Program-made: the position numbers and the translations under genes
The notes under the pieces: model-generated
What the model saw: only the letters and a program-made list of their open reading frames with translations
Database searches by the model: none
What the model was told of the DNA's origin: nothing
Origin: Mariniflexile fucanivorans
GTDB taxonomy: Bacteria > Bacteroidota > Bacteroidia > Flavobacteriales > Flavobacteriaceae
Reading direction: 5' to 3'
NCBI RefSeq assembly: GCF_004341235.1
Contig: NZ_SLUP01000004.1
Span: 186,001 to 250,000, forward strand
DNA: 64,000 nucleotides
Part shown: piece after piece, positions 1 to 64,000 of the stretch
How the letters are laid out: every line of letters starts with the position of its first letter
How positions within the stretch are numbered: position 1 is the stretch's first letter

Positions 1-72
1 AACTTCCATATTATTATCTTGACTATACACGTAAAACGAGCACAAAATAAAAATGAATACCAGTTTTTTCAT
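1..72 (-). CDS. N-terminus of an exported protein (runs off left edge)
   Basis: On the minus strand an ATG at 70-72 opens a frame that stays open to the window edge (24 codons). It reads MKKLVFIFILCSFYVYSQ followed by DNNMEV, a typical Bacteroidota signal peptide with a cleavage-like YSQ. It begins 7 bp after the LytTR response regulator stop codon, so the two are probably co-transcribed. In this group such regulators often sit next to an exported sensor histidine kinase with TPR repeats. That identity is an inference, because nothing beyond the signal peptide is visible. Confidence 0.55.
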   Translation of the reverse strand, partial: MKKLVFIFILCSFYVYSQDNNMEV

Positions 73-79
73 AAATACT

Positions 80-832
80 TTATACTTTTTGAATATGTTG
101 AAGCAATTGTTTTTTTGAATCTGAGCTTATGGGAATCGCTTTTTTTGAAATAACAATATGCGATGTAGCAATTTCATCTATTTGAGAAAGGTTAACAATG
201 AACGACCTGTGTATGCGCAAAAAATGATTGTTAGGGAGTTTGTCTTCCAAATCTTTGAGTGTTACCACCAATAAGTATTCTTTATTTTTAGAGTGAATAC
301 GAGAATAGTTTCGTTCGGCTTCAATATAAAGAATATCAGCAATTTGCACTTTTACCATTTTGTCTTGGTGGCGTACAAAAATGCAATCGCTTAAAATAAA
401 CGGTAAGGTTTCATCTTCTTCAGTAGGTTCAATTTCCGATTCAATTTCAGTATAAAATCTATTAATGGCTAATTCGATAGTGCGTTGTAAATCTTGCTTT
501 TTAAAAGGTTTAGAAATGAAGCCATAAGGATTTGTGGTTTTAGCTTTATTAAAATGTGCATCATCCGAATTTGCAGTTACATATATAATAGGAATATTGT
601 AGTCTTGCTGAATTATTTGAGCGGTTTCTATACCATCAAGCGTACCTTTTAATTGAATATCCAGTAAAATTATATCAGGTTTATTTTCTTTTATGTGTAT
701 TAAGGCTTCTTCTCCTTTTAGTAAAATGCCCGTAATCTCGTAACCAAGCGTAGTAAGTTGCAACGACATGTTTGCTGCGATAATCATTTCGTCTTCAACA
801 ATCAATATCTTTACGGGTTCATTGGTTTTCAT
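80..832 (-). CDS. LytTR-family response regulator
   Basis: A two-domain response regulator of 250 residues. Residues about 7-125 form a receiver domain with the acidic pair near E13/D14, phospho-acceptor D58 in ILLDIQLKG and the conserved lysine in SKPFKK. Residues about 150-250 are a LytTR DNA-binding domain, seen in the patterns IADILYIEAERNYSRIH and FLRIHRSFIVNLSQI. It is a cytoplasmic transcription factor expected to be phosphorylated by a partner kinase, possibly the truncated exported gene just downstream. Length and domain order are normal for the family. Target genes cannot be deduced here. Confidence 0.93.
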   Translation of the reverse strand: MKTNEPVKILIVEDEMIIAANMSLQLTTLGYEITGILLKGEEALIHIKENKPDIILLDIQLKGTLDGIETAQIIQQDYNIPIIYVTANSDDAHFNKAKTTNPYGFISKPFKKQDLQRTIELAINRFYTEIESEIEPTEEDETLPFILSDCIFVRHQDKMVKVQIADILYIEAERNYSRIHSKNKEYLLVVTLKDLEDKLPNNHFLRIHRSFIVNLSQIDEIATSHIVISKKAIPISSDSKKQLLQHIQKV

Positions 833-1041
833 TGTATAAGTATTTGAATATTAAACACATATACGTTAAAACAACTTAAAGATAACTTGGGGGATCGTGT
901 TGAGAGTGCGTGAAACATATGGGTCTTTTTTATTTATTGCTATTAAAAAAAAAGACTTAGGGTGAAAATTTATATAATATTAAAGAAAATATTGAAATTT
1001 AACAAATTAATTGCATATTATTAATGTAATATATTATATAA

Positions 1042-1080
1042 TAAAAAAATGCTCAACAATTGTTGAGCATTAAAAAAAAA
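1042..1080 (-). terminator. Intrinsic terminator of lysA (perfect palindrome)
   Basis: A perfect 24-bp palindrome at 1048-1071 (arm ATGCTCAACAA) lies 28 bp past the lysA stop. It is followed on the minus strand by a run of seven T and preceded by a run of A, so it could work in both directions. Confidence 0.8.
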
Positions 1081-1098
1081 AGGTTTAGTTGGTAAAGG

Positions 1099-2334
1099 TT
1101 ATTTAACCAATTGTTTTTCTTTTTTACTAGCAAAATTTACTTCTATTTGATTATTAATAATATCATCAAATGTTTCTCTTTTTCTTATTAAATGGGCTTC
1201 ATTGTTGTACCATAGTACTTCCGCAGGACGGAATCTTGAGTTATAGTTGCTCGCCATAGAAAAGCAGTAAGCGCCTGCATTTTTAAAGCATAACACATCA
1301 CCTTCGTTAATTTCATTAATTCTACGGTTGTTACCAAAGGTATCCGTTTCACAAATATAACCTACAACTGTGTAAAAACGCTCGCGTCCTTTTGGGTTGG
1401 AAATATTGATAATATCGTGGTGCGACCCATAAAACATAGGGCGTATTAAATGATTAAAACCAGAATCTACCTGTGCAAAAACAGTTGAGGTGGTTTGTTT
1501 AATGGCATTTACTTTTGTTAAAAACCTTCCTGATTCGCTCACTAAAAATTTACCAGGTTCAAAAGCTAAGGTTAAATCTTTACCATATTCTTTGCAAAAT
1601 GCATTGAATTTAGCCGATAATTTTTCACCTAATTCTTCAATATTGGTTTCAATATCACCTAATTTGTAAGGTACTTTAAAACCAGAACCAAAATCAATAA
1701 AATCTAAATTTTTAAATTGTTTGGCCGTTTCAAACAAAATTTCACTGGCATAAAGGAACACTTCAATATCTAAAATATCGCTACCTGTATGCATGTGAAT
1801 ACCATTAATAGTCATTTTAGTATTTTCAACAATACGTAAAATGTGAGGTATTTGATGTATAGAAATTCCGAATTTAGAATCGATATGACCCACTGAAATA
1901 TTAGCATTTCCACCAGCCATAACATGCGGGTTAATACGAATACAAACCGGTGTTTTTGGGTGCTTTGTACCAAACTGTTCTAATATGGAAAGGTTATCAA
2001 TATTAATTTTAACACCCAATTTGGCAGCTTCTTCAATTTCATTTAAAGAAACACCATTTGGTGTAAAAATTATTTGTTCTGGAGTAAATCCTGCTGCTAA
2101 ACCTAATTGAACTTCTTGAATTGAAACGGTATCAATACCAGAACCTAAGGTGTTAAACAGCTTTAATATGGATATATTTGATAATGCTTTTACGGCATAA
2201 TTTATCTTAAGATGCTTAACGTTTTTAAAAGCATTCGTTAATCTCTTGTATTGATATTCAATTTTTTCGGCATCATAAACGTATACCGGGCTCCCAAAAT
2301 CTTGTGCAATTTTCAGCAATTGATTTTCCAACAT
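1099..2334 (-). CDS. lysA: Diaminopimelate decarboxylase
   Basis: Catalyses the last step of lysine synthesis, meso-2,6-diaminopimelate to L-lysine plus CO2, using PLP in the cytoplasm. The 411-residue protein has the alanine-racemase-like barrel, with the PLP lysine at K49 in NYAVKALSN. It then has HTGSDI, GSGFKVPY, EPGKFLVSESG and the catalytic cysteine region GYICETDTFGNN, then a beta domain. All are hallmarks of group IV decarboxylases. It is a single-gene unit with a hairpin terminator. A TATCTTTG box (2352-2359, minus strand) fits a -7 element about 18 bp before the ATG. dapD, an earlier enzyme of the pathway, is at 34349-35164. Confidence 0.95.
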   Translation of the reverse strand: MLENQLLKIAQDFGSPVYVYDAEKIEYQYKRLTNAFKNVKHLKINYAVKALSNISILKLFNTLGSGIDTVSIQEVQLGLAAGFTPEQIIFTPNGVSLNEIEEAAKLGVKINIDNLSILEQFGTKHPKTPVCIRINPHVMAGGNANISVGHIDSKFGISIHQIPHILRIVENTKMTINGIHMHTGSDILDIEVFLYASEILFETAKQFKNLDFIDFGSGFKVPYKLGDIETNIEELGEKLSAKFNAFCKEYGKDLTLAFEPGKFLVSESGRFLTKVNAIKQTTSTVFAQVDSGFNHLIRPMFYGSHHDIINISNPKGRERFYTVVGYICETDTFGNNRRINEINEGDVLCFKNAGAYCFSMASNYNSRFRPAEVLWYNNEAHLIRKRETFDDIINNQIEVNFASKKEKQLVK

Positions 2335-2467
2335 AATTTTAAAATTTTCGTCAAAGATATTTCTTTAGATTTAATATAAAAGAAATAAATCAAAAATTAA
2401 ACAAATTAAACAAATTGTTAATTATATAACAATACAACTTAATCAATTAACAATTGTCAATTGATAA

Positions 2468-2497
2468 TTGTCAATTATCAATTAATTACTACATTTG
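2468..2497 (+). promoter_or_regulatory. Promoter of sucC, Bacteroidota type
   Basis: TTG (2468-2470), a 19-bp spacer, then TACATTTG (2490-2497) match the TTG-N19-TAnnTTTG primary sigma consensus, 25 bp before the sucC ATG. Two direct repeats AATTGTCAATT (2452-2462 and 2466-2476, 14-bp period) overlap the -33 region. They could be an operator, but this is unproven. Confidence 0.8.
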
Positions 2498-2522
2498 CGC
2501 ATCTTAAACTATTTAGCAAATT

Positions 2523-3716
2523 ATGAATTTACACGAATATCAAGGTAAAGAAATATTAAGCAGCTTTGGCGTGCGTATCCAGCGTGGTATTGTTGCTCAA
2601 AGTGCACAAGAGGCAGTAACTGCTGCAAAACAACTAAGCGCTGAGACAGGTACGAGTTGGTATGTTATAAAAGCACAAGTACATGCAGGTGGACGTGGTA
2701 AAGGTGGCGGTGTAAAACTTGCTAAAAACCTTAAGGAAGTAGAAGATATCTCTGGACAAATAATAGGAATGAACCTTATTACACCTCAAACATCGGCGGC
2801 GGGTAAAAAAGTTCATCAAGTCTTAATAGCTGAAGATGTTTATTATCCAGGAGAAAGTGAGACAAGTGAATTCTATATGTCTGTACTCTTAAACAGAGGA
2901 ACAGGACGTAATATGATCATGTATTCTACTGAAGGTGGTATGGATATTGAAACAGTTGCAGAAGAAACACCTCATTTAATTTTTACTGAAGAAATTGATC
3001 CGACCGTAGGTATTTTACCTTTTCAAACACGACGCATTTCTTTTAATTTAGGTTTATCTGGTAACGCTTTTAAAGAAATGACAAAGTTTGTTACCAATCT
3101 ATATACTGCTTATGTAAAATCTGATTCTTCTTTATTTGAAATCAATCCGGTTTTAAAAACAAGTGATAATAAAATACTGGCAGTGGATGCTAAAGTAACC
3201 ATTGACGATAATTCACTTTTCAGACATAAAAACTATGTTGATTTACGTGATGTACGTGAAGAAAGCGCTATTGAAGTTGAAGCTGGAGCCTTAGGCTTAA
3301 ATTATGTAGATTTAGATGGAAATGTTGGCTGTATGGTTAATGGAGCTGGTTTAGCCATGGCAACTATGGATTTAATAAAACAAGCAGGTGGTGAGCCAGC
3401 AAACTTTTTAGATGTTGGTGGTACTGCTGATGCAGCTCGTGTGGAAGCAGCATTTAAAATCATATTAAAAGATCCAGCTGTAAAAGCTATTTTAATTAAT
3501 ATTTTTGGTGGCATTGTACGTTGCGATCGTGTAGCACAAGGTGTTATTGACGCTTACAAAAACATGGGAACTATTAATGTGCCAATTATTGTGCGTTTAC
3601 AAGGAACCAATGCAGATATTGCAAAAGAGTTAATTGATAATTCTGGTTTGGATGTAATGAGTGCAACCGAATTTCAGGAAGCGGCCGATAAAGTACAACA
3701 AGTACTAGCTTCATAA
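2523..3716 (+). CDS. sucC: Succinyl-CoA synthetase, ADP/GDP-forming, beta subunit
   Basis: TCA-cycle enzyme that interconverts succinyl-CoA and succinate with substrate-level phosphorylation, working as a heterotetramer with SucD. The 397 residues match the family length. The N-terminal ATP-grasp half begins [12 protein letters not shown] and has the glycine-rich [15 protein letters not shown] loop. The C-terminal ligase half carries [23 protein letters not shown] and [10 protein letters not shown]. sucD is not adjacent, which is common in flavobacteria. The gene stands alone between its own promoter and a hairpin. Confidence 0.97.
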
Positions 3717-3723
3717 TTTATAT

Positions 3724-3751
3724 CCTACAAGGTTTTAAAAAACCTTGTAGG
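3724..3751 (+). terminator. Hairpin after sucC
   Basis: The inverted repeat CCTACAAGGTT ... AACCTTGTAGG starts 8 bp after the sucC stop. There is no clean T-run after it, so it may stabilise the 3' end rather than act as a classical terminator. Confidence 0.5.
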
Positions 3752-3809
3752 TATATTGTATATACTTGTTGGATAATTATTCTAAAAAGCCAATTTTGTA
3801 ATAATAGTC

Positions 3810-3868
3810 ACATTGAGCTTGTCGAAATGTTTCTTTTTTTAAAGTCTTCGACAAGCTCAGACTGACAT
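3810..3868. repeat. Intergenic inverted repeat of a dispersed Bacteroidota type
   Basis: Perfect 13-bp arms TGAGCTTGTCGAA (3814-3826) and TTCGACAAGCTCA (3847-3859) enclose a 20-bp T-rich loop. This GAGCTTGTCGAA core is familiar from many Flavobacteriaceae intergenic regions. Whether it is multicopy in this genome cannot be seen in one window. It is more GC-rich than its surroundings. Confidence 0.6.
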
Positions 3869-3942
3869 TTAGGTTCTAATTGACTTATGAGTTTCAAATA
3901 AAAACTGATTTTCATTAATTACTACACCCAAAGGGTTATATA

Positions 3943-3981
3943 AAACAAAAAGAGCAACGTTAATCGTTGCTCTTTTTGTTT
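3943..3981 (-). terminator. Terminator overlapping the 3' end of the DUF1456 gene
   Basis: A 17-bp perfect stem (arm CAAAAAGAGCAACG plus AAA, 3943-3959 with 3965-3981) and a 5-nt loop contain the stop codon and the last six codons of the minus-strand gene. The A/T-rich base provides a U-tract in either direction. Confidence 0.75.
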
Positions 3982-4328
3982 GTTTTAGAATGTAATAAAC
4001 TCTTCTTCTTTATAAATTTTTTTGGTATCGCTTTCGCGGAAGCTTCGCCTTGTTCAGTTCCTGCTTGGGGATTTGGAATTTTTTCTTTTTTGGAGGTTGA
4101 GTTTTTAGGAGGCATCGGTCCACGTAAGTGAATAACCAAACCGTTTAAAAAGTTTCGTAAAATTTGGTCGCCACATTCCATATATTTTGGGTGGTCTTCA
4201 TTTCTAAAAAAAGCGCCTAATTCACTTTTGGAAATTCTAAAATCTACAAGTTCTAAAATCTTAACAATATCATCATCCCTTAACTTTAAAGCAACACGTA
4301 GTTTTTTTAATATATCGTTGTTTGTCAT
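3960..4328 (-). CDS. DUF1456 (YehS-like) protein, single-repeat form
   Basis: The first 65 residues from MTNNDILKKLRVALKL match the DUF1456 repeat of the YehS family: conserved DDDIVKIL, FRISKSELGAFFR, HPKYMECGDQILRNFLNGL. Bacterial YehS proteins usually carry two such repeats in about 150 residues. Here one repeat is followed by a basic, low-complexity tail rich in K, S and P. The ATG at 4326-4328 is preferred over the upstream in-frame ATG at 4341-4343, because the family begins right at this methionine. The tail is encoded partly by a GC-richer stretch (GCTTTCGCGGAAGC near 4030) and ends inside a terminator hairpin. The molecular function of DUF1456 is unknown. Confidence 0.8.
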   Translation of the reverse strand: MTNNDILKKLRVALKLRDDDIVKILELVDFRISKSELGAFFRNEDHPKYMECGDQILRNFLNGLVIHLRGPMPPKNSTSKKEKIPNPQAGTEQGEASAKAIPKKFIKKKSLLHSKTNKKSND

Positions 4329-4702
4329 ATTTTTTATTTTCACTTAAATAAAAGCTACCGTTTATCGATAATGCAATGAGGCGGATGCTTTTCTAGCGTT
4401 TTTATGTTTTTTTGTAAAGATACTTAAAAATTTATTAAACTTCATTTAACTTAATGTAATTTGTAAATTTATAACATATTGTTAATCAGTAAATTAAATG
4501 TTTAATTTTTGTTTTTTAATTTTTATTTTTTGATAAAAAAAACAGGCTTTGTCATGGGTGATTTTAGTTTTTAATGATGAAATAAATAAAATTCACGACC
4601 AACTACGCCTGTGTTTTCGATAAGTTACATAATATCCACGATTATTAAATTACTCTTGTGTGTATCTTTATATTATTAATTAATTAATTAATCCCTCAAG
4701 AC
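4329..4702. other. AT-rich intergenic region without a visible gene
   Basis: Divergent gap between the DUF1456 gene and the TerB-like gene. It is very AT-rich and has a TTAA/ATTA tandem tract ending near 4692. No open frame of substance, RNA gene or clear TTG-N19-TAnnTTTG promoter was seen. TATCTTTA at 4663-4670 is a possible degenerate -7 box for the rightward gene. Confidence 0.5.
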
Positions 4703-5110
4703 ATGATTAATAGAGTAGAAAAACTAAGTCTCTTGTCTGAAATGATAGCTTTTGCTAAGTACGACAAAGATATAAAGCATATGGAATATAATTTTTTATT
4801 AGGTGTAGCCAAACAACTTGAAATATCACGAGAGGATTTCGATTATTTAATTGAAAATCCTATTAACTATATTCATTTAAAATCGCATAGCGAACGTATT
4901 GTTCAATTTCACAGATTGGTGTTATTAATGAATATTGAAAATCAAGGAGATAACAATTCAAAAAGTGTTATAAAACTATATAACTTCGGGTTAAGAATGG
5001 GCTTAAGTCATGAGTCCATTACCAAGGTTTTATATTTAATGGAAAGTTTTCCAAATAAAATAGTGCCGCCAGATGTATTAATAGATATTTTTAAAACACA
5101 ATATAATTGA
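4703..5110 (+). CDS. TerB-like small helical protein
   Basis: A soluble protein of 135 residues predicted to be all helical, with no signal peptide. The N-terminal part (LLSEMIAFAKYDKDIKHMEYNFLLGVAKQLEISREDFDYLIE, in sections) has the look of a TerB-type bundle: an acidic KYDKDI turn, then a helix-loop-helix ending in a second acidic helix. Similar flavobacterial proteins carry the label TerB-family, or, misleadingly, excinuclease B. No tellurite gene is nearby, so a resistance role should not be assumed. It is a single-gene unit ending in a strong terminator. Confidence 0.65.
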   Translation: MINRVEKLSLLSEMIAFAKYDKDIKHMEYNFLLGVAKQLEISREDFDYLIENPINYIHLKSHSERIVQFHRLVLLMNIENQGDNNSKSVIKLYNFGLRMGLSHESITKVLYLMESFPNKIVPPDVLIDIFKTQYN

Positions 5111-5168
5111 AGTTAACTCTCAAAACTTTAATTAAATGTTTTAAATTTCAACCTATTTAGGTTATTAT

Positions 5169-5202
5169 AAAGCTAAAAGTGAAAACTTTTAGCTTTTTTA
5201 TT
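5169..5202 (+). terminator. Intrinsic terminator of the TerB-like gene
   Basis: Twelve-base perfect arms AAAGCTAAAAGT / ACTTTTAGCTTT with a GAAA tetraloop, followed by a T-run. Confidence 0.9.
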
Positions 5203-5342
5203 TTACATCGATCTATTCATTCAAAAGGATATATGAAGAGTCTTAGTTCGGTAGCATTTTTTTTGATTCCATTTTTTATTAAGTTACACCGCAAGTTTTA
5301 TTTTTTTTTAGCATCTAAATAGTGAAACTTAACATTATAACC

Positions 5343-7655
5343 ATGAAAAAAATTACATTTCTGTTTGCTATTTTAAGTATTAACTTAACAATTGGGCAAT
5401 CTTTTTACGATTTAGAAACAATACAAACCATCGAAATTACTTTTGCCGCAAGTAATTGGGATGCCTTATTAGATGCAGCCGAATCTACAGATGAATATAT
5501 TGAAGCGCAGTCAGTTTCGATTAACGGAACCGTTTTTAGTACGGTTGGGGCAAAATATAAAGGCAATAGTTCTTACAGTGCCAGTAATGCAAAAAATCCA
5601 TGGCATTTAGAATTGGATACCTATGTAGATCAAGATTATCAAGGTTACACAGACATCAAATTAAATAATATGATTTTTGACCCATCCATGATAAGAGAGA
5701 CATTGGGATATAAAGTTTTAGGTAATTATATGGATGTACCTTTGGCAAATTACGCAAAGGTTTATGTAAATGGAACTTATTTAGGACTTTATACTAACGT
5801 AGAGTCTATTTCTAAAAAATTTGTAGATAGTCGTTTTGGTTCTAAAACAAATGCTTTTTTTGATTGTAGTCCTCCAGATGGAGCTACTCCACAATCAACT
5901 AATTTGCCAAATTTGGCATATTTAGGTACAAATAGTACAAGTTATGAATCGGCTTATGAGATGAAATCTGAAGAGGGTTGGGATGATTTAATTGCGTTAA
6001 CTTATAATTTATCGACTACCACTTCAACTAACACTGCAAATATTGAAGCTGTTTTAGATGTTGACAGAGCACTTTGGATGCTTGCCTTTGATAATGTTTT
6101 TGTGAATCTAGATAGTTATATTGGACAATTCAAACAGAATTATTATTTATACAAATCTGATAATGGACAATTCAACCCTATTGTTTGGGATTTGAATATG
6201 AGTTTTGGAGTATATGGTAGTACAGGTTCTAGTACTGGAGGCCCTGGAGGTTCAACTTTAACAACGGCATCAAAAAAGACACTTTCGCATACATTACATG
6301 CGTCTGAAACGGCATGGCCTTTAGTCAATAAATTTCTGGCTATTCCTAGCTATAAAAAGAGATATTTAGCACATTATAAAACGATTTTAACAGAAGTGCT
6401 TTCAAACAGTGGTAGCGAATATTACTTAACAGATGCCCAAGCATTTCAAACACTTATTACCGATGCCGTAACAGCAGATACTAACCTATTTAGTTACCAA
6501 TCCGTTTCAAATATGAGTGCTAATTTGGCTAGTACAGATATAAGTGTAACAAACAATACAGCGCCTGGAATTACAGCTTTAATGTCGGCAAGAAACACCT
6601 ATTTAACGGCTTTAAGCGACTTTACAAATACACAACCAAGTATTACAAGTGTTACACCTTTAAATACAAGTCCTGCTATTGGTGGCACCGTTTCAATAAC
6701 TGCCAATGTTACGAACACAACTACTACGTCTGTTTACTTAGGATACCGCTCCAGTAAGAATGCTGTTTTTGTTAAAGTACTAATGTACGATGATGGAGCG
6801 CATGACGATGGTTCTGCAAATGATAATGTATATGGCGTTTCAATACCTGTAAATGATGCTGCTATTCAATATTACATTTATGCTGAAAACACCAATATTG
6901 GCGCATTTTCTCCAGCTAGAGCAGAGTATGAGTATTATAGTATCGATGCAACATATCCTACAATTGCTTATCAAGAATTGGTAGTAAATGAAATAATGGC
7001 TTCAAACACTGCTACTGTTACAGATCTTAGTGGTAAGTACGAAGATTGGTTTGAATTATACAATAATACTGCAAATACTTTAAGTTTGGATAATTTGTAT
7101 GCATCTGATTCTTCTACTGATTTATTGAAATGGCAATTTCCAACTGGAACGACCATTGAACCTTACTCTTATCTAGTAGTTTGGGCAGATAGTGATACAG
7201 ACGAAAATGATGGGTTGCATGCCGATTTTAAGTTTTCTGCGAGTGGAGAGAATTGTATTTTATCTTATGCTGATGGAACTATTGTAGATGCAGTAACTTT
7301 TGGAGCACAAACAGCAGATATGGGATACGCAAGAAATCCAAACGGAACAGGTGATTTTGTAATTCAATCACCAACTTACAACGCTAATAATGAAACTAGT
7401 TTAGGTGTTGGTGATATAGAAATTTCTAGTTTAAATTTAAAATTATATCCAAACTCAACAGCTAATGTTTTAAATATTGTTGATAACGCAAATGTTGTAG
7501 AATCTATTAAAGTTTATAATTTACAGGGGCAAGCACTTTTTGCTAAAACATATTCGAACGAAAATAATATAACCATTGATTTGTCTGGTTATTCAAATGG
7601 TATGTATGTAGTTAATGTTAATAACCGACAGAATTTTAAGGTTGTTAAAAGATAA
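5343..7655 (+). CDS. Secreted CotH-kinase protein with lamin-tail domain, type IX sorted
   Basis: Exported protein of 770 residues. The start is placed at the second ATG (5343), which gives the signal peptide MKKITFLFAILSINLTIGQ; the first ATG at 5322 would only add seven residues before it. Residues about 25-420 are a CotH-type kinase-like domain, including FNPIVWDLNMSFG, a CotH-like acidic motif, and the early AKYKGNSSYS. After an Ig-like linker, about 545-680 form a lamin-tail domain (LVVNEIMASN ... YEDWFELYNNT ... LKWQFPTGTTIEPYSYLVVW). The last ~75 residues are a type A type-IX-secretion sorting domain (LKLYPNSTANVLNI ... KVYNLQGQ ... NGMYVVNV), ending in KVVKR. It should be surface-attached or released. 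CotH kinases phosphorylate proteins in spore coats; the substrate here is unknown. Confidence 0.88.
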   Translation: MKKITFLFAILSINLTIGQSFYDLETIQTIEITFAASNWDALLDAAESTDEYIEAQSVSINGTVFSTVGAKYKGNSSYSASNAKNPWHLELDTYVDQDYQGYTDIKLNNMIFDPSMIRETLGYKVLGNYMDVPLANYAKVYVNGTYLGLYTNVESISKKFVDSRFGSKTNAFFDCSPPDGATPQSTNLPNLAYLGTNSTSYESAYEMKSEEGWDDLIALTYNLSTTTSTNTANIEAVLDVDRALWMLAFDNVFVNLDSYIGQFKQNYYLYKSDNGQFNPIVWDLNMSFGVYGSTGSSTGGPGGSTLTTASKKTLSHTLHASETAWPLVNKFLAIPSYKKRYLAHYKTILTEVLSNSGSEYYLTDAQAFQTLITDAVTADTNLFSYQSVSNMSANLASTDISVTNNTAPGITALMSARNTYLTALSDFTNTQPSITSVTPLNTSPAIGGTVSITANVTNTTTTSVYLGYRSSKNAVFVKVLMYDDGAHDDGSANDNVYGVSIPVNDAAIQYYIYAENTNIGAFSPARAEYEYYSIDATYPTIAYQELVVNEIMASNTATVTDLSGKYEDWFELYNNTANTLSLDNLYASDSSTDLLKWQFPTGTTIEPYSYLVVWADSDTDENDGLHADFKFSASGENCILSYADGTIVDAVTFGAQTADMGYARNPNGTGDFVIQSPTYNANNETSLGVGDIEISSLNLKLYPNSTANVLNIVDNANVVESIKVYNLQGQALFAKTYSNENNITIDLSGYSNGMYVVNVNNRQNFKVVKR

Positions 7656-7671
7656 AGGAATAATGGTTTTG

Positions 7672-7725
7672 TATCTACTAAATTAGTTGTATGTTTAAAC
7701 AACTTATTTAGTAGATATAATTTTT
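7672..7725 (+). terminator. Long hairpin after the CotH gene
   Basis: Nineteen-base arms TATCTACTAAATTAGTTGT (7672-7690) and its near-complement (7699-7717, one mismatch) start 17 bp after the stop, followed by AATTTTTATT. Probable terminator. Confidence 0.75.
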
Positions 7726-7954
7726 ATTAATCCCATTTTCAGAACCTGATTTATCGAAATTCACTGTTAATGTTGAGGTTTCATCCGATGTAATAACAAT
7801 AGATGTTCTTCCATAATTTCCTCAAATTAATTAATCAAAACGTCACTTGAGGTTCTTTTTCTTCCATATTAAAAGTAAATTCCCCAAAGGCTAAATAAAG
7901 TACAAGGTTTTTGTATGAGAAAAGTTGCTTAGTTTGTGAGTTAGGATTTTTCAT
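7708..7954 (-). pseudogene. Possible gene remnant in two frames
   Basis: On the minus strand a 39-codon frame (7835-7954) starts with an ATG that overlaps the stop of the upstream exported protein (ATGA). It encodes MKNPNSQTKQLFSYKNLVLY and ends in PQVTF. In another frame, 7708-7821 reads GNYGRTSIVITSDETSTL followed by TVNFDKSGSENGINKNYIY. Both pieces look like protein rather than noise, but neither is a normal gene. They may be the shattered end of one small ORF after a frameshift. I do not recognise a family. Confidence 0.3.
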
Positions 7955-8631
7955 AAATATTTATTTTCAGCTATTTCCCACTCTGACATTTCTCCAAATT
8001 CGGAAAGTGTTTTTGGTTTAATGCTAAATTTTATAATTTCAGTAGATACTTTTTCTTCTAATATATTTCCAGTTTCTGAAATTATTTCTCCTTTTTTAAA
8101 GTCGTATTTGTCATTTTCAAAATTTCCAGTTGCTGATTCCACTCCATTACTTTCAGCTTTTATAATTACCATTTGGTTATTATTAAACTCAAAAGTGTAA
8201 GATTGATTTGAACGAGCAAATTGATAATAAATAATCAACAATCCATTTTCAATCGATAATTCAGGTTCTAAATATGGCAACATGCCACCTTCGTCTCCAA
8301 GAGCGATAAATTTATTATTCTGGATAATTGTTTCTTCATAACCGTTTTTATTTAGCATAACAATTATAATTCTTGGTTTATTTTTCAATAATTTGCAGTC
8401 GGAACGTCTTTTTTCTAAAATACTGTCTTTCGATTCAAGTATTAGAGCAAAATCAGTGAGATCATCTTTATTCAAGTCTCCAGAAGATTTTTGTAAGATT
8501 CTCCAATCTGAATTATTCTCAATGGTATTTAAATTCTGTCCGATAAAATTGGGATAAATTGATTCATTATTTTGAGAATTTCCCAAAATACAAAAACATA
8601 AAAATAATAATGTCAGAATTCGTTGTTCCAT
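7951..8631 (-). CDS. Exported protein of unknown function
   Basis: A 226-residue protein from the ATG at 8629-8631; this start puts the signal peptide MEQRILTLLFLCFCILGNSQ at the N-terminus. An in-frame ATG eight codons upstream is less likely. The mature part has a segment GDLNKDDLTDFALILES that resembles a single FG-GAP/VCBS-type calcium loop. It continues with beta-rich sequence and a C-terminus near FSIKPKTLSEFGEMSEWEI. Similar proteins occur singly in Bacteroidota without an assigned role. It is flanked by uvrB upstream and a region of gene debris downstream. Confidence 0.6.
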   Translation of the reverse strand: MEQRILTLLFLCFCILGNSQNNESIYPNFIGQNLNTIENNSDWRILQKSSGDLNKDDLTDFALILESKDSILEKRRSDCKLLKNKPRIIIVMLNKNGYEETIIQNNKFIALGDEGGMLPYLEPELSIENGLLIIYYQFARSNQSYTFEFNNNQMVIIKAESNGVESATGNFENDKYDFKKGEIISETGNILEEKVSTEIIKFSIKPKTLSEFGEMSEWEIAENKYL

Positions 8632-8693
8632 ATTTGTTTCAACTAAAGTATGCAAAGTTTCAATCTTCTTTTTATAAAAAATCTTAAGTTTTT

Positions 8694-10694
8694 TTATAAT
8701 ATTTCAGACATTTTATCTTGATATGCTTTTATCTCATCACGCAATTTGGCGGCCACAATAAAGTCCAACGCTTTAGCCGCTTCTTCCATAAGTTTACGTT
8801 TCTCCCGAATTTTCTTTTCAAGTTCAGGTTTACTTAAATATAAGGATTCTGGTTCTGCAGCTTTTGCTGCTTCTAATTCGTAGCTGTATGTACTTATCGA
8901 GTTCTTGGTTAATGCATTATCCAAGCTTTTGTTTAACGCTTTTGGAACTAAATTATGTTTGGTATTGTATGCAATTTGTTTTTCGCGTCTGTAATTAGTT
9001 TCGTCAATGGTTTTTTGCATGCTGTTTGTAATTTTATCGGCATACATAATGGCTTTACCATTTAAGTTTCTAGCAGCTCTACCAACCGTTTGTGTCAATG
9101 AACGTGCTGAACGTAAAAAACCTTCTTTATCGGCATCTAAAATAGCCACTAGAGATACTTCTGGTAAATCCAATCCTTCACGTAATAAGTTAACGCCAAC
9201 CAAAACATCAAACAAACCTTTGCGTAAATCTTGCATAATTTCGACACGCTCTAATGTATCCACATCACTGTGAATGTAGCGACAACGAATTTGAATGCGA
9301 TCCAAATATTTAGTCAATTCTTCAGCCATACGTTTAGTAAGGGTGGTTACCAAGGTGCGTTCATCTTTTTCTACACGTTGCTGAATTTCTTCAATTAAAT
9401 CGTCAATCTGGTTTAAACTGGGGCGAATTTCGATAATAGGGTCTAATAATCCGGTTGGACGAATCACTTGCTCCACATAAATACCATCCGATTTTTTCAA
9501 TTCATAATCGGCAGGTGTGGCACTTACATATATCACTTGGTTTTGTATGGCTTCAAATTCCTCAAATTTTAAAGGACGGTTGTCCATAGCAGCTGGCAAT
9601 CTAAAACCGTATTCAACCAAATTTTCTTTCCGGCTTCTATCGCCCCCATACATGGCGTGTACCTGTGAAATGGTTACGTGACTTTCATCAACCACCATTA
9701 AATAATCATCTGGAAAATAATCTAATAAACAGAAGGGACGTGTGCCTGGTAATCTTCCATCTAAATAGCGTGAGTAGTTTTCAATACCAGAACAGTAGCC
9801 TAATTCGCGAATCATTTCCAAATCGAATTCGGTGCGTTCTTTTAGGCGTTTTGCTTCTAAATGTTTGCCGATTTCTTTAAAATAATCGTGTTGTTTTACT
9901 AAATCGTCTTGAATTTCTTTTATCGCACCTTGAAGCACATCGGGCGATGTAACAAACATGTTTGCTGGATAAATGGTCATCAAATCGTATTTTTCAATCA
10001 CTTGATTGGTTTGAATGTTGAAAGATTCCATATCTTCAATTTCATCGCCAAAAAAGTGAATTCTGAAAGCATCATCGGCATAACTTGGGAAAATATCTAC
10101 CGTATCACCTTTTATTCTGAAATTCCCGTGGTTGAATTCGCCTTCGGTTCTAGAATATAAACTTTGTACCAATTGATGCAATAATTTTGTTCGTGAAATT
10201 ACTTGATCTCTTTCTAAAGTAATCACGTTTTTTTGAAATTCTATTGGGTTTCCAATACCATATATACAAGAAACGGATGCGACAACCAATACATCACGAC
10301 GACCCGAAAGTAGGGAAGAGGTTGCACTTAAACGCATTTTTTCTATTTCTTCATTGATAGATAAATCTTTTTCTATAAAAACACCTGAAACGGGAATGTA
10401 AGCTTCGGGTTGGTAATAATCGTAATAGGATACGAAATATTCCACTGCATTATCTGGAAAAAACTGTTTAAATTCTGAATATAATTGAGCTGCTAATGTT
10501 TTATTATGTGCTAAAACTAAAGTCGGTTTTTGAACTTCTTGGATCACATTGGCTACTGTAAAGGTTTTACCAGAACCTGTTACACCAAGTAAGGTTTGAT
10601 ATTTTTCATTAGCTTTTAAACCTTCAGCAAGTTGTTTGATGGCTTGCGGTTGGTCGCCTGTAGGACTGAATTCGGATTCGATTTTGAACTTCAT
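8694..10694 (-). CDS. uvrB: Excinuclease ABC subunit UvrB
   Basis: Damage-verification helicase of nucleotide excision repair. It is loaded on DNA by UvrA2 and recruits the UvrC nuclease. The 666-residue length is typical. Visible are Walker A GVTGSGKT (37-44), the beta-hairpin region YYDYYQPEAYIP, the DEAD-like box DESHV, helicase motifs V/VI (GVNLLREGLDLPEVSLV, QTVGRAARN) and the C-terminal UVR domain that contacts UvrC (about 627-662, KKIREKRKLMEEAAKALDF). It lies 27 bp downstream of a large adhesin-like gene read in the same direction, so it may be partly read through from it. Confidence 0.98.
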   Translation of the reverse strand: MKFKIESEFSPTGDQPQAIKQLAEGLKANEKYQTLLGVTGSGKTFTVANVIQEVQKPTLVLAHNKTLAAQLYSEFKQFFPDNAVEYFVSYYDYYQPEAYIPVSGVFIEKDLSINEEIEKMRLSATSSLLSGRRDVLVVASVSCIYGIGNPIEFQKNVITLERDQVISRTKLLHQLVQSLYSRTEGEFNHGNFRIKGDTVDIFPSYADDAFRIHFFGDEIEDMESFNIQTNQVIEKYDLMTIYPANMFVTSPDVLQGAIKEIQDDLVKQHDYFKEIGKHLEAKRLKERTEFDLEMIRELGYCSGIENYSRYLDGRLPGTRPFCLLDYFPDDYLMVVDESHVTISQVHAMYGGDRSRKENLVEYGFRLPAAMDNRPLKFEEFEAIQNQVIYVSATPADYELKKSDGIYVEQVIRPTGLLDPIIEIRPSLNQIDDLIEEIQQRVEKDERTLVTTLTKRMAEELTKYLDRIQIRCRYIHSDVDTLERVEIMQDLRKGLFDVLVGVNLLREGLDLPEVSLVAILDADKEGFLRSARSLTQTVGRAARNLNGKAIMYADKITNSMQKTIDETNYRREKQIAYNTKHNLVPKALNKSLDNALTKNSISTYSYELEAAKAAEPESLYLSKPELEKKIREKRKLMEEAAKALDFIVAAKLRDEIKAYQDKMSEIL

Positions 10695-10721
10695 TTTGCA
10701 AAATTACGCAAAATATATGTG

Positions 10722-13700
10722 CTATCGTTTTAAAGTGAAATGACCCATAAAATTTCTTCCATCTTGAAGAAAAACTTTAAACCAATAATCATCGGTAGGT
10801 AACATGTTGCCATTAAAAGTACCATCCCATCCAACGGAATCTGGTCTTAATTGTTTTAAAAGTTTTCCGTAACGATCATAAATAAATATAACACTATTGG
10901 GTTGAATATTGGCATTGATGCCTTTTATCTGCCAAAAATCATTGAAACCGTCGTCGTTAGGAGTAAAATATTTTGTGTTCCCGATTACTGAAATATCCAA
11001 CGTTGATTCCCCACAGATCTCATCTTGTACATAAATAGTATAAAACCCGGGTTTTACGTTGTTAAAAACAGTTTCTTCTTGGTAATTTATGAAAGGTGAA
11101 CCTGCTTCTCTTAAAGCATATTCGTAATTGCCGCTGCCTAAATTTTCTGGATTTATGGTGACAGAATTATTTTCAGCCAGATCATTTATAATAACATCGT
11201 TTTGTGTGATGTTTGCTGTTTCGGAAGCTTCAACACTAATATCTTTTGATCTTGAGCAATTTGTTCCATCGGTTTTTGTTAATGTTATAGTATAGATTCC
11301 AGGTGTTGAAACTTCTAGTGTGGAGCTGGTCGCTATTTCATTGCCTTCAAAAAACCACGAATAGCTAAAGTTTTCGGTGCTATTAGCTTCATATGGATCT
11401 AAAATAATGCTGAATGTTGGATCTGAGGTACATACAATTTGAGGTGTTTCAACAGTGAATTCGGGTAGCGGATTTACATTCAAAGTAATGTAAGGTCCAA
11501 ATGCTTGACAATCATTACTAATTTGGCTATCCACCCGTATGTAAATTTGTTGCGTGTTGGGATACCCAATATTTCTGTAGTTAGAAGTGTTGGTTATGGC
11601 ATCATTTTCAGCTAAAGCATCGGCTTCATTTCTATAAAAAGTAACAGACGGGGTTTGTGGTAAAAAGAAACTTTCCACCATGGTTTTGACATAACTAAAA
11701 TTGAAAGTAGCAATGCCGTCTGTGTCATTATTGTTATCATTGTTATTGCCATTAATATCTAAAAAATCATCGCAAGTATTAATAATTTCATTGATAGCTC
11801 CGTTAGGAATCTGGCTAATACTTACTTGTAATTGAATTTCAGAAATAGCTGTGCAACCTGAAGTAGATGTTATTCGAGCCCAAACAACTTCAGTAAATGG
11901 ACTTGTGCTATTTTGATAAGCTATTGGCGAAGCAATATAATCTGGACTTGTTGTATCTCCGGAATTAGCGGCAATTTCTGTTTTGAAATACAAAAAGGTT
12001 TCGTTAGATGCATTGGTGGAAATTTTATTATTAGCTTCCGTTAAGTTGAAAAAACTAATGCCATCAATATCATCGTCACATTGTATTAAAGTAACAGATG
12101 GGTTTACAACAGGTGATGGAATTACAGAAAGTGTGATACTATCAGAATACAAACCACAGCTATTTCCAATTCTATCTAATCTTACTCGGTATTGGTAATT
12201 GTTGTATGATAATGGTGTATCTGAAATGGTTAAGTTTGCTGTTTGTGAACCATTATAAATAGCGTTGTCTGTAAAGGTGTTCCAATTAATTCCATCGGTG
12301 CTTATTTCCCATTGATACAATTCTGCTTCAGCTGAAACTATAGATAGTGTTGTGTTTAGGTGTTCGCAAACTTCTGTATTAATAGGTTGGGTTGTAATTG
12401 AAATAGGCGCGGCGATTAAATAATTGTTATTTGGCAGTGTGTAACCATCGGTGGCATTGGTGACTTTTCCAAAAGTATTTATAGTAACTGTAGAATGGCC
12501 TAGTAGGCTGTCGTTGTTGCCATCAGAGAATCCTGCTTCAATAACATCACTACATAAATCGCCATCGCTGTCTAAATCTATATAACTAAAAAGGGTATCG
12601 GCATCTAAATTGTTTACGGCATATCCAATAGCATTACTATCTGGAGATGTTTCAGCGTTATCATCCCATCCGTTAGTTCCAATTTTTGTGTTTATATTAT
12701 CAATAATTCCATCAAAATTGCTGTCTGGTAAGGCGCTACCTGATTCTTCTAAATCGAAAATACCATCGTTATCGCTGTCTAAATCATAAAAATCATACAC
12801 ACCATCCGTATCAGAATCTAAAGGTGTTGCATTTATATTATACACATCGTCTAGTCCATTTAAATCGGCGTCAACTCCAGATAAAGCTATAATGGTTCCT
12901 ATGTTTTCAATAAAATCAGGAATCCCATCGTTATCGCTATCTAAATCCAAAGCATCTTCAATACCGTCTAAATCGGTGTCTTTTTTAAAACAAGTTAGCG
13001 AAAGTCCACCATTAAAGATGGATCCCGTGGTTGGATTTTCTAGTTTGTGAACGAATGAAAAGCCATCAATTTTATTTGCCAAAAAAGTATAAGGTCTGTT
13101 TCCAGACGGTGAGGGGTTGATTTTAAAATGAATTTCAGAACCTGAAATGGTGGTAATTCCTGTTTCAAAAATGCCATCAAAATTAGAATCTACCAATAAT
13201 CGATTATCAGGATCTACTAAAGTTATGTTTTTATTAAGCGGAAGTATGCCTACTATAAAATATTCTCCATCGACTGGTGAATGAGTAACGCCTTCACCAA
13301 ATTTAATATTCACAGATTCTGTAAAAGAAATTTGATAGCTATTTTCAGAACTGGTTCCAGGACTTAAATTGCTCGAAAATCCTCCAGAACTATTACCCGT
13401 AAAATAATTGGGGGTTCCAGAAGTATTAGATGTTGTGTGGATACCAGTAGCAATACCATAATTTCTAGTGGCATCTTCAAAAACCAATTCTGGGGTAGCA
13501 ACGATGCTTAAATTTACTTCAACATTACCTCTAGATTCTGTGCAGTTTAAAATACCATCATTGTCGTTGTCAATATCAATATTGTCAATAATGCCATCAT
13601 TATCAATATCATCCGGACAAATGCTTACTGGTACTTCAACAGATTCTAAACGTTCTAAAGTACAAGCTATAATACCTATTAATTTATATTTTCCTGGAAT

Positions 13701-15239
13701 TGTTGGTGTGTACGAAGGCGTATTTACAAATAAATTTTGAAAACCTGTACCATCATCAAACCACCATTCAAAACTGTCAAAACTTTGGGTGTTTGCAGCT
13801 TCAAGTGTAACGTTTGGAATGCAATTGCCAAGTGTTGCAAATTGTGCGTTGAAGTTTATTTCGGGTGCTGTAGGAAACCCTGAGTAAAAACTCCCTGAGG
13901 TCGCATTATTATTCTGATTAAAATAAGCGCAGTATAGCTCGTCATTACTTTGAACAGATATGTTACCACTCAGATTTAGTACTTTATAGGTTACATAATC
14001 TGGCTTACCTGTTACTGTACTTGGACCCACATAATTAAAACTAGAAATAGGGGAATTGTTAATGGTAATCGTTGCGCTTGCTTTTGTTACAATGGTGATG
14101 CCTCCAGTATAAACGGTACTTCCAATATTGTTTATGGCAGCTATGTTATCTAGATTCCCTCTGGTTTCGCAGCTTAAAGGAGGGACAAAAAACATGCCCT
14201 GGTTGGCTTCAGCACCTGCAAGACCACCAATCCCTTGGTATGCAAAAACATCTTCAGTGGTCTCCACGTACATATTGCCGTTGGCATTATAATAATAACC
14301 TTCAATTAAATAGTATTCACCTGCACTTATAGGCCCAATAGGTGTATTTCCATTAATACTTATAAAAGTATTGTTTGAATGGGCCACTATCAGCACATTT
14401 TCCCAACCATCATCCCCAGCACCTCTAACAAAAATGTATTCTTTTCCAACTTTAGAGACATCTACAATTTGATCGATGCCGTAGTCTCTTCCGCTTCCAC
14501 CATAAAAGCTACCGTTCGCAGAACCACAATTAACAACAATGGGCTTGTCCGATTGTACAAGGCAGCCAATTAAACCGTTTTGATTAATAAAACTATTGTC
14601 ACTATTGGTAGCTACAATATAACTTTCACCTTTATTTAAAGTAACGGTTATAGGCGTTGCGCCTGCATAGTTTTCAATGATTAATCCTGAAGGCAAATCG
14701 GAAAAAGCCACTAAAGTATTATCGCTAGTAGCCATTACCGAAACAAAATTTAAGTAATTAGATTGTGGGTTTGAATTAGTGAAACTCCCAACTCTAAATG
14801 TATACCCTAATGCCGATGTGCCCTTGCTAACCAAGGCTCCTGCTTGTGCACCTGCATTTACTCTTACCGATACATAGACAGGTCTATCCGCTTCTATAAT
14901 ATAACCTTTGTTAGTTTTTACGGTACTTGTTTCGTTTATATTCACAAACAATGGTGTACCTCTACCCGTGCCAATAGCATAAGTATAGGGCGATGTGTTT
15001 GATACAGTGCCAGTAATAGAGGTGGCTACCCCAACTGGTTTAATTGTAAAATTAACTGAGGAAGTGCTTGGGGTTGAAATGTAAATATAATGATCTTGAG
15101 GTGCGGAAGAATTCGTTCCAGATTCGGTTAAAGGTGGTAAAAAATGTGTTTTACTTAATTGTGAAAATGCTAACTGACCAACACATATGAAGAGTATGAC
15201 AAGGAATGGATTGATATGCTTTTGGTTACACATTTTCAA
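10722..15239 (-). CDS. Giant type-IX-secreted protein: IgGFc-binding-like N-terminus, calcium repeats, type B C-terminus
   Basis: 1505 residues with a signal peptide ending AFSQ. Residues about 25-460 resemble the IgGFc-binding/adhesin N-terminal domain (HYIYISTPSTSSVNF, ADRPVYVSVRVNAG, SDKPIVVNCGSANG, DYGIDQIVDVSKVGKEYIF). Several thrombospondin-type-3-like calcium loops follow (DIDNDGIIDNIDIDNDNDG, DLDSDNDGIPDF, DTDGVYDFYDLDSDNDG). Then come Ig-like or ~95-residue modules containing IQCDDDIDGISFFNL and ICTSDPTFSI. The last ~90 residues are a CHU_C type B sorting domain (FTPNDDGFNDFW, IFIYDRYGKLLKQL, WDGTFNGNMLPTDDYWF) ending FTLKR. Expected to be displayed or released as an adhesin-like surface protein. 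It is the last of three tandem genes of the same kind. Confidence 0.9.
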   Translation of the reverse strand: MKMCNQKHINPFLVILFICVGQLAFSQLSKTHFLPPLTESGTNSSAPQDHYIYISTPSTSSVNFTIKPVGVATSITGTVSNTSPYTYAIGTGRGTPLFVNINETSTVKTNKGYIIEADRPVYVSVRVNAGAQAGALVSKGTSALGYTFRVGSFTNSNPQSNYLNFVSVMATSDNTLVAFSDLPSGLIIENYAGATPITVTLNKGESYIVATNSDNSFINQNGLIGCLVQSDKPIVVNCGSANGSFYGGSGRDYGIDQIVDVSKVGKEYIFVRGAGDDGWENVLIVAHSNNTFISINGNTPIGPISAGEYYLIEGYYYNANGNMYVETTEDVFAYQGIGGLAGAEANQGMFFVPPLSCETRGNLDNIAAINNIGSTVYTGGITIVTKASATITINNSPISSFNYVGPSTVTGKPDYVTYKVLNLSGNISVQSNDELYCAYFNQNNNATSGSFYSGFPTAPEINFNAQFATLGNCIPNVTLEAANTQSFDSFEWWFDDGTGFQNLFVNTPSYTPTIPGKYKLIGIIACTLERLESVEVPVSICPDDIDNDGIIDNIDIDNDNDGILNCTESRGNVEVNLSIVATPELVFEDATRNYGIATGIHTTSNTSGTPNYFTGNSSGGFSSNLSPGTSSENSYQISFTESVNIKFGEGVTHSPVDGEYFIVGILPLNKNITLVDPDNRLLVDSNFDGIFETGITTISGSEIHFKINPSPSGNRPYTFLANKIDGFSFVHKLENPTTGSIFNGGLSLTCFKKDTDLDGIEDALDLDSDNDGIPDFIENIGTIIALSGVDADLNGLDDVYNINATPLDSDTDGVYDFYDLDSDNDGIFDLEESGSALPDSNFDGIIDNINTKIGTNGWDDNAETSPDSNAIGYAVNNLDADTLFSYIDLDSDGDLCSDVIEAGFSDGNNDSLLGHSTVTINTFGKVTNATDGYTLPNNNYLIAAPISITTQPINTEVCEHLNTTLSIVSAEAELYQWEISTDGINWNTFTDNAIYNGSQTANLTISDTPLSYNNYQYRVRLDRIGNSCGLYSDSITLSVIPSPVVNPSVTLIQCDDDIDGISFFNLTEANNKISTNASNETFLYFKTEIAANSGDTTSPDYIASPIAYQNSTSPFTEVVWARITSTSGCTAISEIQLQVSISQIPNGAINEIINTCDDFLDINGNNNDNNNDTDGIATFNFSYVKTMVESFFLPQTPSVTFYRNEADALAENDAITNTSNYRNIGYPNTQQIYIRVDSQISNDCQAFGPYITLNVNPLPEFTVETPQIVCTSDPTFSIILDPYEANSTENFSYSWFFEGNEIATSSTLEVSTPGIYTITLTKTDGTNCSRSKDISVEASETANITQNDVIINDLAENNSVTINPENLGSGNYEYALREAGSPFINYQEETVFNNVKPGFYTIYVQDEICGESTLDISVIGNTKYFTPNDDGFNDFWQIKGINANIQPNSVIFIYDRYGKLLKQLRPDSVGWDGTFNGNMLPTDDYWFKVFLQDGRNFMGHFTLKR

Positions 15240-15379
15240 ATTAATTAAGAATCATATTTTATTTTGAATTTTGGGTGCAAACTAAAGTATGCTATTTTAA
15301 TTAAAATAGACTTGCCAAATTATGAAAGGTTTAATGAATTCGGATGAAATGATAAAATAGTCGTTAATAGACTTAAACC

Positions 15380-18300
15380 TTATCGTTTTAGTGCAAAGTG
15401 CCCCTTTACTTCAAACGCATTTCCGTTTTGAATAACTTTTGCAACAAACCAGTAGTCGTCAGATGGCATATTCTCACCATTATACGTACCATCCCATCCA
15501 TTGGATGTGTGCAGTAAGGTTTTAATTAATTTACCATAGCGATTGTAAATATATAAGATAGTACCCGGAAGTTTTTCAATGCCTATAATGTGCCAAGTAT
15601 CGTTGTAAGTATCGTTGTTGGGTGTGAAAAATTTTGGAATATCTATAACAACCACTTCGGTAGTTGCGTCTTCACAACCGTTCAAATCTCTAATAGTTAC
15701 GGTATGGACGCCATAAGTAACGTTTTCAAACACGTTGGATGTTTGTGGTTCGCCATCATCTAAAATATAAACATAATCGCCAATACCACTAATAGTGACG
15801 GTAATGCTGTTAGGGTCTGAAAAATCTACGGTAGCTGTTGAGTTTATGGTTGCAGTTTCCGATTCTACAACCGAAAAAGTTTTTGTGTATTGGCAATTGT
15901 TAGGAGTTGTTACTGTAACAGAATAAATGCCCAGATCTGTCATATCTAATTGAATTTCTGAAGCGGTAGAATTATTCACAGTAGGATTTATTGTAGTGGA
16001 CCATAAATAGGTGTCGCCTACATTTCCAGTGGAAGCATTAATAATTAATGGTAAATCGTTTCCACATACAGCAACAACATCGCTTATTGGTATCATAGGA
16101 AGTGGGTTAACAATGGTTGAAAACTGTGTAACACCGTAGCATGTTGTTATGTTGTTTTCTAATCTGGCATAAATAATTTCGCCATTAAAAGCGGCATGTA
16201 TATTTCCCAAGGCATTGGTGCCTGTTTCGGCATTTGCAGCATCATTATAAAAAGTAATTGTATGTGCACTAGCATCTTGTGCGCCCAATATGGCGTTGCT
16301 TGTATCCAATAAATTGAATTCAAAAAAACCATCAAAATCATCATCGCAAGAAACTAAATTGGGTGGTGTATTGGCAATGGGGTTTGGGTTTATTTGTAAA
16401 ATGAATGCTTGCACAATAACACAACCTGTTGTATTATCTGAAACCCTCGCGTAAATGGTATGACTGCTAGCTGTGTAATTGTATGTGTTTGATAAAGGAT
16501 CTGTATTGGTGTCGGCATCATTTTGGGTGTTGTGATAGGATATTGTAACGTCATTATTGCTGTTTACAATCATAGAGTTTACTAAAGATAAATCATAAGT
16601 ATCAGTGTCATTATCACATATTTCAATAGTTCCGATGGTATTGGTTGGTGCAGGTAAAATCACATTAAGTTCCAAAGGAATAACACTGTAACAACCAGTT
16701 AGAGTATTGGCTACTTTTATATAAACGGTTTGTGAATTTGAATTGAAATTTGTTGGATTTGAAATGGCGTTTGAATTATCTAAACCATCATTTGGGTTGA
16801 TATCACCTTGGTTTTCAAAATAATTAATAATGAGATTGTTTTGAACGCGATCGTTAATTTCAAAATCTGCGGTTTCTAAATTAAAAGTGGTTGTTCCATC
16901 ATAATCGGTATCACATTCAATTAATGGAGCTTTTACTTCCGAAATATCTGGAGCCGCAATAATATTTATGCCTAATTCTTCAATAATAAAACATAAAGAG
17001 TCGCTACTTTCAATTCTAATGTATAAGGTTTGCGGGTTTATAGCGTTGGTGTATTGGTTTGGTAAAGGGCTTGTATTGTTTTCTGCTTGATTACGAGTAA
17101 GATGAAATGAAATATTTAGGTTATCGGTAGAACCAAGGGCAATTTCATTTCTTTTTTCATCTAAATTAAAAACATTTTTGCCATCGTTACTAGCATCGTC
17201 ACACACTAAATAATCTTGTATAGGGTTGTAAATAGGGGAGGGAGAAACTTCTAAAATAAAAGAAGCAGTTCCAAAACAGCTCGCATCCGTTGTATTTTCA
17301 ACTCTAACATAAATGGTTTGTGGACTTGTTGTGTTTTGGTAAATGGTGTTTTTAGGAATAGGAATTGTAAACGCCGCATCTTCAAAATAAAAGACTTCTT
17401 TACCTATTTGACCGTTTAATATTTCATCATCTTTTTCAGATAATAAAAAATCGGCAAAACTATCACCATCATCTTCACAAACTTGGTAATTACTTATTAA
17501 AGGAAAATTGGGAAGCGTATTAACAATAACTTCAAAAGATTCAATTGTATAACATCCATCTGATGAAAGTGCATCTTCAACTCGAATGTAGATAGTTTGT
17601 GTATTGGAATTGTAAGCTGTTAAATTTGAATCGGGAATGGGGTTTGAATTCGTATTGGCTTCGTCAAAAGATGTGTGTACACTAATATTTAAACCTATTC
17701 TGCTTGCAACTGCTTCATCAATTTTATCATTAAGATTTATTGTTGATACTCCGTCTTGGTCATTATCACAAATAATAATATCTGTAGGTGTATTGGTTGA
17801 AGGTGCTATTAAAACTTCTATTTCAAAAGAATTTATAGTATAGCAAGTAACTCCATTTAATCTACTCTCAATACGGGCAAAAAATTGTTGTATTCCTGAA
17901 GATGGGTGAAAAGGAGGGAGTTCATTGTTTTTGTTTTCGGCATCTAGAAATGATAGAAAATATGTGACTGTAAAATTAGTATTGCCGTTGGTTATCTCAT
18001 TATCTAGAGAGTGTAATTCAATATCTACCATACCATCATCATCGGTATCGCAATAAGGTATAGGGGTTAAAGGATTAAACAATAGAATAGGATTAATTAA
18101 CAGGGTGATTTCAGACATTTCAAAACAGCCTGTATCTGTATTTTCTACTCGTATGTATAAAGTTTTTGGACTTGTTGCATAATAGGGTACATTATTAGGG
18201 ATTGCGTTTACGTTGGCATCTCTATCTGCTTCAGTTTCATAAAATGTTGTAGATATAGGGAATGGCAAGGGATTCCCGTTTTTGTCGGTAGCAATTTCAT

Positions 18301-20293
18301 TTTGTATGGAGTTGAGCGAAAAAGGGAGCGAATCGGTATTGTCATTATTGTTGTCGCACAGAGCAAAATCTCCCGTATTGGTAGCTGTTATTAGTAAATT
18401 GGTATGAATTTCTAAGGGTACAATAGATGCACATCCCGTGGTATTGTCTTCAACCCTTACGTAAAGCGTTTGTTCTTCAGGATTTATATTTTGGTAATTA
18501 GTAGGGTTTGTAATAGGGTTAGCACCTGTTTGGGCATCTTCATAATTTATATGAAATGAGGTTGTTACATTGGTTAGTCCGTTTTCAATATCTGCAATTA
18601 CTTCTGTTAAATCAAAACTATCAAAACCATCATGGTCGGCATCACAAGCGTCTAAATATCTAGTATCTCTAATAACTAAAGGACTTATTGTGATGATAAC
18701 ATCTAATGTTGAAGTGTTTACACAACCTGTTTGGGTGTTAATGACGCGTACATAAACGGTGCTGGTAGGTGTAGCAGTATTTATATATGGTAATGGTATA
18801 GGGTTGTTGCCCGTATTGGCATCGGCAGGGGTGTAGTGGTAGGTTACGGCTAAATTGCTTTGTCCGTTTGTTATTTCATCATCTTTTTCGTTTAAATATA
18901 CAATGGCGAAACCATCAGGATAATCGTCGGTATCACAAACCTCTAGGGGTGTTGGATTTGTAATATTAGGAACTTGATTGACTACTAAATTAAAGGTGGT
19001 GTATGAAAAGCAGTTACTATCTAAATCATCTATTCTAACAAATATGGTTTGTGGATTAGATGTATTGGAAATGGGTGCTGTAATTTCATTAATATTGCTT
19101 CTGGCCTCTAAATCGGAATAATGATAACTATACGTGTAATTAGTAAATGGAATATTAGCGATAAGTTCGGTTGTTTTTGTTGATAGGTCAAACACCTCAA
19201 TGCCATTACCTGATGCATCATCGCACAATTGATAATTTGTTAAGGAGGCTATTGGTTCTTCCGTGTTAAGTACTATAACAATTTCGTCTTCTTCAAAACA
19301 TGTATTGCCATTTAAAGATACAGATACTTCAACTTTATACGTGCCATTTTGTGTTACATCCAACGTAGGGTTTACTTCGCCTACTATCAGGTTGTTATTT
19401 CTGTACCACTGGTAAAATGCTGCTGGGTTTTGTATATCGGCATTTAAAGTGGCTAAACTAGCACAGGTAGTTATATCTTCCCCTAAGTCTAAAATTTTAA
19501 AACTATCGCCTTCTATAAAAACGGCAGAATCGGATTGAATATCCGTTTGGTCTGCAATGATTAATTTAATATGATACTGAACATAAGGTGTAATGGTTGT
19601 GGATGCTGTTAACACGGTAGTTCTACCATTGTAATTGGTGTCTCCCAAGTTATACCCATCAAAATATTGCTCATTTTGAGCTGGACATACGCCAAAAATT
19701 TCATCGTGAATGGTGTTGGTATTAACGGGTGTTGAAGTTCCTGGCACTAATGCGATGTTTTGATAGGGGCCAGGGCTACCAGTTTCTTTAATAAGAAAAA
19801 CAAACCCATCTGAAAATTGACATGGGTTAATACCAAAATACTCTTCGGAAGCTAATAAATAATTAAATTGAAGTTGGTTTGAAATGGAAACAATATCAAA
19901 TTCAATAGAGGTAGCATTTACGGTATTGGTTATGCCCAAGGCAGTTTCTAAATCGGGATCGGTTCCCCAATTTGAAGTACCTTCGCTTAATGTTGGTGTT
20001 ATGTTACCGTTGCCACCAGATATGGCGTTTCCTGTTGAAAGCATAATGCCGTTTTGAAACGGAAAGTTAGAGCTGCCTTTTTCAAAATACGCATAACTAG
20101 AAAAACCGTTGGCATTTCCGTTTACTGATGATGAAATATTTGTAATATCAACACAGCTATTTTGAACCAAGTTGTTTTCTATAAGTGGCTGTAAACCAAT
20201 AGTTCCATCAACTGTTATTTGTTGTGAAAACATAAAGTTACAGCTACAAAAAAGCAGAAGTAAATTAAAGTAGTTATGTAGATTTTTTTTCAC
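15380..20293 (-). CDS. Giant type-IX-secreted repeat protein (choice-of-anchor L, 11 repeats)
   Basis: 1637 residues. A signal peptide ending FMFSQ is followed by a choice-of-anchor-L-like domain (about 25-265; LLASEEYFGINPCQFSDGF, VFLIKETG). After an Ig-like module come 11 tandem repeats of about 95 residues. Each opens with a C-D-x-D/N acidic loop plus FNL (for example ECDTDYDGTTTFNL) and closes with PQTIYVRVEN-TGC. The C-terminus is a type B CHU_C sorting domain (FFTPNNDTYNDTWHIIG, YNRYGKLIKTL, WDGTYNGENMPSDDYWF) ending FALKR. The acidic loops suggest calcium-stiffened rods; that is an inference. The two paired cysteines per repeat may form disulfides. Confidence 0.9.
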   Translation of the reverse strand: MKKNLHNYFNLLLLFCSCNFMFSQQITVDGTIGLQPLIENNLVQNSCVDITNISSSVNGNANGFSSYAYFEKGSSNFPFQNGIMLSTGNAISGGNGNITPTLSEGTSNWGTDPDLETALGITNTVNATSIEFDIVSISNQLQFNYLLASEEYFGINPCQFSDGFVFLIKETGSPGPYQNIALVPGTSTPVNTNTIHDEIFGVCPAQNEQYFDGYNLGDTNYNGRTTVLTASTTITPYVQYHIKLIIADQTDIQSDSAVFIEGDSFKILDLGEDITTCASLATLNADIQNPAAFYQWYRNNNLIVGEVNPTLDVTQNGTYKVEVSVSLNGNTCFEEDEIVIVLNTEEPIASLTNYQLCDDASGNGIEVFDLSTKTTELIANIPFTNYTYSYHYSDLEARSNINEITAPISNTSNPQTIFVRIDDLDSNCFSYTTFNLVVNQVPNITNPTPLEVCDTDDYPDGFAIVYLNEKDDEITNGQSNLAVTYHYTPADANTGNNPIPLPYINTATPTSTVYVRVINTQTGCVNTSTLDVIITISPLVIRDTRYLDACDADHDGFDSFDLTEVIADIENGLTNVTTSFHINYEDAQTGANPITNPTNYQNINPEEQTLYVRVEDNTTGCASIVPLEIHTNLLITATNTGDFALCDNNNDNTDSLPFSLNSIQNEIATDKNGNPLPFPISTTFYETEADRDANVNAIPNNVPYYATSPKTLYIRVENTDTGCFEMSEITLLINPILLFNPLTPIPYCDTDDDGMVDIELHSLDNEITNGNTNFTVTYFLSFLDAENKNNELPPFHPSSGIQQFFARIESRLNGVTCYTINSFEIEVLIAPSTNTPTDIIICDNDQDGVSTINLNDKIDEAVASRIGLNISVHTSFDEANTNSNPIPDSNLTAYNSNTQTIYIRVEDALSSDGCYTIESFEVIVNTLPNFPLISNYQVCEDDGDSFADFLLSEKDDEILNGQIGKEVFYFEDAAFTIPIPKNTIYQNTTSPQTIYVRVENTTDASCFGTASFILEVSPSPIYNPIQDYLVCDDASNDGKNVFNLDEKRNEIALGSTDNLNISFHLTRNQAENNTSPLPNQYTNAINPQTLYIRIESSDSLCFIIEELGINIIAAPDISEVKAPLIECDTDYDGTTTFNLETADFEINDRVQNNLIINYFENQGDINPNDGLDNSNAISNPTNFNSNSQTVYIKVANTLTGCYSVIPLELNVILPAPTNTIGTIEICDNDTDTYDLSLVNSMIVNSNNDVTISYHNTQNDADTNTDPLSNTYNYTASSHTIYARVSDNTTGCVIVQAFILQINPNPIANTPPNLVSCDDDFDGFFEFNLLDTSNAILGAQDASAHTITFYNDAANAETGTNALGNIHAAFNGEIIYARLENNITTCYGVTQFSTIVNPLPMIPISDVVAVCGNDLPLIINASTGNVGDTYLWSTTINPTVNNSTASEIQLDMTDLGIYSVTVTTPNNCQYTKTFSVVESETATINSTATVDFSDPNSITVTISGIGDYVYILDDGEPQTSNVFENVTYGVHTVTIRDLNGCEDATTEVVVIDIPKFFTPNNDTYNDTWHIIGIEKLPGTILYIYNRYGKLIKTLLHTSNGWDGTYNGENMPSDDYWFVAKVIQNGNAFEVKGHFALKR

Positions 20294-20419
20294 TTTGCTT
20301 TATTTGGGTATAAAAACGATGTGCTATTGAATTAAGTAGTTTTTGAAAATTATGTAAATTTCAGATGAAATGAAAAAAAAAAGGTGGAAATACAATTTTA
20401 ACTGTTTTCGAGTAAAAAT

Positions 20420-23146
20420 CTATCTTTTTAAAGTAAAATGATTTTTATAAATTCTACCATCTTGAAGTTTTACCGAGAACCAATAATCATCCACTGGTAA
20501 TTGTCTTCCGTTCAATAAACCATTCCAACCTTCACCTAAAGGTGTTAATTCTTTTATTAGCTTACCGTATCTATCAAAAATATAAACTTTAGTGTTTGGT
20601 TGAAACATGCTAGATACGCCATAAACTTGCCATGTATCGTTATAACCATCACCATTGGGAGTGAATACTTTTGGAAACCCGATAACCGATATTTTGAATG
20701 GTTGGGTAGTGCCGCAATTATTTTTAATATCTTTTACAGAAACTGAATAAAATCCTGGTTTTACGTTTTCAAAAATGTTACTACTTTGAAAATCAGCATA
20801 CACGCTATTGTTTTCGTCTAGTAACCTGTATTCATAAGTGCCCTCGCCAGAAGCTAATACGGTTACCGTATTGTTTTGCGAAGCATCTTTTATTACAATA
20901 TCATCAATAGTTGCTATGTTTGATGCTTGCACGGTAATAATTTTGTCTTTGCTACAGCCATTTGCATTGGTAACGGTTACGGTGTAAGTTCCTACTTGGT
21001 TAATTTCAATGTTATAAGTGCTATCACCAGTAGACCAATAATAGGTGTAATTGGTTGGATCACTGTTTATTATATCGGCATTAATGTTTATGGTTTCTGG
21101 AAACTTGTTTAAGCAATAATAGGTGGAGCTTGATGGGTTTATGTTTGGCAATTTGTTAACGGTCAAAATAACTTTAAGAATACCAAAGCAACTGTTTGCG
21201 TTTTCTACTCGGGCGTAAATAGTTTGACTGTATGGATTTGTATTTGTAAATGTTGTATTTAAACTGTTTTGTTCAAAAAGTGCATCATCAAATGTTTTAT
21301 AGTAAGTGATGGCATATAGAAAATTGTAGGTTGCTTGTATTTCAGAGGTAACTGTATCAAGGTTGAAAGCATTTATACCATCTTCAGAGTCTAACTCATC
21401 GCATAAAGGTGTGGGTGTAAAATCGGCTATTTGTGTAGTCGTTACATTTAGTGAAAGCAAAGATGTATCATAACATCCTGTTTTTTCATCAAAAACTTTA
21501 GTGTAAATAGGCCTTGGGTTGTCAGCATTAAAAGAGTAAGAGTTAATGTTGGTTATTTCATCAGTCAAAGCTATATCTCTATAGAATTTGACTAAAAGAC
21601 CTGTAACGTTTCCTGTTAAATAACTAGTTGCTTCGTTTAAATTAAACCTAGTAAAACCGCCAACAACAGTATCTTCATCACATTGTGTTAACGTATAGTC
21701 GTATGCCACGGGGTTTCTGTTATAAGTAACAAAAGCGACACCTTCAAATGTGCTGTCACAATCACCTGTATTAGGGTCTATAAATACTTTGTAAAAACCA
21801 TCTTCTGTAACTTCTAAGTTAGGACTAGTTTCAGATAAAGGAACATCATTACGAGACCAAGTATAGGTAGCGCCTGGAATGACATCAGACTTCAAAGTAT
21901 AGGTGTCTCCATCACATAAAAACAACTCGGTAGATTCGATTGTTGAGGTCTTTCTTATAATATCAATTTTCTCTGAAAAAAAGGAAGTTATAAAAGGTGG
22001 TAATCCTTGTCTTGAATTGTTGCTTAATTGGAAACTATTGTTTGTGTAGTTACAGGCGGCTCCAATGTTATTTGGTGCATTTATAACTGATAAATAGGGT
22101 AAACCTTGACGGTAAGTGGCATTCATAGCTCTGTAAATTTTACCGTTAGGGCCTAATTGAAGTCCGCCTCTATAAGTGACTCTATCATCAATTACAATTT
22201 CACTAGCACTTATGTTTGGTGACGTTAAGTTGTACTGAAGCAAAGCACCATATTGAGCAGAACTATTATTTTGGTCATCACTATCTGTTTCCAAATAGGT
22301 TGTAATATAGAGCAATTCATTATTTTGAGAAAATTCAACCCCATATGGAATTTGCCGACTGAATCCATTATGCGAAAAATTAATAGCAATAGGGGTTTCG
22401 TTACTTACCATACCAGTGTTTTTGTCAAAATCATAAATATACAATCCAGATGAAGCATTTGCCGATACAAGTTTTGTGCCATCTGGCGATAGTTTTAAAT
22501 AGCCTCTGGCATCATCAATAAATGTTGAAAAGGTAGAAATTATAGGTACTGTGTTTAAACCAGTAGAACTAACCTCATAAGCATAAAAAGTATTAAATTG
22601 ACCTGTAATTAATGGCGCATACGTAATAACCCAAATGGATTGTGTTAAACAGTCTTTTAATACAGCGGTTACTTTTTCTGAGCTTTCTTCAAGCAGATTA
22701 TCGTTTTTTAAAGTAACATTTCCTAGGCCACCATTTAAACTCAAATCAACTAAGGAGTAATTAAAGCCGTAATTTACGTCGCTATTACTTGTAGATGTAT
22801 CAACAGTGAATATGTAATATATATTGGGGTCCTTTGGTTTTGGCACTACAATGGCAGATTGCGTGCTTGAAGGGTCTCCAAACAGCCCAAAGCCATTAGG
22901 CATCATTGTGTGGTTTTTGTTCCAAACGGTTACACCATCTGTATAAAATAATAACTCGCCATTGGCGTCTGAAATGGTTGTACAGCCTTCAATGGTGCTC
23001 AATTTTCCGTTTATTAACTCGGTAACAGTGCCGTCTGGATTAAAGCTAATACCAGCATTATCGCCAAAATACCAATTGGAGGCTTCCTTTTGAGCGAAAC
23101 AAAAAATGGTACTAAAAAAAGCTAATATTATTAAGGGATTTTTCAT
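20420..23146 (-). CDS. Large type-IX-secreted protein with beta-propeller-like N-terminus, type B C-terminus
   Basis: The start is set at the ATG 23144-23146, giving the signal peptide MKNPLIILAFFSTIFCFAQ. The longer frame upstream lacks a signal peptide and would overlap the permease gene. The 908-residue product begins with a propeller-like domain (NWYFGDNAGISFNPDGT, LFYTDGVTVWNKNH, GYLKLSPDGTKLVSA, LGPNGKIYRAM) covering about 25-400. Then come Ig-like modules and two copies of the ~95-residue repeat found in its neighbour (QCDEDTVVGGFTRFNLNEA, LCDELDSEDGINAFNLD). It ends in a CHU_C type B domain (FTPNGDGYNDTWQVYG, FDRYGKLIKEL) and FTLKR. It lies 26 bp after the ABC permease stop. Confidence 0.9.
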   Translation of the reverse strand: MKNPLIILAFFSTIFCFAQKEASNWYFGDNAGISFNPDGTVTELINGKLSTIEGCTTISDANGELLFYTDGVTVWNKNHTMMPNGFGLFGDPSSTQSAIVVPKPKDPNIYYIFTVDTSTSNSDVNYGFNYSLVDLSLNGGLGNVTLKNDNLLEESSEKVTAVLKDCLTQSIWVITYAPLITGQFNTFYAYEVSSTGLNTVPIISTFSTFIDDARGYLKLSPDGTKLVSANASSGLYIYDFDKNTGMVSNETPIAINFSHNGFSRQIPYGVEFSQNNELLYITTYLETDSDDQNNSSAQYGALLQYNLTSPNISASEIVIDDRVTYRGGLQLGPNGKIYRAMNATYRQGLPYLSVINAPNNIGAACNYTNNSFQLSNNSRQGLPPFITSFFSEKIDIIRKTSTIESTELFLCDGDTYTLKSDVIPGATYTWSRNDVPLSETSPNLEVTEDGFYKVFIDPNTGDCDSTFEGVAFVTYNRNPVAYDYTLTQCDEDTVVGGFTRFNLNEATSYLTGNVTGLLVKFYRDIALTDEITNINSYSFNADNPRPIYTKVFDEKTGCYDTSLLSLNVTTTQIADFTPTPLCDELDSEDGINAFNLDTVTSEIQATYNFLYAITYYKTFDDALFEQNSLNTTFTNTNPYSQTIYARVENANSCFGILKVILTVNKLPNINPSSSTYYCLNKFPETININADIINSDPTNYTYYWSTGDSTYNIEINQVGTYTVTVTNANGCSKDKIITVQASNIATIDDIVIKDASQNNTVTVLASGEGTYEYRLLDENNSVYADFQSSNIFENVKPGFYSVSVKDIKNNCGTTQPFKISVIGFPKVFTPNGDGYNDTWQVYGVSSMFQPNTKVYIFDRYGKLIKELTPLGEGWNGLLNGRQLPVDDYWFSVKLQDGRIYKNHFTLKR

Positions 23147-23172
23147 TGTAGATCGCAAAGCAACCAAAGATA

Positions 23173-23997
23173 TCACAAATCTCGCTTTTTTAATAATCTG
23201 TACGATAAAAAGATGAATAAGGCAGTCCAAGCTAGCACGATTGCTATTTCGTAAGAATGTACGGCGTAGTCGTAAACTAAATTTGTTTTATCAGGAAATT
23301 TAGTCATAGCAATGCGTTGGAAGGGTTGGTCTATAAGTTTATACATAGATTTTAATGGGAAGAAATTCTGAATTTTTTCAGCGGTATCCGAATTAAATTT
23401 CCATGCAAAAAGTCCGAAAATTATCCATTCCAAAATATAAAGTATGAATAAAAAAGCCAACGCAAAAGCTGAACGTTTTACTAGCATACCAAAGAATAAA
23501 CACAGACTAAAAAAGCCAACAAGCTTAACAAAGTAGGCTATTAAAAAATTAGTTTCTATAAAGATGATAGAAATTTCATTGTAACTAGAATAATATAAAC
23601 CAATACAAAGGGAAATGATGCTAATTAACACCGTTGAGATGAAAGAGAAAAATACAATGGTATAAAATTTAGAAAGTATAAATTCCTTTTTACTTAAACC
23701 ATCAATTAGATTTTGTTTTAAGGTTTTGTTACTGTATTCGTTGCCAATCATACTCACCACCACAATAGCGAAGAAAAATTTGAATTGTGAAGCGAAAAAC
23801 GTGGTTAAATGCCAGATTATTGGGAAGTTGAAAATACCTAATTCACCTAATTCCAAAGTAAAAAAACCAAATACATTTATTTTTAGTGATGATAAAAGGA
23901 TAACAAAAAATGGGAGAATAAAGGATATGAAAATAAGAACTTTACTGGTTCTATTAAGCAAAAGTTTTTGTAATTCTAAATTTAAAAGTCTGAACAT
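23173..23997 (-). CDS. ABC-2-type transporter permease
   Basis: Integral inner-membrane protein of 274 residues with about six hydrophobic segments. The first is near 20-40, and the C-terminal one (AIVLAWTALFIFLSYRLL) ends in KKRDL. The large loop with LKQNLIDGLSKKEFILSKFY is typical of ABC-2 permeases, where it couples to the ATPase. It follows the ATP-binding gene by 19 bp, so the pair forms one exporter. The substrate is unknown. The next downstream gene begins after only 26 bp and may be co-transcribed. Confidence 0.88.
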   Translation of the reverse strand: MFRLLNLELQKLLLNRTSKVLIFISFILPFFVILLSSLKINVFGFFTLELGELGIFNFPIIWHLTTFFASQFKFFFAIVVVSMIGNEYSNKTLKQNLIDGLSKKEFILSKFYTIVFFSFISTVLISIISLCIGLYYSSYNEISIIFIETNFLIAYFVKLVGFFSLCLFFGMLVKRSAFALAFLFILYILEWIIFGLFAWKFNSDTAEKIQNFFPLKSMYKLIDQPFQRIAMTKFPDKTNLVYDYAVHSYEIAIVLAWTALFIFLSYRLLKKRDL

Positions 23998-24016
23998 GTC
24001 AATGATTTTGGTTGCG

Positions 24017-24913
24017 TTAGTTCTTATCGGTTAATTGCAAAAATTGTTCTTCCAAACTTTCTTTACGCTGCACTAAATGGGTGAGAATAATGCCGTTTTC
24101 GAATAGAAATTTGTTGAAATCGTCCGATTTCATGGGTTCATTTAAAAATGCGGTTACTAAGGTGTCTTGCACTTTTATTTTCCCAAAAACGGAATTGTTC
24201 TGCAATAGTTTTACTAGCGTATCTTGGTTGTTGCATTTTAATTCAAAAAAACCATGGCTGGAAATCATTTCATCTACTCTGCCTGAGTATAATTTTTCAC
24301 CTTTACGAAGTACCACCACGTGCGAACATACTTTTTCAACTTCATCCAATAAGTGAGAAGCTAGTAAAATGGTAGTGCCTTTAGCTGCGATTTGTTTTAT
24401 GATTTCCCGAATTTGGTGAATTCCTTGTGGGTCCAAACCATTGGTGGGTTCGTCTAAAATTAAAATTTCTGGGTCGTTAAGTAGGGCAGAGGCAATGGCC
24501 AAACGTTGTTTCATACCTAATGAGTAGGTGCTGAATTTGCTGTTTTTTCGTTCTAAAAGCCCAACAATTTCCAGTTTTTCGTCAATTTTACTGTAATCGA
24601 CGCCTTTAATTTTACAAACAAGTTTTAAGTTTTGGGTAGCCGTCATATACGGGTAAAAGTTGGGGCGTTCAATAATAGCTCCTACTTTTTTTAATGCGTG
24701 GTGTGTTGTTGTATTGCCATCAAACCATTTAAAATCGCCACTGGTTTTATTTACAACATTTAATACGATGCCTAAGGTGGTCGATTTTCCGCTACCATTG
24801 GGTCCTAAAATACCATAAACATTGCCTTTATTTATGGTAAACGATAGCTCTTTTACAGCGGTTAAATACCCGAATTTTTTGGTGAGGTTACTAATGGTTA
24901 GTATGGGTTCCAA
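24017..24913 (-). CDS. ABC transporter ATP-binding protein
   Basis: Cytoplasmic ATPase of 298 residues that powers the adjacent ABC-2 permease. It has Walker A GPNGSGKST (about 38-46), signature YSLGMKQRLAIA, Walker B ILILDEPTNGLDPQG and an H-loop LLASHLLDEVE. The ~80-residue C-terminal extension is the accessory domain common to the CcmA/NatA-like branch. Drug, lipid or bacteriocin-type export would all be compatible. The sequence does not decide. Confidence 0.93.
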   Translation of the reverse strand: MEPILTISNLTKKFGYLTAVKELSFTINKGNVYGILGPNGSGKSTTLGIVLNVVNKTSGDFKWFDGNTTTHHALKKVGAIIERPNFYPYMTATQNLKLVCKIKGVDYSKIDEKLEIVGLLERKNSKFSTYSLGMKQRLAIASALLNDPEILILDEPTNGLDPQGIHQIREIIKQIAAKGTTILLASHLLDEVEKVCSHVVVLRKGEKLYSGRVDEMISSHGFFELKCNNQDTLVKLLQNNSVFGKIKVQDTLVTAFLNEPMKSDDFNKFLFENGIILTHLVQRKESLEEQFLQLTDKN

Positions 24914-25327
24914 ATTGAAATGTTTTTTTTGTAGAATAAAAATCTACTTTTGATTAGTTACTAAAGTATGACGATTGTTCTTATATTTTGTTACAAGTTT
25001 GTTAAATAATATTGTTTTGCTAATGTTTTTTTGCGTGGGGATTACTCATGTTTTTCAATTGTAAAATTGAAATCGAGAATGCGACACATTTGCAATGGAA
25101 ACCCTTTTTTAACTAGGATAAAAACTAGTTTATGTAAAAGTAAAAATTTGGCCGATTGCTTTGTTGTGTCTGCTCGCAATGTCGTTTTAAAAAGATTGTA
25201 ATGGAAAGACCGACCCGGTTCCTGAACTTGTTTCAGGATAAAGGTAACGCCCAAAACGGTAAATTTAATTTTGAGTTGTTATTGAATTTACTAGTAAAAA
25301 GGTTTAAATTTGAATAAGATTTAATTT
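24914..25327. repeat. Intergenic region with dispersed-repeat-like segments
   Basis: Divergent gap of about 410 bp. It contains GATTGCTTTGTTGTG ... CTCGCAATGTCG (25154-25184) and the inverted repeat CCTGAACTTGTTTCAGG (25221-25237). Both are of types often scattered between Bacteroidota genes. A 70-codon minus-strand frame across them (25042-25254) looks like translated repeat, not a gene. Confidence 0.5.
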
Positions 25328-26389
25328 ATGCAAGATTTAAAAATTTCAAAAAGAAAACCGTCGTACCCAATTTCGGCTGAGCTAAGCGACTATTTAACGG
25401 AATACAGTAGAAATATAAAACTTCCTGTTTTTTATGATGATTTATTGCGTTTTCAAGGCTCGATTGTGGTGTATGATAAAGATGATAACGACACGTTGTG
25501 GATTCGTGTTTACTACAATGAATTTGAAAGACAGGAAATAGAGCTGTCGTTGAAGAAGGTTTATACCATTTTACATTCTGATGGTAATGAAGATACGGTT
25601 CCATTTTTAAGTGTAGATGCAATTGATTATTGTACGTTTGGAAATTCGAAGCCTTTTAGAATAAAAATCAGAAATATATTAAATGATAATTTCACTTATT
25701 TCTACATTAAAACCGCCGATGCCTCTAGAATTTATGGATTGGAATTAGAGCATATTTTATCGCCCTATAATTTGAATTTTTTAGTTTATAAAGACACGTT
25801 AATAGAAGAACATATTGCGGGAATTCCGGGAGATGAGTTTATTCAAAATTTTCTTCCAAAATGTGATAAATCTGAAAAATCTCAAATCGCTAAAGAATTT
25901 GTGAAATTTAACGAGCGTTGTATGATTAGGCTTTTGGGCGATATGCGTTCATATAATTATGTTATTGTTCCAACGCACGATTTTGATCAGGTTGTCTATA
26001 AAATTAGAGCTATTGATTTTGATCAACAATCATACGAAGGTAAATTTAATATTTACAGACCACAGTTTTTTAAAGAGAATATGAAAATGGTTGAGTTGGT
26101 TTCTGAAACGTTTCAAAAACTATCGATTGACCAATATAAAATTGAAGAACGCTCTATTTTGGTGAAGCGATTTAAAAGTTATTCAACTAGAATACACAGG
26201 TTGTTGGACTGTATGGCTGTTGATACTATTTCAAAAGATGAATACGTGAATTTGTTAAAACGCACCATATACGATTATACAAAAGATGAAAAGTTTAAGA
26301 AATGTAAAAATATGGGCGAAATATTAATAAACGCCTTATCATATTTAAATCAGAACTACGAAAATGTAAAGCCAAAAAGCTATATGTAA
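25328..26389 (+). CDS. Orphan protein with kinase-fold-like motifs
   Basis: A soluble protein of 353 residues without signal peptide that I cannot assign to a named family. After about 120 beta-rich N-terminal residues the order of motifs recalls small-molecule or lipopolysaccharide kinases. FYIK (K128) could be the beta-3 lysine and LELEH (139-142) a helix-C glutamate. LIEEHIAGIPG (158-168) resembles the hinge, LGDMRSYNYVI (D205, N210) a catalytic loop, and AIDFDQ (D230/D232) a metal-binding DFG equivalent. The C-terminal helices contain LVKRFKSYSTRIHRLLDCM. Motif order is seen; kinase fold is inference. It converges on the pRiA4b-type gene with a 6-bp gap. Confidence 0.6.
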   Translation: MQDLKISKRKPSYPISAELSDYLTEYSRNIKLPVFYDDLLRFQGSIVVYDKDDNDTLWIRVYYNEFERQEIELSLKKVYTILHSDGNEDTVPFLSVDAIDYCTFGNSKPFRIKIRNILNDNFTYFYIKTADASRIYGLELEHILSPYNLNFLVYKDTLIEEHIAGIPGDEFIQNFLPKCDKSEKSQIAKEFVKFNERCMIRLLGDMRSYNYVIVPTHDFDQVVYKIRAIDFDQQSYEGKFNIYRPQFFKENMKMVELVSETFQKLSIDQYKIEERSILVKRFKSYSTRIHRLLDCMAVDTISKDEYVNLLKRTIYDYTKDEKFKKCKNMGEILINALSYLNQNYENVKPKSYM

Positions 26390-26395
26390 TTGGGT

Positions 26396-26914
26396 TTAAT
26401 TCCAGTTTTCGTCAAAATCCAAACCGTCGTAATCTTCTATGTCTAAATCGTCTTCAAACTCGTCAAAATCGTCGTAGTCATCATCGGCATCAAATATTTT
26501 TTCTGGAGCTTCATCGGGTATTTGCCCATGTACAAACATTAAGTTAGGATAATCGACATCTTGGTTTTCTTCAACTATTTCAGCTAATTCTACAAAAAAC
26601 GTCCACATACTTAAAAAGTCGTACACATAAATAAGTCTTGGTTGAAGTTCATGAACCACATCGTTAATGGTGGTTTCACTCATTAAACGCGCAGATGCTT
26701 CACCCTCACTTAAATCGAATAATGAAATTTCTTCACCTTGATCCCATTGGTTATTACTTAAATAAAAGGAAGCCATTTCTGTACCATCAAATCCAAAGGA
26801 TTGGGTAATAATGTTATGTAAATCTTCAAGGGTGTCGGTTTCACGAATTTCTAAATCGCGAAACACATCATCGTCAACATCGTTATCAAGTATAACTCTA
26901 AATCTGTAAATCAT
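26396..26914 (-). CDS. pRiA4b ORF-3-like (TnpR-passenger type) protein
   Basis: A 172-residue cytoplasmic protein with the pRiA4b ORF-3 fold signature: YRFRVILDNDVDDDVFRDLEI, then DTLEDLHNIITQSFGFDG and MASFYLSNNQWDQGEEISLFDL. The tail (last ~35 residues) is almost entirely D, E, F, Y. The family was first noted on plasmids and transposon passengers but is a common chromosomal single gene in Bacteroidota. There is no transposase nearby, so mobility is not implied. Function is unknown. Confidence 0.82.
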   Translation of the reverse strand: MIYRFRVILDNDVDDDVFRDLEIRETDTLEDLHNIITQSFGFDGTEMASFYLSNNQWDQGEEISLFDLSEGEASARLMSETTINDVVHELQPRLIYVYDFLSMWTFFVELAEIVEENQDVDYPNLMFVHGQIPDEAPEKIFDADDDYDDFDEFEDDLDIEDYDGLDFDENWN

Positions 26915-26951
26915 GGTAAAAAAATATTTTGCAAATGTATGTTTTTTTATA

Positions 26952-27974
26952 TTATTTAGAAAAACGATGTAAAGTAAATATCATGGCACTTAACAAGAAA
27001 AATGCGCCCACTTGGTGAACTACACCCAACCATACGGGAACGTTTAATAAAATAGTAAAAACACCTAGTAAAAATTGAATAAATACAATAATTACTAGAC
27101 TATTTATACCGTTAGATTGTATTTTAGTAAGACTCATTTTTTTAGATTTTTGCCAAATAACAAGAATAAATATTACCACGATATAAGCGAGCGTTCTGTG
27201 TACAAATTGCACACCACTTTTCCCTTCAATAAAGTTTTTGTATAACGGACTTTGCTCTATATAGACAGTTTCGTGCATAAATTTGCCTTCACTCATCATG
27301 GGCCAGTGGTTATGTATAAAACCAGCATCTAAACCAGCAACGAATGCACCATAAATAATTTGAAGCATTAAAATGGCTAATCCCCAACGGATGAGATTTC
27401 TAAATTTGATATTAATTGTTTTTTCTTTTGGGAATATTAAATCTAAAGCAACCCAAAACGTGTATGCAAAAGTTACAAAGGCAGTGGTTAAATGTGCCGC
27501 TAAACGGTAGTGACTAACGTCTGGATTATCTACCAAGCCGCTTTTTACCATATACCAACCCATAAACCCTTGAAATGCACCCAAGCAAAGTAAAATGATA
27601 GATTTTTTAATGGTAGGTTTTGTAAGTTGTTTTTTAAATAAAAAGTATAAAAATGGGATTAAAAATACTAACCCAATCATTCTACCAATAAAACGGTGTA
27701 ACCATTCCCAAAAATAAATATCTTTAAAATCTTCAAGATTAAAATGGTTGTTAAGTTTTTGGTATTCAGGGTATTGTTTGTATAGATCGAAGGCTTCGTG
27801 CCATTCGGTTTCATTCAAAGGAGGCAGTGTTCCTGAAATTAATTTGTAGTTTGAAATTGACAAACCAGAATGTGTAAGCCTGGTAATACCGCCTACTACT
27901 ACCATTATAAAAATAAGAAAACATCCTGTTAATAGCCAATAGATTACTTTTTTGTTGTTTTTTGTTTTTTTCAC
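26952..27974 (-). CDS. ctaA: Heme A synthase, COX15/CtaA family
   Basis: Membrane enzyme that oxidises the C8 methyl of heme O to give heme A for cytochrome c oxidase. The 340 residues hold about eight membrane helices. They carry the COX15-type motif GGITRLTHSGLSISNYK after helix 1 and paired heme-ligand histidines in WLHRFIGR, HYRLAAHLTTAF, HRTLAYIVV and VVHQVGAFF. The start is a GTG at 27972-27974. No in-frame ATG exists upstream, because a TGA in the adjacent 8-bp repeat tract closes the frame 12-14 bp before it. The gene could have lost its original leader to that repeat. Confidence 0.93.
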   Translation of the reverse strand: MKKTKNNKKVIYWLLTGCFLIFIMVVVGGITRLTHSGLSISNYKLISGTLPPLNETEWHEAFDLYKQYPEYQKLNNHFNLEDFKDIYFWEWLHRFIGRMIGLVFLIPFLYFLFKKQLTKPTIKKSIILLCLGAFQGFMGWYMVKSGLVDNPDVSHYRLAAHLTTAFVTFAYTFWVALDLIFPKEKTINIKFRNLIRWGLAILMLQIIYGAFVAGLDAGFIHNHWPMMSEGKFMHETVYIEQSPLYKNFIEGKSGVQFVHRTLAYIVVIFILVIWQKSKKMSLTKIQSNGINSLVIIVFIQFLLGVFTILLNVPVWLGVVHQVGAFFLLSAMIFTLHRFSK

Positions 27975-28054
27975 AGTTTCAGAGTTTCAGAGTTTCAGAG
28001 ATTCAAAGTTTTAAAGTTTCAGAGTTTCAAAGTTTCAGAGATTTAAAGTTTTAT
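27975..28054. repeat. Tandem repeat, ten 8-bp units
   Basis: Ten contiguous units of consensus AGTTTCAG, five of them exact. They fill the whole gap between ctaA and the four-helix-bundle gene and run into the latter's stop codon. The unit length is not a multiple of three, so any copy-number change shifts what lies immediately before the ctaA GTG start. Confidence 0.9.
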
Positions 28055-28413
28055 GCTTTAATTTTTTTAATGAAACTGGTTAACATTCGTTCAATTTCTC
28101 TTGTATTTTCATAAAGTTTCTTGAAATTATCCTCTTTCAAAAACTTTAAATTATAAGCTATTTCAATTTGTGTTTGTAATTCGAATAAAGAACTTAGAGC
28201 AATATTTAAGAATCTTAAATAATCTTTTAAACCGTCTCTTCCATAGCCTTCCGCAATATTACTTGGAATTGAAGTAGCCGAACGTTTAATTTGAGAAGTT
28301 AAAGCGTACAACTCATCTGAAGGGAATGTTTTAACTTCTTTAAAAATTTCGGTAACTAAAGTCATAGATTTCTGCCAAATAAGTAATTTTCTAAACGTAT
28401 TATTGTTTTCCAT
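28051..28413 (-). CDS. Four-helix-bundle protein (S23/23S rRNA IVS-protein family)
   Basis: 120 residues matching the S23-type four-helix-bundle family: FRKLLIWQKSMTLVTEIFKEV, then FPSDELYALTSQIKRSATSIPSNIAEGYGR, SLFELQTQIEIAYNLKFL and a basic C-terminus. Members are encoded in 23S rRNA intervening sequences, as Avd accessory proteins of diversity-generating retroelements, and as solitary genes. No rRNA, reverse transcriptase or variable repeat is near here, so this is the solitary type. It sits between cca (7 bp upstream) and ctaA, as if inserted, with the 8-bp tandem repeat at its 3' end. Confidence 0.9.
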   Translation of the reverse strand: MENNNTFRKLLIWQKSMTLVTEIFKEVKTFPSDELYALTSQIKRSATSIPSNIAEGYGRDGLKDYLRFLNIALSSLFELQTQIEIAYNLKFLKEDNFKKLYENTREIERMLTSFIKKIKA

Positions 28414-28420
28414 GTTACTT

Positions 28421-29857
28421 TTATTCTTTGTTGCTTTGCAACTTTGATGCTTCTAACCCCAATCGTTTTCCTTCCTTAAGCATTAAGTTAAAAGCAGCCT
28501 CATAATCGTTTGGGATGTCGCCTTCTAAAATGGCTTCTTTGATGGTTTCTTTAATAATTCCTATTTCTTTTGAAGGTTTTAAGTTGAAGGTTGTCATAAT
28601 TTCTTCTCCCGATATTGGTGGTTGAAAATTTCTAACATGGTCACGTTCTTCTACTTCAACAATTTTATCTCGGACAATTTTAAAGTTGTTATGGTATTTA
28701 TTGAATTTTTTAGGGTTTTTTGTGGTTATGTCTGCCTCACATAAGGTCATTAAATCATCAACGAATTCACCAGCATCAAACACTAATCTACGAACAGCAG
28801 AATCGGTTACTTCTTCATTAGCCAGTACAATAGGTCGAGAACTCATAAACACCATTTTTTGTACAAATTTCATTTTCTCATTCAATGGCATTTTTAATCG
28901 TTTAAATAAACGATACACCATTTTAGAGCCTTCAAACTCATGCCCATGAAAAGTCCAGCCCACTTTTTTACTGAATTTTTTAGTTGGTGCTTTTCCTATA
29001 TCATGCAATAAAGCAGCCCAACGTAGCCATAAGTTATCGGTGTTTTTTGCAATATTATCAACCACTTCTAAGGTGTGGTAAAAATTATCTTTATGGCGTT
29101 GTCCTTCAACTTCATCAATACCTTTTAAAGCAATAAGTTCTGGTAAAATATGCTTTAATAAACCTGTTCGCTCTAAAAGTAAAAATCCAATAGAAGGCGT
29201 TTCACTTTCTATAATTTTATTAAGTTCTACAACAATGCGTTCGTTGGTAATAATTTTAATACGCTCACTATTTCGGGTAATAGCGTTTAATGACTCTTTT
29301 TCAATAGTAAAATTAAGTTGCGTAGCAAACCTGATAGCACGCATCATGCGTAAAGGGTCATCACTATAAGTAATGTCTGGATTTAATGGCGTACGGATTA
29401 TTTTATTTTCTAAATCGGTCGTGCCATTAAAAGGATCGAGTAAATTGCCAAAATTTGTTTCACTTAAATCTAAAGCCAAAGCATTTATGGTGAAATCACG
29501 ACGGTTTTGGTCGTCTTCTAAAGAGCCATTTTCAACTGCTGGATTTCTACTATCTTCAGTATACGATTCTTTTCGAGCACCAACAAATTCTACTTCAATA
29601 TCATCATAGAGAAGCATGGCAGTTCCGTAGGTTTTAAAAACCTGTACATTTGGTTTGTTAGGAAGGTTTTTCGCAACTTGTTTGGCAAGCTTAATACCAT
29701 CGCCAATAGCCACTACATCAATGTCTTTAGCGGTGCCACGTTTTAAAATAAAATCGCGTACAAAGCCGCCAATAACGTAACTATCTAAATTTAATTCTTT
29801 AGCAGATTTCGATATTATTTTAAAAATGGGATGTTGTAAAGCTTGTTTGTAATTCAT
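28421..29857 (-). CDS. cca: CCA-adding tRNA nucleotidyltransferase with HD domain
   Basis: Adds or repairs the 3' CCA of tRNAs. This is essential here because the tRNA-Leu in this window does not encode CCA. From the ATG at 29855-29857 the protein has 478 residues. The N-terminal class II polymerase head has GGFVRD and the metal-binding pair DIDVVAIG, then [13 protein letters not shown] and [16 protein letters not shown]. An HD domain follows ([14 protein letters not shown]). The upstream in-frame ATG adds only MRIYCKN and is less likely. A poly(A) polymerase-like activity is a formal alternative. Confidence 0.94.
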
Positions 29858-29912
29858 ATTCTTACAGTAAATTCGCAAATTATTTTTTCTTTGAATTTAT
29901 TATGCATTTATT

Positions 29913-30473
29913 TTACTCACGGATAATCTTCACAACGCCACTATTACTCAATTTTATAATGGAAGATGGTTTGCTGCAAATTTTTTCGCGTTGCAAATTT
30001 ACAACATAGTCTACACCTTTTAAAATGGCTGGTTGTATTTCTTTAAATGAATTTGGGGTTGGAAAACCACTAATATTTGCAGATGTTGAAACAATAGCGC
30101 CATTAAGTCTTCTACATAGTTGAAAACAAAATTCGTCATCAGGAATTCTAATGGCTATGGTGCCATTTTCAGCTATTAAATTTGAAGCTAAATTTTGAGC
30201 CTCATCATAAATGATGGTGGTAGGTTTGTCAGTAACATCAATAATGTTTAGAGCTACAGCGGGGATATTTTTCACATATTTTTTCAGCATTCTATCATCG
30301 GCAACTAAACAAATTAATGCTTTGCTATCCACGCGTTCTTTTAGTTTGTAAACTTTATTAACAGCTTCTTCGTTAGTAGCATCGCAGCCAATTCCCCAGA
30401 CAGTATCGGTAGGGTAAAGAATTAAGCCACCAGTTTTTAAAATTTGTAATGCTTTATTTATTTCTTCAATCAT
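29913..30473 (-). CDS. Sua5/YrdC/TsaC-type threonylcarbamoyl-AMP synthase
   Basis: Makes threonylcarbamoyl-AMP from threonine, bicarbonate and ATP for t6A37 tRNA modification. The ATG at 30471-30473 gives 186 residues, the short YrdC-like form without the Sua5 C-terminal domain. Conserved features are GGLILYPTDTVWGIGCDA, the KxR-type signature KLKERVDSKAL (here K-R-x-x-S-K), IAIRIPDDEFC and the SANISGFPTP loop. An upstream in-frame ATG would add a basic decapeptide and is not preferred. It is followed closely by cca, another tRNA-maturation gene. Confidence 0.93.
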   Translation of the reverse strand: MIEEINKALQILKTGGLILYPTDTVWGIGCDATNEEAVNKVYKLKERVDSKALICLVADDRMLKKYVKNIPAVALNIIDVTDKPTTIIYDEAQNLASNLIAENGTIAIRIPDDEFCFQLCRRLNGAIVSTSANISGFPTPNSFKEIQPAILKGVDYVVNLQREKICSKPSSIIKLSNSGVVKIIRE

Positions 30474-30587
30474 TTTATGAACCTTATATTTGTAACGCTG
30501 CAAATTTACAACAGAAAATTAATATGATTTGTTTTTAAATTGAAGTAGATTGCACGACATTATTTTTTATGAGCTTATATTATTTGA

Positions 30588-31346
30588 ATGAAGGAAATAA
30601 AGGTTTTTAATAACGGATTAAAAGACGACTTTAAAGAGAGGTTAACTGGCGTAATTCATGGTTTTGATACATTTGAAGGAGGTGTGGGCAAACGTAATGT
30701 TATTAAAATAATTCCTGTTGAAGGTGTGAACTTAAATATTAAAGCCTTCAAAATTCCGAATGCCGTAAATAAAGTAGTGTATAATTTTTTTAGAAAAAGC
30801 AAAGCACAACGCTCATTTGAATATGCCAATAAGTTAATTGAATTAGAAGTAGGTACGCCAAAACCAATAGCATATTTCGAATATAAATCGTTATTTATGT
30901 TCAATAGAAGTTTTTATGTAAGTGAACAGTTGGATTGTGATATGACTTACAGAGAACTTACAAAAGATTTTACCATTCCAGATTATGATAACATTTTAAG
31001 GGCTTTTACCAGATTTACTTTTCATTTGCACCAAAAAGGCATTCAATTTTTGGACCACTCACCAGGAAATACCCTAATTAAAAAAAACGGTAATACGTAT
31101 GATTTCTTTTTAGTTGATTTAAATAGAATGAAATTCGGCCCCATGGATTTTGAAACCAGAATTAAAAACTTTGCACGTTTAACAATTCATAAATCGATGG
31201 TTGAGGTTATGAGCGATGAATATGCAAAATGCTCTGGTGAAGATTATGATACAATTTTTAATTTAATGTGGCATGAAACTAAGGCGTTTCAGGAAAAATT
31301 CCATAAAAAAAAACGACTTAAAAAGAAGTTGAAAATTAAAAAATAG
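30588..31346 (+). CDS. Kdo/LPS-kinase-like protein (InaA/WaaP family)
   Basis: A 252-residue cytoplasmic kinase-fold protein. An N-lobe lysine region (NVIKIIPVEG, LNIKAFKIP) is followed by a catalytic loop LDHSPGNTLIKK and a DFG-like VDLNRMKFG. This matches the InaA/WaaP/Kdo-kinase group, which phosphorylate sugars of the lipid A-core. The C-terminus is strongly basic (KKKRLKKKLKIKK), suiting membrane association. It converges 1 bp from a WaaE-like GT2 gene. With the three leftward envelope genes it probably decorates lipopolysaccharide or a linked polymer. Confidence 0.82.
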   Translation: MKEIKVFNNGLKDDFKERLTGVIHGFDTFEGGVGKRNVIKIIPVEGVNLNIKAFKIPNAVNKVVYNFFRKSKAQRSFEYANKLIELEVGTPKPIAYFEYKSLFMFNRSFYVSEQLDCDMTYRELTKDFTIPDYDNILRAFTRFTFHLHQKGIQFLDHSPGNTLIKKNGNTYDFFLVDLNRMKFGPMDFETRIKNFARLTIHKSMVEVMSDEYAKCSGEDYDTIFNLMWHETKAFQEKFHKKKRLKKKLKIKK

Positions 31347-31347
31347 A

Positions 31348-32106
31348 TTAAGAATTTAGTTTCCAAAGTCTATACAGCTTCACGTATTTTAAAAACGTAA
31401 CATTATACGTTTGAACACAAATAATAAAACCGTTTAAACCATCTAAAAAACCCAATCTTAAAAAATAGGCTTTAAAAAATGCCCAAGCAGGTCTGTAAAT
31501 TATTTTCCAAATAGACGATTTTTTACCAAATTTATAATAAGCTCCGGCAGCAATGGTTGAAAACCGTTCTACTTTTAAATTGTGATCGGAATAATCACGA
31601 TAAATCCAATGAAGTAAATCGCCTTTTAGTTTTCCTGCTTTCAACCCTTTTTTTAAAATATAGCAATCATGCGGATTGATGCCTTTCCATTCGCCACTTT
31701 CTTTTTTGAATAATCGCATTTTTTTATCAGGATACCAATCAGAATGTTTAATCCACTGGCCACAATAGTTGTTCAATCTGTTACAGTAATAACCATCAAA
31801 TTCCCAATTTTCTTTAACCTTTAAAATACTGGTTTTTAAAGTTTTAGAAAGTGCTTCATCCCCATCTAGCGATAAAATATAATTGTAGTTGGCTAAAGAA
31901 ACTGCGTAATTTTTTTGTTCAATATAACCTTGAAACTTATGTTGAATAAAGGTGACGTTGAAAGCTTTACAGATTTCGGGTGTTCTATCAGTTGAAAATG
32001 AATCTACTACAATAATTTCATCAGCAACAGTGGTTAATGAACTTAAACATTTTTCTAAATGTTCATCTTCATTATATGTTATGATAACAGCTGAAAGTTT
32101 AATCAT
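31348..32106 (-). CDS. GT2 glycosyltransferase, WaaE/KdtX-like
   Basis: 252-residue GT-A inverting glycosyltransferase with the nucleotide-sugar core LSAVIITYNEDEHLEKCLSSL, IIVVDSFSTD, SLDGDEALS (metal-binding DxD variant), and the acceptor-side MRLFKKESGEWKG. WaaE-like enzymes add glucose to the lipopolysaccharide inner core. It is the last gene of a leftward set with the CDP-glycerol transferase-like and Stealth genes (34 and 4 bp gaps), suggesting one envelope-polymer pathway. Donor and acceptor are not decided by sequence. Confidence 0.87.
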   Translation of the reverse strand: MIKLSAVIITYNEDEHLEKCLSSLTTVADEIIVVDSFSTDRTPEICKAFNVTFIQHKFQGYIEQKNYAVSLANYNYILSLDGDEALSKTLKTSILKVKENWEFDGYYCNRLNNYCGQWIKHSDWYPDKKMRLFKKESGEWKGINPHDCYILKKGLKAGKLKGDLLHWIYRDYSDHNLKVERFSTIAAGAYYKFGKKSSIWKIIYRPAWAFFKAYFLRLGFLDGLNGFIICVQTYNVTFLKYVKLYRLWKLNS

Positions 32107-32140
32107 TATAAGTAGGTTTATTTATTGGAATTAAAATACT

Positions 32141-33241
32141 TTATTGGTTTTTAATAGTGTAGTGCTTGTCAAAACTTTTTAATGTAAAATACCCTAAGCG
32201 CTTTCTTATTTTATATTTACGGAGTAAGTTAAGCGGCTTGCTTTTTAAGTAATTTTTGTCTTTATGCAAAAATGAAATACAAGCATCAACAACACGTTTG
32301 CTTGATTTTCCATCGCTGTAAGGATGCAAGTTATTAATGTAGCTTTTTATTTTATTAAGTAATTCTTCCGACGGATTTAGAGCTGTTTTAAAAGCATTTT
32401 CAATGGCGCTTGCCTCTTCAATATTTATTAAAAAATCTTCGTGGACTTTATGTTTGAAAGTTACAACAGGTTTTTTTTGAAGCACAAATTCCTGAATGGC
32501 AGATGTGGTGTCAGCAAAAAGAATATCGGCTTTTAAAAACAGCGGTGTTAAGTCGGTAGTATCAAAAAACGTGAAATTTTCATTGGTTAGCGATTGCCAT
32601 TTTTTTATAATATGTATTGGCAATTTTGGATGCAAAACCATTATGAATTTATAATTATTTGAGTTTGAAAGTCTCTTAATTTCATTGAAAACGGCATCAT
32701 TATAAGCTAAACTTAAACGTTCGGTAAAAGTTGAAGCAATCATGATAATTGGAAGTTGCTGGGTGTTTTTTTGTAATATTTCTCTATTTTTTTCTAAAGG
32801 AAACATGGGGTCTACTTTACTCCAGCCAGTTTCTATAACTTCAAAATATTTTAATTCTTTGGAAAGACGTGTGAATTCAGTAGTGGTACTAGGACCTTGA
32901 GTGCAATACAAATCAAAAAAACCACGAATTCTGAAATGATAAAACCCGCCATTTTTTAAAGGCCTCTTTTTGGCAAAAAAACCATGAAATATTTGCACTT
33001 TTAGACCTGTTATAAAATCTGGAACATCATCCGTTGCAGCTAACACAATGTCGGGTTTGTAATCAATTACATCTTGGATACTTCCAAGTAAATTGGTTTT
33101 GTTTTTGAGTGCCTTTTTGCCGTTATCTAGGTCGCTAAACCATTTTACAGTATCGCCACGACTTATAATTTCTTGCTCCAATGGATTTCCAATAGGTACC
33201 GCGTAGCTGTAAGATATGTAAATTAGAAATTTGTATGGCAT
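32141..33241 (-). CDS. CDP-glycerol glycerophosphotransferase-like (GT-B) protein
   Basis: 366 residues. The C-terminal half has the CDP-glycerol/TagF-like pattern: FIMVLHPKLPIHIIKKW, FFDTTDLTPLFLKADILFADTTSAI and EFVLQKKPVVTFKHK. The N-terminal half has KVQIFHGFFAKKRP, the position of the catalytic HG in TagF-like enzymes. Such proteins transfer glycerol-phosphate or act as related GT-B transferases on surface polymers. It starts 4 bp after the Stealth gene stop, so they are translationally linked. Presence in a Gram-negative suggests a phosphate-containing capsule or LPS substituent rather than teichoic acid. Confidence 0.75.
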   Translation of the reverse strand: MPYKFLIYISYSYAVPIGNPLEQEIISRGDTVKWFSDLDNGKKALKNKTNLLGSIQDVIDYKPDIVLAATDDVPDFITGLKVQIFHGFFAKKRPLKNGGFYHFRIRGFFDLYCTQGPSTTTEFTRLSKELKYFEVIETGWSKVDPMFPLEKNREILQKNTQQLPIIMIASTFTERLSLAYNDAVFNEIKRLSNSNNYKFIMVLHPKLPIHIIKKWQSLTNENFTFFDTTDLTPLFLKADILFADTTSAIQEFVLQKKPVVTFKHKVHEDFLINIEEASAIENAFKTALNPSEELLNKIKSYINNLHPYSDGKSSKRVVDACISFLHKDKNYLKSKPLNLLRKYKIRKRLGYFTLKSFDKHYTIKNQ

Positions 33242-33245
33242 AACT

Positions 33246-34241
33246 TTATCGTATCTTTTTGTCTAACCAATTTAAAATGTATTCTTGGGTTTTGCTATCA
33301 GCCATTTCTAAGCTTTGAAACGTAATAAATAGCATATTTTTGTTAATGTCATACAAAAATAATTTTAACTTAACCATAAAGAAGCTTTTGTAAGATCTAA
33401 AATAAGTTAATTTCGTTTGTGGTTTATAATGAAAGGTATTGTTTTTAATTTCTAGATGGTTTGCAAGTGTTTCTGTAATAAATTGATGGTTGTTATCTCT
33501 AAATTTATAGGCGATATTATCTTTCAGAAGCTCATTTTTATCAGAAAAAAAGTCAATAAGTATGGATTTTCTCATTGAAACTGGTGTGTGCAATCTTTTT
33601 AGAAACCTATTTCTGCCATCATTTGCCAATTTTGCACCAATTTGCATCGATTTACGTAACGTGCCTTTCTCTCGTCTTTTTTTGTCTTTTTCAGAACTAA
33701 AAAAACGATAATACATGGCTTTTAATTTTAAATCTTCATAATATTTTTCCCAGACACCTCTTAAAACGGGAAGTCCATCAATAAAGAAATCTTCAACGGT
33801 AGCATTTTTCAGAATGAAGAAATCATCATTAAAAAGTACATAATGTTCAGAAAGATTAGGGATACGATGTAATAGTGAAATAATAGAGGTTGAATTAAAG
33901 CATGGTAGAAACTCTTCGTAATCACGAAACAATATTTTATGGTCAATTATTTCCAAATTAACGCCAGATAATTTACCCAATGCTTTTAAACTTTCAAAAG
34001 CATCGGGTATTTGTTCATCTGTTACTAAGTATATATTTTTGAAAAAAGGAGCGTATTTTATGATAGATTTAATGGCGATATTTATTTCGCCAATAGAATT
34101 AAACCGAACGCTTTCTTTTTTTTTACTGAAATCTATTTTTACTGCTAAATGCTGGTTTATTTTTTCCTGCCATTTTTTGTCGTTGCCATTTACCCACGGA
34201 ATGACTGCATCAAGTTGAATGTTATGATTTTTTTCTTTCAT
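33246..34241 (-). CDS. Stealth-family phosphotransferase
   Basis: 331 residues with the conserved Stealth regions. CR1 is DAVIPWVNGND near the start, including the W-V-N-G-N-D core. CR2 contains NIYLVTDEQIP and YVLFNDDFFI with its D-D-F motif. A CR3-like part contains DNNHQFITETLANH. Stealth enzymes are hexose-1-phosphate transferases that make phosphodiester-linked capsular or exopolysaccharides. It heads the leftward group with the CDP-glycerol transferase-like and GT2 genes. Sugar specificity cannot be read from sequence. Confidence 0.88.
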   Translation of the reverse strand: MKEKNHNIQLDAVIPWVNGNDKKWQEKINQHLAVKIDFSKKKESVRFNSIGEINIAIKSIIKYAPFFKNIYLVTDEQIPDAFESLKALGKLSGVNLEIIDHKILFRDYEEFLPCFNSTSIISLLHRIPNLSEHYVLFNDDFFILKNATVEDFFIDGLPVLRGVWEKYYEDLKLKAMYYRFFSSEKDKKRREKGTLRKSMQIGAKLANDGRNRFLKRLHTPVSMRKSILIDFFSDKNELLKDNIAYKFRDNNHQFITETLANHLEIKNNTFHYKPQTKLTYFRSYKSFFMVKLKLFLYDINKNMLFITFQSLEMADSKTQEYILNWLDKKIR

Positions 34242-34348
34242 CTATTAGCGCATTTAGAGTTGTCATTCATTTCTACAACTTGTTGGCAGAGGTTAAAAAA
34301 CTACATTTTCAAATTTATAATTAAAAACTGCGACTATAATCTCCATTT

Positions 34349-35164
34349 TTAAACCGCTACATCATTGTCACGAAGGGCGTTGTTTAACGATGTTTTTTTA
34401 TCGGTACTTTCTTTACGTTTTCCAATAATCAGCGCACATGGTACTTGGTATTCTCCAGCAGCAAATTTCTTGGTATAGCTTCCGGGAATTACTACAGAAC
34501 GTGCGGGAACTCTACCTTTCATTTCAATTGGTTTATCACCCGTAACATCAATAATTTTAGTGCTCATGGTTAACACCACGTTGGCACCTAAAACAGCTTC
34601 GGTTTCAACATGTACGCCTTCAACCACAATACATCTTGAACCTACAAATACATTATCTTCAATAATAACAGGAGCAGCTTGTAAAGGCTCTAATACCCCT
34701 CCAATACCAACACCACCTGATAGATGTACGTTTTTACCAATTTGAGCACAACTTCCAACAGTAGCCCAAGTATCAACCATAGTACCTTCATCTACATAAG
34801 CACCAATATTTACATAACTTGGCATTAAAATAGTACCTGGAGATAGGTAAGAACCTTGTCTTGCAGAAGCACCCGGAACCACACGAACACCTTGCTCCTT
34901 GTAATTGGTTTTTAAGGGCATTTTATCGTGATATTCAAAAATACCAGCTTCTAAAGTTTCCATTTTTTGAATAGGGAAGTATAAAACAACGGCTTTTTTC
35001 ACCCATTCGTTTACTTGCCATCCACCTTCAATAGGCTCAGCAACTCTTAACTTTCCTTTATCTAAAAGTTCGATAACCTCTCTAATGGCAGAGGTTGTTT
35101 TTTCTTCTTTTAAAAGATCTCTATTATCCCAAGCTTGTTCTATGGTTTGTCTTAATTCGGTCAT
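34349..35164 (-). CDS. dapD: 2,3,4,5-tetrahydropyridine-2,6-dicarboxylate N-succinyltransferase
   Basis: Succinyl-branch enzyme of the DAP/lysine pathway, using succinyl-CoA. 271 residues. The N-terminal helical region (LRQTIEQAWDNRDLL) precedes a left-handed beta-helix of hexapeptides (VRVVPGASARQGSYLSPGT, MPSYVNIGAYVDEGTMVD, GKNVHLSGGVGIGGVLEP). The C-terminal lid includes RVPARSVVIPGS. Length and motifs match DapD closely. Together with lysA at 1099-2334 it shows that this organism makes its own DAP. It is a single gene with its own promoter. Confidence 0.97.
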   Translation of the reverse strand: MTELRQTIEQAWDNRDLLKEEKTTSAIREVIELLDKGKLRVAEPIEGGWQVNEWVKKAVVLYFPIQKMETLEAGIFEYHDKMPLKTNYKEQGVRVVPGASARQGSYLSPGTILMPSYVNIGAYVDEGTMVDTWATVGSCAQIGKNVHLSGGVGIGGVLEPLQAAPVIIEDNVFVGSRCIVVEGVHVETEAVLGANVVLTMSTKIIDVTGDKPIEMKGRVPARSVVIPGSYTKKFAAGEYQVPCALIIGKRKESTDKKTSLNNALRDNDVAV

Positions 35165-35184
35165 TTTTGTGTTTTATTTTTTGG

Positions 35185-35214
35185 CAAATATAATACCTAT
35201 CTAATAAAAAACAG
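35185..35214 (-). promoter_or_regulatory. Promoter of dapD
   Basis: On the minus strand CTG (35212-35214, one base off TTG), a 19-bp spacer and TATATTTG (35185-35192) lie 20 bp upstream of the dapD ATG. Confidence 0.6.
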
Positions 35215-35481
35215 GAAAGATACATGTATTAATCCAAATTTTGAAAGTTATAAAGGATACCGTTAATCGGCAACATATCGATATTCATCTGCTGATAATT
35301 AAAAAAATAAACCAATTACCGATACTTAATGGTTTTTCGTCTTTTAAACACCGTATCTAGTCGCTTAAACGTAAAAATATGCATTTCAACTACTAATCGA
35401 AAATACTGGCGTGTATATCTAATTTATTGTGTGTAAGGCTTTCATCGCATATATATTTGCTTCATCAAACAACAAGAACAG
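35215..35481. other. Divergent intergenic region
   Basis: Part of the 317-bp gap between dapD and the small exported gene. Apart from the two promoters placed at its ends I see no gene, RNA or repeat. Confidence 0.5.
35427..35459 (+). promoter_or_regulatory. Promoter of the small exported protein
   Basis: TTG (35427-35429), a 22-bp spacer and TATATTTG (35452-35459) lie 22 bp before the ATG. The spacing is at the long end of the accepted range. Confidence 0.6.
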
Positions 35482-35766
35482 ATGAAAACAAACTTTTACA
35501 TATTATTAATCTTCTTATTAGCTTTCACTTTTGGTAACGCACAAAGTACTACTGAAACTGTTAAGGTTGAGATTAATAATACTGTTTCTGTTTCTGAGGA
35601 TAATAAAGAAGTAACTGTTGAAAACAAAATAATTTTAATTGAGGCTTCAGAAGTAAAAGAATCTATAGCTCGTAGTAGTGATATTAGACTTTACTTTAAC
35701 CGTTTAAGAAATGTTGACAATTTAAACTTATTGTTTCCTAAAATCAACAATCCAATAAAGGCTTAA
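35482..35766 (+). CDS. Small exported protein of unknown function
   Basis: 94 residues starting with a clear signal peptide, MKTNFYILLIFLLAFTFGNAQ. The mature part (about 73 residues) is rich in V, E, N and T, with SEDNKEVTVENKIILIEASEVKESIARSSDI, in parts beta-like, and a basic end RLYFNRLRNVDNLN. I do not recognise a family. Having its own promoter and a strong terminator argues that it is a real, separately expressed gene. Confidence 0.7.
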   Translation: MKTNFYILLIFLLAFTFGNAQSTTETVKVEINNTVSVSEDNKEVTVENKIILIEASEVKESIARSSDIRLYFNRLRNVDNLNLLFPKINNPIKA

Positions 35767-35812
35767 ACCAAACAAGAGTTCATATTCAAATATTATACAA
35801 GGTTAAATTATT

Positions 35813-35850
35813 AAAAGGCTTTCTTAAAAAGAGAGCCTTTTTTGTTTTTT
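35813..35850 (+). terminator. Intrinsic terminator
   Basis: Thirteen-base arms AAAAGGCTTTCTT / AAGAGAGCCTTTT with one mismatch, then a T-rich tract to 35850. It closes the small exported gene and lies just before the ruvX -7 box TATTTTTG (35855-35862). Confidence 0.85.
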
Positions 35851-35877
35851 ACCCTATTTTTGCAAAAAAGAATTAAT

Positions 35878-36288
35878 ATGGCACGTATTTTAGCAATTGA
35901 TTATGGTATGAAACGCACCGGAATAGCAGTAACCGATACTTTGCAAATTATAGCATCTGGTCTTACTACGGTTAATACCAATGAATTGGTTTCTTTTTTA
36001 AAAGATTACACAAGTAAAGAAGCTGTTGAATTGTTTATTGTTGGCGAACCCAAACAAATGGATAATACGGCATCGGAAAGTGAAGTGCTTATTGTGCCGT
36101 TTTTAAAGAAATTGGAAGAACAGTTTCCAAATATTCCTATTCAGCGGGTTGATGAGCGTTTTACTTCTAAAATGGCATTCCAAACCATGATAGATAGCGG
36201 CCTGAAAAAAAACCAACGAAAAAACAAAGCCTTGGTTGATGAAATTAGTGCTACCCTTATTCTTCAAAGCTATTTGTACTCCAAGTAG
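35878..36288 (+). CDS. ruvX: YqgF/RuvX Holliday-junction resolvase-like protein
   Basis: RNase H-fold protein proposed to process 16S rRNA 5' ends or Holliday junctions. The ATG at 35878 gives 136 residues and MARILAIDYGMKRTGIAVTD, the canonical YqgF N-terminus with the first catalytic Asp. The frame extending upstream runs through a terminator and is rejected. Other conserved parts are LFIVGEPKQMDNTASE, VDERFTSKMAF (second acidic motif) and KALVDEISATLILQSYL with the third Asp. def follows 88 bp downstream, a common neighbour in Bacteroidota. Confidence 0.94.
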   Translation: MARILAIDYGMKRTGIAVTDTLQIIASGLTTVNTNELVSFLKDYTSKEAVELFIVGEPKQMDNTASESEVLIVPFLKKLEEQFPNIPIQRVDERFTSKMAFQTMIDSGLKKNQRKNKALVDEISATLILQSYLYSK

Positions 36289-36376
36289 TTGCTTTTATAA
36301 ACGAATAAATTTTTCATAAATACAATCAAAAAGTTATAAGTATTGTATTTTTGCAGGAATAATAGAAATTACAACC

Positions 36377-36967
36377 ATGATTTTACCCATTATAGCCTAT
36401 GGCGACCCTGTTTTAAAAAAATTAGGTGTCGATATTAATAAAGATTATCCTCAATTAGATATTTTGTTGGATAACATGTTCGATACCATGTACAATGCCT
36501 TTGGTGTCGGTTTAGCAGCACCACAGATAGGATTAGCCATTCGTTTATTTATTGTTGATACTACGCCGTTTTCAGAGGATGAAGAATTAACAATCGAAGA
36601 ACAAAATGCACTTAAAAGCTTCAAACGGGTATTTATAAATGCGAAAATTACTAAAGAAGAGGGAGACGAATGGGCATTTAATGAAGGTTGTTTAAGTATT
36701 CCAGATGTACGTGAAGATGTTTTTAGAAAACCTACAATTACCGTTGAATATTTAGATGAAAATTTTGAACCACATACAGAAGTGTTCGATGGTTTAATTG
36801 CCCGGGTCATACAACATGAATACGACCATATTGAAGGCATTCTGTTTACAGATAAGTTATCGAGTTTAAAAAAGCGTTTAATAAAAGGACGACTAACAAA
36901 CATATCGAAAGGAAAAATAGATGTGGATTACCGTATGCGTTTTCCAGACCAAAAAAAGAAACGATAA
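36377..36967 (+). CDS. def: Peptide deformylase
   Basis: Removes the N-formyl group from nascent proteins with an Fe/Zn centre. 196 residues with all three family motifs: GVGLAAPQ (43-50), EGCLSIP (103-109, metal ligand C105) and HEYDHIEG (147-154, ligands H147/H151, catalytic E148). The ~15-residue acidic insertion around DTTPFSEDEELTIEEQNAL is usual in Bacteroidota type enzymes. A TATTTTTG -7 box (36346-36353) precedes the ATG, so it can be transcribed on its own as well as with ruvX. Confidence 0.97.
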   Translation: MILPIIAYGDPVLKKLGVDINKDYPQLDILLDNMFDTMYNAFGVGLAAPQIGLAIRLFIVDTTPFSEDEELTIEEQNALKSFKRVFINAKITKEEGDEWAFNEGCLSIPDVREDVFRKPTITVEYLDENFEPHTEVFDGLIARVIQHEYDHIEGILFTDKLSSLKKRLIKGRLTNISKGKIDVDYRMRFPDQKKKR

Positions 36968-37023
36968 TATTTGCAAGACATCATTAAACGGTAGATATTT
37001 GCCGTTCTTAAAAAAAATAATTT

Positions 37024-37458
37024 ATGAGTTTAGAAAAAGTTATAGCTATTACAGGAAAGCCAGGTTTGTATAAATTAGTGGCACAAACTCGTGGTGGTTT
37101 TGTAGCAGAGTCGTTAATAGACAAAAAAAGAATGTCTGTTAATATTCAACAAAATGTAAGTGTTTTAAGTGAAATAGCTATTTATACTTTAACAGAGGAA
37201 GTGCCTTTAAAAGAAGTGTTTAAAAGCATTCAGAAAAAAGAAAATGGAGGAGCAACTTCAGTAAAAGCTAAAGATAGTAAAGATAAATTAGAAGAATATT
37301 TCTTTGAGGTTTTACCGGATTATGATGAAGATCGCGTGTATGCAAGCGACATAAAAAAAGTAATTCAATGGTATAACTTATTGTTAGAACACAATATGTT
37401 AGATTTAGAGGACGATTCTAAAGAAAAAAAAGAGACTGTTAAAGATGAAGAAGAATAA
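37024..37458 (+). CDS. DUF5606-domain protein
   Basis: 144-residue cytoplasmic protein of a Bacteroidota-restricted family recognisable by the N-terminal SLEKVIAITGKPGLYKLVAQ, then GGFVAESLIDKKRMSVN and VSVLSEIAIYT. The second half has a conserved helix around LEEYFFEVLPDYDEDRVYASDIKK and IQWYNLLLEHNML, followed by an acidic-basic tail. Function is not known. It follows def by 56 bp, and a terminator closes the unit, so it is probably co-transcribed with ruvX-def. Confidence 0.85.
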   Translation: MSLEKVIAITGKPGLYKLVAQTRGGFVAESLIDKKRMSVNIQQNVSVLSEIAIYTLTEEVPLKEVFKSIQKKENGGATSVKAKDSKDKLEEYFFEVLPDYDEDRVYASDIKKVIQWYNLLLEHNMLDLEDDSKEKKETVKDEEE

Positions 37459-37486
37459 ATAATTCTTTATTTTTTTGTTATATATT

Positions 37487-37521
37487 AGGCATAGTTTCGA
37501 CATAGAAATTATGCCTTTTTT
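37487..37521 (+). terminator. Intrinsic terminator after the DUF5606 gene
   Basis: Twelve-base arms AGGCATAGTTTC / GAAATTATGCCT (one G-U pair) with a 6-nt loop and a T-run. It lies 28 bp after the stop and 12 bp before the next start. Confidence 0.85.
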
Positions 37522-37532
37522 AATTTATAATT

Positions 37533-38093
37533 ATGAGCTTTTTAAAGAAAAACATTAAGAACATTCTGTTTTTGTTGGTCATAGCAGTGATGTTAATTCC
37601 ACAAACTAGACAACCTATTCAAGTATTATTACATAAAGCCATCGCATTAGTGAAACCAGTATCCATTAACGAAACGAAACTAACCAGCTTACCTCATTAC
37701 AATTGGAAATTAACGGATGAGAATAACGTAACTTTTAATTTTGAAAATGCTAAGGGAAAGGTTGTTTTAATCAATTTTTGGGCAACATGGTGTCCGCCTT
37801 GTATTGCCGAAATGCCTAGTATGCAAGCGCTTTATGATGATTATAAAGACCAAGTGCTTTTCCTTTTTGTAACTAACGATTGGTATAGTGAAATCAATCC
37901 GTTTCTGAAAAAAAACAATTATACATTTAAAGTGTACAGACCAGCAGCAGAGTACCCGGAATATTTTGATATTCCAACCATACCTAGAACATTTTTAATA
38001 GACAAAAACAGCAATGTTATTATTGATGAAAATGGTGCTGTAAATTGGAATAGCGATAAAATAAGAAATACAATTGATAATTTATTAAAGTAA
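37533..38093 (+). CDS. TlpA-like membrane-anchored thioredoxin
   Basis: 186 residues. An uncleaved N-terminal membrane anchor (about 10-23, ILFLLVIAVMLIP) places the thioredoxin domain in the periplasm. The redox motif is WCPPC (C87, C90) within NFWATWCPPCIAEMPSM, and the cis-proline lies in DIPTIPRTFLID. Such TlpA/ResA-like proteins reduce disulfides in apocytochromes or other exported proteins. No cytochrome-maturation gene is adjacent, so the target is open. hprA-like follows 33 bp later. Confidence 0.9.
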   Translation: MSFLKKNIKNILFLLVIAVMLIPQTRQPIQVLLHKAIALVKPVSINETKLTSLPHYNWKLTDENNVTFNFENAKGKVVLINFWATWCPPCIAEMPSMQALYDDYKDQVLFLFVTNDWYSEINPFLKKNNYTFKVYRPAAEYPEYFDIPTIPRTFLIDKNSNVIIDENGAVNWNSDKIRNTIDNLLK

Positions 38094-38126
38094 TTTTTTA
38101 TAAATTATCATTAAAAAGCACAAAAT

Positions 38127-39092
38127 ATGAAAATGGTAATTTTAGACGGATTTACATTAAATCCTGGCGATTTAAACTGGAAAGACATTAAACAGTTTGG
38201 CGATTTAGAAGTGCACGATCGAACGGATTTTAACCCAAAAACGGTTATTAAAACTATTGGAGATGCCGAAGTAGTGTTTACAAACAAAGTGCCACTTCCT
38301 AAAGAGGTACTTACAGAAGTTCCTAACCTTAAATATATAGGCGTTTTGGCAACGGGTTATAATGTGGTAGATATTGATGCCGCTAGAGATTTAGATATTT
38401 TAGTCACCAATGTGCCAAATTATGGAACAGCAGCTGTGGCGCAGTTTACCATGGGTTTGCTGTTAGAAATGTGCCATCATATTGGAGACCATAACAAAGC
38501 AGTACAGGATGGAGAATGGGCAAAGGCTCCAGATTTTTGTTTTTGGAATACGCCATTAATTGAACTTGCAGGAAAAAAATTAGGTATTATAGGCTTTGGC
38601 AGCATAGGGCAGGCCACTGCAAAAATAGCTCAGGCTTTTGGGTTGCATATTTTGGCTTATAATAGAAGCAAAGATTTATCGTTGGAATCGGACACATGTC
38701 GATATGTCGAATTAGATGAGCTTTTTGAAAAATCGGATATTATTAGTTTGCATTGCCCGTTAAACGAAAGCACAAAAGGAATTATAGACAAAAAGAATAT
38801 TGCAAAAATGAAAGATGGTGTTATGATAATTAACACAGCTAGAGGTGGTTTAATTGTGGAGGAAGACTTAAAAGAAGCACTCAATTCTGGAAAAGTAGCT
38901 GAAGCAGCGGTTGATGTAGTTTCATCAGAACCCATAGAAGAAAACAATCCGTTATTAAAAGCGAAAAACTGCATCATTACACCTCATATTGCTTGGGCTC
39001 CTAAAGAATCGAGAGCACGTTTGCTTGATACTGTTGTAGATAATTTAAAGACTTATTTGGATGGAAATCCTAAAAATGTGGTAAATACTTAA
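38127..39092 (+). CDS. D-2-hydroxyacid dehydrogenase (glycerate dehydrogenase-like)
   Basis: 321-residue NAD(P)-dependent enzyme of the D-isomer 2-hydroxyacid dehydrogenase family. The Rossmann motif GFGSIGQ lies at 156-162. The catalytic Arg is in INTARGGLIVEEDL (near 239), the acidic residue in VDVVSSEPI, and the His in ITPHIAWAPKESR (near 286). The HIAWAP-type ending and length best fit hydroxypyruvate reductase/glycerate dehydrogenase, but other D-hydroxyacids are possible. Translation could also begin two codons later at the second Met. It precedes the two-component pair by 49 bp. Confidence 0.9.
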   Translation: MKMVILDGFTLNPGDLNWKDIKQFGDLEVHDRTDFNPKTVIKTIGDAEVVFTNKVPLPKEVLTEVPNLKYIGVLATGYNVVDIDAARDLDILVTNVPNYGTAAVAQFTMGLLLEMCHHIGDHNKAVQDGEWAKAPDFCFWNTPLIELAGKKLGIIGFGSIGQATAKIAQAFGLHILAYNRSKDLSLESDTCRYVELDELFEKSDIISLHCPLNESTKGIIDKKNIAKMKDGVMIINTARGGLIVEEDLKEALNSGKVAEAAVDVVSSEPIEENNPLLKAKNCIITPHIAWAPKESRARLLDTVVDNLKTYLDGNPKNVVNT

Positions 39093-39141
39093 TTGTTTTT
39101 TTGATTTTTAGAAATCAACCTGATAATTAAATTTTAAAGCA

Positions 39142-40230
39142 ATGAGCAATATAGAATTAGCACTTAAGGAACGCATAAAAGAATTAACCTGTCTTTATGA
39201 GGTGTCGTCTATTATTGTGAATGCAGATATTGAGAGTCTTGAAGATACACTTAAAGCCATTGCGTTTAGTGTGCAAAAGGCGTTCAGTTTCCCTGAGAAA
39301 ACACAAATTTTCATTTCAGTTGATAACATGAATGTAGGAACGTCGCATGTTTTAAATAGGTCTGTGGAATTAGTATCAGAAATAGCTATTTTTAATAAGT
39401 TGTCAGGTGCTATTTCAGCACATTTAAATCATTCAAATTTCACTAAAGAAAATTTTTTAAATGAAGAACAACAACTATTAAACACCATCGCTTTAAAATT
39501 AGGGAGTTTATTCGAACGTGTAGAAATCAGGAAAAATGAAATGTCTTTAAAAAGGCAAATGGAGCATGCAGACCGACTTAAAATTTTAGGAGAGCTCACT
39601 GCAGGAATAGCACACGAACTTAATACGCCTTTGGCCAACATTTTAGGTTTTGCTGAATTATTAAAAGATAATCTTGAAAATAACAACGAAAGTTTGGCAG
39701 ATTTAGATAAGATTATTCAAAGTGCTATTTTCTCAAGAGAAGTTGTAAAAAATCTCATGTTTTTTGCTTGTGAAATGCCTCAAAAAATGACACGGGTGAA
39801 TATAGTTCCAAGCATTAAAGGGGCCATCGATTTGTTGGATGCTACTTTCAGAAAACAAGAAGTAAAATATATTGTAAAGATAGAAGATGAAACCTTGTGG
39901 TTAAAGGCGGATACCATACAACTTACGCAAATAATTTTCAACCTTATCACGAATGCTATTTACTTTTCACCAAAAAATGGACTGGTAGCCATCTCAACAT
40001 TTCAAACAGATACGGCTATTGTATTCAAAGTATCCGATGAAGGTCCTGGGCTTTCTTCCGACGCATTGGAAAAAGTATTTCAACCATTTTTCACTACAAA
40101 ACCCACAGGAGAAGGTTCCGGTTTAGGTTTAAGCGTCGTACACGGCATTGTTTCCAGTCATAAAGGAACCATTGTGGCAACAAATAATCCGAGTAAAGGC
40201 GCTACCTTTACAGTAACATTACCAAAGTAA
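39142..40230 (+). CDS. Sensor histidine kinase, cytoplasmic
   Basis: 362-residue histidine kinase with no membrane segment. Residues 1-130 look like a GAF-type sensory domain. A dimerisation helix carries the H-box HELNTPLANILG with phospho-accepting H158. The ATPase domain has the N-box LITNAIYFSP, G1 VSDEGPGLS, and G2 GEGSGLGLSVVHGI. The response regulator starts 4 bp after the stop, so the two are surely a cognate pair. The soluble GAF-type input resembles NtrB-like kinases that read internal metabolic state. Confidence 0.93.
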   Translation: MSNIELALKERIKELTCLYEVSSIIVNADIESLEDTLKAIAFSVQKAFSFPEKTQIFISVDNMNVGTSHVLNRSVELVSEIAIFNKLSGAISAHLNHSNFTKENFLNEEQQLLNTIALKLGSLFERVEIRKNEMSLKRQMEHADRLKILGELTAGIAHELNTPLANILGFAELLKDNLENNNESLADLDKIIQSAIFSREVVKNLMFFACEMPQKMTRVNIVPSIKGAIDLLDATFRKQEVKYIVKIEDETLWLKADTIQLTQIIFNLITNAIYFSPKNGLVAISTFQTDTAIVFKVSDEGPGLSSDALEKVFQPFFTTKPTGEGSGLGLSVVHGIVSSHKGTIVATNNPSKGATFTVTLPK

Positions 40231-40234
40231 TTAT

Positions 40235-41554
40235 ATGCAATTTCAAAAAGAAAACATATTGGTTGTAGATGATGATATCAATATTTTGGAGTTGCTACAA
40301 CGGCATTTAAAATCATGGGATTATCACACTTATAAAGCTGTTTCGGTTAAAGAAGCGGTTGCTATTTTAAGAGATACTTCTGTTGATTTGTTAATTACTG
40401 ATTTAAAAATGCCAGAAGTTGATGGTTTTGAACTTCTTAAATTTGTATCAGAGCATTACCCAAAATTGCCTAAATTGGTAGTTACTGGTTACCCTTCGAT
40501 TCAAGATTCATTAGTGGCCATAAAATCTAAAGTCGTTTATCTTACAAAACCTTTTACAAAAGACGAGTTGAAAGCTGCAATAGATAGCACGTTGCCAAAA
40601 AGTAATACAGTTAAAAAAGCCCAAATCCATCAACCAAATAAAGAGGGGTATGGTGAGATTATTGGTGTTTCAGAAAAAATTGATAAAGTCATTCAAATTA
40701 TTGAACGTGTTAAAGATAATAAAGCAACGGTTTTTATAAATGGTGAAAGCGGCACAGGAAAAGAGTTGGTGGCAAGAGCTATTCATTATCAAGGTAAATT
40801 TTCAAGAGCGCCTTTTATTTCTGTGAATTGCGGAGGCATCCCTGAAAATCTTTTGGAAGCAGAGCTTTTTGGTTATGTGAAAGGTGCATTTACAGGTGCC
40901 GACACCAATAGAAACGGCTATTTTCAAGCAGCCAATGGCGGTACTATTTTTTTGGATGAAATAGGTAATGCATCTTTGGCAGTTCAATCAAGATTATTAC
41001 GTGTCTTGCAAGAAAAGGAAGTGTTGAAAGTGGGTTCTCAAAAAGCAGAAAAAGTAGATGTTCGTATTATTGCGGCAACCAATAGTGATTTAAAGGATAT
41101 GATAATAAAACAAATCTTTAGGGAAGATTTGTATTATAGACTTACGGTTGTTGAAATTAATGTAGCGCCTTTAAAAGACAGAAAAGAAGATATACCGTTG
41201 TTGGTAGATAAATTTCTGTTTAAATATGGGGTGGAATATAAAGACCGATTTGTAAAAATCACCTCAGAAGCATCCAATTTATTACAGCGTTACGATTGGC
41301 CTGGAAACATTCGGGAATTGGAAAATGTAATTCAACGTGCCGTAATCATGTGCGATAAGGTTATTGAAATTGAACACTTACCCAATAGCCTTAAATTCAA
41401 TATTGATTTTTCAAATGAAAAGTTATTACCATTAAAGGAAATGGAAAAACAATACATTTTAAAAGTTTTGAATGCTACAAACAATAACAAAACTAAAGCT
41501 GCTGAAATTTTAGGTATTGATAGAAAAACCATTCGTCAAAAACTTTCAGAATAA
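40235..41554 (+). CDS. Sigma-54-dependent NtrC-family response regulator
   Basis: 439 residues. The receiver domain has D12-D13-D14, phospho-acceptor D56 and K105. The AAA+ domain has Walker A GESGTGKE (170-177), the sigma-54 contact loop GAFTGA (217-222), Walker B TIFLDEIGN and the arginine finger region YYRLTVVEI. A Fis-type helix-turn-helix follows (NKTKAAEILGIDRKTIRQKL). It activates RNA polymerase carrying RpoN. It pairs with the preceding kinase, and a terminator follows. The glutamate dehydrogenase group just downstream is a candidate target (inference). Confidence 0.96.
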   Translation: MQFQKENILVVDDDINILELLQRHLKSWDYHTYKAVSVKEAVAILRDTSVDLLITDLKMPEVDGFELLKFVSEHYPKLPKLVVTGYPSIQDSLVAIKSKVVYLTKPFTKDELKAAIDSTLPKSNTVKKAQIHQPNKEGYGEIIGVSEKIDKVIQIIERVKDNKATVFINGESGTGKELVARAIHYQGKFSRAPFISVNCGGIPENLLEAELFGYVKGAFTGADTNRNGYFQAANGGTIFLDEIGNASLAVQSRLLRVLQEKEVLKVGSQKAEKVDVRIIAATNSDLKDMIIKQIFREDLYYRLTVVEINVAPLKDRKEDIPLLVDKFLFKYGVEYKDRFVKITSEASNLLQRYDWPGNIRELENVIQRAVIMCDKVIEIEHLPNSLKFNIDFSNEKLLPLKEMEKQYILKVLNATNNNKTKAAEILGIDRKTIRQKLSE

Positions 41555-41649
41555 ATTCTCTTAATTACATAATATTACTGGAACATTTTGCCTCAGTTGG
41601 GTAATTATGTACCACTTTCTATTTATTACTTTACATTCTAAAAACTCCC

Positions 41650-41677
41650 AAAACCCTTATATACAAAGGGTTTTTTA
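41650..41677 (+). terminator. Terminator of the two-component operon
   Basis: Arms AAAACCCTT (41650-41658) and AAGGGTTTT (41666-41674), a 7-nt loop and a T-run. Confidence 0.8.
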
Positions 41678-41702
41678 TTGCAATCATATTTTGTGGCACA
41701 AG

Positions 41703-41718
41703 TTGGTATAAGTATTGT
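41703..41718 (+). promoter_or_regulatory. Weak sigma-54-like promoter candidate before the gdh group
   Basis: TTGGTAT-N5-TTGT has the -24 GG and the spacing of the TTGGCAC-N5-TTGC consensus but GT instead of GC at -12. An alternative with both GG and GC lies at 41666-41681, inside the terminator T-run. It is suggestive only because a sigma-54 activator gene is immediately upstream. Confidence 0.25.
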
Positions 41719-41744
41719 CTTTATTCAAAAAAAGAATAGACACT

Positions 41745-41918
41745 ATGAATACAAATAAATTTAACATCTGTCCTAGTTGCATACATGTAAAAACCTGCGT
41801 GCTTACTACTCAAAAAAGTCAAGTATGGTCGTGTAGTGAATATGATGAAGTACCAACACATTCAAATTCTTTTTCACAACTCGAAATAAATCAGAATAGA
41901 AATCATAATCATATTTAA
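41745..41918 (+). CDS. Small cysteine-rich protein (possible metal site)
   Basis: 57 residues from the ATG at 41745. Four cysteines are arranged as C-x2-C (CPSC), C (KTCVLTTQ) and C (VWSCSEYDE), followed by a tail ending in HNHI. This is compatible with a zinc-ribbon-like or other metal site. No signal peptide is present. It is the first gene of a rightward set with an exported protein (15 bp later), glutamate dehydrogenase and a Gre-type factor. Family and role are unknown to me. Confidence 0.65.
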   Translation: MNTNKFNICPSCIHVKTCVLTTQKSQVWSCSEYDEVPTHSNSFSQLEINQNRNHNHI

Positions 41919-41933
41919 TTAAAAACATAAATC

Positions 41934-42299
41934 ATGAAAAATTATATAATAGCAACTTTAATAGTTTTTGTGACTTTAAGTATGCATGCTCAAGACCAAT
42001 TTAGTAAATCAATAAATCTAGCAAAAGGCGATGTTATAGAAGTAGGTAATCCGTCAAGTAAAATGTATAAACATATAAAACTTCCACGTGGAAATTTTGT
42101 GGGAACAGAAAAAGGAGTGTCCAATTATAAATCTGCCTTAGGAAATGAGGTTGTTGTAACCAACATTAAAAAGATGCAAAATGGGAATACAATAATTAGT
42201 GTAAAACGAAATGATGGTAAACTATTTTTTAATACGGTAGCTACCTTAAATATTAGTTTAGAAAAAGCTTTAAGGGTAAATGAAATTAAGTTAATGTAA
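41934..42299 (+). CDS. Exported protein of unknown function
   Basis: 121 residues with the signal peptide MKNYIIATLIVFVTLSMHAQ. The mature domain (about 100 residues) is beta-rich with regular G turns: INLAKGDVIEVGNPSSK, YKHIKLPRGNFV, NEVVVTNIKKMQNGNTIISVKR. I do not recognise the family. It lies 15 bp after the Cys-rich gene and 30 bp before gdh, so it is probably in the same transcript, which is unusual company for a cytosolic dehydrogenase. Confidence 0.7.
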   Translation: MKNYIIATLIVFVTLSMHAQDQFSKSINLAKGDVIEVGNPSSKMYKHIKLPRGNFVGTEKGVSNYKSALGNEVVVTNIKKMQNGNTIISVKRNDGKLFFNTVATLNISLEKALRVNEIKLM

Positions 42300-42329
42300 T
42301 AGGAATCAATATTTATAAAGAACAATAAC

Positions 42330-43634
42330 ATGGCAATACTAACAGAAGAATTAAATTCTAAAACAAAAAAAGTGCTACAAAAGGGGATGATGGACAATGT
42401 GATGGAGCAATTTAATCGTGCCGCAAATCATATTAATTTACATCCTAATATTCGAAAAATTTTAAGCATCACAAATAATGAAATCGTCATTCATTTTCCC
42501 GTAAAAATGGACAATGGCGACATAGAAATTTTTACGGGTTACCGCGTGCAACATAACAATGCTTTGGGACCTTACAAAGGTGGTTTGCGCTACCACCCAA
42601 CAGTTGATATTGATGCGGCAAGAGCCCTTGCTATGTGGATGACTTGGAAAACATCGCTAGCTGGTTTGCCATATGGTGGTGGTAAAGGGGGGATTCAAAT
42701 AGATCCTTCAAAATATTCGCAAAGTGAGTTGGAACGTATTACACGTAGGTTCACGTTTGCATTGGCGGATAATATTGGGCCTGAGCATGATATTCCAGCA
42801 CCCGATGTTAACACCAATAGCCAAACTATGGCGTGGATTGCCGATACTTACATGAGTACCAGACCACCTGCGGAACGTTCGGCAAACCAGCATGTTGTAA
42901 CAGGTAAGCCTGCTGGAAGTGGTGGATTGGAAGGTCGTGATAGAGCCACCGGGTTTGGTGTGTATTTAAGTATCAAATTATGGGTACAAAGTCAAAATGA
43001 CACATTAAAAGATAAACGTTTTATGGTACAGGGTTTTGGGAATGTAGGTTACTGGGCAGCTCATTTTTTAGAAAAGGAAGGTGCTAAATTAGTTGCAGTA
43101 CAAGATGCTTTTGGAAGTATTGAAAACCAAAAAGGTATTCATGTGGAAACACTTTTTGAGTATACCAAAACCAATGAAGGAAGCATTGTTAATTTTCCTG
43201 AAGCATTACTTATTGGTAAAGAAGATTTTTTTGGTGTAGACTGTGATATTTTTATTCCAGCCGCTTTGGGCAATCAAATAACGAAAGAAACGGCACCAAA
43301 AATTAAAGCACGGTTAGTTGCTGAGGGTGCTAACGGACCAACAAACGTAGAAGGAGAACAAGTACTTTTAAAAGAAGGTGTTGCCATTATTCCTGATATA
43401 CTATGTAATTCAGGAGGTGTTATTGCCAGTTATTTTGAATGGCTACAAAACAGAAATGGCGAATTATGGCATATGGAAGAGGTTATGAATAAGTTAGAAA
43501 AAAAACTAAAAAGTTCTTATGAAGCCGTTTCTGTATATGCACAAAATGAAGATGTAGATATGCGAACTGCAGCCTATTGTATAGCCATCAAACGCATTGA
43601 AAAAGCTTATATACAACGCGGGATTTTCCCATAA
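42330..43634 (+). CDS. gdhA: Glu/Leu/Phe/Val-type glutamate dehydrogenase
   Basis: Interconverts glutamate with 2-oxoglutarate and ammonia, linking nitrogen and carbon metabolism. 434 residues. The substrate domain has YRVQHNNALGPYKGGLRYHP, the catalytic-lysine loop PYGGGKGGI and the signature DIPAPDVNT. The dinucleotide domain has VQGFGNVG and VAEGANGPTN. Length fits the hexameric small-subunit class. Coenzyme preference is not decided. The Gre-type gene follows after 12 bp. Confidence 0.96.
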   Translation: MAILTEELNSKTKKVLQKGMMDNVMEQFNRAANHINLHPNIRKILSITNNEIVIHFPVKMDNGDIEIFTGYRVQHNNALGPYKGGLRYHPTVDIDAARALAMWMTWKTSLAGLPYGGGKGGIQIDPSKYSQSELERITRRFTFALADNIGPEHDIPAPDVNTNSQTMAWIADTYMSTRPPAERSANQHVVTGKPAGSGGLEGRDRATGFGVYLSIKLWVQSQNDTLKDKRFMVQGFGNVGYWAAHFLEKEGAKLVAVQDAFGSIENQKGIHVETLFEYTKTNEGSIVNFPEALLIGKEDFFGVDCDIFIPAALGNQITKETAPKIKARLVAEGANGPTNVEGEQVLLKEGVAIIPDILCNSGGVIASYFEWLQNRNGELWHMEEVMNKLEKKLKSSYEAVSVYAQNEDVDMRTAAYCIAIKRIEKAYIQRGIFP

Positions 43635-43646
43635 AAAATTAAGAAA

Positions 43647-44066
43647 ATGAAATACGGAAGTATCATGTTGGAAAAAAAGGAGTATGTGTATATTAAACGC
43701 ATTCTTAACATTTCTGGATATGTAGGAGATCATGAAATCCAGAAATCTTTAGCAAAATTTTCAGAAGAATTAAAATCAGCTCACATTTTAGACGAGGCAG
43801 AAATGCCGGATGATGTAGTGCGCTTAAATAGTATCGTAAGGGTTACAGTAAATAATAATTGGGAAAAAAGCATTCAAATAGTGCAACCTTCAGAAAAAGA
43901 TATTAAGAATAATAAAATTTCAATTCTTACCACTATGGGGTCTGCATTAATGGGATATTCAAAAGATGATATTATTGAATGGGATTTCCCTAATGGTAAA
44001 CAACAGATTAAAATCACTGAGGTTACCCAAGAAGGAACTTTTAGTCCCATTGAAATAATATTATAA
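43647..44066 (+). CDS. GreA/GreB-family C-terminal-domain protein
   Basis: 139 residues matching the Gre/Rnk family. A short helical N-terminal part (HEIQKSLAKFSEELKSAHILD) precedes the FKBP-like C-terminal domain (VVRLNSIVRVTVNN, IQIVQPSEKDIKNNKISILTTMGSALMGYSKDDIIEWDFPNG, in sections). It lacks the long coiled-coil with the acidic tip of true GreA, so cleavage-factor activity is doubtful. It more likely binds the RNA polymerase secondary channel like Rnk. Translation may instead start at the Met seven codons in. It ends the gdh group. Confidence 0.82.
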   Translation: MKYGSIMLEKKEYVYIKRILNISGYVGDHEIQKSLAKFSEELKSAHILDEAEMPDDVVRLNSIVRVTVNNNWEKSIQIVQPSEKDIKNNKISILTTMGSALMGYSKDDIIEWDFPNGKQQIKITEVTQEGTFSPIEIIL

Positions 44067-44078
44067 AATAATAAAATT

Positions 44079-44290
44079 ATGACAGATTCTAATGCCTAAC
44101 ACATAGTAAACGTTTTATGAATGAATATTGAAGATTTTATTTTTTCAATACCTGCAAATATCAAATTCCAGGATTAAATGCGATAGAATTACTACAGGCA
44201 GATGGTCATGATTTTGATAAAACTAAAGAGAGATATTTAAAGAATCTAGAGAAATTAAACACAAATAATGTATTGGCAGTGCATCAATAA
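44079..44290 (+). pseudogene. Remnant of a small gene
   Basis: After an ATG (44079-44081, MTDSNA then stop) a second frame reads HSKRFMNEY, a TGA at 44129-44131, then RFYFFNTCKYQIPGLNAIEL and LQADGHDFDKTKERYLKNLE to a TAA at 44288-44290. The amphipathic, protein-like composition, with one shift and one stop, suggests a decayed ~70-codon gene rather than random sequence. I do not recognise a family. Confidence 0.35.
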
Positions 44291-44301
44291 ATTCAACTTC
44301 T

Positions 44302-44394
44302 ATGAATAATCGGAAATTTTATATTATAACAGTAGTCATTGGAATAGCAATTATAGCTTTATTGTCGTGGGTTGTGCCTGCTCCAATTTTTTAA
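44302..44394 (+). CDS. Putative single-span membrane peptide
   Basis: A 30-codon frame (ATG 44302-44304, TAA 44392-44394): five polar/basic residues MNNRK, then a continuous hydrophobic stretch with VVIGIAIIALLSWVVPAPIF. The composition is that of a small inner-membrane peptide. No promoter was identified, but it precedes a strong terminator. Confidence 0.35.
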   Translation: MNNRKFYIITVVIGIAIIALLSWVVPAPIF

Positions 44395-44542
44395 TAATTA
44401 AGTTCGTGTTTTTATTTTATGAATGCAAACAACTTTTTTTCTAGTTTTAATAATCAATGTGGCTATTTGAAACATAGAAACACTAAATCTTATATATAAA
44501 ATTTTTGAGAGTGACTTTTATTATTAGTTATTAGTGTGTTTT

Positions 44543-44580
44543 AAAGCCGTGGATAGACATTTATCTGCGGCTTTTTGTTT
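44543..44580 (+). terminator. Intrinsic terminator
   Basis: Thirteen-base arms AAAGCCGTGGATA / TATCTGCGGCTTT (with a G-U pair and one mismatch), loop GACATT, then TTTGTTT. It closes the rightward gdh region before the convergent crt operon. Confidence 0.75.
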
Positions 44581-44623
44581 ATAAATTTATTAGGTACTAA
44601 ACTATTAAAAATGATTTGTTGAA

Positions 44624-45769
44624 TTAAAGCGTTTTAAAAAAGGCTTTAATAAACGACCATGAAAACAACGACCACATAATTTTAAGCTCTTCAAAAAAGG
44701 TAGATTCCTCATCTAAAAAGCGAAACATGGTTTGTACGGAGTTTTTATCGTAAAATTGTTGAAAAATCCATTCGCCTTTATGGTTTTCATCTTTTAAAAC
44801 TTTCAGAAAAACTTTGTCGTAAAACTTATATTTTCTTTTGAATAATTTGTAAGAAGGATTTCTATTTGCTTTTATATTTTCAACAATAATAGCAACTTTT
44901 TTTTCGGTATGTTTAAATGAATAGCCCGTAGAACCTTTAACCCAACCACCACCAGTACCTATTTTGGTAATATGTTGTGTGTTGAAATTTTCAAACGGGA
45001 AATTCGTCATAGGGATTTGTCCTGTTTCCGTTTCAATAATAGAATAATGATCAATTTTTAGAAACGTATCAATGTATGTTTTAATGTAATGATCGTAAAC
45101 GGTTTCATTTACAGGGTGTTCTGTAAAATAAGTAAATTCCACCAATGCTTCTGTCTCAGAAAAAGGAAGTATGTAGGTGAATGTGGTTTGTTCGCCATCT
45201 TTCAACCTGTAATCCATCATAACAAAGTTGTTTTTATCAAAAACAGGGGATTCAGTTTTAATAATCCAACCTTTAAAATGTTGTACTATGTTAATATAAT
45301 TAGAAGCTGTTTTTTGAAAAACTTCGGGTAACCGACTATCGAAAACGTGATTAGCAGTGTATGTGTGTTGGTTCGTTTTTACAGTAACAATATTCAATTC
45401 TTGAACATTTTCTACACTTTCTAATAAAAAATGAATGTTTTTGTTTGGATTAAGTTTTGCTTTGGAAGTGTTGTAAAAATCAATGGCACGAATGGTTTTA
45501 TAACTATAGGGATGTAGATTTAAATCAATTGTTTTATTTGAAGTTTTAATGGAAGCCTTTCCCCAAGATTTTTGAATGATGGAATTCCATTTTGAGGGTT
45601 CTGTTTCCCAAAAACTCCAAGTTTTGTCGTTATTGTTTTTTTCTGAAGGATCAATCAGAGCAATTTGCTTATCGCAAAAAAAAGAATCTGAAGCTAATTT
45701 TAATGCTAACTGTAAACCAGCCAAACCATTTCCAATGATGATATAATCGAAATGGGTGTGCTTCGTCAT
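44624..45769 (-). CDS. crtY: Lycopene cyclase, CrtY type
   Basis: Cyclises lycopene ends to beta-ionone rings, giving beta-carotene. 381-residue FAD-fold protein beginning FDYIIIGNGLAGLQLALKLA (dinucleotide motif), with DKTWSFWE and a central IPMTNFPFE. A second glycine motif GTGGGWVKGSTGYSF matches the family signature. Flavobacterial cyclases of this branch usually act on both ends. It is the last gene of crtI-crtB-crtZ-crtY, 15 bp after crtZ. Confidence 0.93.
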   Translation of the reverse strand: MTKHTHFDYIIIGNGLAGLQLALKLASDSFFCDKQIALIDPSEKNNNDKTWSFWETEPSKWNSIIQKSWGKASIKTSNKTIDLNLHPYSYKTIRAIDFYNTSKAKLNPNKNIHFLLESVENVQELNIVTVKTNQHTYTANHVFDSRLPEVFQKTASNYINIVQHFKGWIIKTESPVFDKNNFVMMDYRLKDGEQTTFTYILPFSETEALVEFTYFTEHPVNETVYDHYIKTYIDTFLKIDHYSIIETETGQIPMTNFPFENFNTQHITKIGTGGGWVKGSTGYSFKHTEKKVAIIVENIKANRNPSYKLFKRKYKFYDKVFLKVLKDENHKGEWIFQQFYDKNSVQTMFRFLDEESTFFEELKIMWSLFSWSFIKAFFKTL

Positions 45770-45784
45770 GTTACTATAAAAAGT

Positions 45785-46234
45785 CTATTTCTTAAAATAT
45801 TTAAAAGGTACAAATAGCATCCCGAAACATTCACCATCTTCTTTCCCGATGTGTTTGTGGTGCATTTTATGTGCACGCCTTACGCCTTTAGCATACCTGT
45901 TGTTAGCATTTCTAAAAAGTTTGAAACGCTGATGTATAAAAATATCGTGTACTAAAAAATAAGATAAACCATAAGCAAAAATACCTATTCCAATAGGTAA
46001 ACCTGCCCAAAATATATCGTTTTTCCACAGTAAAAAACAGCCAATACTTACAACTGCGTAAAAAACAAAAAAAGCATCATTTCGTTCAAACCAACTATCA
46101 TGGTCTTTTTTATGGTGGTCCTTGTGTAAACTCCATAAAAAACCATGCATGATGTATTTATGTGTAAACCACGCCATAAACTCCATAAAGCAATAAGTTG
46201 CTAAAAAGATGAGTATAAAATATAAGATTTGCAT
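45785..46234 (-). CDS. crtZ: Beta-carotene hydroxylase, CrtZ type
   Basis: Membrane di-iron hydroxylase that adds 3-OH to beta-ionone rings, so the pathway product is probably zeaxanthin. 149 residues with about four membrane segments and the histidine clusters HKYIMHG, HKDHHKKDHD, HDIFIHQRF and HKMHHKH that ligate iron. Length and motif order fit bacterial CrtZ. It lies 9 bp after crtB. No ketolase (crtW) gene is in the window. Confidence 0.94.
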   Translation of the reverse strand: MQILYFILIFLATYCFMEFMAWFTHKYIMHGFLWSLHKDHHKKDHDSWFERNDAFFVFYAVVSIGCFLLWKNDIFWAGLPIGIGIFAYGLSYFLVHDIFIHQRFKLFRNANNRYAKGVRRAHKMHHKHIGKEDGECFGMLFVPFKYFKK

Positions 46235-46243
46235 ACTATAAAT

Positions 46244-47083
46244 TTACATTAAATTTAACTGATATTTGACATAACTACGCATTAATAACTCTATTTTTTT
46301 TGGATTTGAAACACGTATTCTGGCATTTTTTATTTGTAATGCCGGTGTTTTTTTAAGTTTTTTTAGCAATTGTGTATAATATCTATATGCCATAAAAACA
46401 CCAAATTTAGCTTCAATGGGTAATTTTTTAATACCGCTTAGTCCCTTTTCAAAATCATTTTCAATATCATCGATGATTTGTTTTTTAGAATTTTCATCTA
46501 AATTGCTCAAATTTACGTTAGGGAAATAGCTTCGTTCCAAACCATCAAAATCGGCTTGTAAATCTCTTAAAAAATTCACTTTTTGAAAAGCAGACCCTAA
46601 AGCCATGGCGGTATCTTTAAGTTCATTATATCTGTCATGGTCTCCTTTAACAAATACTTTTAAGCACATTAATCCTACAACATCGGCAGACCCATATATA
46701 TAATTTTTGTATTCATCTTCAGTTAAATAGGCGCTTTTGTGTAAATCTAAACGCATACTTTTCATAAAAGCGTCAACTAATTCCTTATCAATATTATATT
46801 TATGAAATGTATATTGAAATGAATTTAAAATAGGGTTTAAACTAATTTTATGTTTTAAAGCATGTTCTAAATCTTCTGAAAATTTATTAAATAAATCTTC
46901 TTTATCATACTCATGAAAAGAATCTACAATTTCATCAGCAAACCTTACAAAACCATAGATATTGTAAATATCACTTCTAATAGATTTGTATAACATTTTA
47001 GTAGCCAAAGAAAACGAGGTGCTATAGGTTCTAGTTACTACTTTACTGCAACTATACGAGACGGTATCGAAAAGTGATTTCAT
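46244..47083 (-). CDS. crtB: Phytoene synthase
   Basis: Condenses two geranylgeranyl diphosphates head-to-head to phytoene. 279 residues. The first aspartate-rich motif is DEIVD (50-54), and the second region reads NFLRDLQADFDGLERSYFP. YIYGSADVVGLMCLKVF is also typical of trans-isoprenyl synthases. Its ATG overlaps the crtI stop codon (ATGA), so the two are translationally coupled. A GGPP synthase gene must lie elsewhere. Confidence 0.95.
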   Translation of the reverse strand: MKSLFDTVSYSCSKVVTRTYSTSFSLATKMLYKSIRSDIYNIYGFVRFADEIVDSFHEYDKEDLFNKFSEDLEHALKHKISLNPILNSFQYTFHKYNIDKELVDAFMKSMRLDLHKSAYLTEDEYKNYIYGSADVVGLMCLKVFVKGDHDRYNELKDTAMALGSAFQKVNFLRDLQADFDGLERSYFPNVNLSNLDENSKKQIIDDIENDFEKGLSGIKKLPIEAKFGVFMAYRYYTQLLKKLKKTPALQIKNARIRVSNPKKIELLMRSYVKYQLNLM

Positions 47084-48543
47084 ATTTGATGGTGTTTTAT
47101 GATTAAATCTGCAACTAATTTACCTGAAATTAATGCTGGTGGAACTCCTGGACCAGGAACCGTTAGTTGTCCTGTAAAATATAGGTTTTTTACTTTTTTG
47201 CTTTTTAATTTAGGTCTTAAAAAAGCTGTTTGGGAAAGCGTATTAGCCATACCGTACGCATTACCTTTATATGAATTATACTCTTCTATAAAATCTTTAA
47301 CACAAAAAGATTCTTTAAACATTATATTATTTTTGATATTCTGTTGTGTTAACTTTTCAAATCTTGAGATTATTAAATCAAAATATTGTGATCTTAATGC
47401 CTCTGTATCTTCAATTCCTGGAGCGATAGGTATTAAAAAGAAACCTGTTTCGCAGTTTTTTGGAGCCATTGATGGGTCTGTTACAGAAGGGAAATTAGCA
47501 TAAAATAAAGGGTCGCTTGGCCATTTTGGATTATCGTAAATTTCTTCTGCGTGTGTTTCAAAACTAGTGTCAAAAAATAAATTATGATGCCTCACATTTT
47601 TAAGTTTTTTATCAAAACCAATATAGAAGAGGAGCGACGAAGGTGCAAATGTTTTTTTATTCCAATATGCTTCGGAATATTGACGGTATTTTTGGTCTAA
47701 TAATGTTTCAGAATGGTGATAATCTGCACCACTTAAAACAATATCACTTGTGTAGGTTGTACCATTTGAGATTATGCTTGTTGCTTTATTATTTTCAATA
47801 ACTATTTTATCTATGGGTTTTTCTGTTAGAAATTTTACACCTAAACTTTCTGCTACACTTTTCATGGCTTTTATAATTTCGTACATGCCTCCTTTTGGAT
47901 GCCATGTACCTAATCCGAAATCGGCATAGTTCATAAAATTATAAAACGCTGGTGTTTTACTTGGTTTAGCACCTAAAAATAAAACTGGAAATTCTAATGT
48001 AGAAATGAGTTTCGGGTTTTTAAAATTCTTTCTTACTTCACCGCTTATCGTCTTAAAAAATTGATCTACACGCACTGCGGTTTCTGGAGTTACCAATTCA
48101 AATGGTGAAACACCTGGTTTTAAAACCACTTTATTTATAGCAATATCATAATTTGTTCCAGCTTTATCAATGAATTTCTTCAAAAATTTAGAACTTCCGG
48201 GTTCTATGCGATCAAATTCAATACAGATTTTTTCAAGTGTATCTCCTATAGTAATAATTTCGTCCTTAAAAAATATTTGATAGGCAGGATCAAGTTTGTC
48301 CAATTCAAAAAAATCGGAGCGTTTTTTACCGAAATCAGCAAAAAACTTATCAAAAATATCGGGCATCCAATACCAACTGGGGCCCATATCAAAAGTAAAG
48401 CCATCTCTAATCAATTGTCTTGCGCGACCGCCAACGGTTTTGTTTTTCTCAAAAATGCTAACATCGTAACCAGCTTTGGCTAGGTAGCACGAAGCAGAAA
48501 TGGATGAAAACCCTGAACCTATTATATTTACTGTTTTTTTCAT
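47080..48543 (-). CDS. crtI: Phytoene desaturase (CrtI)
   Basis: FAD enzyme that converts phytoene to lycopene by four desaturations. From the ATG at 48541-48543 the protein has 487 residues and starts MKKTVNIIGSGFSSISASCY, the dinucleotide-binding motif. The frame continuing upstream runs through the dyad operator and is rejected. Also seen are VGGRARQLIRDGFTFDMGPS and the C-terminal signature FTGQLTVPGPGVPPALISGK. It begins the biosynthetic part of the operon, 46 bp after the MerR-type regulator. Confidence 0.95.
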   Translation of the reverse strand: MKKTVNIIGSGFSSISASCYLAKAGYDVSIFEKNKTVGGRARQLIRDGFTFDMGPSWYWMPDIFDKFFADFGKKRSDFFELDKLDPAYQIFFKDEIITIGDTLEKICIEFDRIEPGSSKFLKKFIDKAGTNYDIAINKVVLKPGVSPFELVTPETAVRVDQFFKTISGEVRKNFKNPKLISTLEFPVLFLGAKPSKTPAFYNFMNYADFGLGTWHPKGGMYEIIKAMKSVAESLGVKFLTEKPIDKIVIENNKATSIISNGTTYTSDIVLSGADYHHSETLLDQKYRQYSEAYWNKKTFAPSSLLFYIGFDKKLKNVRHHNLFFDTSFETHAEEIYDNPKWPSDPLFYANFPSVTDPSMAPKNCETGFFLIPIAPGIEDTEALRSQYFDLIISRFEKLTQQNIKNNIMFKESFCVKDFIEEYNSYKGNAYGMANTLSQTAFLRPKLKSKKVKNLYFTGQLTVPGPGVPPALISGKLVADLIIKHHQI

Positions 48544-48544
48544 A

Positions 48545-48576
48545 TTGTTTAACAAATATAGTAAAAAGTTAAACAA
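48545..48576 (-). promoter_or_regulatory. Dyad operator at the crtI start
   Basis: A perfect 9-bp dyad TTGTTTAAC-N14-GTTAAACAA ends 1 bp before the crtI ATG and contains a TATATTTG -7-like box (48553-48560, minus strand). It matches a second dyad at the start of the regulator gene in arms, spacing and spacer. Confidence 0.7.
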
Positions 48577-48589
48577 AAAACGTATTACT

Positions 48590-49489
48590 TTATAAATCTT
48601 TAACTAAATTTTCAATTGATTTATAAATTGAAATGTTTTTTGGAAGTTCACTGGAATCAAAATTTAATATTTTTTGTCCTAAAAGTAATAATTTAGTGTT
48701 GTTATCTTTAAGAAGTAATTCGCTAAAATTGTTTAAATAAGGAGCGATGTTTTCTTCTTCAGGATAAATAGTAAAGTAAGATACAAATATAATTTCGTCA
48801 AAAAAATCGAATAAGTCGGTTAAGCTTTCCATAGGCACGCTTTCTCCCAAAAATATGGTGTGGTTTCCTCTACTTCTTAGTTCATAATTTAAATATAGCA
48901 GTCCTATATCGTGTATTTCATGGTCTGGTAAAAATAAAATATAGGTTTTAGATATTGGTTTTGGCTCTAAGCTCTGCAGTCTTTCAGTATTTAAAAGAAT
49001 TTTTTGCTTTATAAGAACAGAAATAAAATGTTCGTGTGCTGGGGTTATGGTGTTGGTTTGCCACAATAAACCTATTTCGTTTAATAATGGAAGAAAAACA
49101 GCATAGAATATTTGGCTAAAAGTTTTATTTTCTAATAAATTGTTGTAGGTACTGTAAAAAAGAACCTGATCAAAATTCATCATAGACATTTTGAAGGCGT
49201 TTAAAGCATGATCTTCAATTTTGCCTCTAGATGCTAATTCTCTTACTTTTATAGGTATTTCCTCTTCTTTAAGATCGGCTATTTTAGAAATTTTTAAACC
49301 GTTATTGTTTAAATAAGAAATATTCATGAGCTTTTGAAAGCTTGAAACACTGTAATTCCTAATATTGGTATCGGTCCTGTCTGGGCTAAGTAATTTGTAG
49401 CGTTTTTCCCAAATACGTATCGTGTGTGCTTTGATACCAGTGAGGTTTTCAAGATCTTTAATGCTGAAGTTAACTTTGATATTGTTCAT
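48590..49489 (-). CDS. CarH-class MerR regulator, predicted B12-dependent light sensor of the crt operon
   Basis: 299 residues from the ATG at 49487-49489. Residues 6-70 are a MerR winged helix (LENLTGIKAHTIRIWEKRY, RNYSVSSFQKLMNISYLNNN). Residues about 90-170 form the four-helix segment of cobalamin-binding regulators and contain W-x9-E-H exactly (W143, E153, H154 in WQTNTITPAHEH). The Rossmann part carries E-x-H-x-x-G (E191, H193, G196 in EIHDIG), the lower-ligand motif, and later FLGESVP. Both motifs define AdoCbl-using CarA/CarH/LitR proteins. It is first in the crt operon. Such proteins repress in the dark and release DNA when light breaks the Co-C bond; that this one does so is inference. 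Confidence 0.88.
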   Translation of the reverse strand: MNNIKVNFSIKDLENLTGIKAHTIRIWEKRYKLLSPDRTDTNIRNYSVSSFQKLMNISYLNNNGLKISKIADLKEEEIPIKVRELASRGKIEDHALNAFKMSMMNFDQVLFYSTYNNLLENKTFSQIFYAVFLPLLNEIGLLWQTNTITPAHEHFISVLIKQKILLNTERLQSLEPKPISKTYILFLPDHEIHDIGLLYLNYELRSRGNHTIFLGESVPMESLTDLFDFFDEIIFVSYFTIYPEEENIAPYLNNFSELLLKDNNTKLLLLGQKILNFDSSELPKNISIYKSIENLVKDL

Positions 49490-49513
49490 CAATAATGGTT
49501 AAAAGTTGAACAA
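49482..49513 (-). promoter_or_regulatory. Dyad operator at the regulator start
   Basis: TTGTTCAAC-N14-GATGAACAA on the minus strand (one arm mismatch) has the same architecture as the crtI dyad. It overlaps the -7 box and the ATG of the regulator gene, well placed for autorepression. Confidence 0.65.
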
Positions 49514-49541
49514 AAATAGAAAAATCAATTGATTAAATCAA
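49511..49541 (-). promoter_or_regulatory. Promoter of the regulator-crt operon
   Basis: On the minus strand TTG (49539-49541), a 20-bp spacer and TATTTTTG (49511-49518), 21 bp before the ATG. It partly overlaps the dyad operator. Confidence 0.7.
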
Positions 49542-49580
49542 TGTTTATGAAGATTTTTAATTTATTTAAATGAAGTAAAG

Positions 49581-49665
49581 TGCGCACGAGAAGATTCGAA
49601 CTTCCACATTCTAAGCGAATACCAGCCCCTCAAGCTGGCGCGTCTACCAATTCCGCCACGTGCGC
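49581..49665 (-). tRNA. tRNA-Leu (anticodon GAG)
   Basis: 85-nt class II tRNA. The acceptor stem is GCGCACG/CGTGCGC with discriminator A and the D-arm contains GGTAGACGC. The anticodon stem CCAGC/GCTGG holds loop TTGAGGG (anticodon GAG, reading CUY). A long variable arm (around TATTCGCTTAGAATGT) and T-loop TTCGAAT are present. CCA is not encoded, consistent with the cca gene in this window. Confidence 0.97.
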
Positions 49666-49685
49666 TAAATAACTATAATCGCGAC

Positions 49686-49715
49686 CAAAGCTAAGGATTT
49701 TTATAACAAACCCAA
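49686..49715 (-). promoter_or_regulatory. Promoter of tRNA-Leu
   Basis: TTG (49713-49715), a 19-bp spacer and TAGCTTTG (49686-49693) on the minus strand, about 20 bp before the tRNA 5' end. It is an exact match to the consensus. Confidence 0.8.
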
Positions 49716-50015
49716 AAGCGTTTTTGCTATAAAAAAAATTAAAGTTGGTCTTGTTTGAAATAATGAACAATTATATAAAAAAAACCGTTTTAAAACATAA
49801 ATATTGGTAATTATAATAATATATTATTTGTGTCTAGCCTTAGCTTTTTTTAAGCAGAATTGTTTAATTTAGTTCCGTATTTTTTTATAGCGCAATCTTA
49901 TTAAATCATTTAATTACATTGCTAGTCAATTAATTTAATTTCAAAAGAAAAATCACCTTTCTATAATTTAATTTTTAATTTATTATTATTGTAGATTCTC
50001 AAAAAAAAGCATGGA
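49716..50015. other. AT-rich leader region of the hybrid regulator gene
   Basis: Very AT-rich gap before the rightward regulator gene. No gene, RNA or copy of the polysaccharide-locus operator was found here, which suggests that the regulator itself is expressed constitutively. Confidence 0.45.
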
Positions 50016-53000
50016 ATGAAAAGAAGTTTATGTCTTATTATTTTAAGTTTTTGCTGTAATTTTATTTTCGGACAGTATACAAACCTTAAGTTCGAAAACC
50101 TAAATACAGACAAGGGGTTATCGAGTAGTACCTGTTTGGAGGTTTTTCAAGATAGTCAAGGGTTTTTGTGGTTTGGTACTATTGATGGGCTTAATAAGTA
50201 CAATGGCTATGAGTTTAAAGTATTCAGACCTATTATTAATGACTCTACCTCCATAAGTAATAATAGAATAAATGCCATTCAAGAAGATAAACAAGGAAAT
50301 CTTTGGATTGGCACAAACAATGGCTTGAATTTGTACAACAGACATACAAATACATTTCATCAAATACCGCTTTACAAACAGCCTCTTATTACATACAATC
50401 CTAAAAAAATTATAAATTCTTTGTTGTATAATAAGGATGAAAATCAACTTTGGGTAGGTACGAGTAGTGGTTTAGTAAAGCTATCATTACATGATGATAC
50501 GAGTGATATTAATAATTTAAACCCAGTACATTATTCTTTTAAATTTAATACGGTAACTAGTTTAGACAATAATAATGTAAACGTTATTGTAAAAGATAAG
50601 GATGGTTTTATTTGGGTGGGAACGAACGGACAGCATTTAAATAAATACAATCCTAAAACAGATGATTTTTATAGAGTTTTAATTGAAAGTAAAACACCAT
50701 ACGAATTAAATCATATCCCAAAACGATTGTTTATTGATTCTGATAACGATTTTTGGATTGGTAACGATGCCTCAAATTTTATTTTGTGGCAAAGGAAAAC
50801 AAACACTTTTAAACAGGTTAAACTTACTAATACAAGCGTGCCCTTTTATGAGTTTTATCAAGATGCATCTGGAATTATTTGGATTGTTACAGATGGTTCT
50901 GGTATTTTTTTATATAACAAGAAAACTGGAGAAACACAGCAGTTAGAGCATAACCCCATGGATCCTTTTTCTTTGCCAGGAAATCAAATTTCCGATGTGA
51001 TTCAAGGGAAAGATGGCATTTTTTGGTTAGGAACTTATAATCAAGGTATTTGTAAATTAGATATTACTAAGTCCAATTTCGGGCATTACTACTACAAAAA
51101 GGGAACAAAAAACGGTTTAAATGAGAAGATAGTACAATCGGTACTTCAAGATTCCAAAGGGCGTATTTGGATAGGTGCCTATAATGGCGGTTTGAATTTG
51201 TTTGATGATAAGGACAATACTTTTACAACCTTTAGCCATGATCCTAACGATGCAGAGTCCTTAAGCTCCAATAAAATGTTGTACACATTTGAAGCTAACG
51301 ATGGCGATATTTGGGTATGCACTTTAGATGGAGGCCTTAATAAATTTAATCCGGAAACACATAAAAGTAAACGGTTTTTTCATGAAGAGTTGGATGATTC
51401 TACCATTGGTCAAAATTCGGTTTGGACCGGTGTAGAGGACAATAAAGGTAGAGTTTGGTTGGGTTTAAGAGATGAAGGTTTGGATTTATTTGATACAAAA
51501 AATAAAAAATTCCATCATTATAAAATAGGAAATAGCAAAGCAGATGGATTGTTGAGCAATTTTGTTTTTTCATTATTTATAGATTCAAAACAACGGCTTT
51601 TGGTGGGTACCTCTTTAGGTTTAAATTATATTAACCCTAATGAGTTGAAAAATGAATTTCCTAAAGAAATTAAATTTAACGATGTAAATGTTGAAGGTAT
51701 AGCAGGAAACCGAATAAACTACATTGTTGAAGATCATTTGCACAATATTTGGTTAGGTACAGATATTGGTATTTACATATTAGATTCACAACTCAATTTA
51801 GTAAAATCTTATTTTACCCAAGATGGTTTGCCCAATAATTTAATTACAGGATTAAAAGAAGACCATTTTCATAATTTTTGGATTACCACAAGAAGTGGTT
51901 TGTCGTTTTTAAATCCTAAAACGAATCAATTCAAAAACTTTAATACCCACGATGGTTTACAGGGGATGGAATACCAAAGTAAATCCATCGAAATAACTGA
52001 TGACGGACGTATTCTGGCAGGAGGTATTAATGGTTTTAATATTTTTAATCCCAAAGATATTGTTATTACCTCTTCAGCAAAACTACTTCCAACTATATCT
52101 GGATTGAAAATAAATGATAAATATGTTCAAGTAGGTGATAAAATAAATAATAAGTTTACTTTAAAAAAACCACTTTCAGAAGCAGACCATATTACATTAA
52201 ACTATAATCAATCCAATTTATCATTCGATTTTATAGCACTTCATTATCAAAACCAAGAGCAAGTAAAATATGCTTATAAAATGGAAGGGCTTAATGATGA
52301 ATATGTTGTGGCTGGTAACAATAGAGTTATAAACTATTCCAATTTGCAACCTGGAGATTATGTTTTTAACGTGAAAGCTTCGGTAGATGGTGATTGGGAT
52401 ACGGCTCCAGCAGCTTCAGTTAATATCATAATTAATTCTCCACCTTGGAAAACTTGGTGGGCCTATGCGCTTTATGTAATTATTGCAGCGGTAATCTTAT
52501 GGTTTTTCCAAAAATATTATACCGAAAGTGTTAATAGTGAAAAGGAACGTGAATTCGACCAGATGAAACTGGAGTTTTTTATAAACGTTTCTCATGAGTT
52601 CAGAACGCCTTTAACGTTGATTTTGAATCCGTTGGATAAATTAATAACAGGTTTTAATGATGCCGAAGTTGTAAAAACATCTGCCATGTCCATTCAACGA
52701 AGTGCCCGACGTTTATTGTATCTCGTAAACCAGTTATTGGATTATAGAAAAATGGAAGTAGGTATGGCGCCTCTACAATTACAAAAAGGAGATATCATCA
52801 AGTTTAGTAACGATATTTTTACCCTTTTTAAAGGAGTTGCTTCAAAAAAAGGAATTGATTATGTTTTTTCATCCACTTCAGAGCAATTATTTTCTTTTTT
52901 CGATTTTGATAAAATAGAAAAGATACTTACCAACTTAATTTCAAATGCTATTAAATTTACAGAAAGTGGTGGGGAGATTAAGGTATCAGTAAATAGGTTT

Positions 53001-54185
53001 TCAGAGAAAACCAGAAACTTAAACTTTCTTAAACAAGATAAGAAAAAATTAGATTCCTATATTGAAATAGTTGTTGAAGATACTGGTATTGGCCTTGATA
53101 AAGAACAACTTAAAAAGATATTTTCGCGCTTTTATAATGTGGATCCACATAAAACAGGTACAGGTATTGGTTTAAATTATACACGTGGTTTGGTTGAACT
53201 TCATGGCGGAGAAATTTTTGTGGAAAGCCAATTCAATAAAGGCAGTAAATTTGTTGTTAGAATTCCTTATAATAAATCGGCAGAGTCAAGTGTTATTAAT
53301 AATGTGAAGGATGAGTTTTTAATAAACTCAATGAAATCTGTTGAGTACGATATGCTTATATCTGATGCTAGCCAAAAGTATGATGATAAAGTGGAAACAA
53401 CAGAGAAGGGCGAATTGCCTACCATATTAATTGTTGAGGACAATAAAGAGCTAAGGGAGCATTTAAGGAATGAACTGAAAATCCGTTATCACATTATTGA
53501 AGCTGTAAATGGGGAAGAAGGGTTGGAAAAAGTATTAAAACATTACCCAGATATTGTTGTTAGCGACGTAATGATGCCAAAAATGGATGGTTTTGAATTG
53601 TGCAAAAAAATAAAATCGGAATTTGAAACCTGTCACATCCCAGTGATTTTATTAACGGCCCGTGCTTTAGAAGAAGATAGAATAGAAGGCTATAAAACAG
53701 GGGCAGATGGTTATTTAGGAAAACCATTTAATTTAAATGTTTTAAAAGCAAGAATTGCTAATTTATTGGAATCTAAACGAATCCTTAGAGAAAAATTCTC
53801 AAAACTTGGGGCTGTTATAAGCTCAAATGAGGTGACCAGTAATTCTATAGATGAAGCATTTCTTGAAAAAACCACCAAAGTTATTTTAGATAATATTAGC
53901 GATATCGATTTTAAATTGGAGCATTTATTGAAAGAAATAGGTATTGGTAGGTCTCAGTTTTACAGAAAAATACAATCTATCACAGGGCAAAACCCAAGTA
54001 ATTTTATTCGAACAATTAGATTGAAATATGCTTCAGAATTATTACTTAAAGGTGCATATACCATTAAAGAAATAACGCATATGTCTGGCTTTAATTCGGC
54101 TGCTTATTTTGGTAAAACTTTCCGTGAATTATATGATATGACACCTAGTGAGTACTTAGAGCAGAATAAGAAAGAAGATGCATAA
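50016..54185 (+). CDS. Hybrid two-component system sensor/AraC regulator (HTCS)
   Basis: 1389-residue regulator spanning the inner membrane. A signal peptide (MKRSLCLIILSFCCNFIFGQ) is followed by a periplasmic domain of about 14 propeller blades (repeated W-x-G-T pattern: FLWFGTIDGLNKY, LWIGTNNGLNLYN). A Y_Y_Y domain (about 740-805) and a membrane span near 812-835 follow. Inside the cell come a histidine kinase (H860 in VSHEFRTPLTLI), an ATPase domain, a receiver with D1184 in SDVMMPKMDGFEL, and a C-terminal AraC helix-turn-helix (about 1285-1385). These proteins bind an oligosaccharide in the periplasm and activate the neighbouring polysaccharide locus. Four matching operator modules lie downstream. 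No domain is missing. Confidence 0.97.
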   Translation: MKRSLCLIILSFCCNFIFGQYTNLKFENLNTDKGLSSSTCLEVFQDSQGFLWFGTIDGLNKYNGYEFKVFRPIINDSTSISNNRINAIQEDKQGNLWIGTNNGLNLYNRHTNTFHQIPLYKQPLITYNPKKIINSLLYNKDENQLWVGTSSGLVKLSLHDDTSDINNLNPVHYSFKFNTVTSLDNNNVNVIVKDKDGFIWVGTNGQHLNKYNPKTDDFYRVLIESKTPYELNHIPKRLFIDSDNDFWIGNDASNFILWQRKTNTFKQVKLTNTSVPFYEFYQDASGIIWIVTDGSGIFLYNKKTGETQQLEHNPMDPFSLPGNQISDVIQGKDGIFWLGTYNQGICKLDITKSNFGHYYYKKGTKNGLNEKIVQSVLQDSKGRIWIGAYNGGLNLFDDKDNTFTTFSHDPNDAESLSSNKMLYTFEANDGDIWVCTLDGGLNKFNPETHKSKRFFHEELDDSTIGQNSVWTGVEDNKGRVWLGLRDEGLDLFDTKNKKFHHYKIGNSKADGLLSNFVFSLFIDSKQRLLVGTSLGLNYINPNELKNEFPKEIKFNDVNVEGIAGNRINYIVEDHLHNIWLGTDIGIYILDSQLNLVKSYFTQDGLPNNLITGLKEDHFHNFWITTRSGLSFLNPKTNQFKNFNTHDGLQGMEYQSKSIEITDDGRILAGGINGFNIFNPKDIVITSSAKLLPTISGLKINDKYVQVGDKINNKFTLKKPLSEADHITLNYNQSNLSFDFIALHYQNQEQVKYAYKMEGLNDEYVVAGNNRVINYSNLQPGDYVFNVKASVDGDWDTAPAASVNIIINSPPWKTWWAYALYVIIAAVILWFFQKYYTESVNSEKEREFDQMKLEFFINVSHEFRTPLTLILNPLDKLITGFNDAEVVKTSAMSIQRSARRLLYLVNQLLDYRKMEVGMAPLQLQKGDIIKFSNDIFTLFKGVASKKGIDYVFSSTSEQLFSFFDFDKIEKILTNLISNAIKFTESGGEIKVSVNRFSEKTRNLNFLKQDKKKLDSYIEIVVEDTGIGLDKEQLKKIFSRFYNVDPHKTGTGIGLNYTRGLVELHGGEIFVESQFNKGSKFVVRIPYNKSAESSVINNVKDEFLINSMKSVEYDMLISDASQKYDDKVETTEKGELPTILIVEDNKELREHLRNELKIRYHIIEAVNGEEGLEKVLKHYPDIVVSDVMMPKMDGFELCKKIKSEFETCHIPVILLTARALEEDRIEGYKTGADGYLGKPFNLNVLKARIANLLESKRILREKFSKLGAVISSNEVTSNSIDEAFLEKTTKVILDNISDIDFKLEHLLKEIGIGRSQFYRKIQSITGQNPSNFIRTIRLKYASELLLKGAYTIKEITHMSGFNSAAYFGKTFRELYDMTPSEYLEQNKKEDA

Positions 54186-54227
54186 GTAATAAATAAATTC
54201 AAATTTTTATAAACCTTGTGGGGCAAA

Positions 54228-54293
54228 TGGGCATTGATTTACTTGATTTGATTCATATTTTATAATATTCTTAGAAAAGTATTTTTATACTTG
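54228..54293 (+). promoter_or_regulatory. Two-site operator and -7 box before GH88-1
   Basis: Distal site 54228-54243 (GGGCATTGATTTACT core), proximal site TGATTCATATTTTATA (54249-54264), 21-bp period, then TATACTTG (54286-54293) after a further 21 bp. No -33 TTG is present at the expected distance, which fits an activator-dependent promoter. Confidence 0.7.
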
Positions 54294-54360
54294 TAGTTAT
54301 AACTTAACTTAAAAAATGCTTGCCTAATTAGTAGTGTTTTTTCATTTAAAGAATTATGAT

Positions 54361-55560
54361 ATGAGAATTTTTAAAATTATTTGTGTTGTTTTTTTAACTG
54401 CCACTCTTTTTGCAAGTTGTGCCAATGAAAAAAAGAAAACACCAAAAACGGATGTTGAAATAGTACTGGACCAAAGTACAACAAAACTAAAAAAAGCTTT
54501 AAAACATCTAAAAAGCTACGATAGCTTGCCTAGAAATATACCAAATGGAAAAAAACATTGGAAACTAGTTGGTGTAAAAGATTGGTGTAGTGGCTTTTGG
54601 CCTGGTGTGTTATGGTATGGTTATGAGCATTCTGGTAACGATTCTATAAAAATAGCAGCCGAAAAATTTACCGAAGCAGTAAAGCCTATTGCTTATTCCA
54701 GTGCAGAAGATCACGACATAGGTTTTCAAATATATTGTAGTTTTGGTAATGGCTACCGTTTAACTGGAAATGAATCTTACAAAGAAGTTATGTTGGCTGC
54801 AGCCGATACTTTAGCAACTTTATATAATCCTATAGTTGGTGCTATTCAGTCTTGGCCTTCAAAGACGGAAATTTATCCACACAACACCATTATTGATAAC
54901 ATGATGAATTTAGAGCTATTATTCTGGGCTGCTAAAAATGGAGAAAATAAAGATCTTTATAATATTGCGGAAAGTCATGCCAATATAACCATGAAATATA
55001 TTGTAAGACCAGATAGTGCCGTATATCATTTGGGCGAGTTCAACGATAAAACAGGCGAATTTATTAAAGGGCATACGCACCAAGGCTATGCAGATGAGTC
55101 TATGTGGGCTAGAGGACAAACTTGGGGTATTTATGGCTTTGCATTGGCATATAGAGAAACCGGTAGGGACGATTTTTTAAATACATCAATCAAATTAGCT
55201 GACCATTTTTTAAACCGTTTGCCAGAAGATGGTATTCCGTATTGGGATTTTGATGATCCAAAAATCCCAAATGCACCTAAAGATGCTTCGGCAGCGGCTG
55301 TTGCAGCTTGTGGTATGCTTGAATTAGCTAACGTATTAAAAGATGAAAAGTTAAAAACAAAATACACCAATGCCGCTAAAAAGTTTGTGAAAATTCTTTC
55401 AACTGAAAAATATTTAAGTGGAAAAACAAATGATGCTTTATTGTTGCATTCAACAGGGCATCATCCTAAAGGTACCGAAATTGATGTTCCAATTATTTAT
55501 GCCGATTATTATTTTATGGAGGCATTAACACGGTTGGAAAAATTAGAGTCATCTCAATAA
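54361..55560 (+). CDS. GH88 unsaturated glucuronyl hydrolase, lipoprotein (copy 1)
   Basis: Hydrolyses the unsaturated uronic acid that polysaccharide lyases leave on the non-reducing end of oligosaccharides. From the ATG at 54361 the protein has 399 residues with a lipobox ending at C20 (LFASC). The alpha6/alpha6-barrel has the two acidic catalytic positions of GH88: D119 in EDHDIGF and D179 in NTIIDNMMN. It also has WCSGFWPGVLWYGYE, GYADESMWARGQTWGIYGFA, IPYWDFDDP and DVPIIYADYYFMEAL. The first in-frame ATG (54334) is rejected because it would precede the signal peptide. A close paralogue lies at 56988. Confidence 0.94.
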   Translation: MRIFKIICVVFLTATLFASCANEKKKTPKTDVEIVLDQSTTKLKKALKHLKSYDSLPRNIPNGKKHWKLVGVKDWCSGFWPGVLWYGYEHSGNDSIKIAAEKFTEAVKPIAYSSAEDHDIGFQIYCSFGNGYRLTGNESYKEVMLAAADTLATLYNPIVGAIQSWPSKTEIYPHNTIIDNMMNLELLFWAAKNGENKDLYNIAESHANITMKYIVRPDSAVYHLGEFNDKTGEFIKGHTHQGYADESMWARGQTWGIYGFALAYRETGRDDFLNTSIKLADHFLNRLPEDGIPYWDFDDPKIPNAPKDASAAAVAACGMLELANVLKDEKLKTKYTNAAKKFVKILSTEKYLSGKTNDALLLHSTGHHPKGTEIDVPIIYADYYFMEALTRLEKLESSQ

Positions 55561-55597
55561 TATGATGTTTTTTAAAAAAATAAAAAAATCAGTAAGT

Positions 55598-56467
55598 ATG
55601 AAAAATTTTAAACTTATTATTTGTGCATGTTTCATATTAAGTGTGCCACAATATTTTTATGGGCAAACCATACCCTATAGCATAGGCCGAATAGTAGTAA
55701 GCTCAGATGGAAATGAGCACGACCACGACGATTGGGCAGCAACACCCTTCACACTCGCTTTATTGGCAGCTAGAAATTTACAAGATAAGTTAACCGTTTA
55801 CACGTTTAGCGACCACATTTGGGGAAGTAATCACGATAAAAGTGATGGCAAGGAGCAAATGCTTAAAAGTGCTTTAGAAGGGAAAGATATCTACCATTTT
55901 AATAAATCTAATTTTATTGAAGCCGTTCAAGATTCAACAAAAGCTATAAATGCCATTACCAAACAAATTAATAAATCTAGCAAAAAAGACCCTTTAACTA
56001 TTGTTGCTGCAGGCCCCATGCAGGTTGTAGGGAGTGCCATTCAAAATGCAAAAAGTTCTAAATTGAAATATGTTCGTATTATTTCTCATTCAAGCTGGAA
56101 TGATAACCATGCCGATAAACCGAACGATTGGGAACAGCATTCCGGTTGGACATGGAAAGAAATAAAAGAAAAGTTTGAGCCAAAAGGACTGATTATAGAT
56201 AGAATAGTAGATCAAAACGGAGGGAAGGATTATGAAGGTATGAAAGCACCTAAAGAGCAATTCGATTGGATTAAAACTACTCACATTCGTGAAAACTCCG
56301 TGGAAAATAAAAAACAGTTAGATTGGTTATATTCTAGACAATTAACCTGTGTTAAAAAAGGTGATTTCGATCCGTCTGATGCTGGTATGGTTATTTATTT
56401 ACTTACAGGTAAACAAAAAACAAATCCAGATGATGCTAGAGCTATTATTGAGAATTTTGTTAAATAA
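55598..56467 (+). CDS. Exported nucleoside-hydrolase-like protein of unknown substrate
   Basis: 289 residues from the ATG at 55598, which gives the signal peptide MKNFKLIICACFILSVPQYFYGQ. The mature start IGRIVVSSDGNEHDHDDWAA resembles the N-terminal Asp cluster of the inosine-uridine nucleoside hydrolase fold. LTIVAAGPMQVVGSAIQNA resembles its G-P-x-T/x-N segment. The classic DTDxxxDD is altered to D-G-N-E-H-D-H-D-D, so a normal nucleosidase role is doubtful. It is placed between two GH88 genes under the same regulator, so action on a sugar or glycoside released from the locus substrate is plausible. Start and fold are fairly sure, function is not. Confidence 0.7.
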   Translation: MKNFKLIICACFILSVPQYFYGQTIPYSIGRIVVSSDGNEHDHDDWAATPFTLALLAARNLQDKLTVYTFSDHIWGSNHDKSDGKEQMLKSALEGKDIYHFNKSNFIEAVQDSTKAINAITKQINKSSKKDPLTIVAAGPMQVVGSAIQNAKSSKLKYVRIISHSSWNDNHADKPNDWEQHSGWTWKEIKEKFEPKGLIIDRIVDQNGGKDYEGMKAPKEQFDWIKTTHIRENSVENKKQLDWLYSRQLTCVKKGDFDPSDAGMVIYLLTGKQKTNPDDARAIIENFVK

Positions 56468-56851
56468 TAAATTATAATGATGAAATTTTTTTAACTAAAT
56501 CAAAAAACATTTTAGCCAGCCTCTTGTGTTTTTCTCATTTTATTTGATTTTTTAGGGTTTAATACCCCGAAGCTTACGCGTCTTCATTTATGGAATTTGA
56601 AATTTCCTTTTTTTTAGAATTTATGCCTCATGGGATTGCCCTGAATTAGTTTAAGAGTGGTACAAAATGTAAAATTTAAAATTATAAAAAAGTCTGTTAA
56701 TAGAAAACTAATTAAATCTGAGCAATCAGAAATGATGCAAATTGGATAATAATTTAGAATGGATTTTCAAACCATATTTTATCAATTGAAACAAATATAT
56801 TCTTTGTTCGAACCAAGTTTTATTAGCAAACAGAGGGGTTTAAAGCCGAAA
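56468..56851. other. Intergenic region without a visible gene
   Basis: About 380 bp with no coding frame. A GC-richer islet at 56555-56590 (GGGTTTAATACCCC followed by GAAGCTTACGCG) and a nearby GGGATTGCCCTGAATTAG look like dispersed-repeat fragments. The operator of GH88-2 begins at 56852. Confidence 0.4.
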
Positions 56852-56917
56852 AGGGTATTAATTTATTAAAAATGATTCATAGTTTATATCAAAAAAAAGT
56901 AAGTATTAATATACTTG
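56852..56917 (+). promoter_or_regulatory. Two-site operator and -7 box before GH88-2
   Basis: Distal AGGGTATTAATTTATT (56852-56867), proximal TGATTCATAGTTTATA (56873-56888), and TATACTTG (56910-56917), with spacings identical to the GH88-1 copy. No -33 TTG. Confidence 0.7.
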
Positions 56918-56987
56918 CATAGTAACATATAACTAAAACTTGGATATGTGTTTTTTTTAAAATTTGTAAAACAAACAAAAATAGTAT

Positions 56988-58211
56988 ATGAGAATTTTCA
57001 AACTTGCTTCTGTAGTTATATGTATAGCATCCCTGTTATCTTGTAATAATCAAAACAAAAAGAAAAGTGAAGACACGGCTATGGTAACCGTCAAAACAAA
57101 CGAGGAAATTGTGCTTGATAAAAGTGTAGTTAAACTTAAAGAAGTTTTGGGGAGTTTAAAATATGCTGATAGTTTTCCAAGAAACATTACCAAAGGTCAA
57201 AAAGAATGGAATGTTGTAGGTGTTAGAGATTGGTGCTCTGGTTTTTGGCCAGGAGTTCTTTGGTATGCGTATGAATATTCTAATGACGAGGTTTTAAAAG
57301 CAGGTGCAGAAAAGTTTACAGAGCCTTTAAAAACGATTGCATATACGCCCGCTGATAATCATGATGTTGGTTTTATGGTTTACTGTAGTTATGGTAATGG
57401 TTATAGGCTTACAGGTAATGAAGAATATAAAAAAATATTATTAGCTGCCGCCGATACGTTAGCAACACTCTACAGCCCTAAAGTAGGGACTATTTTGTCG
57501 TGGCCAAATATGAAACATGAATTTAAATACAATACCATTATTGACAATATGATGAATTTAGAGCTTCTTTTTTGGGCAGCCAAAAATGGGGGTGATAAAA
57601 AGTTATACGACATGGCAGTAAGTCATGCAGATGTTTCAATGAAACGTTTAGTGCGTCCAGATTACTCTATTTATCATGTAACATGTTTTGACGAAAAAAC
57701 AGGTGAGTTTATCGAAGGTAAAACACACCAAGGATATGCCGATGAGTCTATGTGGGCTAGAGGACAAGGATGGGGTATTTATGGTTTTGCGATGTCTTAT
57801 CGTGAAACAGGTAAAGAAGAATACTTAGCAACAGCACAAAAATTAGCCGATCACTTTATAGAACGTTTACCAGAAGACGGTATTCCTTATTGGGATTTTG
57901 ACGATCCTAAAATCCCAAATGCACCAAAAGATGCTTCAGCGGCAGGTGTTGTTGCTTGTGGTATGTTAGAGCTGTCTGAGCAGTTAAAAGATGAAAAATT
58001 AAAAGAAAAGTATTTAAATGCAGCTAAGGATTTGATAACACGTTTAAGTTCTGATGAGTATTTAAGTGGTAACACCAATGATGCACTCTTGTTACACTCA
58101 ACTGGGCATTTTCCTAATAATTCTGAAATAGATGTGCCTATTATTTATGCCGACTATTACTTTATGGAAGCCTTATTAAGATTAAGAAAAATTGAAAGTA
58201 AAAACATATAG
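56988..58211 (+). CDS. GH88 unsaturated glucuronyl hydrolase, lipoprotein (copy 2)
   Basis: 407 residues with a lipobox at C19 (ASLLSC). It has the same barrel and motifs as copy 1: NHDVGFMVYCSYGNGYRL, NTIIDNMMNLELLFWAAKNG, GYADESMWARGQGWGIYGFA, IPYWDFDDPKIPNAPKDASA. The two differ mainly in the linker after the lipobox and around SWPNMKHEFKYN versus SWPSKTEIYPHN, close to the +1/+2 sugar sites. This could mean different linkage or sulfation preferences. It has its own operator and promoter and is followed by a terminator. Confidence 0.94.
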   Translation: MRIFKLASVVICIASLLSCNNQNKKKSEDTAMVTVKTNEEIVLDKSVVKLKEVLGSLKYADSFPRNITKGQKEWNVVGVRDWCSGFWPGVLWYAYEYSNDEVLKAGAEKFTEPLKTIAYTPADNHDVGFMVYCSYGNGYRLTGNEEYKKILLAAADTLATLYSPKVGTILSWPNMKHEFKYNTIIDNMMNLELLFWAAKNGGDKKLYDMAVSHADVSMKRLVRPDYSIYHVTCFDEKTGEFIEGKTHQGYADESMWARGQGWGIYGFAMSYRETGKEEYLATAQKLADHFIERLPEDGIPYWDFDDPKIPNAPKDASAAGVVACGMLELSEQLKDEKLKEKYLNAAKDLITRLSSDEYLSGNTNDALLLHSTGHFPNNSEIDVPIIYADYYFMEALLRLRKIESKNI

Positions 58212-58261
58212 AGTTAGTTTGTTATTTTAGTTAGTTTATGAAACTTAGTTTCATTTTGAGT

Positions 58262-58296
58262 AGCCCTTTAAAATTATGTTTTAAGGGGCTTTTTGT
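58262..58296 (+). terminator. Intrinsic terminator of GH88-2
   Basis: Twelve-base arms AGCCCTTTAAAA / TTTTAAGGGGCT (one G-U), loop TTATG, then TTTTTG. Confidence 0.85.
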
Positions 58297-58440
58297 ATGT
58301 GTTATTTTTAAATAGTTAAGTTTAAAAAACAATTTATTGATGCTTGAAGTTTCTTTTTTTTATGAAAATTTAAGATTTAAAAGTGTAAAATGTATTTATA
58401 TGCTTTTTTATAATTTAATTATATGATTTTGTGCTTAAAA

Positions 58441-58506
58441 TGAATCATAATTTATAAGAATTGCATCATGATTTAGATAATTAATAAATTAAAACATATA
58501 CATTGT
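58441..58506 (+). promoter_or_regulatory. Two-site operator and -7-like box before susC
   Basis: TGAATCATAATTTATA (58441-58456) and TGCATCATGATTTAGA (58462-58477), 21-bp period, then TACATTGT (58499-58506) at the same offset as in the GH88 promoters. A ~170-nt leader follows, containing direct repeats AACTCTAAATT (near 58545 and 58630) and a short hairpin AGAGTT/AACTCT. Confidence 0.65.
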
Positions 58507-58678
58507 TTAACATAATTTTAACATTAGATTCGATGTTTTTTCGAACTCTAAATTGTTAATAATCTAACAAATTAAACTATGAGTAAAAAAGATTGAAAAT
58601 TATCACCATTAAAGAGTTTGTAGTTAATAACTCTAAATTCAACTAAATTCTAATTATTTACTATCAAAAAAACTATTT

Positions 58679-61600
58679 ATGAACAAAACAATTAAACTAA
58701 AAAAGATCTATTTAAAGCTGGTTATGTTATTGGCTTTGTGGTTAAGCTTTTCATTTAGTGCATTACATGCAACTACAGATGTAAAAATAGATGAGCAGAA
58801 CAGAACAATAAAAGGACAAGTCATCAGTGCTGACGACAACATGGGTTTTCCCGGTGTTAACATATTAGTAAAAGGAACAAATATTGGAGCTGTTACAGAT
58901 TTTGATGGAAACTACACTATTAATGTTCCATCAACAAATGCTGTTTTAGTATTCTCTTATATTGGGTTTAAATCTAAAGAAATTACTGTAGGAAATAACA
59001 AAACCATTAATGTCACTTTGGAAGCAGATGTTTCTGCATTAGATGAAGTTATTGTTGTTGGATATGGAACACAAAAAAAGGAATCCTTAACAGGATCTAT
59101 AGAACAGGTTACCTCTGAAGTTTTTGAAAATCGCGCTGTCACTAATGTGGCGTTGTCATTACAAGGGCAATCACCTGGATTAGTGGTTAATAGAACTTCT
59201 TCGCGACCAGGTAATGAAGGTATTGGTTTGCAAATTAGGGGTGCTACTTCAGTTAATGGAGGAAGCCCGTTAATTGTAATCGATGGCGCTCCTGCATTTG
59301 ACGACAGTGAGTTTTACCAAATGAACCCAGATGATATCGAATCTATAAGCGTTCTTAAAGATGGTGCTGCGTCTATATATGGATCCAGAGCAGCAAATGG
59401 TGTAATTTTAGTTACGACTAAAAAAGGTAAGGGTAAAATGAAGGTTGAATTTAATTCCATGCTTAGAATGAATTTCTTAGGCTTAAGACCTCCTGTTCCA
59501 TCTTATCAGCAATATGGACAATTATGGTTGGATGCCGCAGAACAAGATACTACTCCCAATTATTGGAACTGGGGAGAAGCAACTATAAGATCTTTTGCAG
59601 CTGGCTAATCTGGATTTTTTCAAACCCCTACCACCGTTTGGGGATATAATGGATTAATATATATGGCTCCAGCAAACAGATACGATGATTTGTACGGATC
59701 TAACACAGGGCATCAAGAAAGTTTAAGCCTTTCTGGAAGTTCAGACCAAGCAAGATATAGGTTATCTTTTGGCCTCTCCGAATCTGAAGGTGCTTTAAAA
59801 GTAGCTTATGATGGTATAAAACAATATTCTGTAAGACTAAATACTGATTTTGATATTTCAGAAAAATTAACTTTAGGAGCGAATGTTTCCTTGCAAAAAA
59901 ATATTGTTTCTAGCCCTTCATCTTCGTTTGGACAAGCTCTAGTGTCACAAGACCCTCCAGTTTTTCCTGTAAAAAACCCTGATGGGCAATGGTATGCAAA
60001 CTTTGGTAATGCAGGAGGAACTAATTCTATCGCTGGTATTTCAGATGGTGGTAGAGATAATACAGAAGAGACTTTAGCGAAAATTGCTTTGAATCTTAAA
60101 TATGATATAGGTTATGGGTTTAGTGCCAATGCAAGTGCAACCTATAACCAGGTGAACAGCAGACAAGATATTACTATTTTAAATGTATTACTTTATAATT
60201 GGAACGGTGAAGTAGCTAATAACTCAATAAATCAAAATCCAAGTATTGAATCTATAGGTATTACTAAATCTTATCAAACCTATGGTGGTTTTTTAAACTA
60301 TGAGAAAAGCTTAAGCGATCATAACTTTAAAGCCATGGTTGGTATTACTGCTGAAAAGAATGATTTTCAATCACTTTCTGGAAAGAGATTTGGTATCGTA
60401 GATGAAGGAGTATATGATTTAAATGTTGCTACAGGGATTCAGGAAAATGAAGGAGGTCAAACACAAGAAGGTCTCTATTCTTATTTATCTAGAATTAATT
60501 ATGATTATCAAGAAAAATACTTAGTTGAATTTGTTGGTAGACGTGATGGCTCATCTAGATTTGCAGATGGATTTAAATTTAATAATTACGGTAGTGCATC
60601 TGTTGGCTGGAATGTTCATAAAGAAAGTTTTATGGAAAACCTTGATGTTTTAAGCAATTTAAAAGTTAGAGCTAGTATTGGTTCAAGTGGTAATCAAGTA
60701 GGTATTGGTCCTTATGATTATGTATCTACCATAGGAACAGGTACTGCACTTTTTGGTGAAGGAGGGACCTTAAGTGCAACTTCATACATTGATGGACTAA
60801 CAACTACCACTCGTTCGTGGGAAGATGTTGAAATGAAGAATATTGGTATTGATTTTGCGCTGTTTAACAACAAACTTTCTGGTAGTTTTGATACCTACGA
60901 AAGAAAGAACAACGGGATGCTTGTTGGTGAAACCTTCCCTACAGTTTTAGGTGTTCCTGAAGTGCCGGAAACAAATATTGGAAACTTAGTAACCAAAGGA
61001 TGGGAAGCCATGTTAAATTGGAAAGATACAAAAGGAGATTTTTCTTACAACATTGGCGTTAATATGAGCGACAGCAATAATATTTTAGTTAATCTAGAAG
61101 GAGGAAGTGCCATACAATCAGGTTTACGTACAACAGTTGAAGGCTATCCATTAAATTCTTATTTTGTTTGGGAAACAGATGGACTGTTCCAAACACAAGC
61201 AGAAGTTGATGCCTATAATGCACTTTATAATAAATCTGGATCAGAAGTCCCAACGGGTGCTTCGGCATTGCGTATTGGAGATACCAGAAAAGTAGATTTA
61301 GACGGTAATGGGCTTATTAACGATCAAAATGCAGCAGACCCAAACGGAAAAGGACAAGGCGATGTTAAATTTGCAGGAGATGCTCAGGCTCACTATATTT
61401 TTGGTATTAATTTAGGTGCTAAATATAAAGGTTTTGATTTCACAGCCTTTTTTCAAGGTGCTCTAGAACAAAAAGTGAGTAGAGCGGGTGTTAATAATTT
61501 CCCATTCAACAATCCTTGGCCAAACCAAACCATTGCTTATAATGGTCTTACATGGACTGAACAAAATACGGGAGCCACTTACCCTAGGTTGACTGCACAA

Positions 61601-61885
61601 AGAAATCTAGCACGATGGAACTGGACTGATACTGATGTCTTTCTTCAAAATAATAGATATATCCGCCTTAAAACATTAGTTATAGGGTACTCATTACCGT
61701 CTAGCATTTTAGATAAATTAAAAATGGACAAAATAAGATTTTATTTTTCTGGAAATGATCTTTTTGAGTTTAGTTCTTTAGTTGATGGTTTTGATCCTGA
61801 ATCTGGAACTGCTTCCGTTACGGATGATAGATCCATATATCCATTTCAACGTACTATTGCGTTTGGAGTTAATTTAGCGTTTTAA
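58679..61885 (+). pseudogene. susC: SusC-like TonB-dependent outer-membrane transporter, interrupted by in-frame TAA
   Basis: Outer-membrane receptor that imports oligosaccharides with a SusD lid. Codons 1-309 (58679-59605) hold the signal peptide, a carboxypeptidase-like domain (KGQVISADDNMGFPGVNILV), the VVGYGTQKKESLTGS motif and the plug (GVILVTTKKGKGK). Codon 310 is TAA (59606-59608). The same frame then continues without a shift, SGFFQTPTTVWGYNGLIY then MAPANRYDDLYGS, through the whole beta-barrel to 61885 (FQRTIAFGVNLAF). The total of 1068 codons is normal for SusC. It is therefore a single nonsense change or a base-call error; an independent start at 59663 for the second part is unlikely to give a working protein. 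susD follows directly. Confidence 0.9.
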
Positions 61886-61928
61886 GATTATGAAAAAGAT
61901 ACTAATAATTGACAAAAAAAATATACAA

Positions 61929-63710
61929 ATGAAAAAAATAATAATATCATTATCAGCAGTTCTATTTTTACTGGTAGGCTGTGAAGATACATTTCTGGAT
62001 TTGCAAGATTTAGATAGTGTCACAGAACAGGTTTATTTTGATGAACCTCAAAATTTCGAAGATGCCTCCAACTATTTTTACAGAGGTTTACATTCTCCTA
62101 AAGCAACAAAGGGGGATGGATTTGCTGAAATTACAGATTATGGCACGGAATTAAATGGATACGTACAAGATTACGGGCAAGGTATTAACACCGCTACAGA
62201 TGAAGACATATATTGGAATAATGCCTATGATTATTTAAGAGAGGTAAACCTTTTACTTGATAAAGCAGATGCGTATACTGCTAATGGTGGTAATGCAGCA
62301 GACATAAGTAAATATGTTGCAACAGCCTATTTTTTTAGAGCGTATCATCATTTTAGATTATTAAAACGCTTTGGAGGCGTGCCTATTGTAATTGAAGTAA
62401 CCAATGTAGATTCTCCAATTCTATTTGCTCCAAGAAATAGCAGGTACGAAGTTGTAGCACAAATTCTGGCAGATTTAGATTTAGCTATTGCAGGGTTACC
62501 TGCAACGGCAAATGGTGCTGATCTTGGAAAAATTAGTAGTATAGCTGCAACAGCTTATAAAGCACGTGTACTTTTATTTGAAGGTACCTGGGAAAAATAT
62601 GTAGGTACTGCCACCGATGGTGATGGCACTAATAGTGGTGCAGGTTCTACAAAACCTTCAGGCTATCCTGCTGTGGATGCTATGTTTAATAGTGTTGTAC
62701 AAGCGGCAAAAGCTGTCATGGATAGTGGGCAATTTGAAATTTGGAACAAAAATGCTGACCCAAATATGGAAAACAATTCGTATAAATGGTTATTTTCTAT
62801 AGAAGGTGCAGATTCAAACCCTGGAGGTTACACTAAAGCTTCAAATAAAGAATTCATTATTCAAACTATTTTTGACTATGAATCAACTAATCGCATAGGC
62901 AGTCAGTTTACTCAAATTAACTTTGGTAGAAATGCACCTACACAAGTAGCATTAGACATGTATTCAACATTAGATGGTTTACCAATAAATAAATCGACTC
63001 AATTTCAAGGTTATGCCAAACAATCTGATCAATTTATAAATAGAGATCGTAGAATGTGGGGTAATTTTGGTGAACTTATACTAGCAAACGGGTCTCGCCA
63101 AATTTCTGCTATTGGTTCTGTTGGATTATCTAATTTATCGAATTGGAAATGGACTACTTGGAATAATTATAGATCTGTTAGAGAAGAAGGCTATAATTAT
63201 CCACATTTAAGATATGCCGAAGTATTACTTACTTATGCAGAGGCTTTGTATGAGCGTGATGGTTCTATTTCAGATGCCGATTTAAATCTATCTATTAATT
63301 TAATTAGAGCAAGAGCAGGTATTGCACCTTTAACAAATACATTGGTTACTACTAATAACTTGAATATGTTAGATGAAATTAGAAGAGAAAGAACAGTAGA
63401 ATTGTATATGGAAGATAACAATCATTGGAACGATATACACAGATGGGATACAGCCAAAACTCTATTAAATGACGATTTAATTGGATATGTTATTGAAGGT
63501 TCAGAATATGAAACAAATACAGCTCTTTTTAACCCAGCAATTGCTATTTATGGTTATAAAAATGATTACCCATCTGGAAAAGGTCCTGTTAAGGCTTTAA
63601 TTATTGATCCAGTTAGTACTAGAATTTATAGTCAAAAAAATTATTTATGGCCATTACCAATAAATGAAACGGTAATAAATACAAATTTAAAACAAAACCC
63701 AGGCTGGTAA
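61929..63710 (+). CDS. susD: SusD/RagB-type surface glycan-binding lipoprotein
   Basis: Lid of the SusCD complex on the cell surface, binding the imported oligosaccharide. The ATG at 61929 gives 593 residues and a lipobox (AVLFLLVGC). The ATG at 61890 would put 13 extra charged residues before it. SusD features are LDLQDLDSVTEQVYF near the N-terminus, TPR-like helices with ATAYFFRAYHHFRLLKRFGG, and the C-terminal RYAEVLLTYAEALYE, INLIRARAGI, EIRRERTVELYMEDNNHWND and QNPGW. The gene starts 43 bp after the susC stop. Sequence does not identify the glycan. Confidence 0.95.
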   Translation: MKKIIISLSAVLFLLVGCEDTFLDLQDLDSVTEQVYFDEPQNFEDASNYFYRGLHSPKATKGDGFAEITDYGTELNGYVQDYGQGINTATDEDIYWNNAYDYLREVNLLLDKADAYTANGGNAADISKYVATAYFFRAYHHFRLLKRFGGVPIVIEVTNVDSPILFAPRNSRYEVVAQILADLDLAIAGLPATANGADLGKISSIAATAYKARVLLFEGTWEKYVGTATDGDGTNSGAGSTKPSGYPAVDAMFNSVVQAAKAVMDSGQFEIWNKNADPNMENNSYKWLFSIEGADSNPGGYTKASNKEFIIQTIFDYESTNRIGSQFTQINFGRNAPTQVALDMYSTLDGLPINKSTQFQGYAKQSDQFINRDRRMWGNFGELILANGSRQISAIGSVGLSNLSNWKWTTWNNYRSVREEGYNYPHLRYAEVLLTYAEALYERDGSISDADLNLSINLIRARAGIAPLTNTLVTTNNLNMLDEIRRERTVELYMEDNNHWNDIHRWDTAKTLLNDDLIGYVIEGSEYETNTALFNPAIAIYGYKNDYPSGKGPVKALIIDPVSTRIYSQKNYLWPLPINETVINTNLKQNPGW

Positions 63711-63757
63711 GATAATAGAAAGCAAGCATTAATTATTTTGAGTTAGCCACTCTTTTT

Positions 63758-63796
63758 AAAAGCAGTTATAGATTTTCTATAACTGCTTTTTTTTAT
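63758..63796 (+). terminator. Intrinsic terminator of susCD
   Basis: Perfect 14-bp arms AAAAGCAGTTATAG / CTATAACTGCTTTT, loop ATTTT, T-run after. Confidence 0.92.
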
Positions 63797-63843
63797 AAGA
63801 AAAATTCAAACAAAAACACTCCAATTTAGTTAACCTCAACAAA

Positions 63844-63909
63844 TGAGCTATAGTTTATATGGAATGAGTTATAATTTATATGATAAGACACGAATAGTTT
63901 TTAAAATTG
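63844..63909 (+). promoter_or_regulatory. Two-site operator and -7 box for the next locus gene
   Basis: TGAGCTATAGTTTATA (63844-63859) and TGAGTTATAATTTATA (63865-63880), 21-bp period, then TAAAATTG (63902-63909) at the same offset as the other three modules. It predicts that the gene starting at 63994 belongs to the same regulon. Confidence 0.65.
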
Positions 63910-63993
63910 TATTGGCTTTAAATTTTATTAAATAGTGATTTAAATCATCGTTGATTAAGCCTTTTTTGTTGAAAAATAAAATTGAAATTTAGT

Positions 63994-64000
63994 ATGAAAA
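63994..64000 (+). CDS. First codons of the next gene (runs off right edge)
   Basis: ATGAAAA at 63994-64000 follows the operator/-7 module by 84 bp, a leader length like those of the GH88 genes (67 and 70 bp). Only two codons are visible (M-K), as expected for a signal-peptide start. It is supported only by this context. Confidence 0.4.

Follow-up and report, generated by a model that had tools for sequence, protein, structure and literature searches.

A tandem operator made of two 16-bp direct repeats precedes about 19 transcription units of a polysaccharide locus of ~145 kb, and in most of its copies parts of a -7-like box stand at one fixed distance downstream. The HTCS encoded beside it is very probably the regulator that binds these operators; from the sequence data we predict that it does so as a tandem dimer and activates the units in class II fashion.

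Four two-site elements and their promoter boxes

The window, meaning the whole stretch of 64,000 nucleotides that was analysed, covers only the edge of the locus and holds four of the operators:

54228..54243, + strand: element 1 distal site, TGGGCATTGATTTACT; weak; read from the sequence and by matrix scan
54249..54264, + strand: element 1 proximal site, TGATTCATATTTTATA, 5 bp after the distal site; matrix scan
54286..54293, + strand: element 1 -7-like box, TATACTTG
56852..56867, + strand: element 2 distal site, AGGGTATTAATTTATT; matrix scan; kept among homologous promoters
56873..56888, + strand: element 2 proximal site, TGATTCATAGTTTATA, 5 bp after the distal site; kept among homologous promoters
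56910..56917, + strand: element 2 -7-like box, TATACTTG, the same letters as the element 1 box
58441..58456, + strand: element 3 distal site, TGAATCATAATTTATA; matrix scan
58462..58477, + strand: element 3 proximal site, TGCATCATGATTTAGA, 5 bp after the distal site; matrix scan
58499..58506, + strand: element 3 -7-like box, TACATTGT; TA-to-TTG gap one base shorter
63844..63859, + strand: element 4 distal site, TGAGCTATAGTTTATA; matrix scan
63865..63880, + strand: element 4 proximal site, TGAGTTATAATTTATA, 5 bp after the distal site; matrix scan
63902..63909, + strand: element 4 -7-like box, TAAAATTG; upstream of the GH29 fucosidase gene

The genes around them are:

50016..54185, + strand: HTCS, the proposed binder, with Reg_prop sensor, Y_Y_Y, HisKA, HATPase_c, receiver and AraC-type HTH (HTH_18 at aa 1306-1382); Pfam
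54361..55560, + strand: GH88-family hydrolase, first gene 3' of element 1; Pfam PF07470
55562..56467, + strand: 301-aa protein in the same direction, without Pfam match; homologues in genomes G323 and G383
56988..58211, + strand: second GH88-family hydrolase; Pfam
58679..61885, + strand: SusC-like transporter, read as two ORFs, 58679-59608 and 59663-61885, on either side of an in-frame stop
61890..63710, + strand: SusD-like lipoprotein; Pfam
from ~63982, + strand: GH29 fucosidase gene, downstream of the element 4 box, extending beyond the window

In relatives a single long SusC-like ORF is matched by both pieces; the 740-aa piece alone gave no Pfam match at 0.001. The four elements, their 21-bp period and a TA box starting 37 bp from each proximal start (at 54286, 56910, 58499 and 63902) had been proposed in a preliminary description and were reproduced exact to the base. 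The 16-bp consensus given there suits the proximal sites better, elements 1 and 2 having weak distal ones; poor conservation of the distal site is seen in several elements. Scored with a matrix built from 99 elements of other genomes only, the four are the top scores of the window (38.3, 34.6, 29.3 and 22.3), followed at period 21 by 10.9, and simulated windows (n=20, Markov-1) peak at 15.3. When periods 17-25 were tried with this outside matrix, several strong matches in the window were obtained at period 21 only.

Two isolated matches stand apart: a single one at period 25, scoring 20.9 at 56743 and without explanation, and a minus-strand site at window position 26884, for which the home matrix gives 15.1, more than the reversed control, and the outside matrix 10.9.

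The distance to the box is fixed well beyond the window. TAnnnTTG stands at exactly +37 in 68/118 elements (62/99 outside the home genome, 6/19 at home), and all other offsets from 17 to 92 together hold 12 occurrences in the 118 elements and 8 in the 99; elements of G321, G348 and G370 and those of the HTCS side of G335 are left out of the 118. The 99 outside elements, detected without using the box, are the best basis for this count because the four home seeds were chosen with the box in view. The strict sigma-A form TAnnTTTG occupies +37 in a minority (2/19 at home, 5/50 of the relatives' elements), TA and TTG being present there in most elements; none of the box forms was found at +37 in 15/118. 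A TTG at offsets 14-18 occurs in just 7 of the 118, so the missing -33 TTG, reported earlier where it had been checked, is the usual state, and its absence makes the promoters look activator-dependent. In Flavobacterium psychrophilum the -7 box occupies positions -12 to -5 relative to the transcription start (PMC9723704); on that scale the proximal site would extend from about -49 to -34. With the start position inferred in this way, the proximal site covers or abuts the -33 position and the core upstream element is absent, as is typical of class II promoters.

Predicted regulon and conservation with the HTCS clade

The number of promoters, four in the preliminary description, has to be revised upward: the matrix scan finds 19 tandem operators over C4:240228-385500, every one of them on the + strand, and the genes that follow them encode GH88, SusCD, fucosidase, sulfatase, lyase and secreted proteins. 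The home matrix derives from 16 listed candidates, 13 of which served as seeds; three ambiguous ones (370414, 372883 and 372904) were set aside, and 372904 was recovered in the scan. Leave-one-out scores of the seeds range from 19.6 to 38.3 (n=13), whereas the reversed sequence reaches no more than 13.4 over 224 kb. Inside the locus, at C4:328549, a sigma factor is encoded, and the SusC gene that follows it (C4:330528) has no operator directly upstream in the matrix scan. About ten further HTCS-like regulators are encoded in the home genome.

Hits concentrate in the locus, as predicted at the outset: over the whole home genome, 11 of the 14 matches to the sites-plus-box pattern fall within it (control matches, 2), bearing in mind that this pattern finds just 11/19 of the locus elements. 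The strongest of the three off-locus matches, C1:793870, has a matrix score of 26.1 and lies ahead of a gene whose product is a secreted protein of the alginate-lyase family carrying CBM6 modules; the canonical box is absent at its +37. Without the box, the pair pattern gives 43 matches (control, 16). When 32 off-locus matches (loci L007-L021, L030, L042, L043 and L047-L060) were scored with the matrix, 28 held nothing of at least 10, three reached 11-16 and the last was C1:793870; a further 22 off-contig matches fall under the genome-wide sites-plus-box search instead. Single sites were also tried as a regulon marker and rejected, since they give 40 matches with at most one mismatch compared with 23 for the reversed pattern.

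Operators scoring at least 18 are present in 19/19 genomes holding a close HTCS and at 8/8 loci of named relatives, and the motif lies near all 28 HTCSs of the clade (home, 19 further genomes, 8 named); at distant HTCS loci, 0/72 have an operator at a score of at least 16. Over 20 genomes the sites-plus-box pattern gives 174 matches versus 36 in the control, and the operator is preserved, with the TA and TTG of its box, across four homologous GH88 promoters. The elements are PUL operators in form: two direct repeats of ~16 bp, ~21 bp apart, that stand before PUL genes and recur wherever a close relative of the regulator was examined. Parts of the locus far from the HTCS keep them too, in G014 (seven operators, 1.4 Mb away) and G335 (six, 2.3 Mb away); no HTCS homologue was found near these parts in the 60 kb taken, and the split-locus genomes hold a single close HTCS. 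As far as sequence can tell, this supports the HTCS, first named as the obvious binder, as the candidate: the operators track its close relatives across genera and were not found at the 72 distant loci, and motif similarity appears to follow similarity of the DNA-binding domain.

The HTCS, its paralogue and the generality of the spacing

The HTCS combines sensor propeller, HisKA, HATPase, receiver and AraC HTH in one polypeptide (Pfam), and the C-terminal AraC domain described earlier corresponds to its HTH_18 match. The receiver carries a CHIP motif; the S/CHIP motif has been tied to silencing of the HTCS DNA-binding domain until phosphorylation (PMC11253607), a kind of HTCS whose AraC domain is also marked by a conserved D and K. 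An AlphaFold2 model of the receiver-AraC fragment has a mean pLDDT of 83.5. The best 50 matches of a fold search were mainly receiver-domain structures, and the solved HTCS protein 12aw was found by sequence search.

The nearest HTCS paralogue in the same genome has operators of the same geometry with an altered 3' half-site, TTTATA having become mostly GTTGGA-like. Its two elements score 13.6 and 13.4, above the local reversed control (8.3) and below the largest reversed control of any region (14.0); we nevertheless believe them because G323, of the same genus, has similar paralogue elements at corresponding positions, scoring 16.6 and 10.8; a match of 12.7 that lies between those two is unrelated. 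Twelve positions distinguish the paralogue pair from the HTCS clade, among which Q1314H and A1363T were singled out because both fall in the presumed recognition helices. S1321T falls there as well, but two clade members whose motif is normal also carry T; in L154 the residue at 1314 is H and the motif is altered in part. The paralogue's sites seem to have diverged along with its DNA-binding domain, and the link of Q1314H/A1363T to the half-site switch, which rests on about one divergence event, is a possible lead.

Does the geometry extend to other HTCSs? A grid of offset and lag was computed for 580 intergenic -7 boxes from 101 loci whose HTCSs fall outside the clade. Among its 378 cells, (37, 21) comes top both by strong self-match (22, where the mean is 4.96 and the SD 2.8) and by mean. 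A second set of 29 loci again puts it first by count, and fifth by mean; of the nine strong (37, 21) matches of that set, one was already in the first grid, as were nine own-genome HTCS loci in the form of 3-kb stretches. Other cells took the lead when five decoy boxes or non-HTCS DNA were used: the decoy AT...GTT reaches 19 at (29, 21), and the best cell of the non-HTCS control is (39, 21), with a value of 7. This control replaced an earlier one, biased by the inclusion of loci that tandem patterns had picked out. A motif-free test varying the lag alone gives a weak peak at 21, the two-dimensional grid being sharper. That HTCSs throughout Bacteroidota follow one rule, with 16-bp direct repeats at 21 bp and a -7 box beginning exactly 37 bp after the start of the proximal repeat, is on balance likely, and not more than that because the lag-21 background is real; under such a rule, the recognition helices would for the most part determine paralogue specificity.

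Proposed activation, alternatives and known systems

We propose that glycan fragments would bind the periplasmic Reg_prop/Y_Y_Y sensor and trigger phosphorylation of the receiver, which would release the AraC-type domain. Two subunits could then bind head-to-tail on the two repeats, both on one face of the DNA as 21 bp make two turns, and the promoter-proximal subunit would occupy the place of the -33 element and recruit RNA polymerase to the -7 box. One HTCS would in this way co-activate the whole set of units, and probably the distant lyase gene at C1:793870 as well. It is improbable that the HTCS mainly represses, its unphosphorylated form occluding the -33 region until the sugar signal releases it: the proximal site does cover that position, and BT2391, a Bacteroides HTCS with a deviating inhibitory motif, is cited as a PUL repressor (PMC11253607), but the present HTCS keeps the CHIP motif and promoters lacking the -33 TTG point to activation.

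That the repeats serve another regulator, with the HTCS as a bystander, is very improbable. The sigma factor encoded within the locus or a second transcription factor could be imagined in this role, HTCS binding being itself a prediction; yet the motif tracks the HTCS clade and shifts at the HTCS paralogue, operators persist where parts of the locus are unlinked, in genomes that hold just one close HTCS, and the layout is that of published HTCS sites (PMC3878776). The SusC gene behind the sigma factor, with no operator directly upstream, also speaks against this reading. The raised lag-21 background of AT-rich intergenic DNA, seen with decoy boxes and in the non-HTCS control, might suggest chance, helically phased A/T tracts or functionless leader copies left by duplication. 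We give this next to no credence: the scores far exceed reversed and simulated controls, the +37 box recurs in other genomes' elements chosen without it, and the operator is kept among homologous promoters, in line with the early point that so fixed a geometry argues against chance in AT-rich DNA.

The targets and glycans of HTCSs in environmental Bacteroidota are mostly uncharted, and a base-exact operator with a fixed promoter distance gives direct access to a regulon, even one whose locus has come apart in the genome. How duplicated HTCSs cease to cross-talk could be studied in the paralogue pair, a small and testable case, and, if the general rule is true, the operator of any orphan HTCS could be read from the adjoining promoters.

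At araBAD, I1-I2 form a class II AraC/XylS operator of about 17-bp direct half-sites at 21-bp period, the proximal one abutting the -35 region. The present system differs in its Bacteroidota -7 box and in a membrane HTCS, presumably gated by phosphorylation, where araBAD has a soluble sugar-binding protein. The architecture has a precedent, even if the preliminary description knew of no published site for this regulator: for 16 Bacteroides HTCS motifs, Ravcheev et al. (2013, PMC3878776) predicted direct repeats 21 bp apart on average, with a spacer of 5 bp between 16-bp sites in the case of HTCS_Man. The Bacteroides thetaiotaomicron operators of that study share the 21-bp direct repeats (two helical turns), the PUL operons downstream and an HTCS with AraC domain. 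They come from other genomes and another host family, and the likeness drawn here concerns layout, the motif here being TGAnYnATAATTTATA; here, moreover, the distance to the -7 box is measured and about 19 operators lie in one locus, the terms 'transcription start' and 'promoter element' being absent from the main text of PMC3878776. With the sigma-A and SM5 promoters of F. psychrophilum (PMC9723704), the elements share TA and TTG at the -7 position, and both the longer box and the one-base-shorter TAnnTTGY follow operators here; they differ in having mostly TAnnnTTG in place of strict TAnnTTTG, and an operator in place of the -33 TTG. An HTCS site in Flavobacteriaceae was not found in the accessible text of PMC12125979, PMC11501099, PMC5061871 and PMC10766802 or in literature searches, whose scope left out most subscription papers and preprints. 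The operator type is therefore already published (PMC3878776), and what is new is the motif itself, the fixed spacing to the -7 box, the size of the regulon and the signs that the spacing is general.

Paired operators in the window and their promoters

The four elements reported in the window, each a tandem pair of 16-bp direct repeats at a 21-bp period, are the following:

54228, plus strand: element 1
56852, plus strand: element 2
58441, plus strand: element 3
63844, plus strand: element 4

Their positions and spacing were confirmed base for base, and the TA-rich box said to start 37 bp after the start of the proximal site (+37) is present at all four; elements 1 and 2 have distal sites that are weaker than the proposed consensus implies. 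With a scoring matrix built from 99 elements of other genomes only, the box being left out, the four highest scores in the window are exactly elements 1-4 (38.3, 34.6, 29.3 and 22.3); the next is 10.9, and the maximum over 20 simulated windows is 15.3. The same matrix gives 20.9 to two sites 25 bp apart at window 56743, upstream of element 2. The first gene after element 3, a SusC-like one (window 58679-61885), is broken in the assembly by a single in-frame stop (59606-59608), which would mark either a pseudogene or a sequencing error; in seven named relatives, the SusC-like genes that follow operators are each one long ORF.

The promoter geometry is seen best in the full collection of 118 distinct elements, 19 from the home genome and 99 from outside it, the foreign ones picked without use of the box. 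TAnnnTTG stands at exactly +37 in 68 of them (62/99 outside, 6/19 home), while the other offsets in the range 17-92 give 12 occurrences between them; the remainder have a one-base-shorter nAnnTTGY (17), TAnnTT without the G (18) or none of these forms (15). The same operator is followed by two box forms, TAnnnTTG and nAnnTTGY (offsets 37-45), the latter resembling motif SM5, which PMC9723704 tentatively assigns to an alternative sigma factor. A T four bases upstream of the -7 box (offset 33) is conserved in 88/118, often inside ATTnT at offsets 29-33, and is possibly an extended -7 element. The same paper places the F. psychrophilum TAnnTTTG box at -12 to -5 relative to the transcription start; on that basis the two operator sites here would fall roughly at -70 to -55 and at -49 to -34. 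As the preliminary description held, TTG is nearly absent at -33, the position that the proximal site would occupy. The arrangement seen at these operators is a class II geometry, as in AraC.

Extent of the operator set in the home genome and in relatives

The window corresponds to C4:186001-250000 of the home genome (4.74 Mb in 29 contigs). A matrix from 13 seed elements, applied to C4:186001-410000 at a score of at least 19, finds 19 tandem operators, all on the plus strand, from C4:240228 to C4:385500; six lie outside the seed set, and the reversed-sequence control reaches at most 13.4. The same scan finds no operator before the HTCS gene itself, unlike the Flavobacterium ajazii locus, where one is present. 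The genome-wide search proposed earlier, run with both sites plus the box (22 fixed bases, up to three mismatches), places 11 of 14 home-genome matches inside the locus, with two control matches; over 20 genomes it gives 174 matches vs 36 in the control. Matches at C8:27620 and C15:15276, three mismatches each, look like chance. The strongest home element outside the locus (C1:793870, minus strand, score 26) lies ~65 bp upstream of a gene whose 1251-aa product combines an alginate-lyase domain, CBM6 and a type IX sorting tail; this element has no canonical box at +37.

Genes after operators include those for two GH88 enzymes, fucosidases of families GH29 and GH95, two sulfatases, an alginate-lyase-family and an acetylesterase-like protein, together with SusC, a kelch protein and LRR proteins bearing type IX sorting domains; an operator-led fasciclin-domain gene sits ahead of a further SusC-like gene. 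The Pfam scan, which covered 70 locus ORFs (six cut at stretch ends), adds GH3, GH28, GH30, GH31, GH39, GH43, GH97, a GH120 insertion domain, DUF2961, heparinase-like proteins, two GH141 insertion-domain matches (one above cut-off) and a total of nine sulfatases; KduI is present (NCBIfam). From this enzyme set we infer, at the level of glycan class only, that the polysaccharide is sulfated and acetylated and contains fucose and uronic acid. At C4:364949-374703 there is a group of several BspA-type LRR proteins that carry type IX sorting tails; most have an operator of their own, and they are possible surface glycan-binding or adhesion proteins. The locus also contains, at C4:328549-335648, a gene for a sigma factor, next to it a putative anti-sigma factor gene, and a second SusCD pair; no HTCS operator directly precedes the SusC of this pair, which suggests a second control circuit.

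Two family samples (299 and 397 genomes) yielded 19 genomes besides the home one that carry a close HTCS. Each of the 19 has one or more operators (score at least 18) in the 40 kb surrounding this HTCS; the lowest best score is 18.7 (G335). Operators are likewise found in 8/8 named loci whose HTCS has 51-61% identity (Maribacter and Flavobacterium, plus a single Flammeovirgaceae MAG), where 10 of the 16 scoring at least 18 precede genes that are SusC-like or GH88 by homology to home proteins. None scores even 16 in 72 distant HTCS-like loci (1.24 Mb scanned), whose proteins have 27-41% identity, some being short and some from outside Bacteroidota. Stretches of 180 kb hold 23 operators (score at least 18) in the same-genus genome G323 and 13 in G383. 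In two genomes parts of the locus are unlinked from the single close HTCS: C1:2265354-2309619 in G014, ~1.4 Mb away, and C1:33623-85581 in G335, ~2.3 Mb away. The 60-kb stretches taken there match 42 and 37 home locus proteins (E 1e-40; some by paralogy) and keep seven and six operators, respectively, with no HTCS homologue at E 1e-40. Our reading is that the operator accompanies the genes, the HTCS presumably acting in trans.

The proposed regulator, its paralogue and other HTCSs

The home HTCS has a complete Pfam domain set and the CHIP motif, linked in PMC11253607 to keeping the DNA-binding domain silent until phosphorylation takes place. Its nearest own-genome paralogue (C2:508885; 61% over the receiver and AraC domain) has two elements with the geometry found for the close homologues (the clade) and 5' halves little changed, but the 3' halves are mostly GTTGGA-like, also ATATTGA, GTTTGA and TTTCTG, where the clade has TTTATA. 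Similar elements occupy matching places in G323, one of them lying, as in the home genome, immediately after the HTCS gene. Of the 28 DNA-binding domains in the clade, 27 have Q at position 1314 and all have A at position 1363; both paralogues have H and T. In a structure model each of the two positions (fragment residues 188 and 237) falls close to the N-terminus of the second helix in its HTH (186-197 and 236-247); we take these to be the recognition helices. That they underlie the changed half-site is offered only as a hypothesis, because ten other positions also separate the paralogue pair from the clade.

Could the geometry be common to HTCSs generally? For loci of non-clade HTCSs, 16-bp windows at each intergenic -7-like box were compared at 27 offsets and 14 lags (378 cells). 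The cell (37, 21) has the most strong self-matches in an initial set of 72 loci (13) and again in a second of 29 loci (nine, one not independent), where by mean it is fifth; with both sets together it is first, with 22 vs a mean of 4.96 (SD 2.8). This lead is absent with five decoy boxes and in non-HTCS DNA. A lag-21 background exists (phased A/T tracts), a single decoy being as high as 19 at (29, 21), and for this reason we grade a general rule as likely only. In one Bacteroidales MAG locus (L224), three promoters (boxes at 3258, 6362 and 11865) keep the 21/37 geometry with another direct repeat, near GGAnCATAAGTGTTA.

Taken together, the finding is real and well supported, with a mechanism ordinary in kind in which binding by the regulator is proposed; what is unusual is the scale of the regulon and how much of its predicted extent is legible from sequence. 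No published HTCS site for this lineage was found in the literature searched. For B. thetaiotaomicron, PMC3878776 (Ravcheev et al. 2013) predicts direct-repeat motifs for 16/36 HTCSs, whose tandem sites lie 21 bp apart on average, and proposes dimers on one DNA face. The operator here, tandem direct repeats at a 21-bp period, fits that description: its kind is already known from Bacteroides HTCSs, and it is a new case in another lineage.
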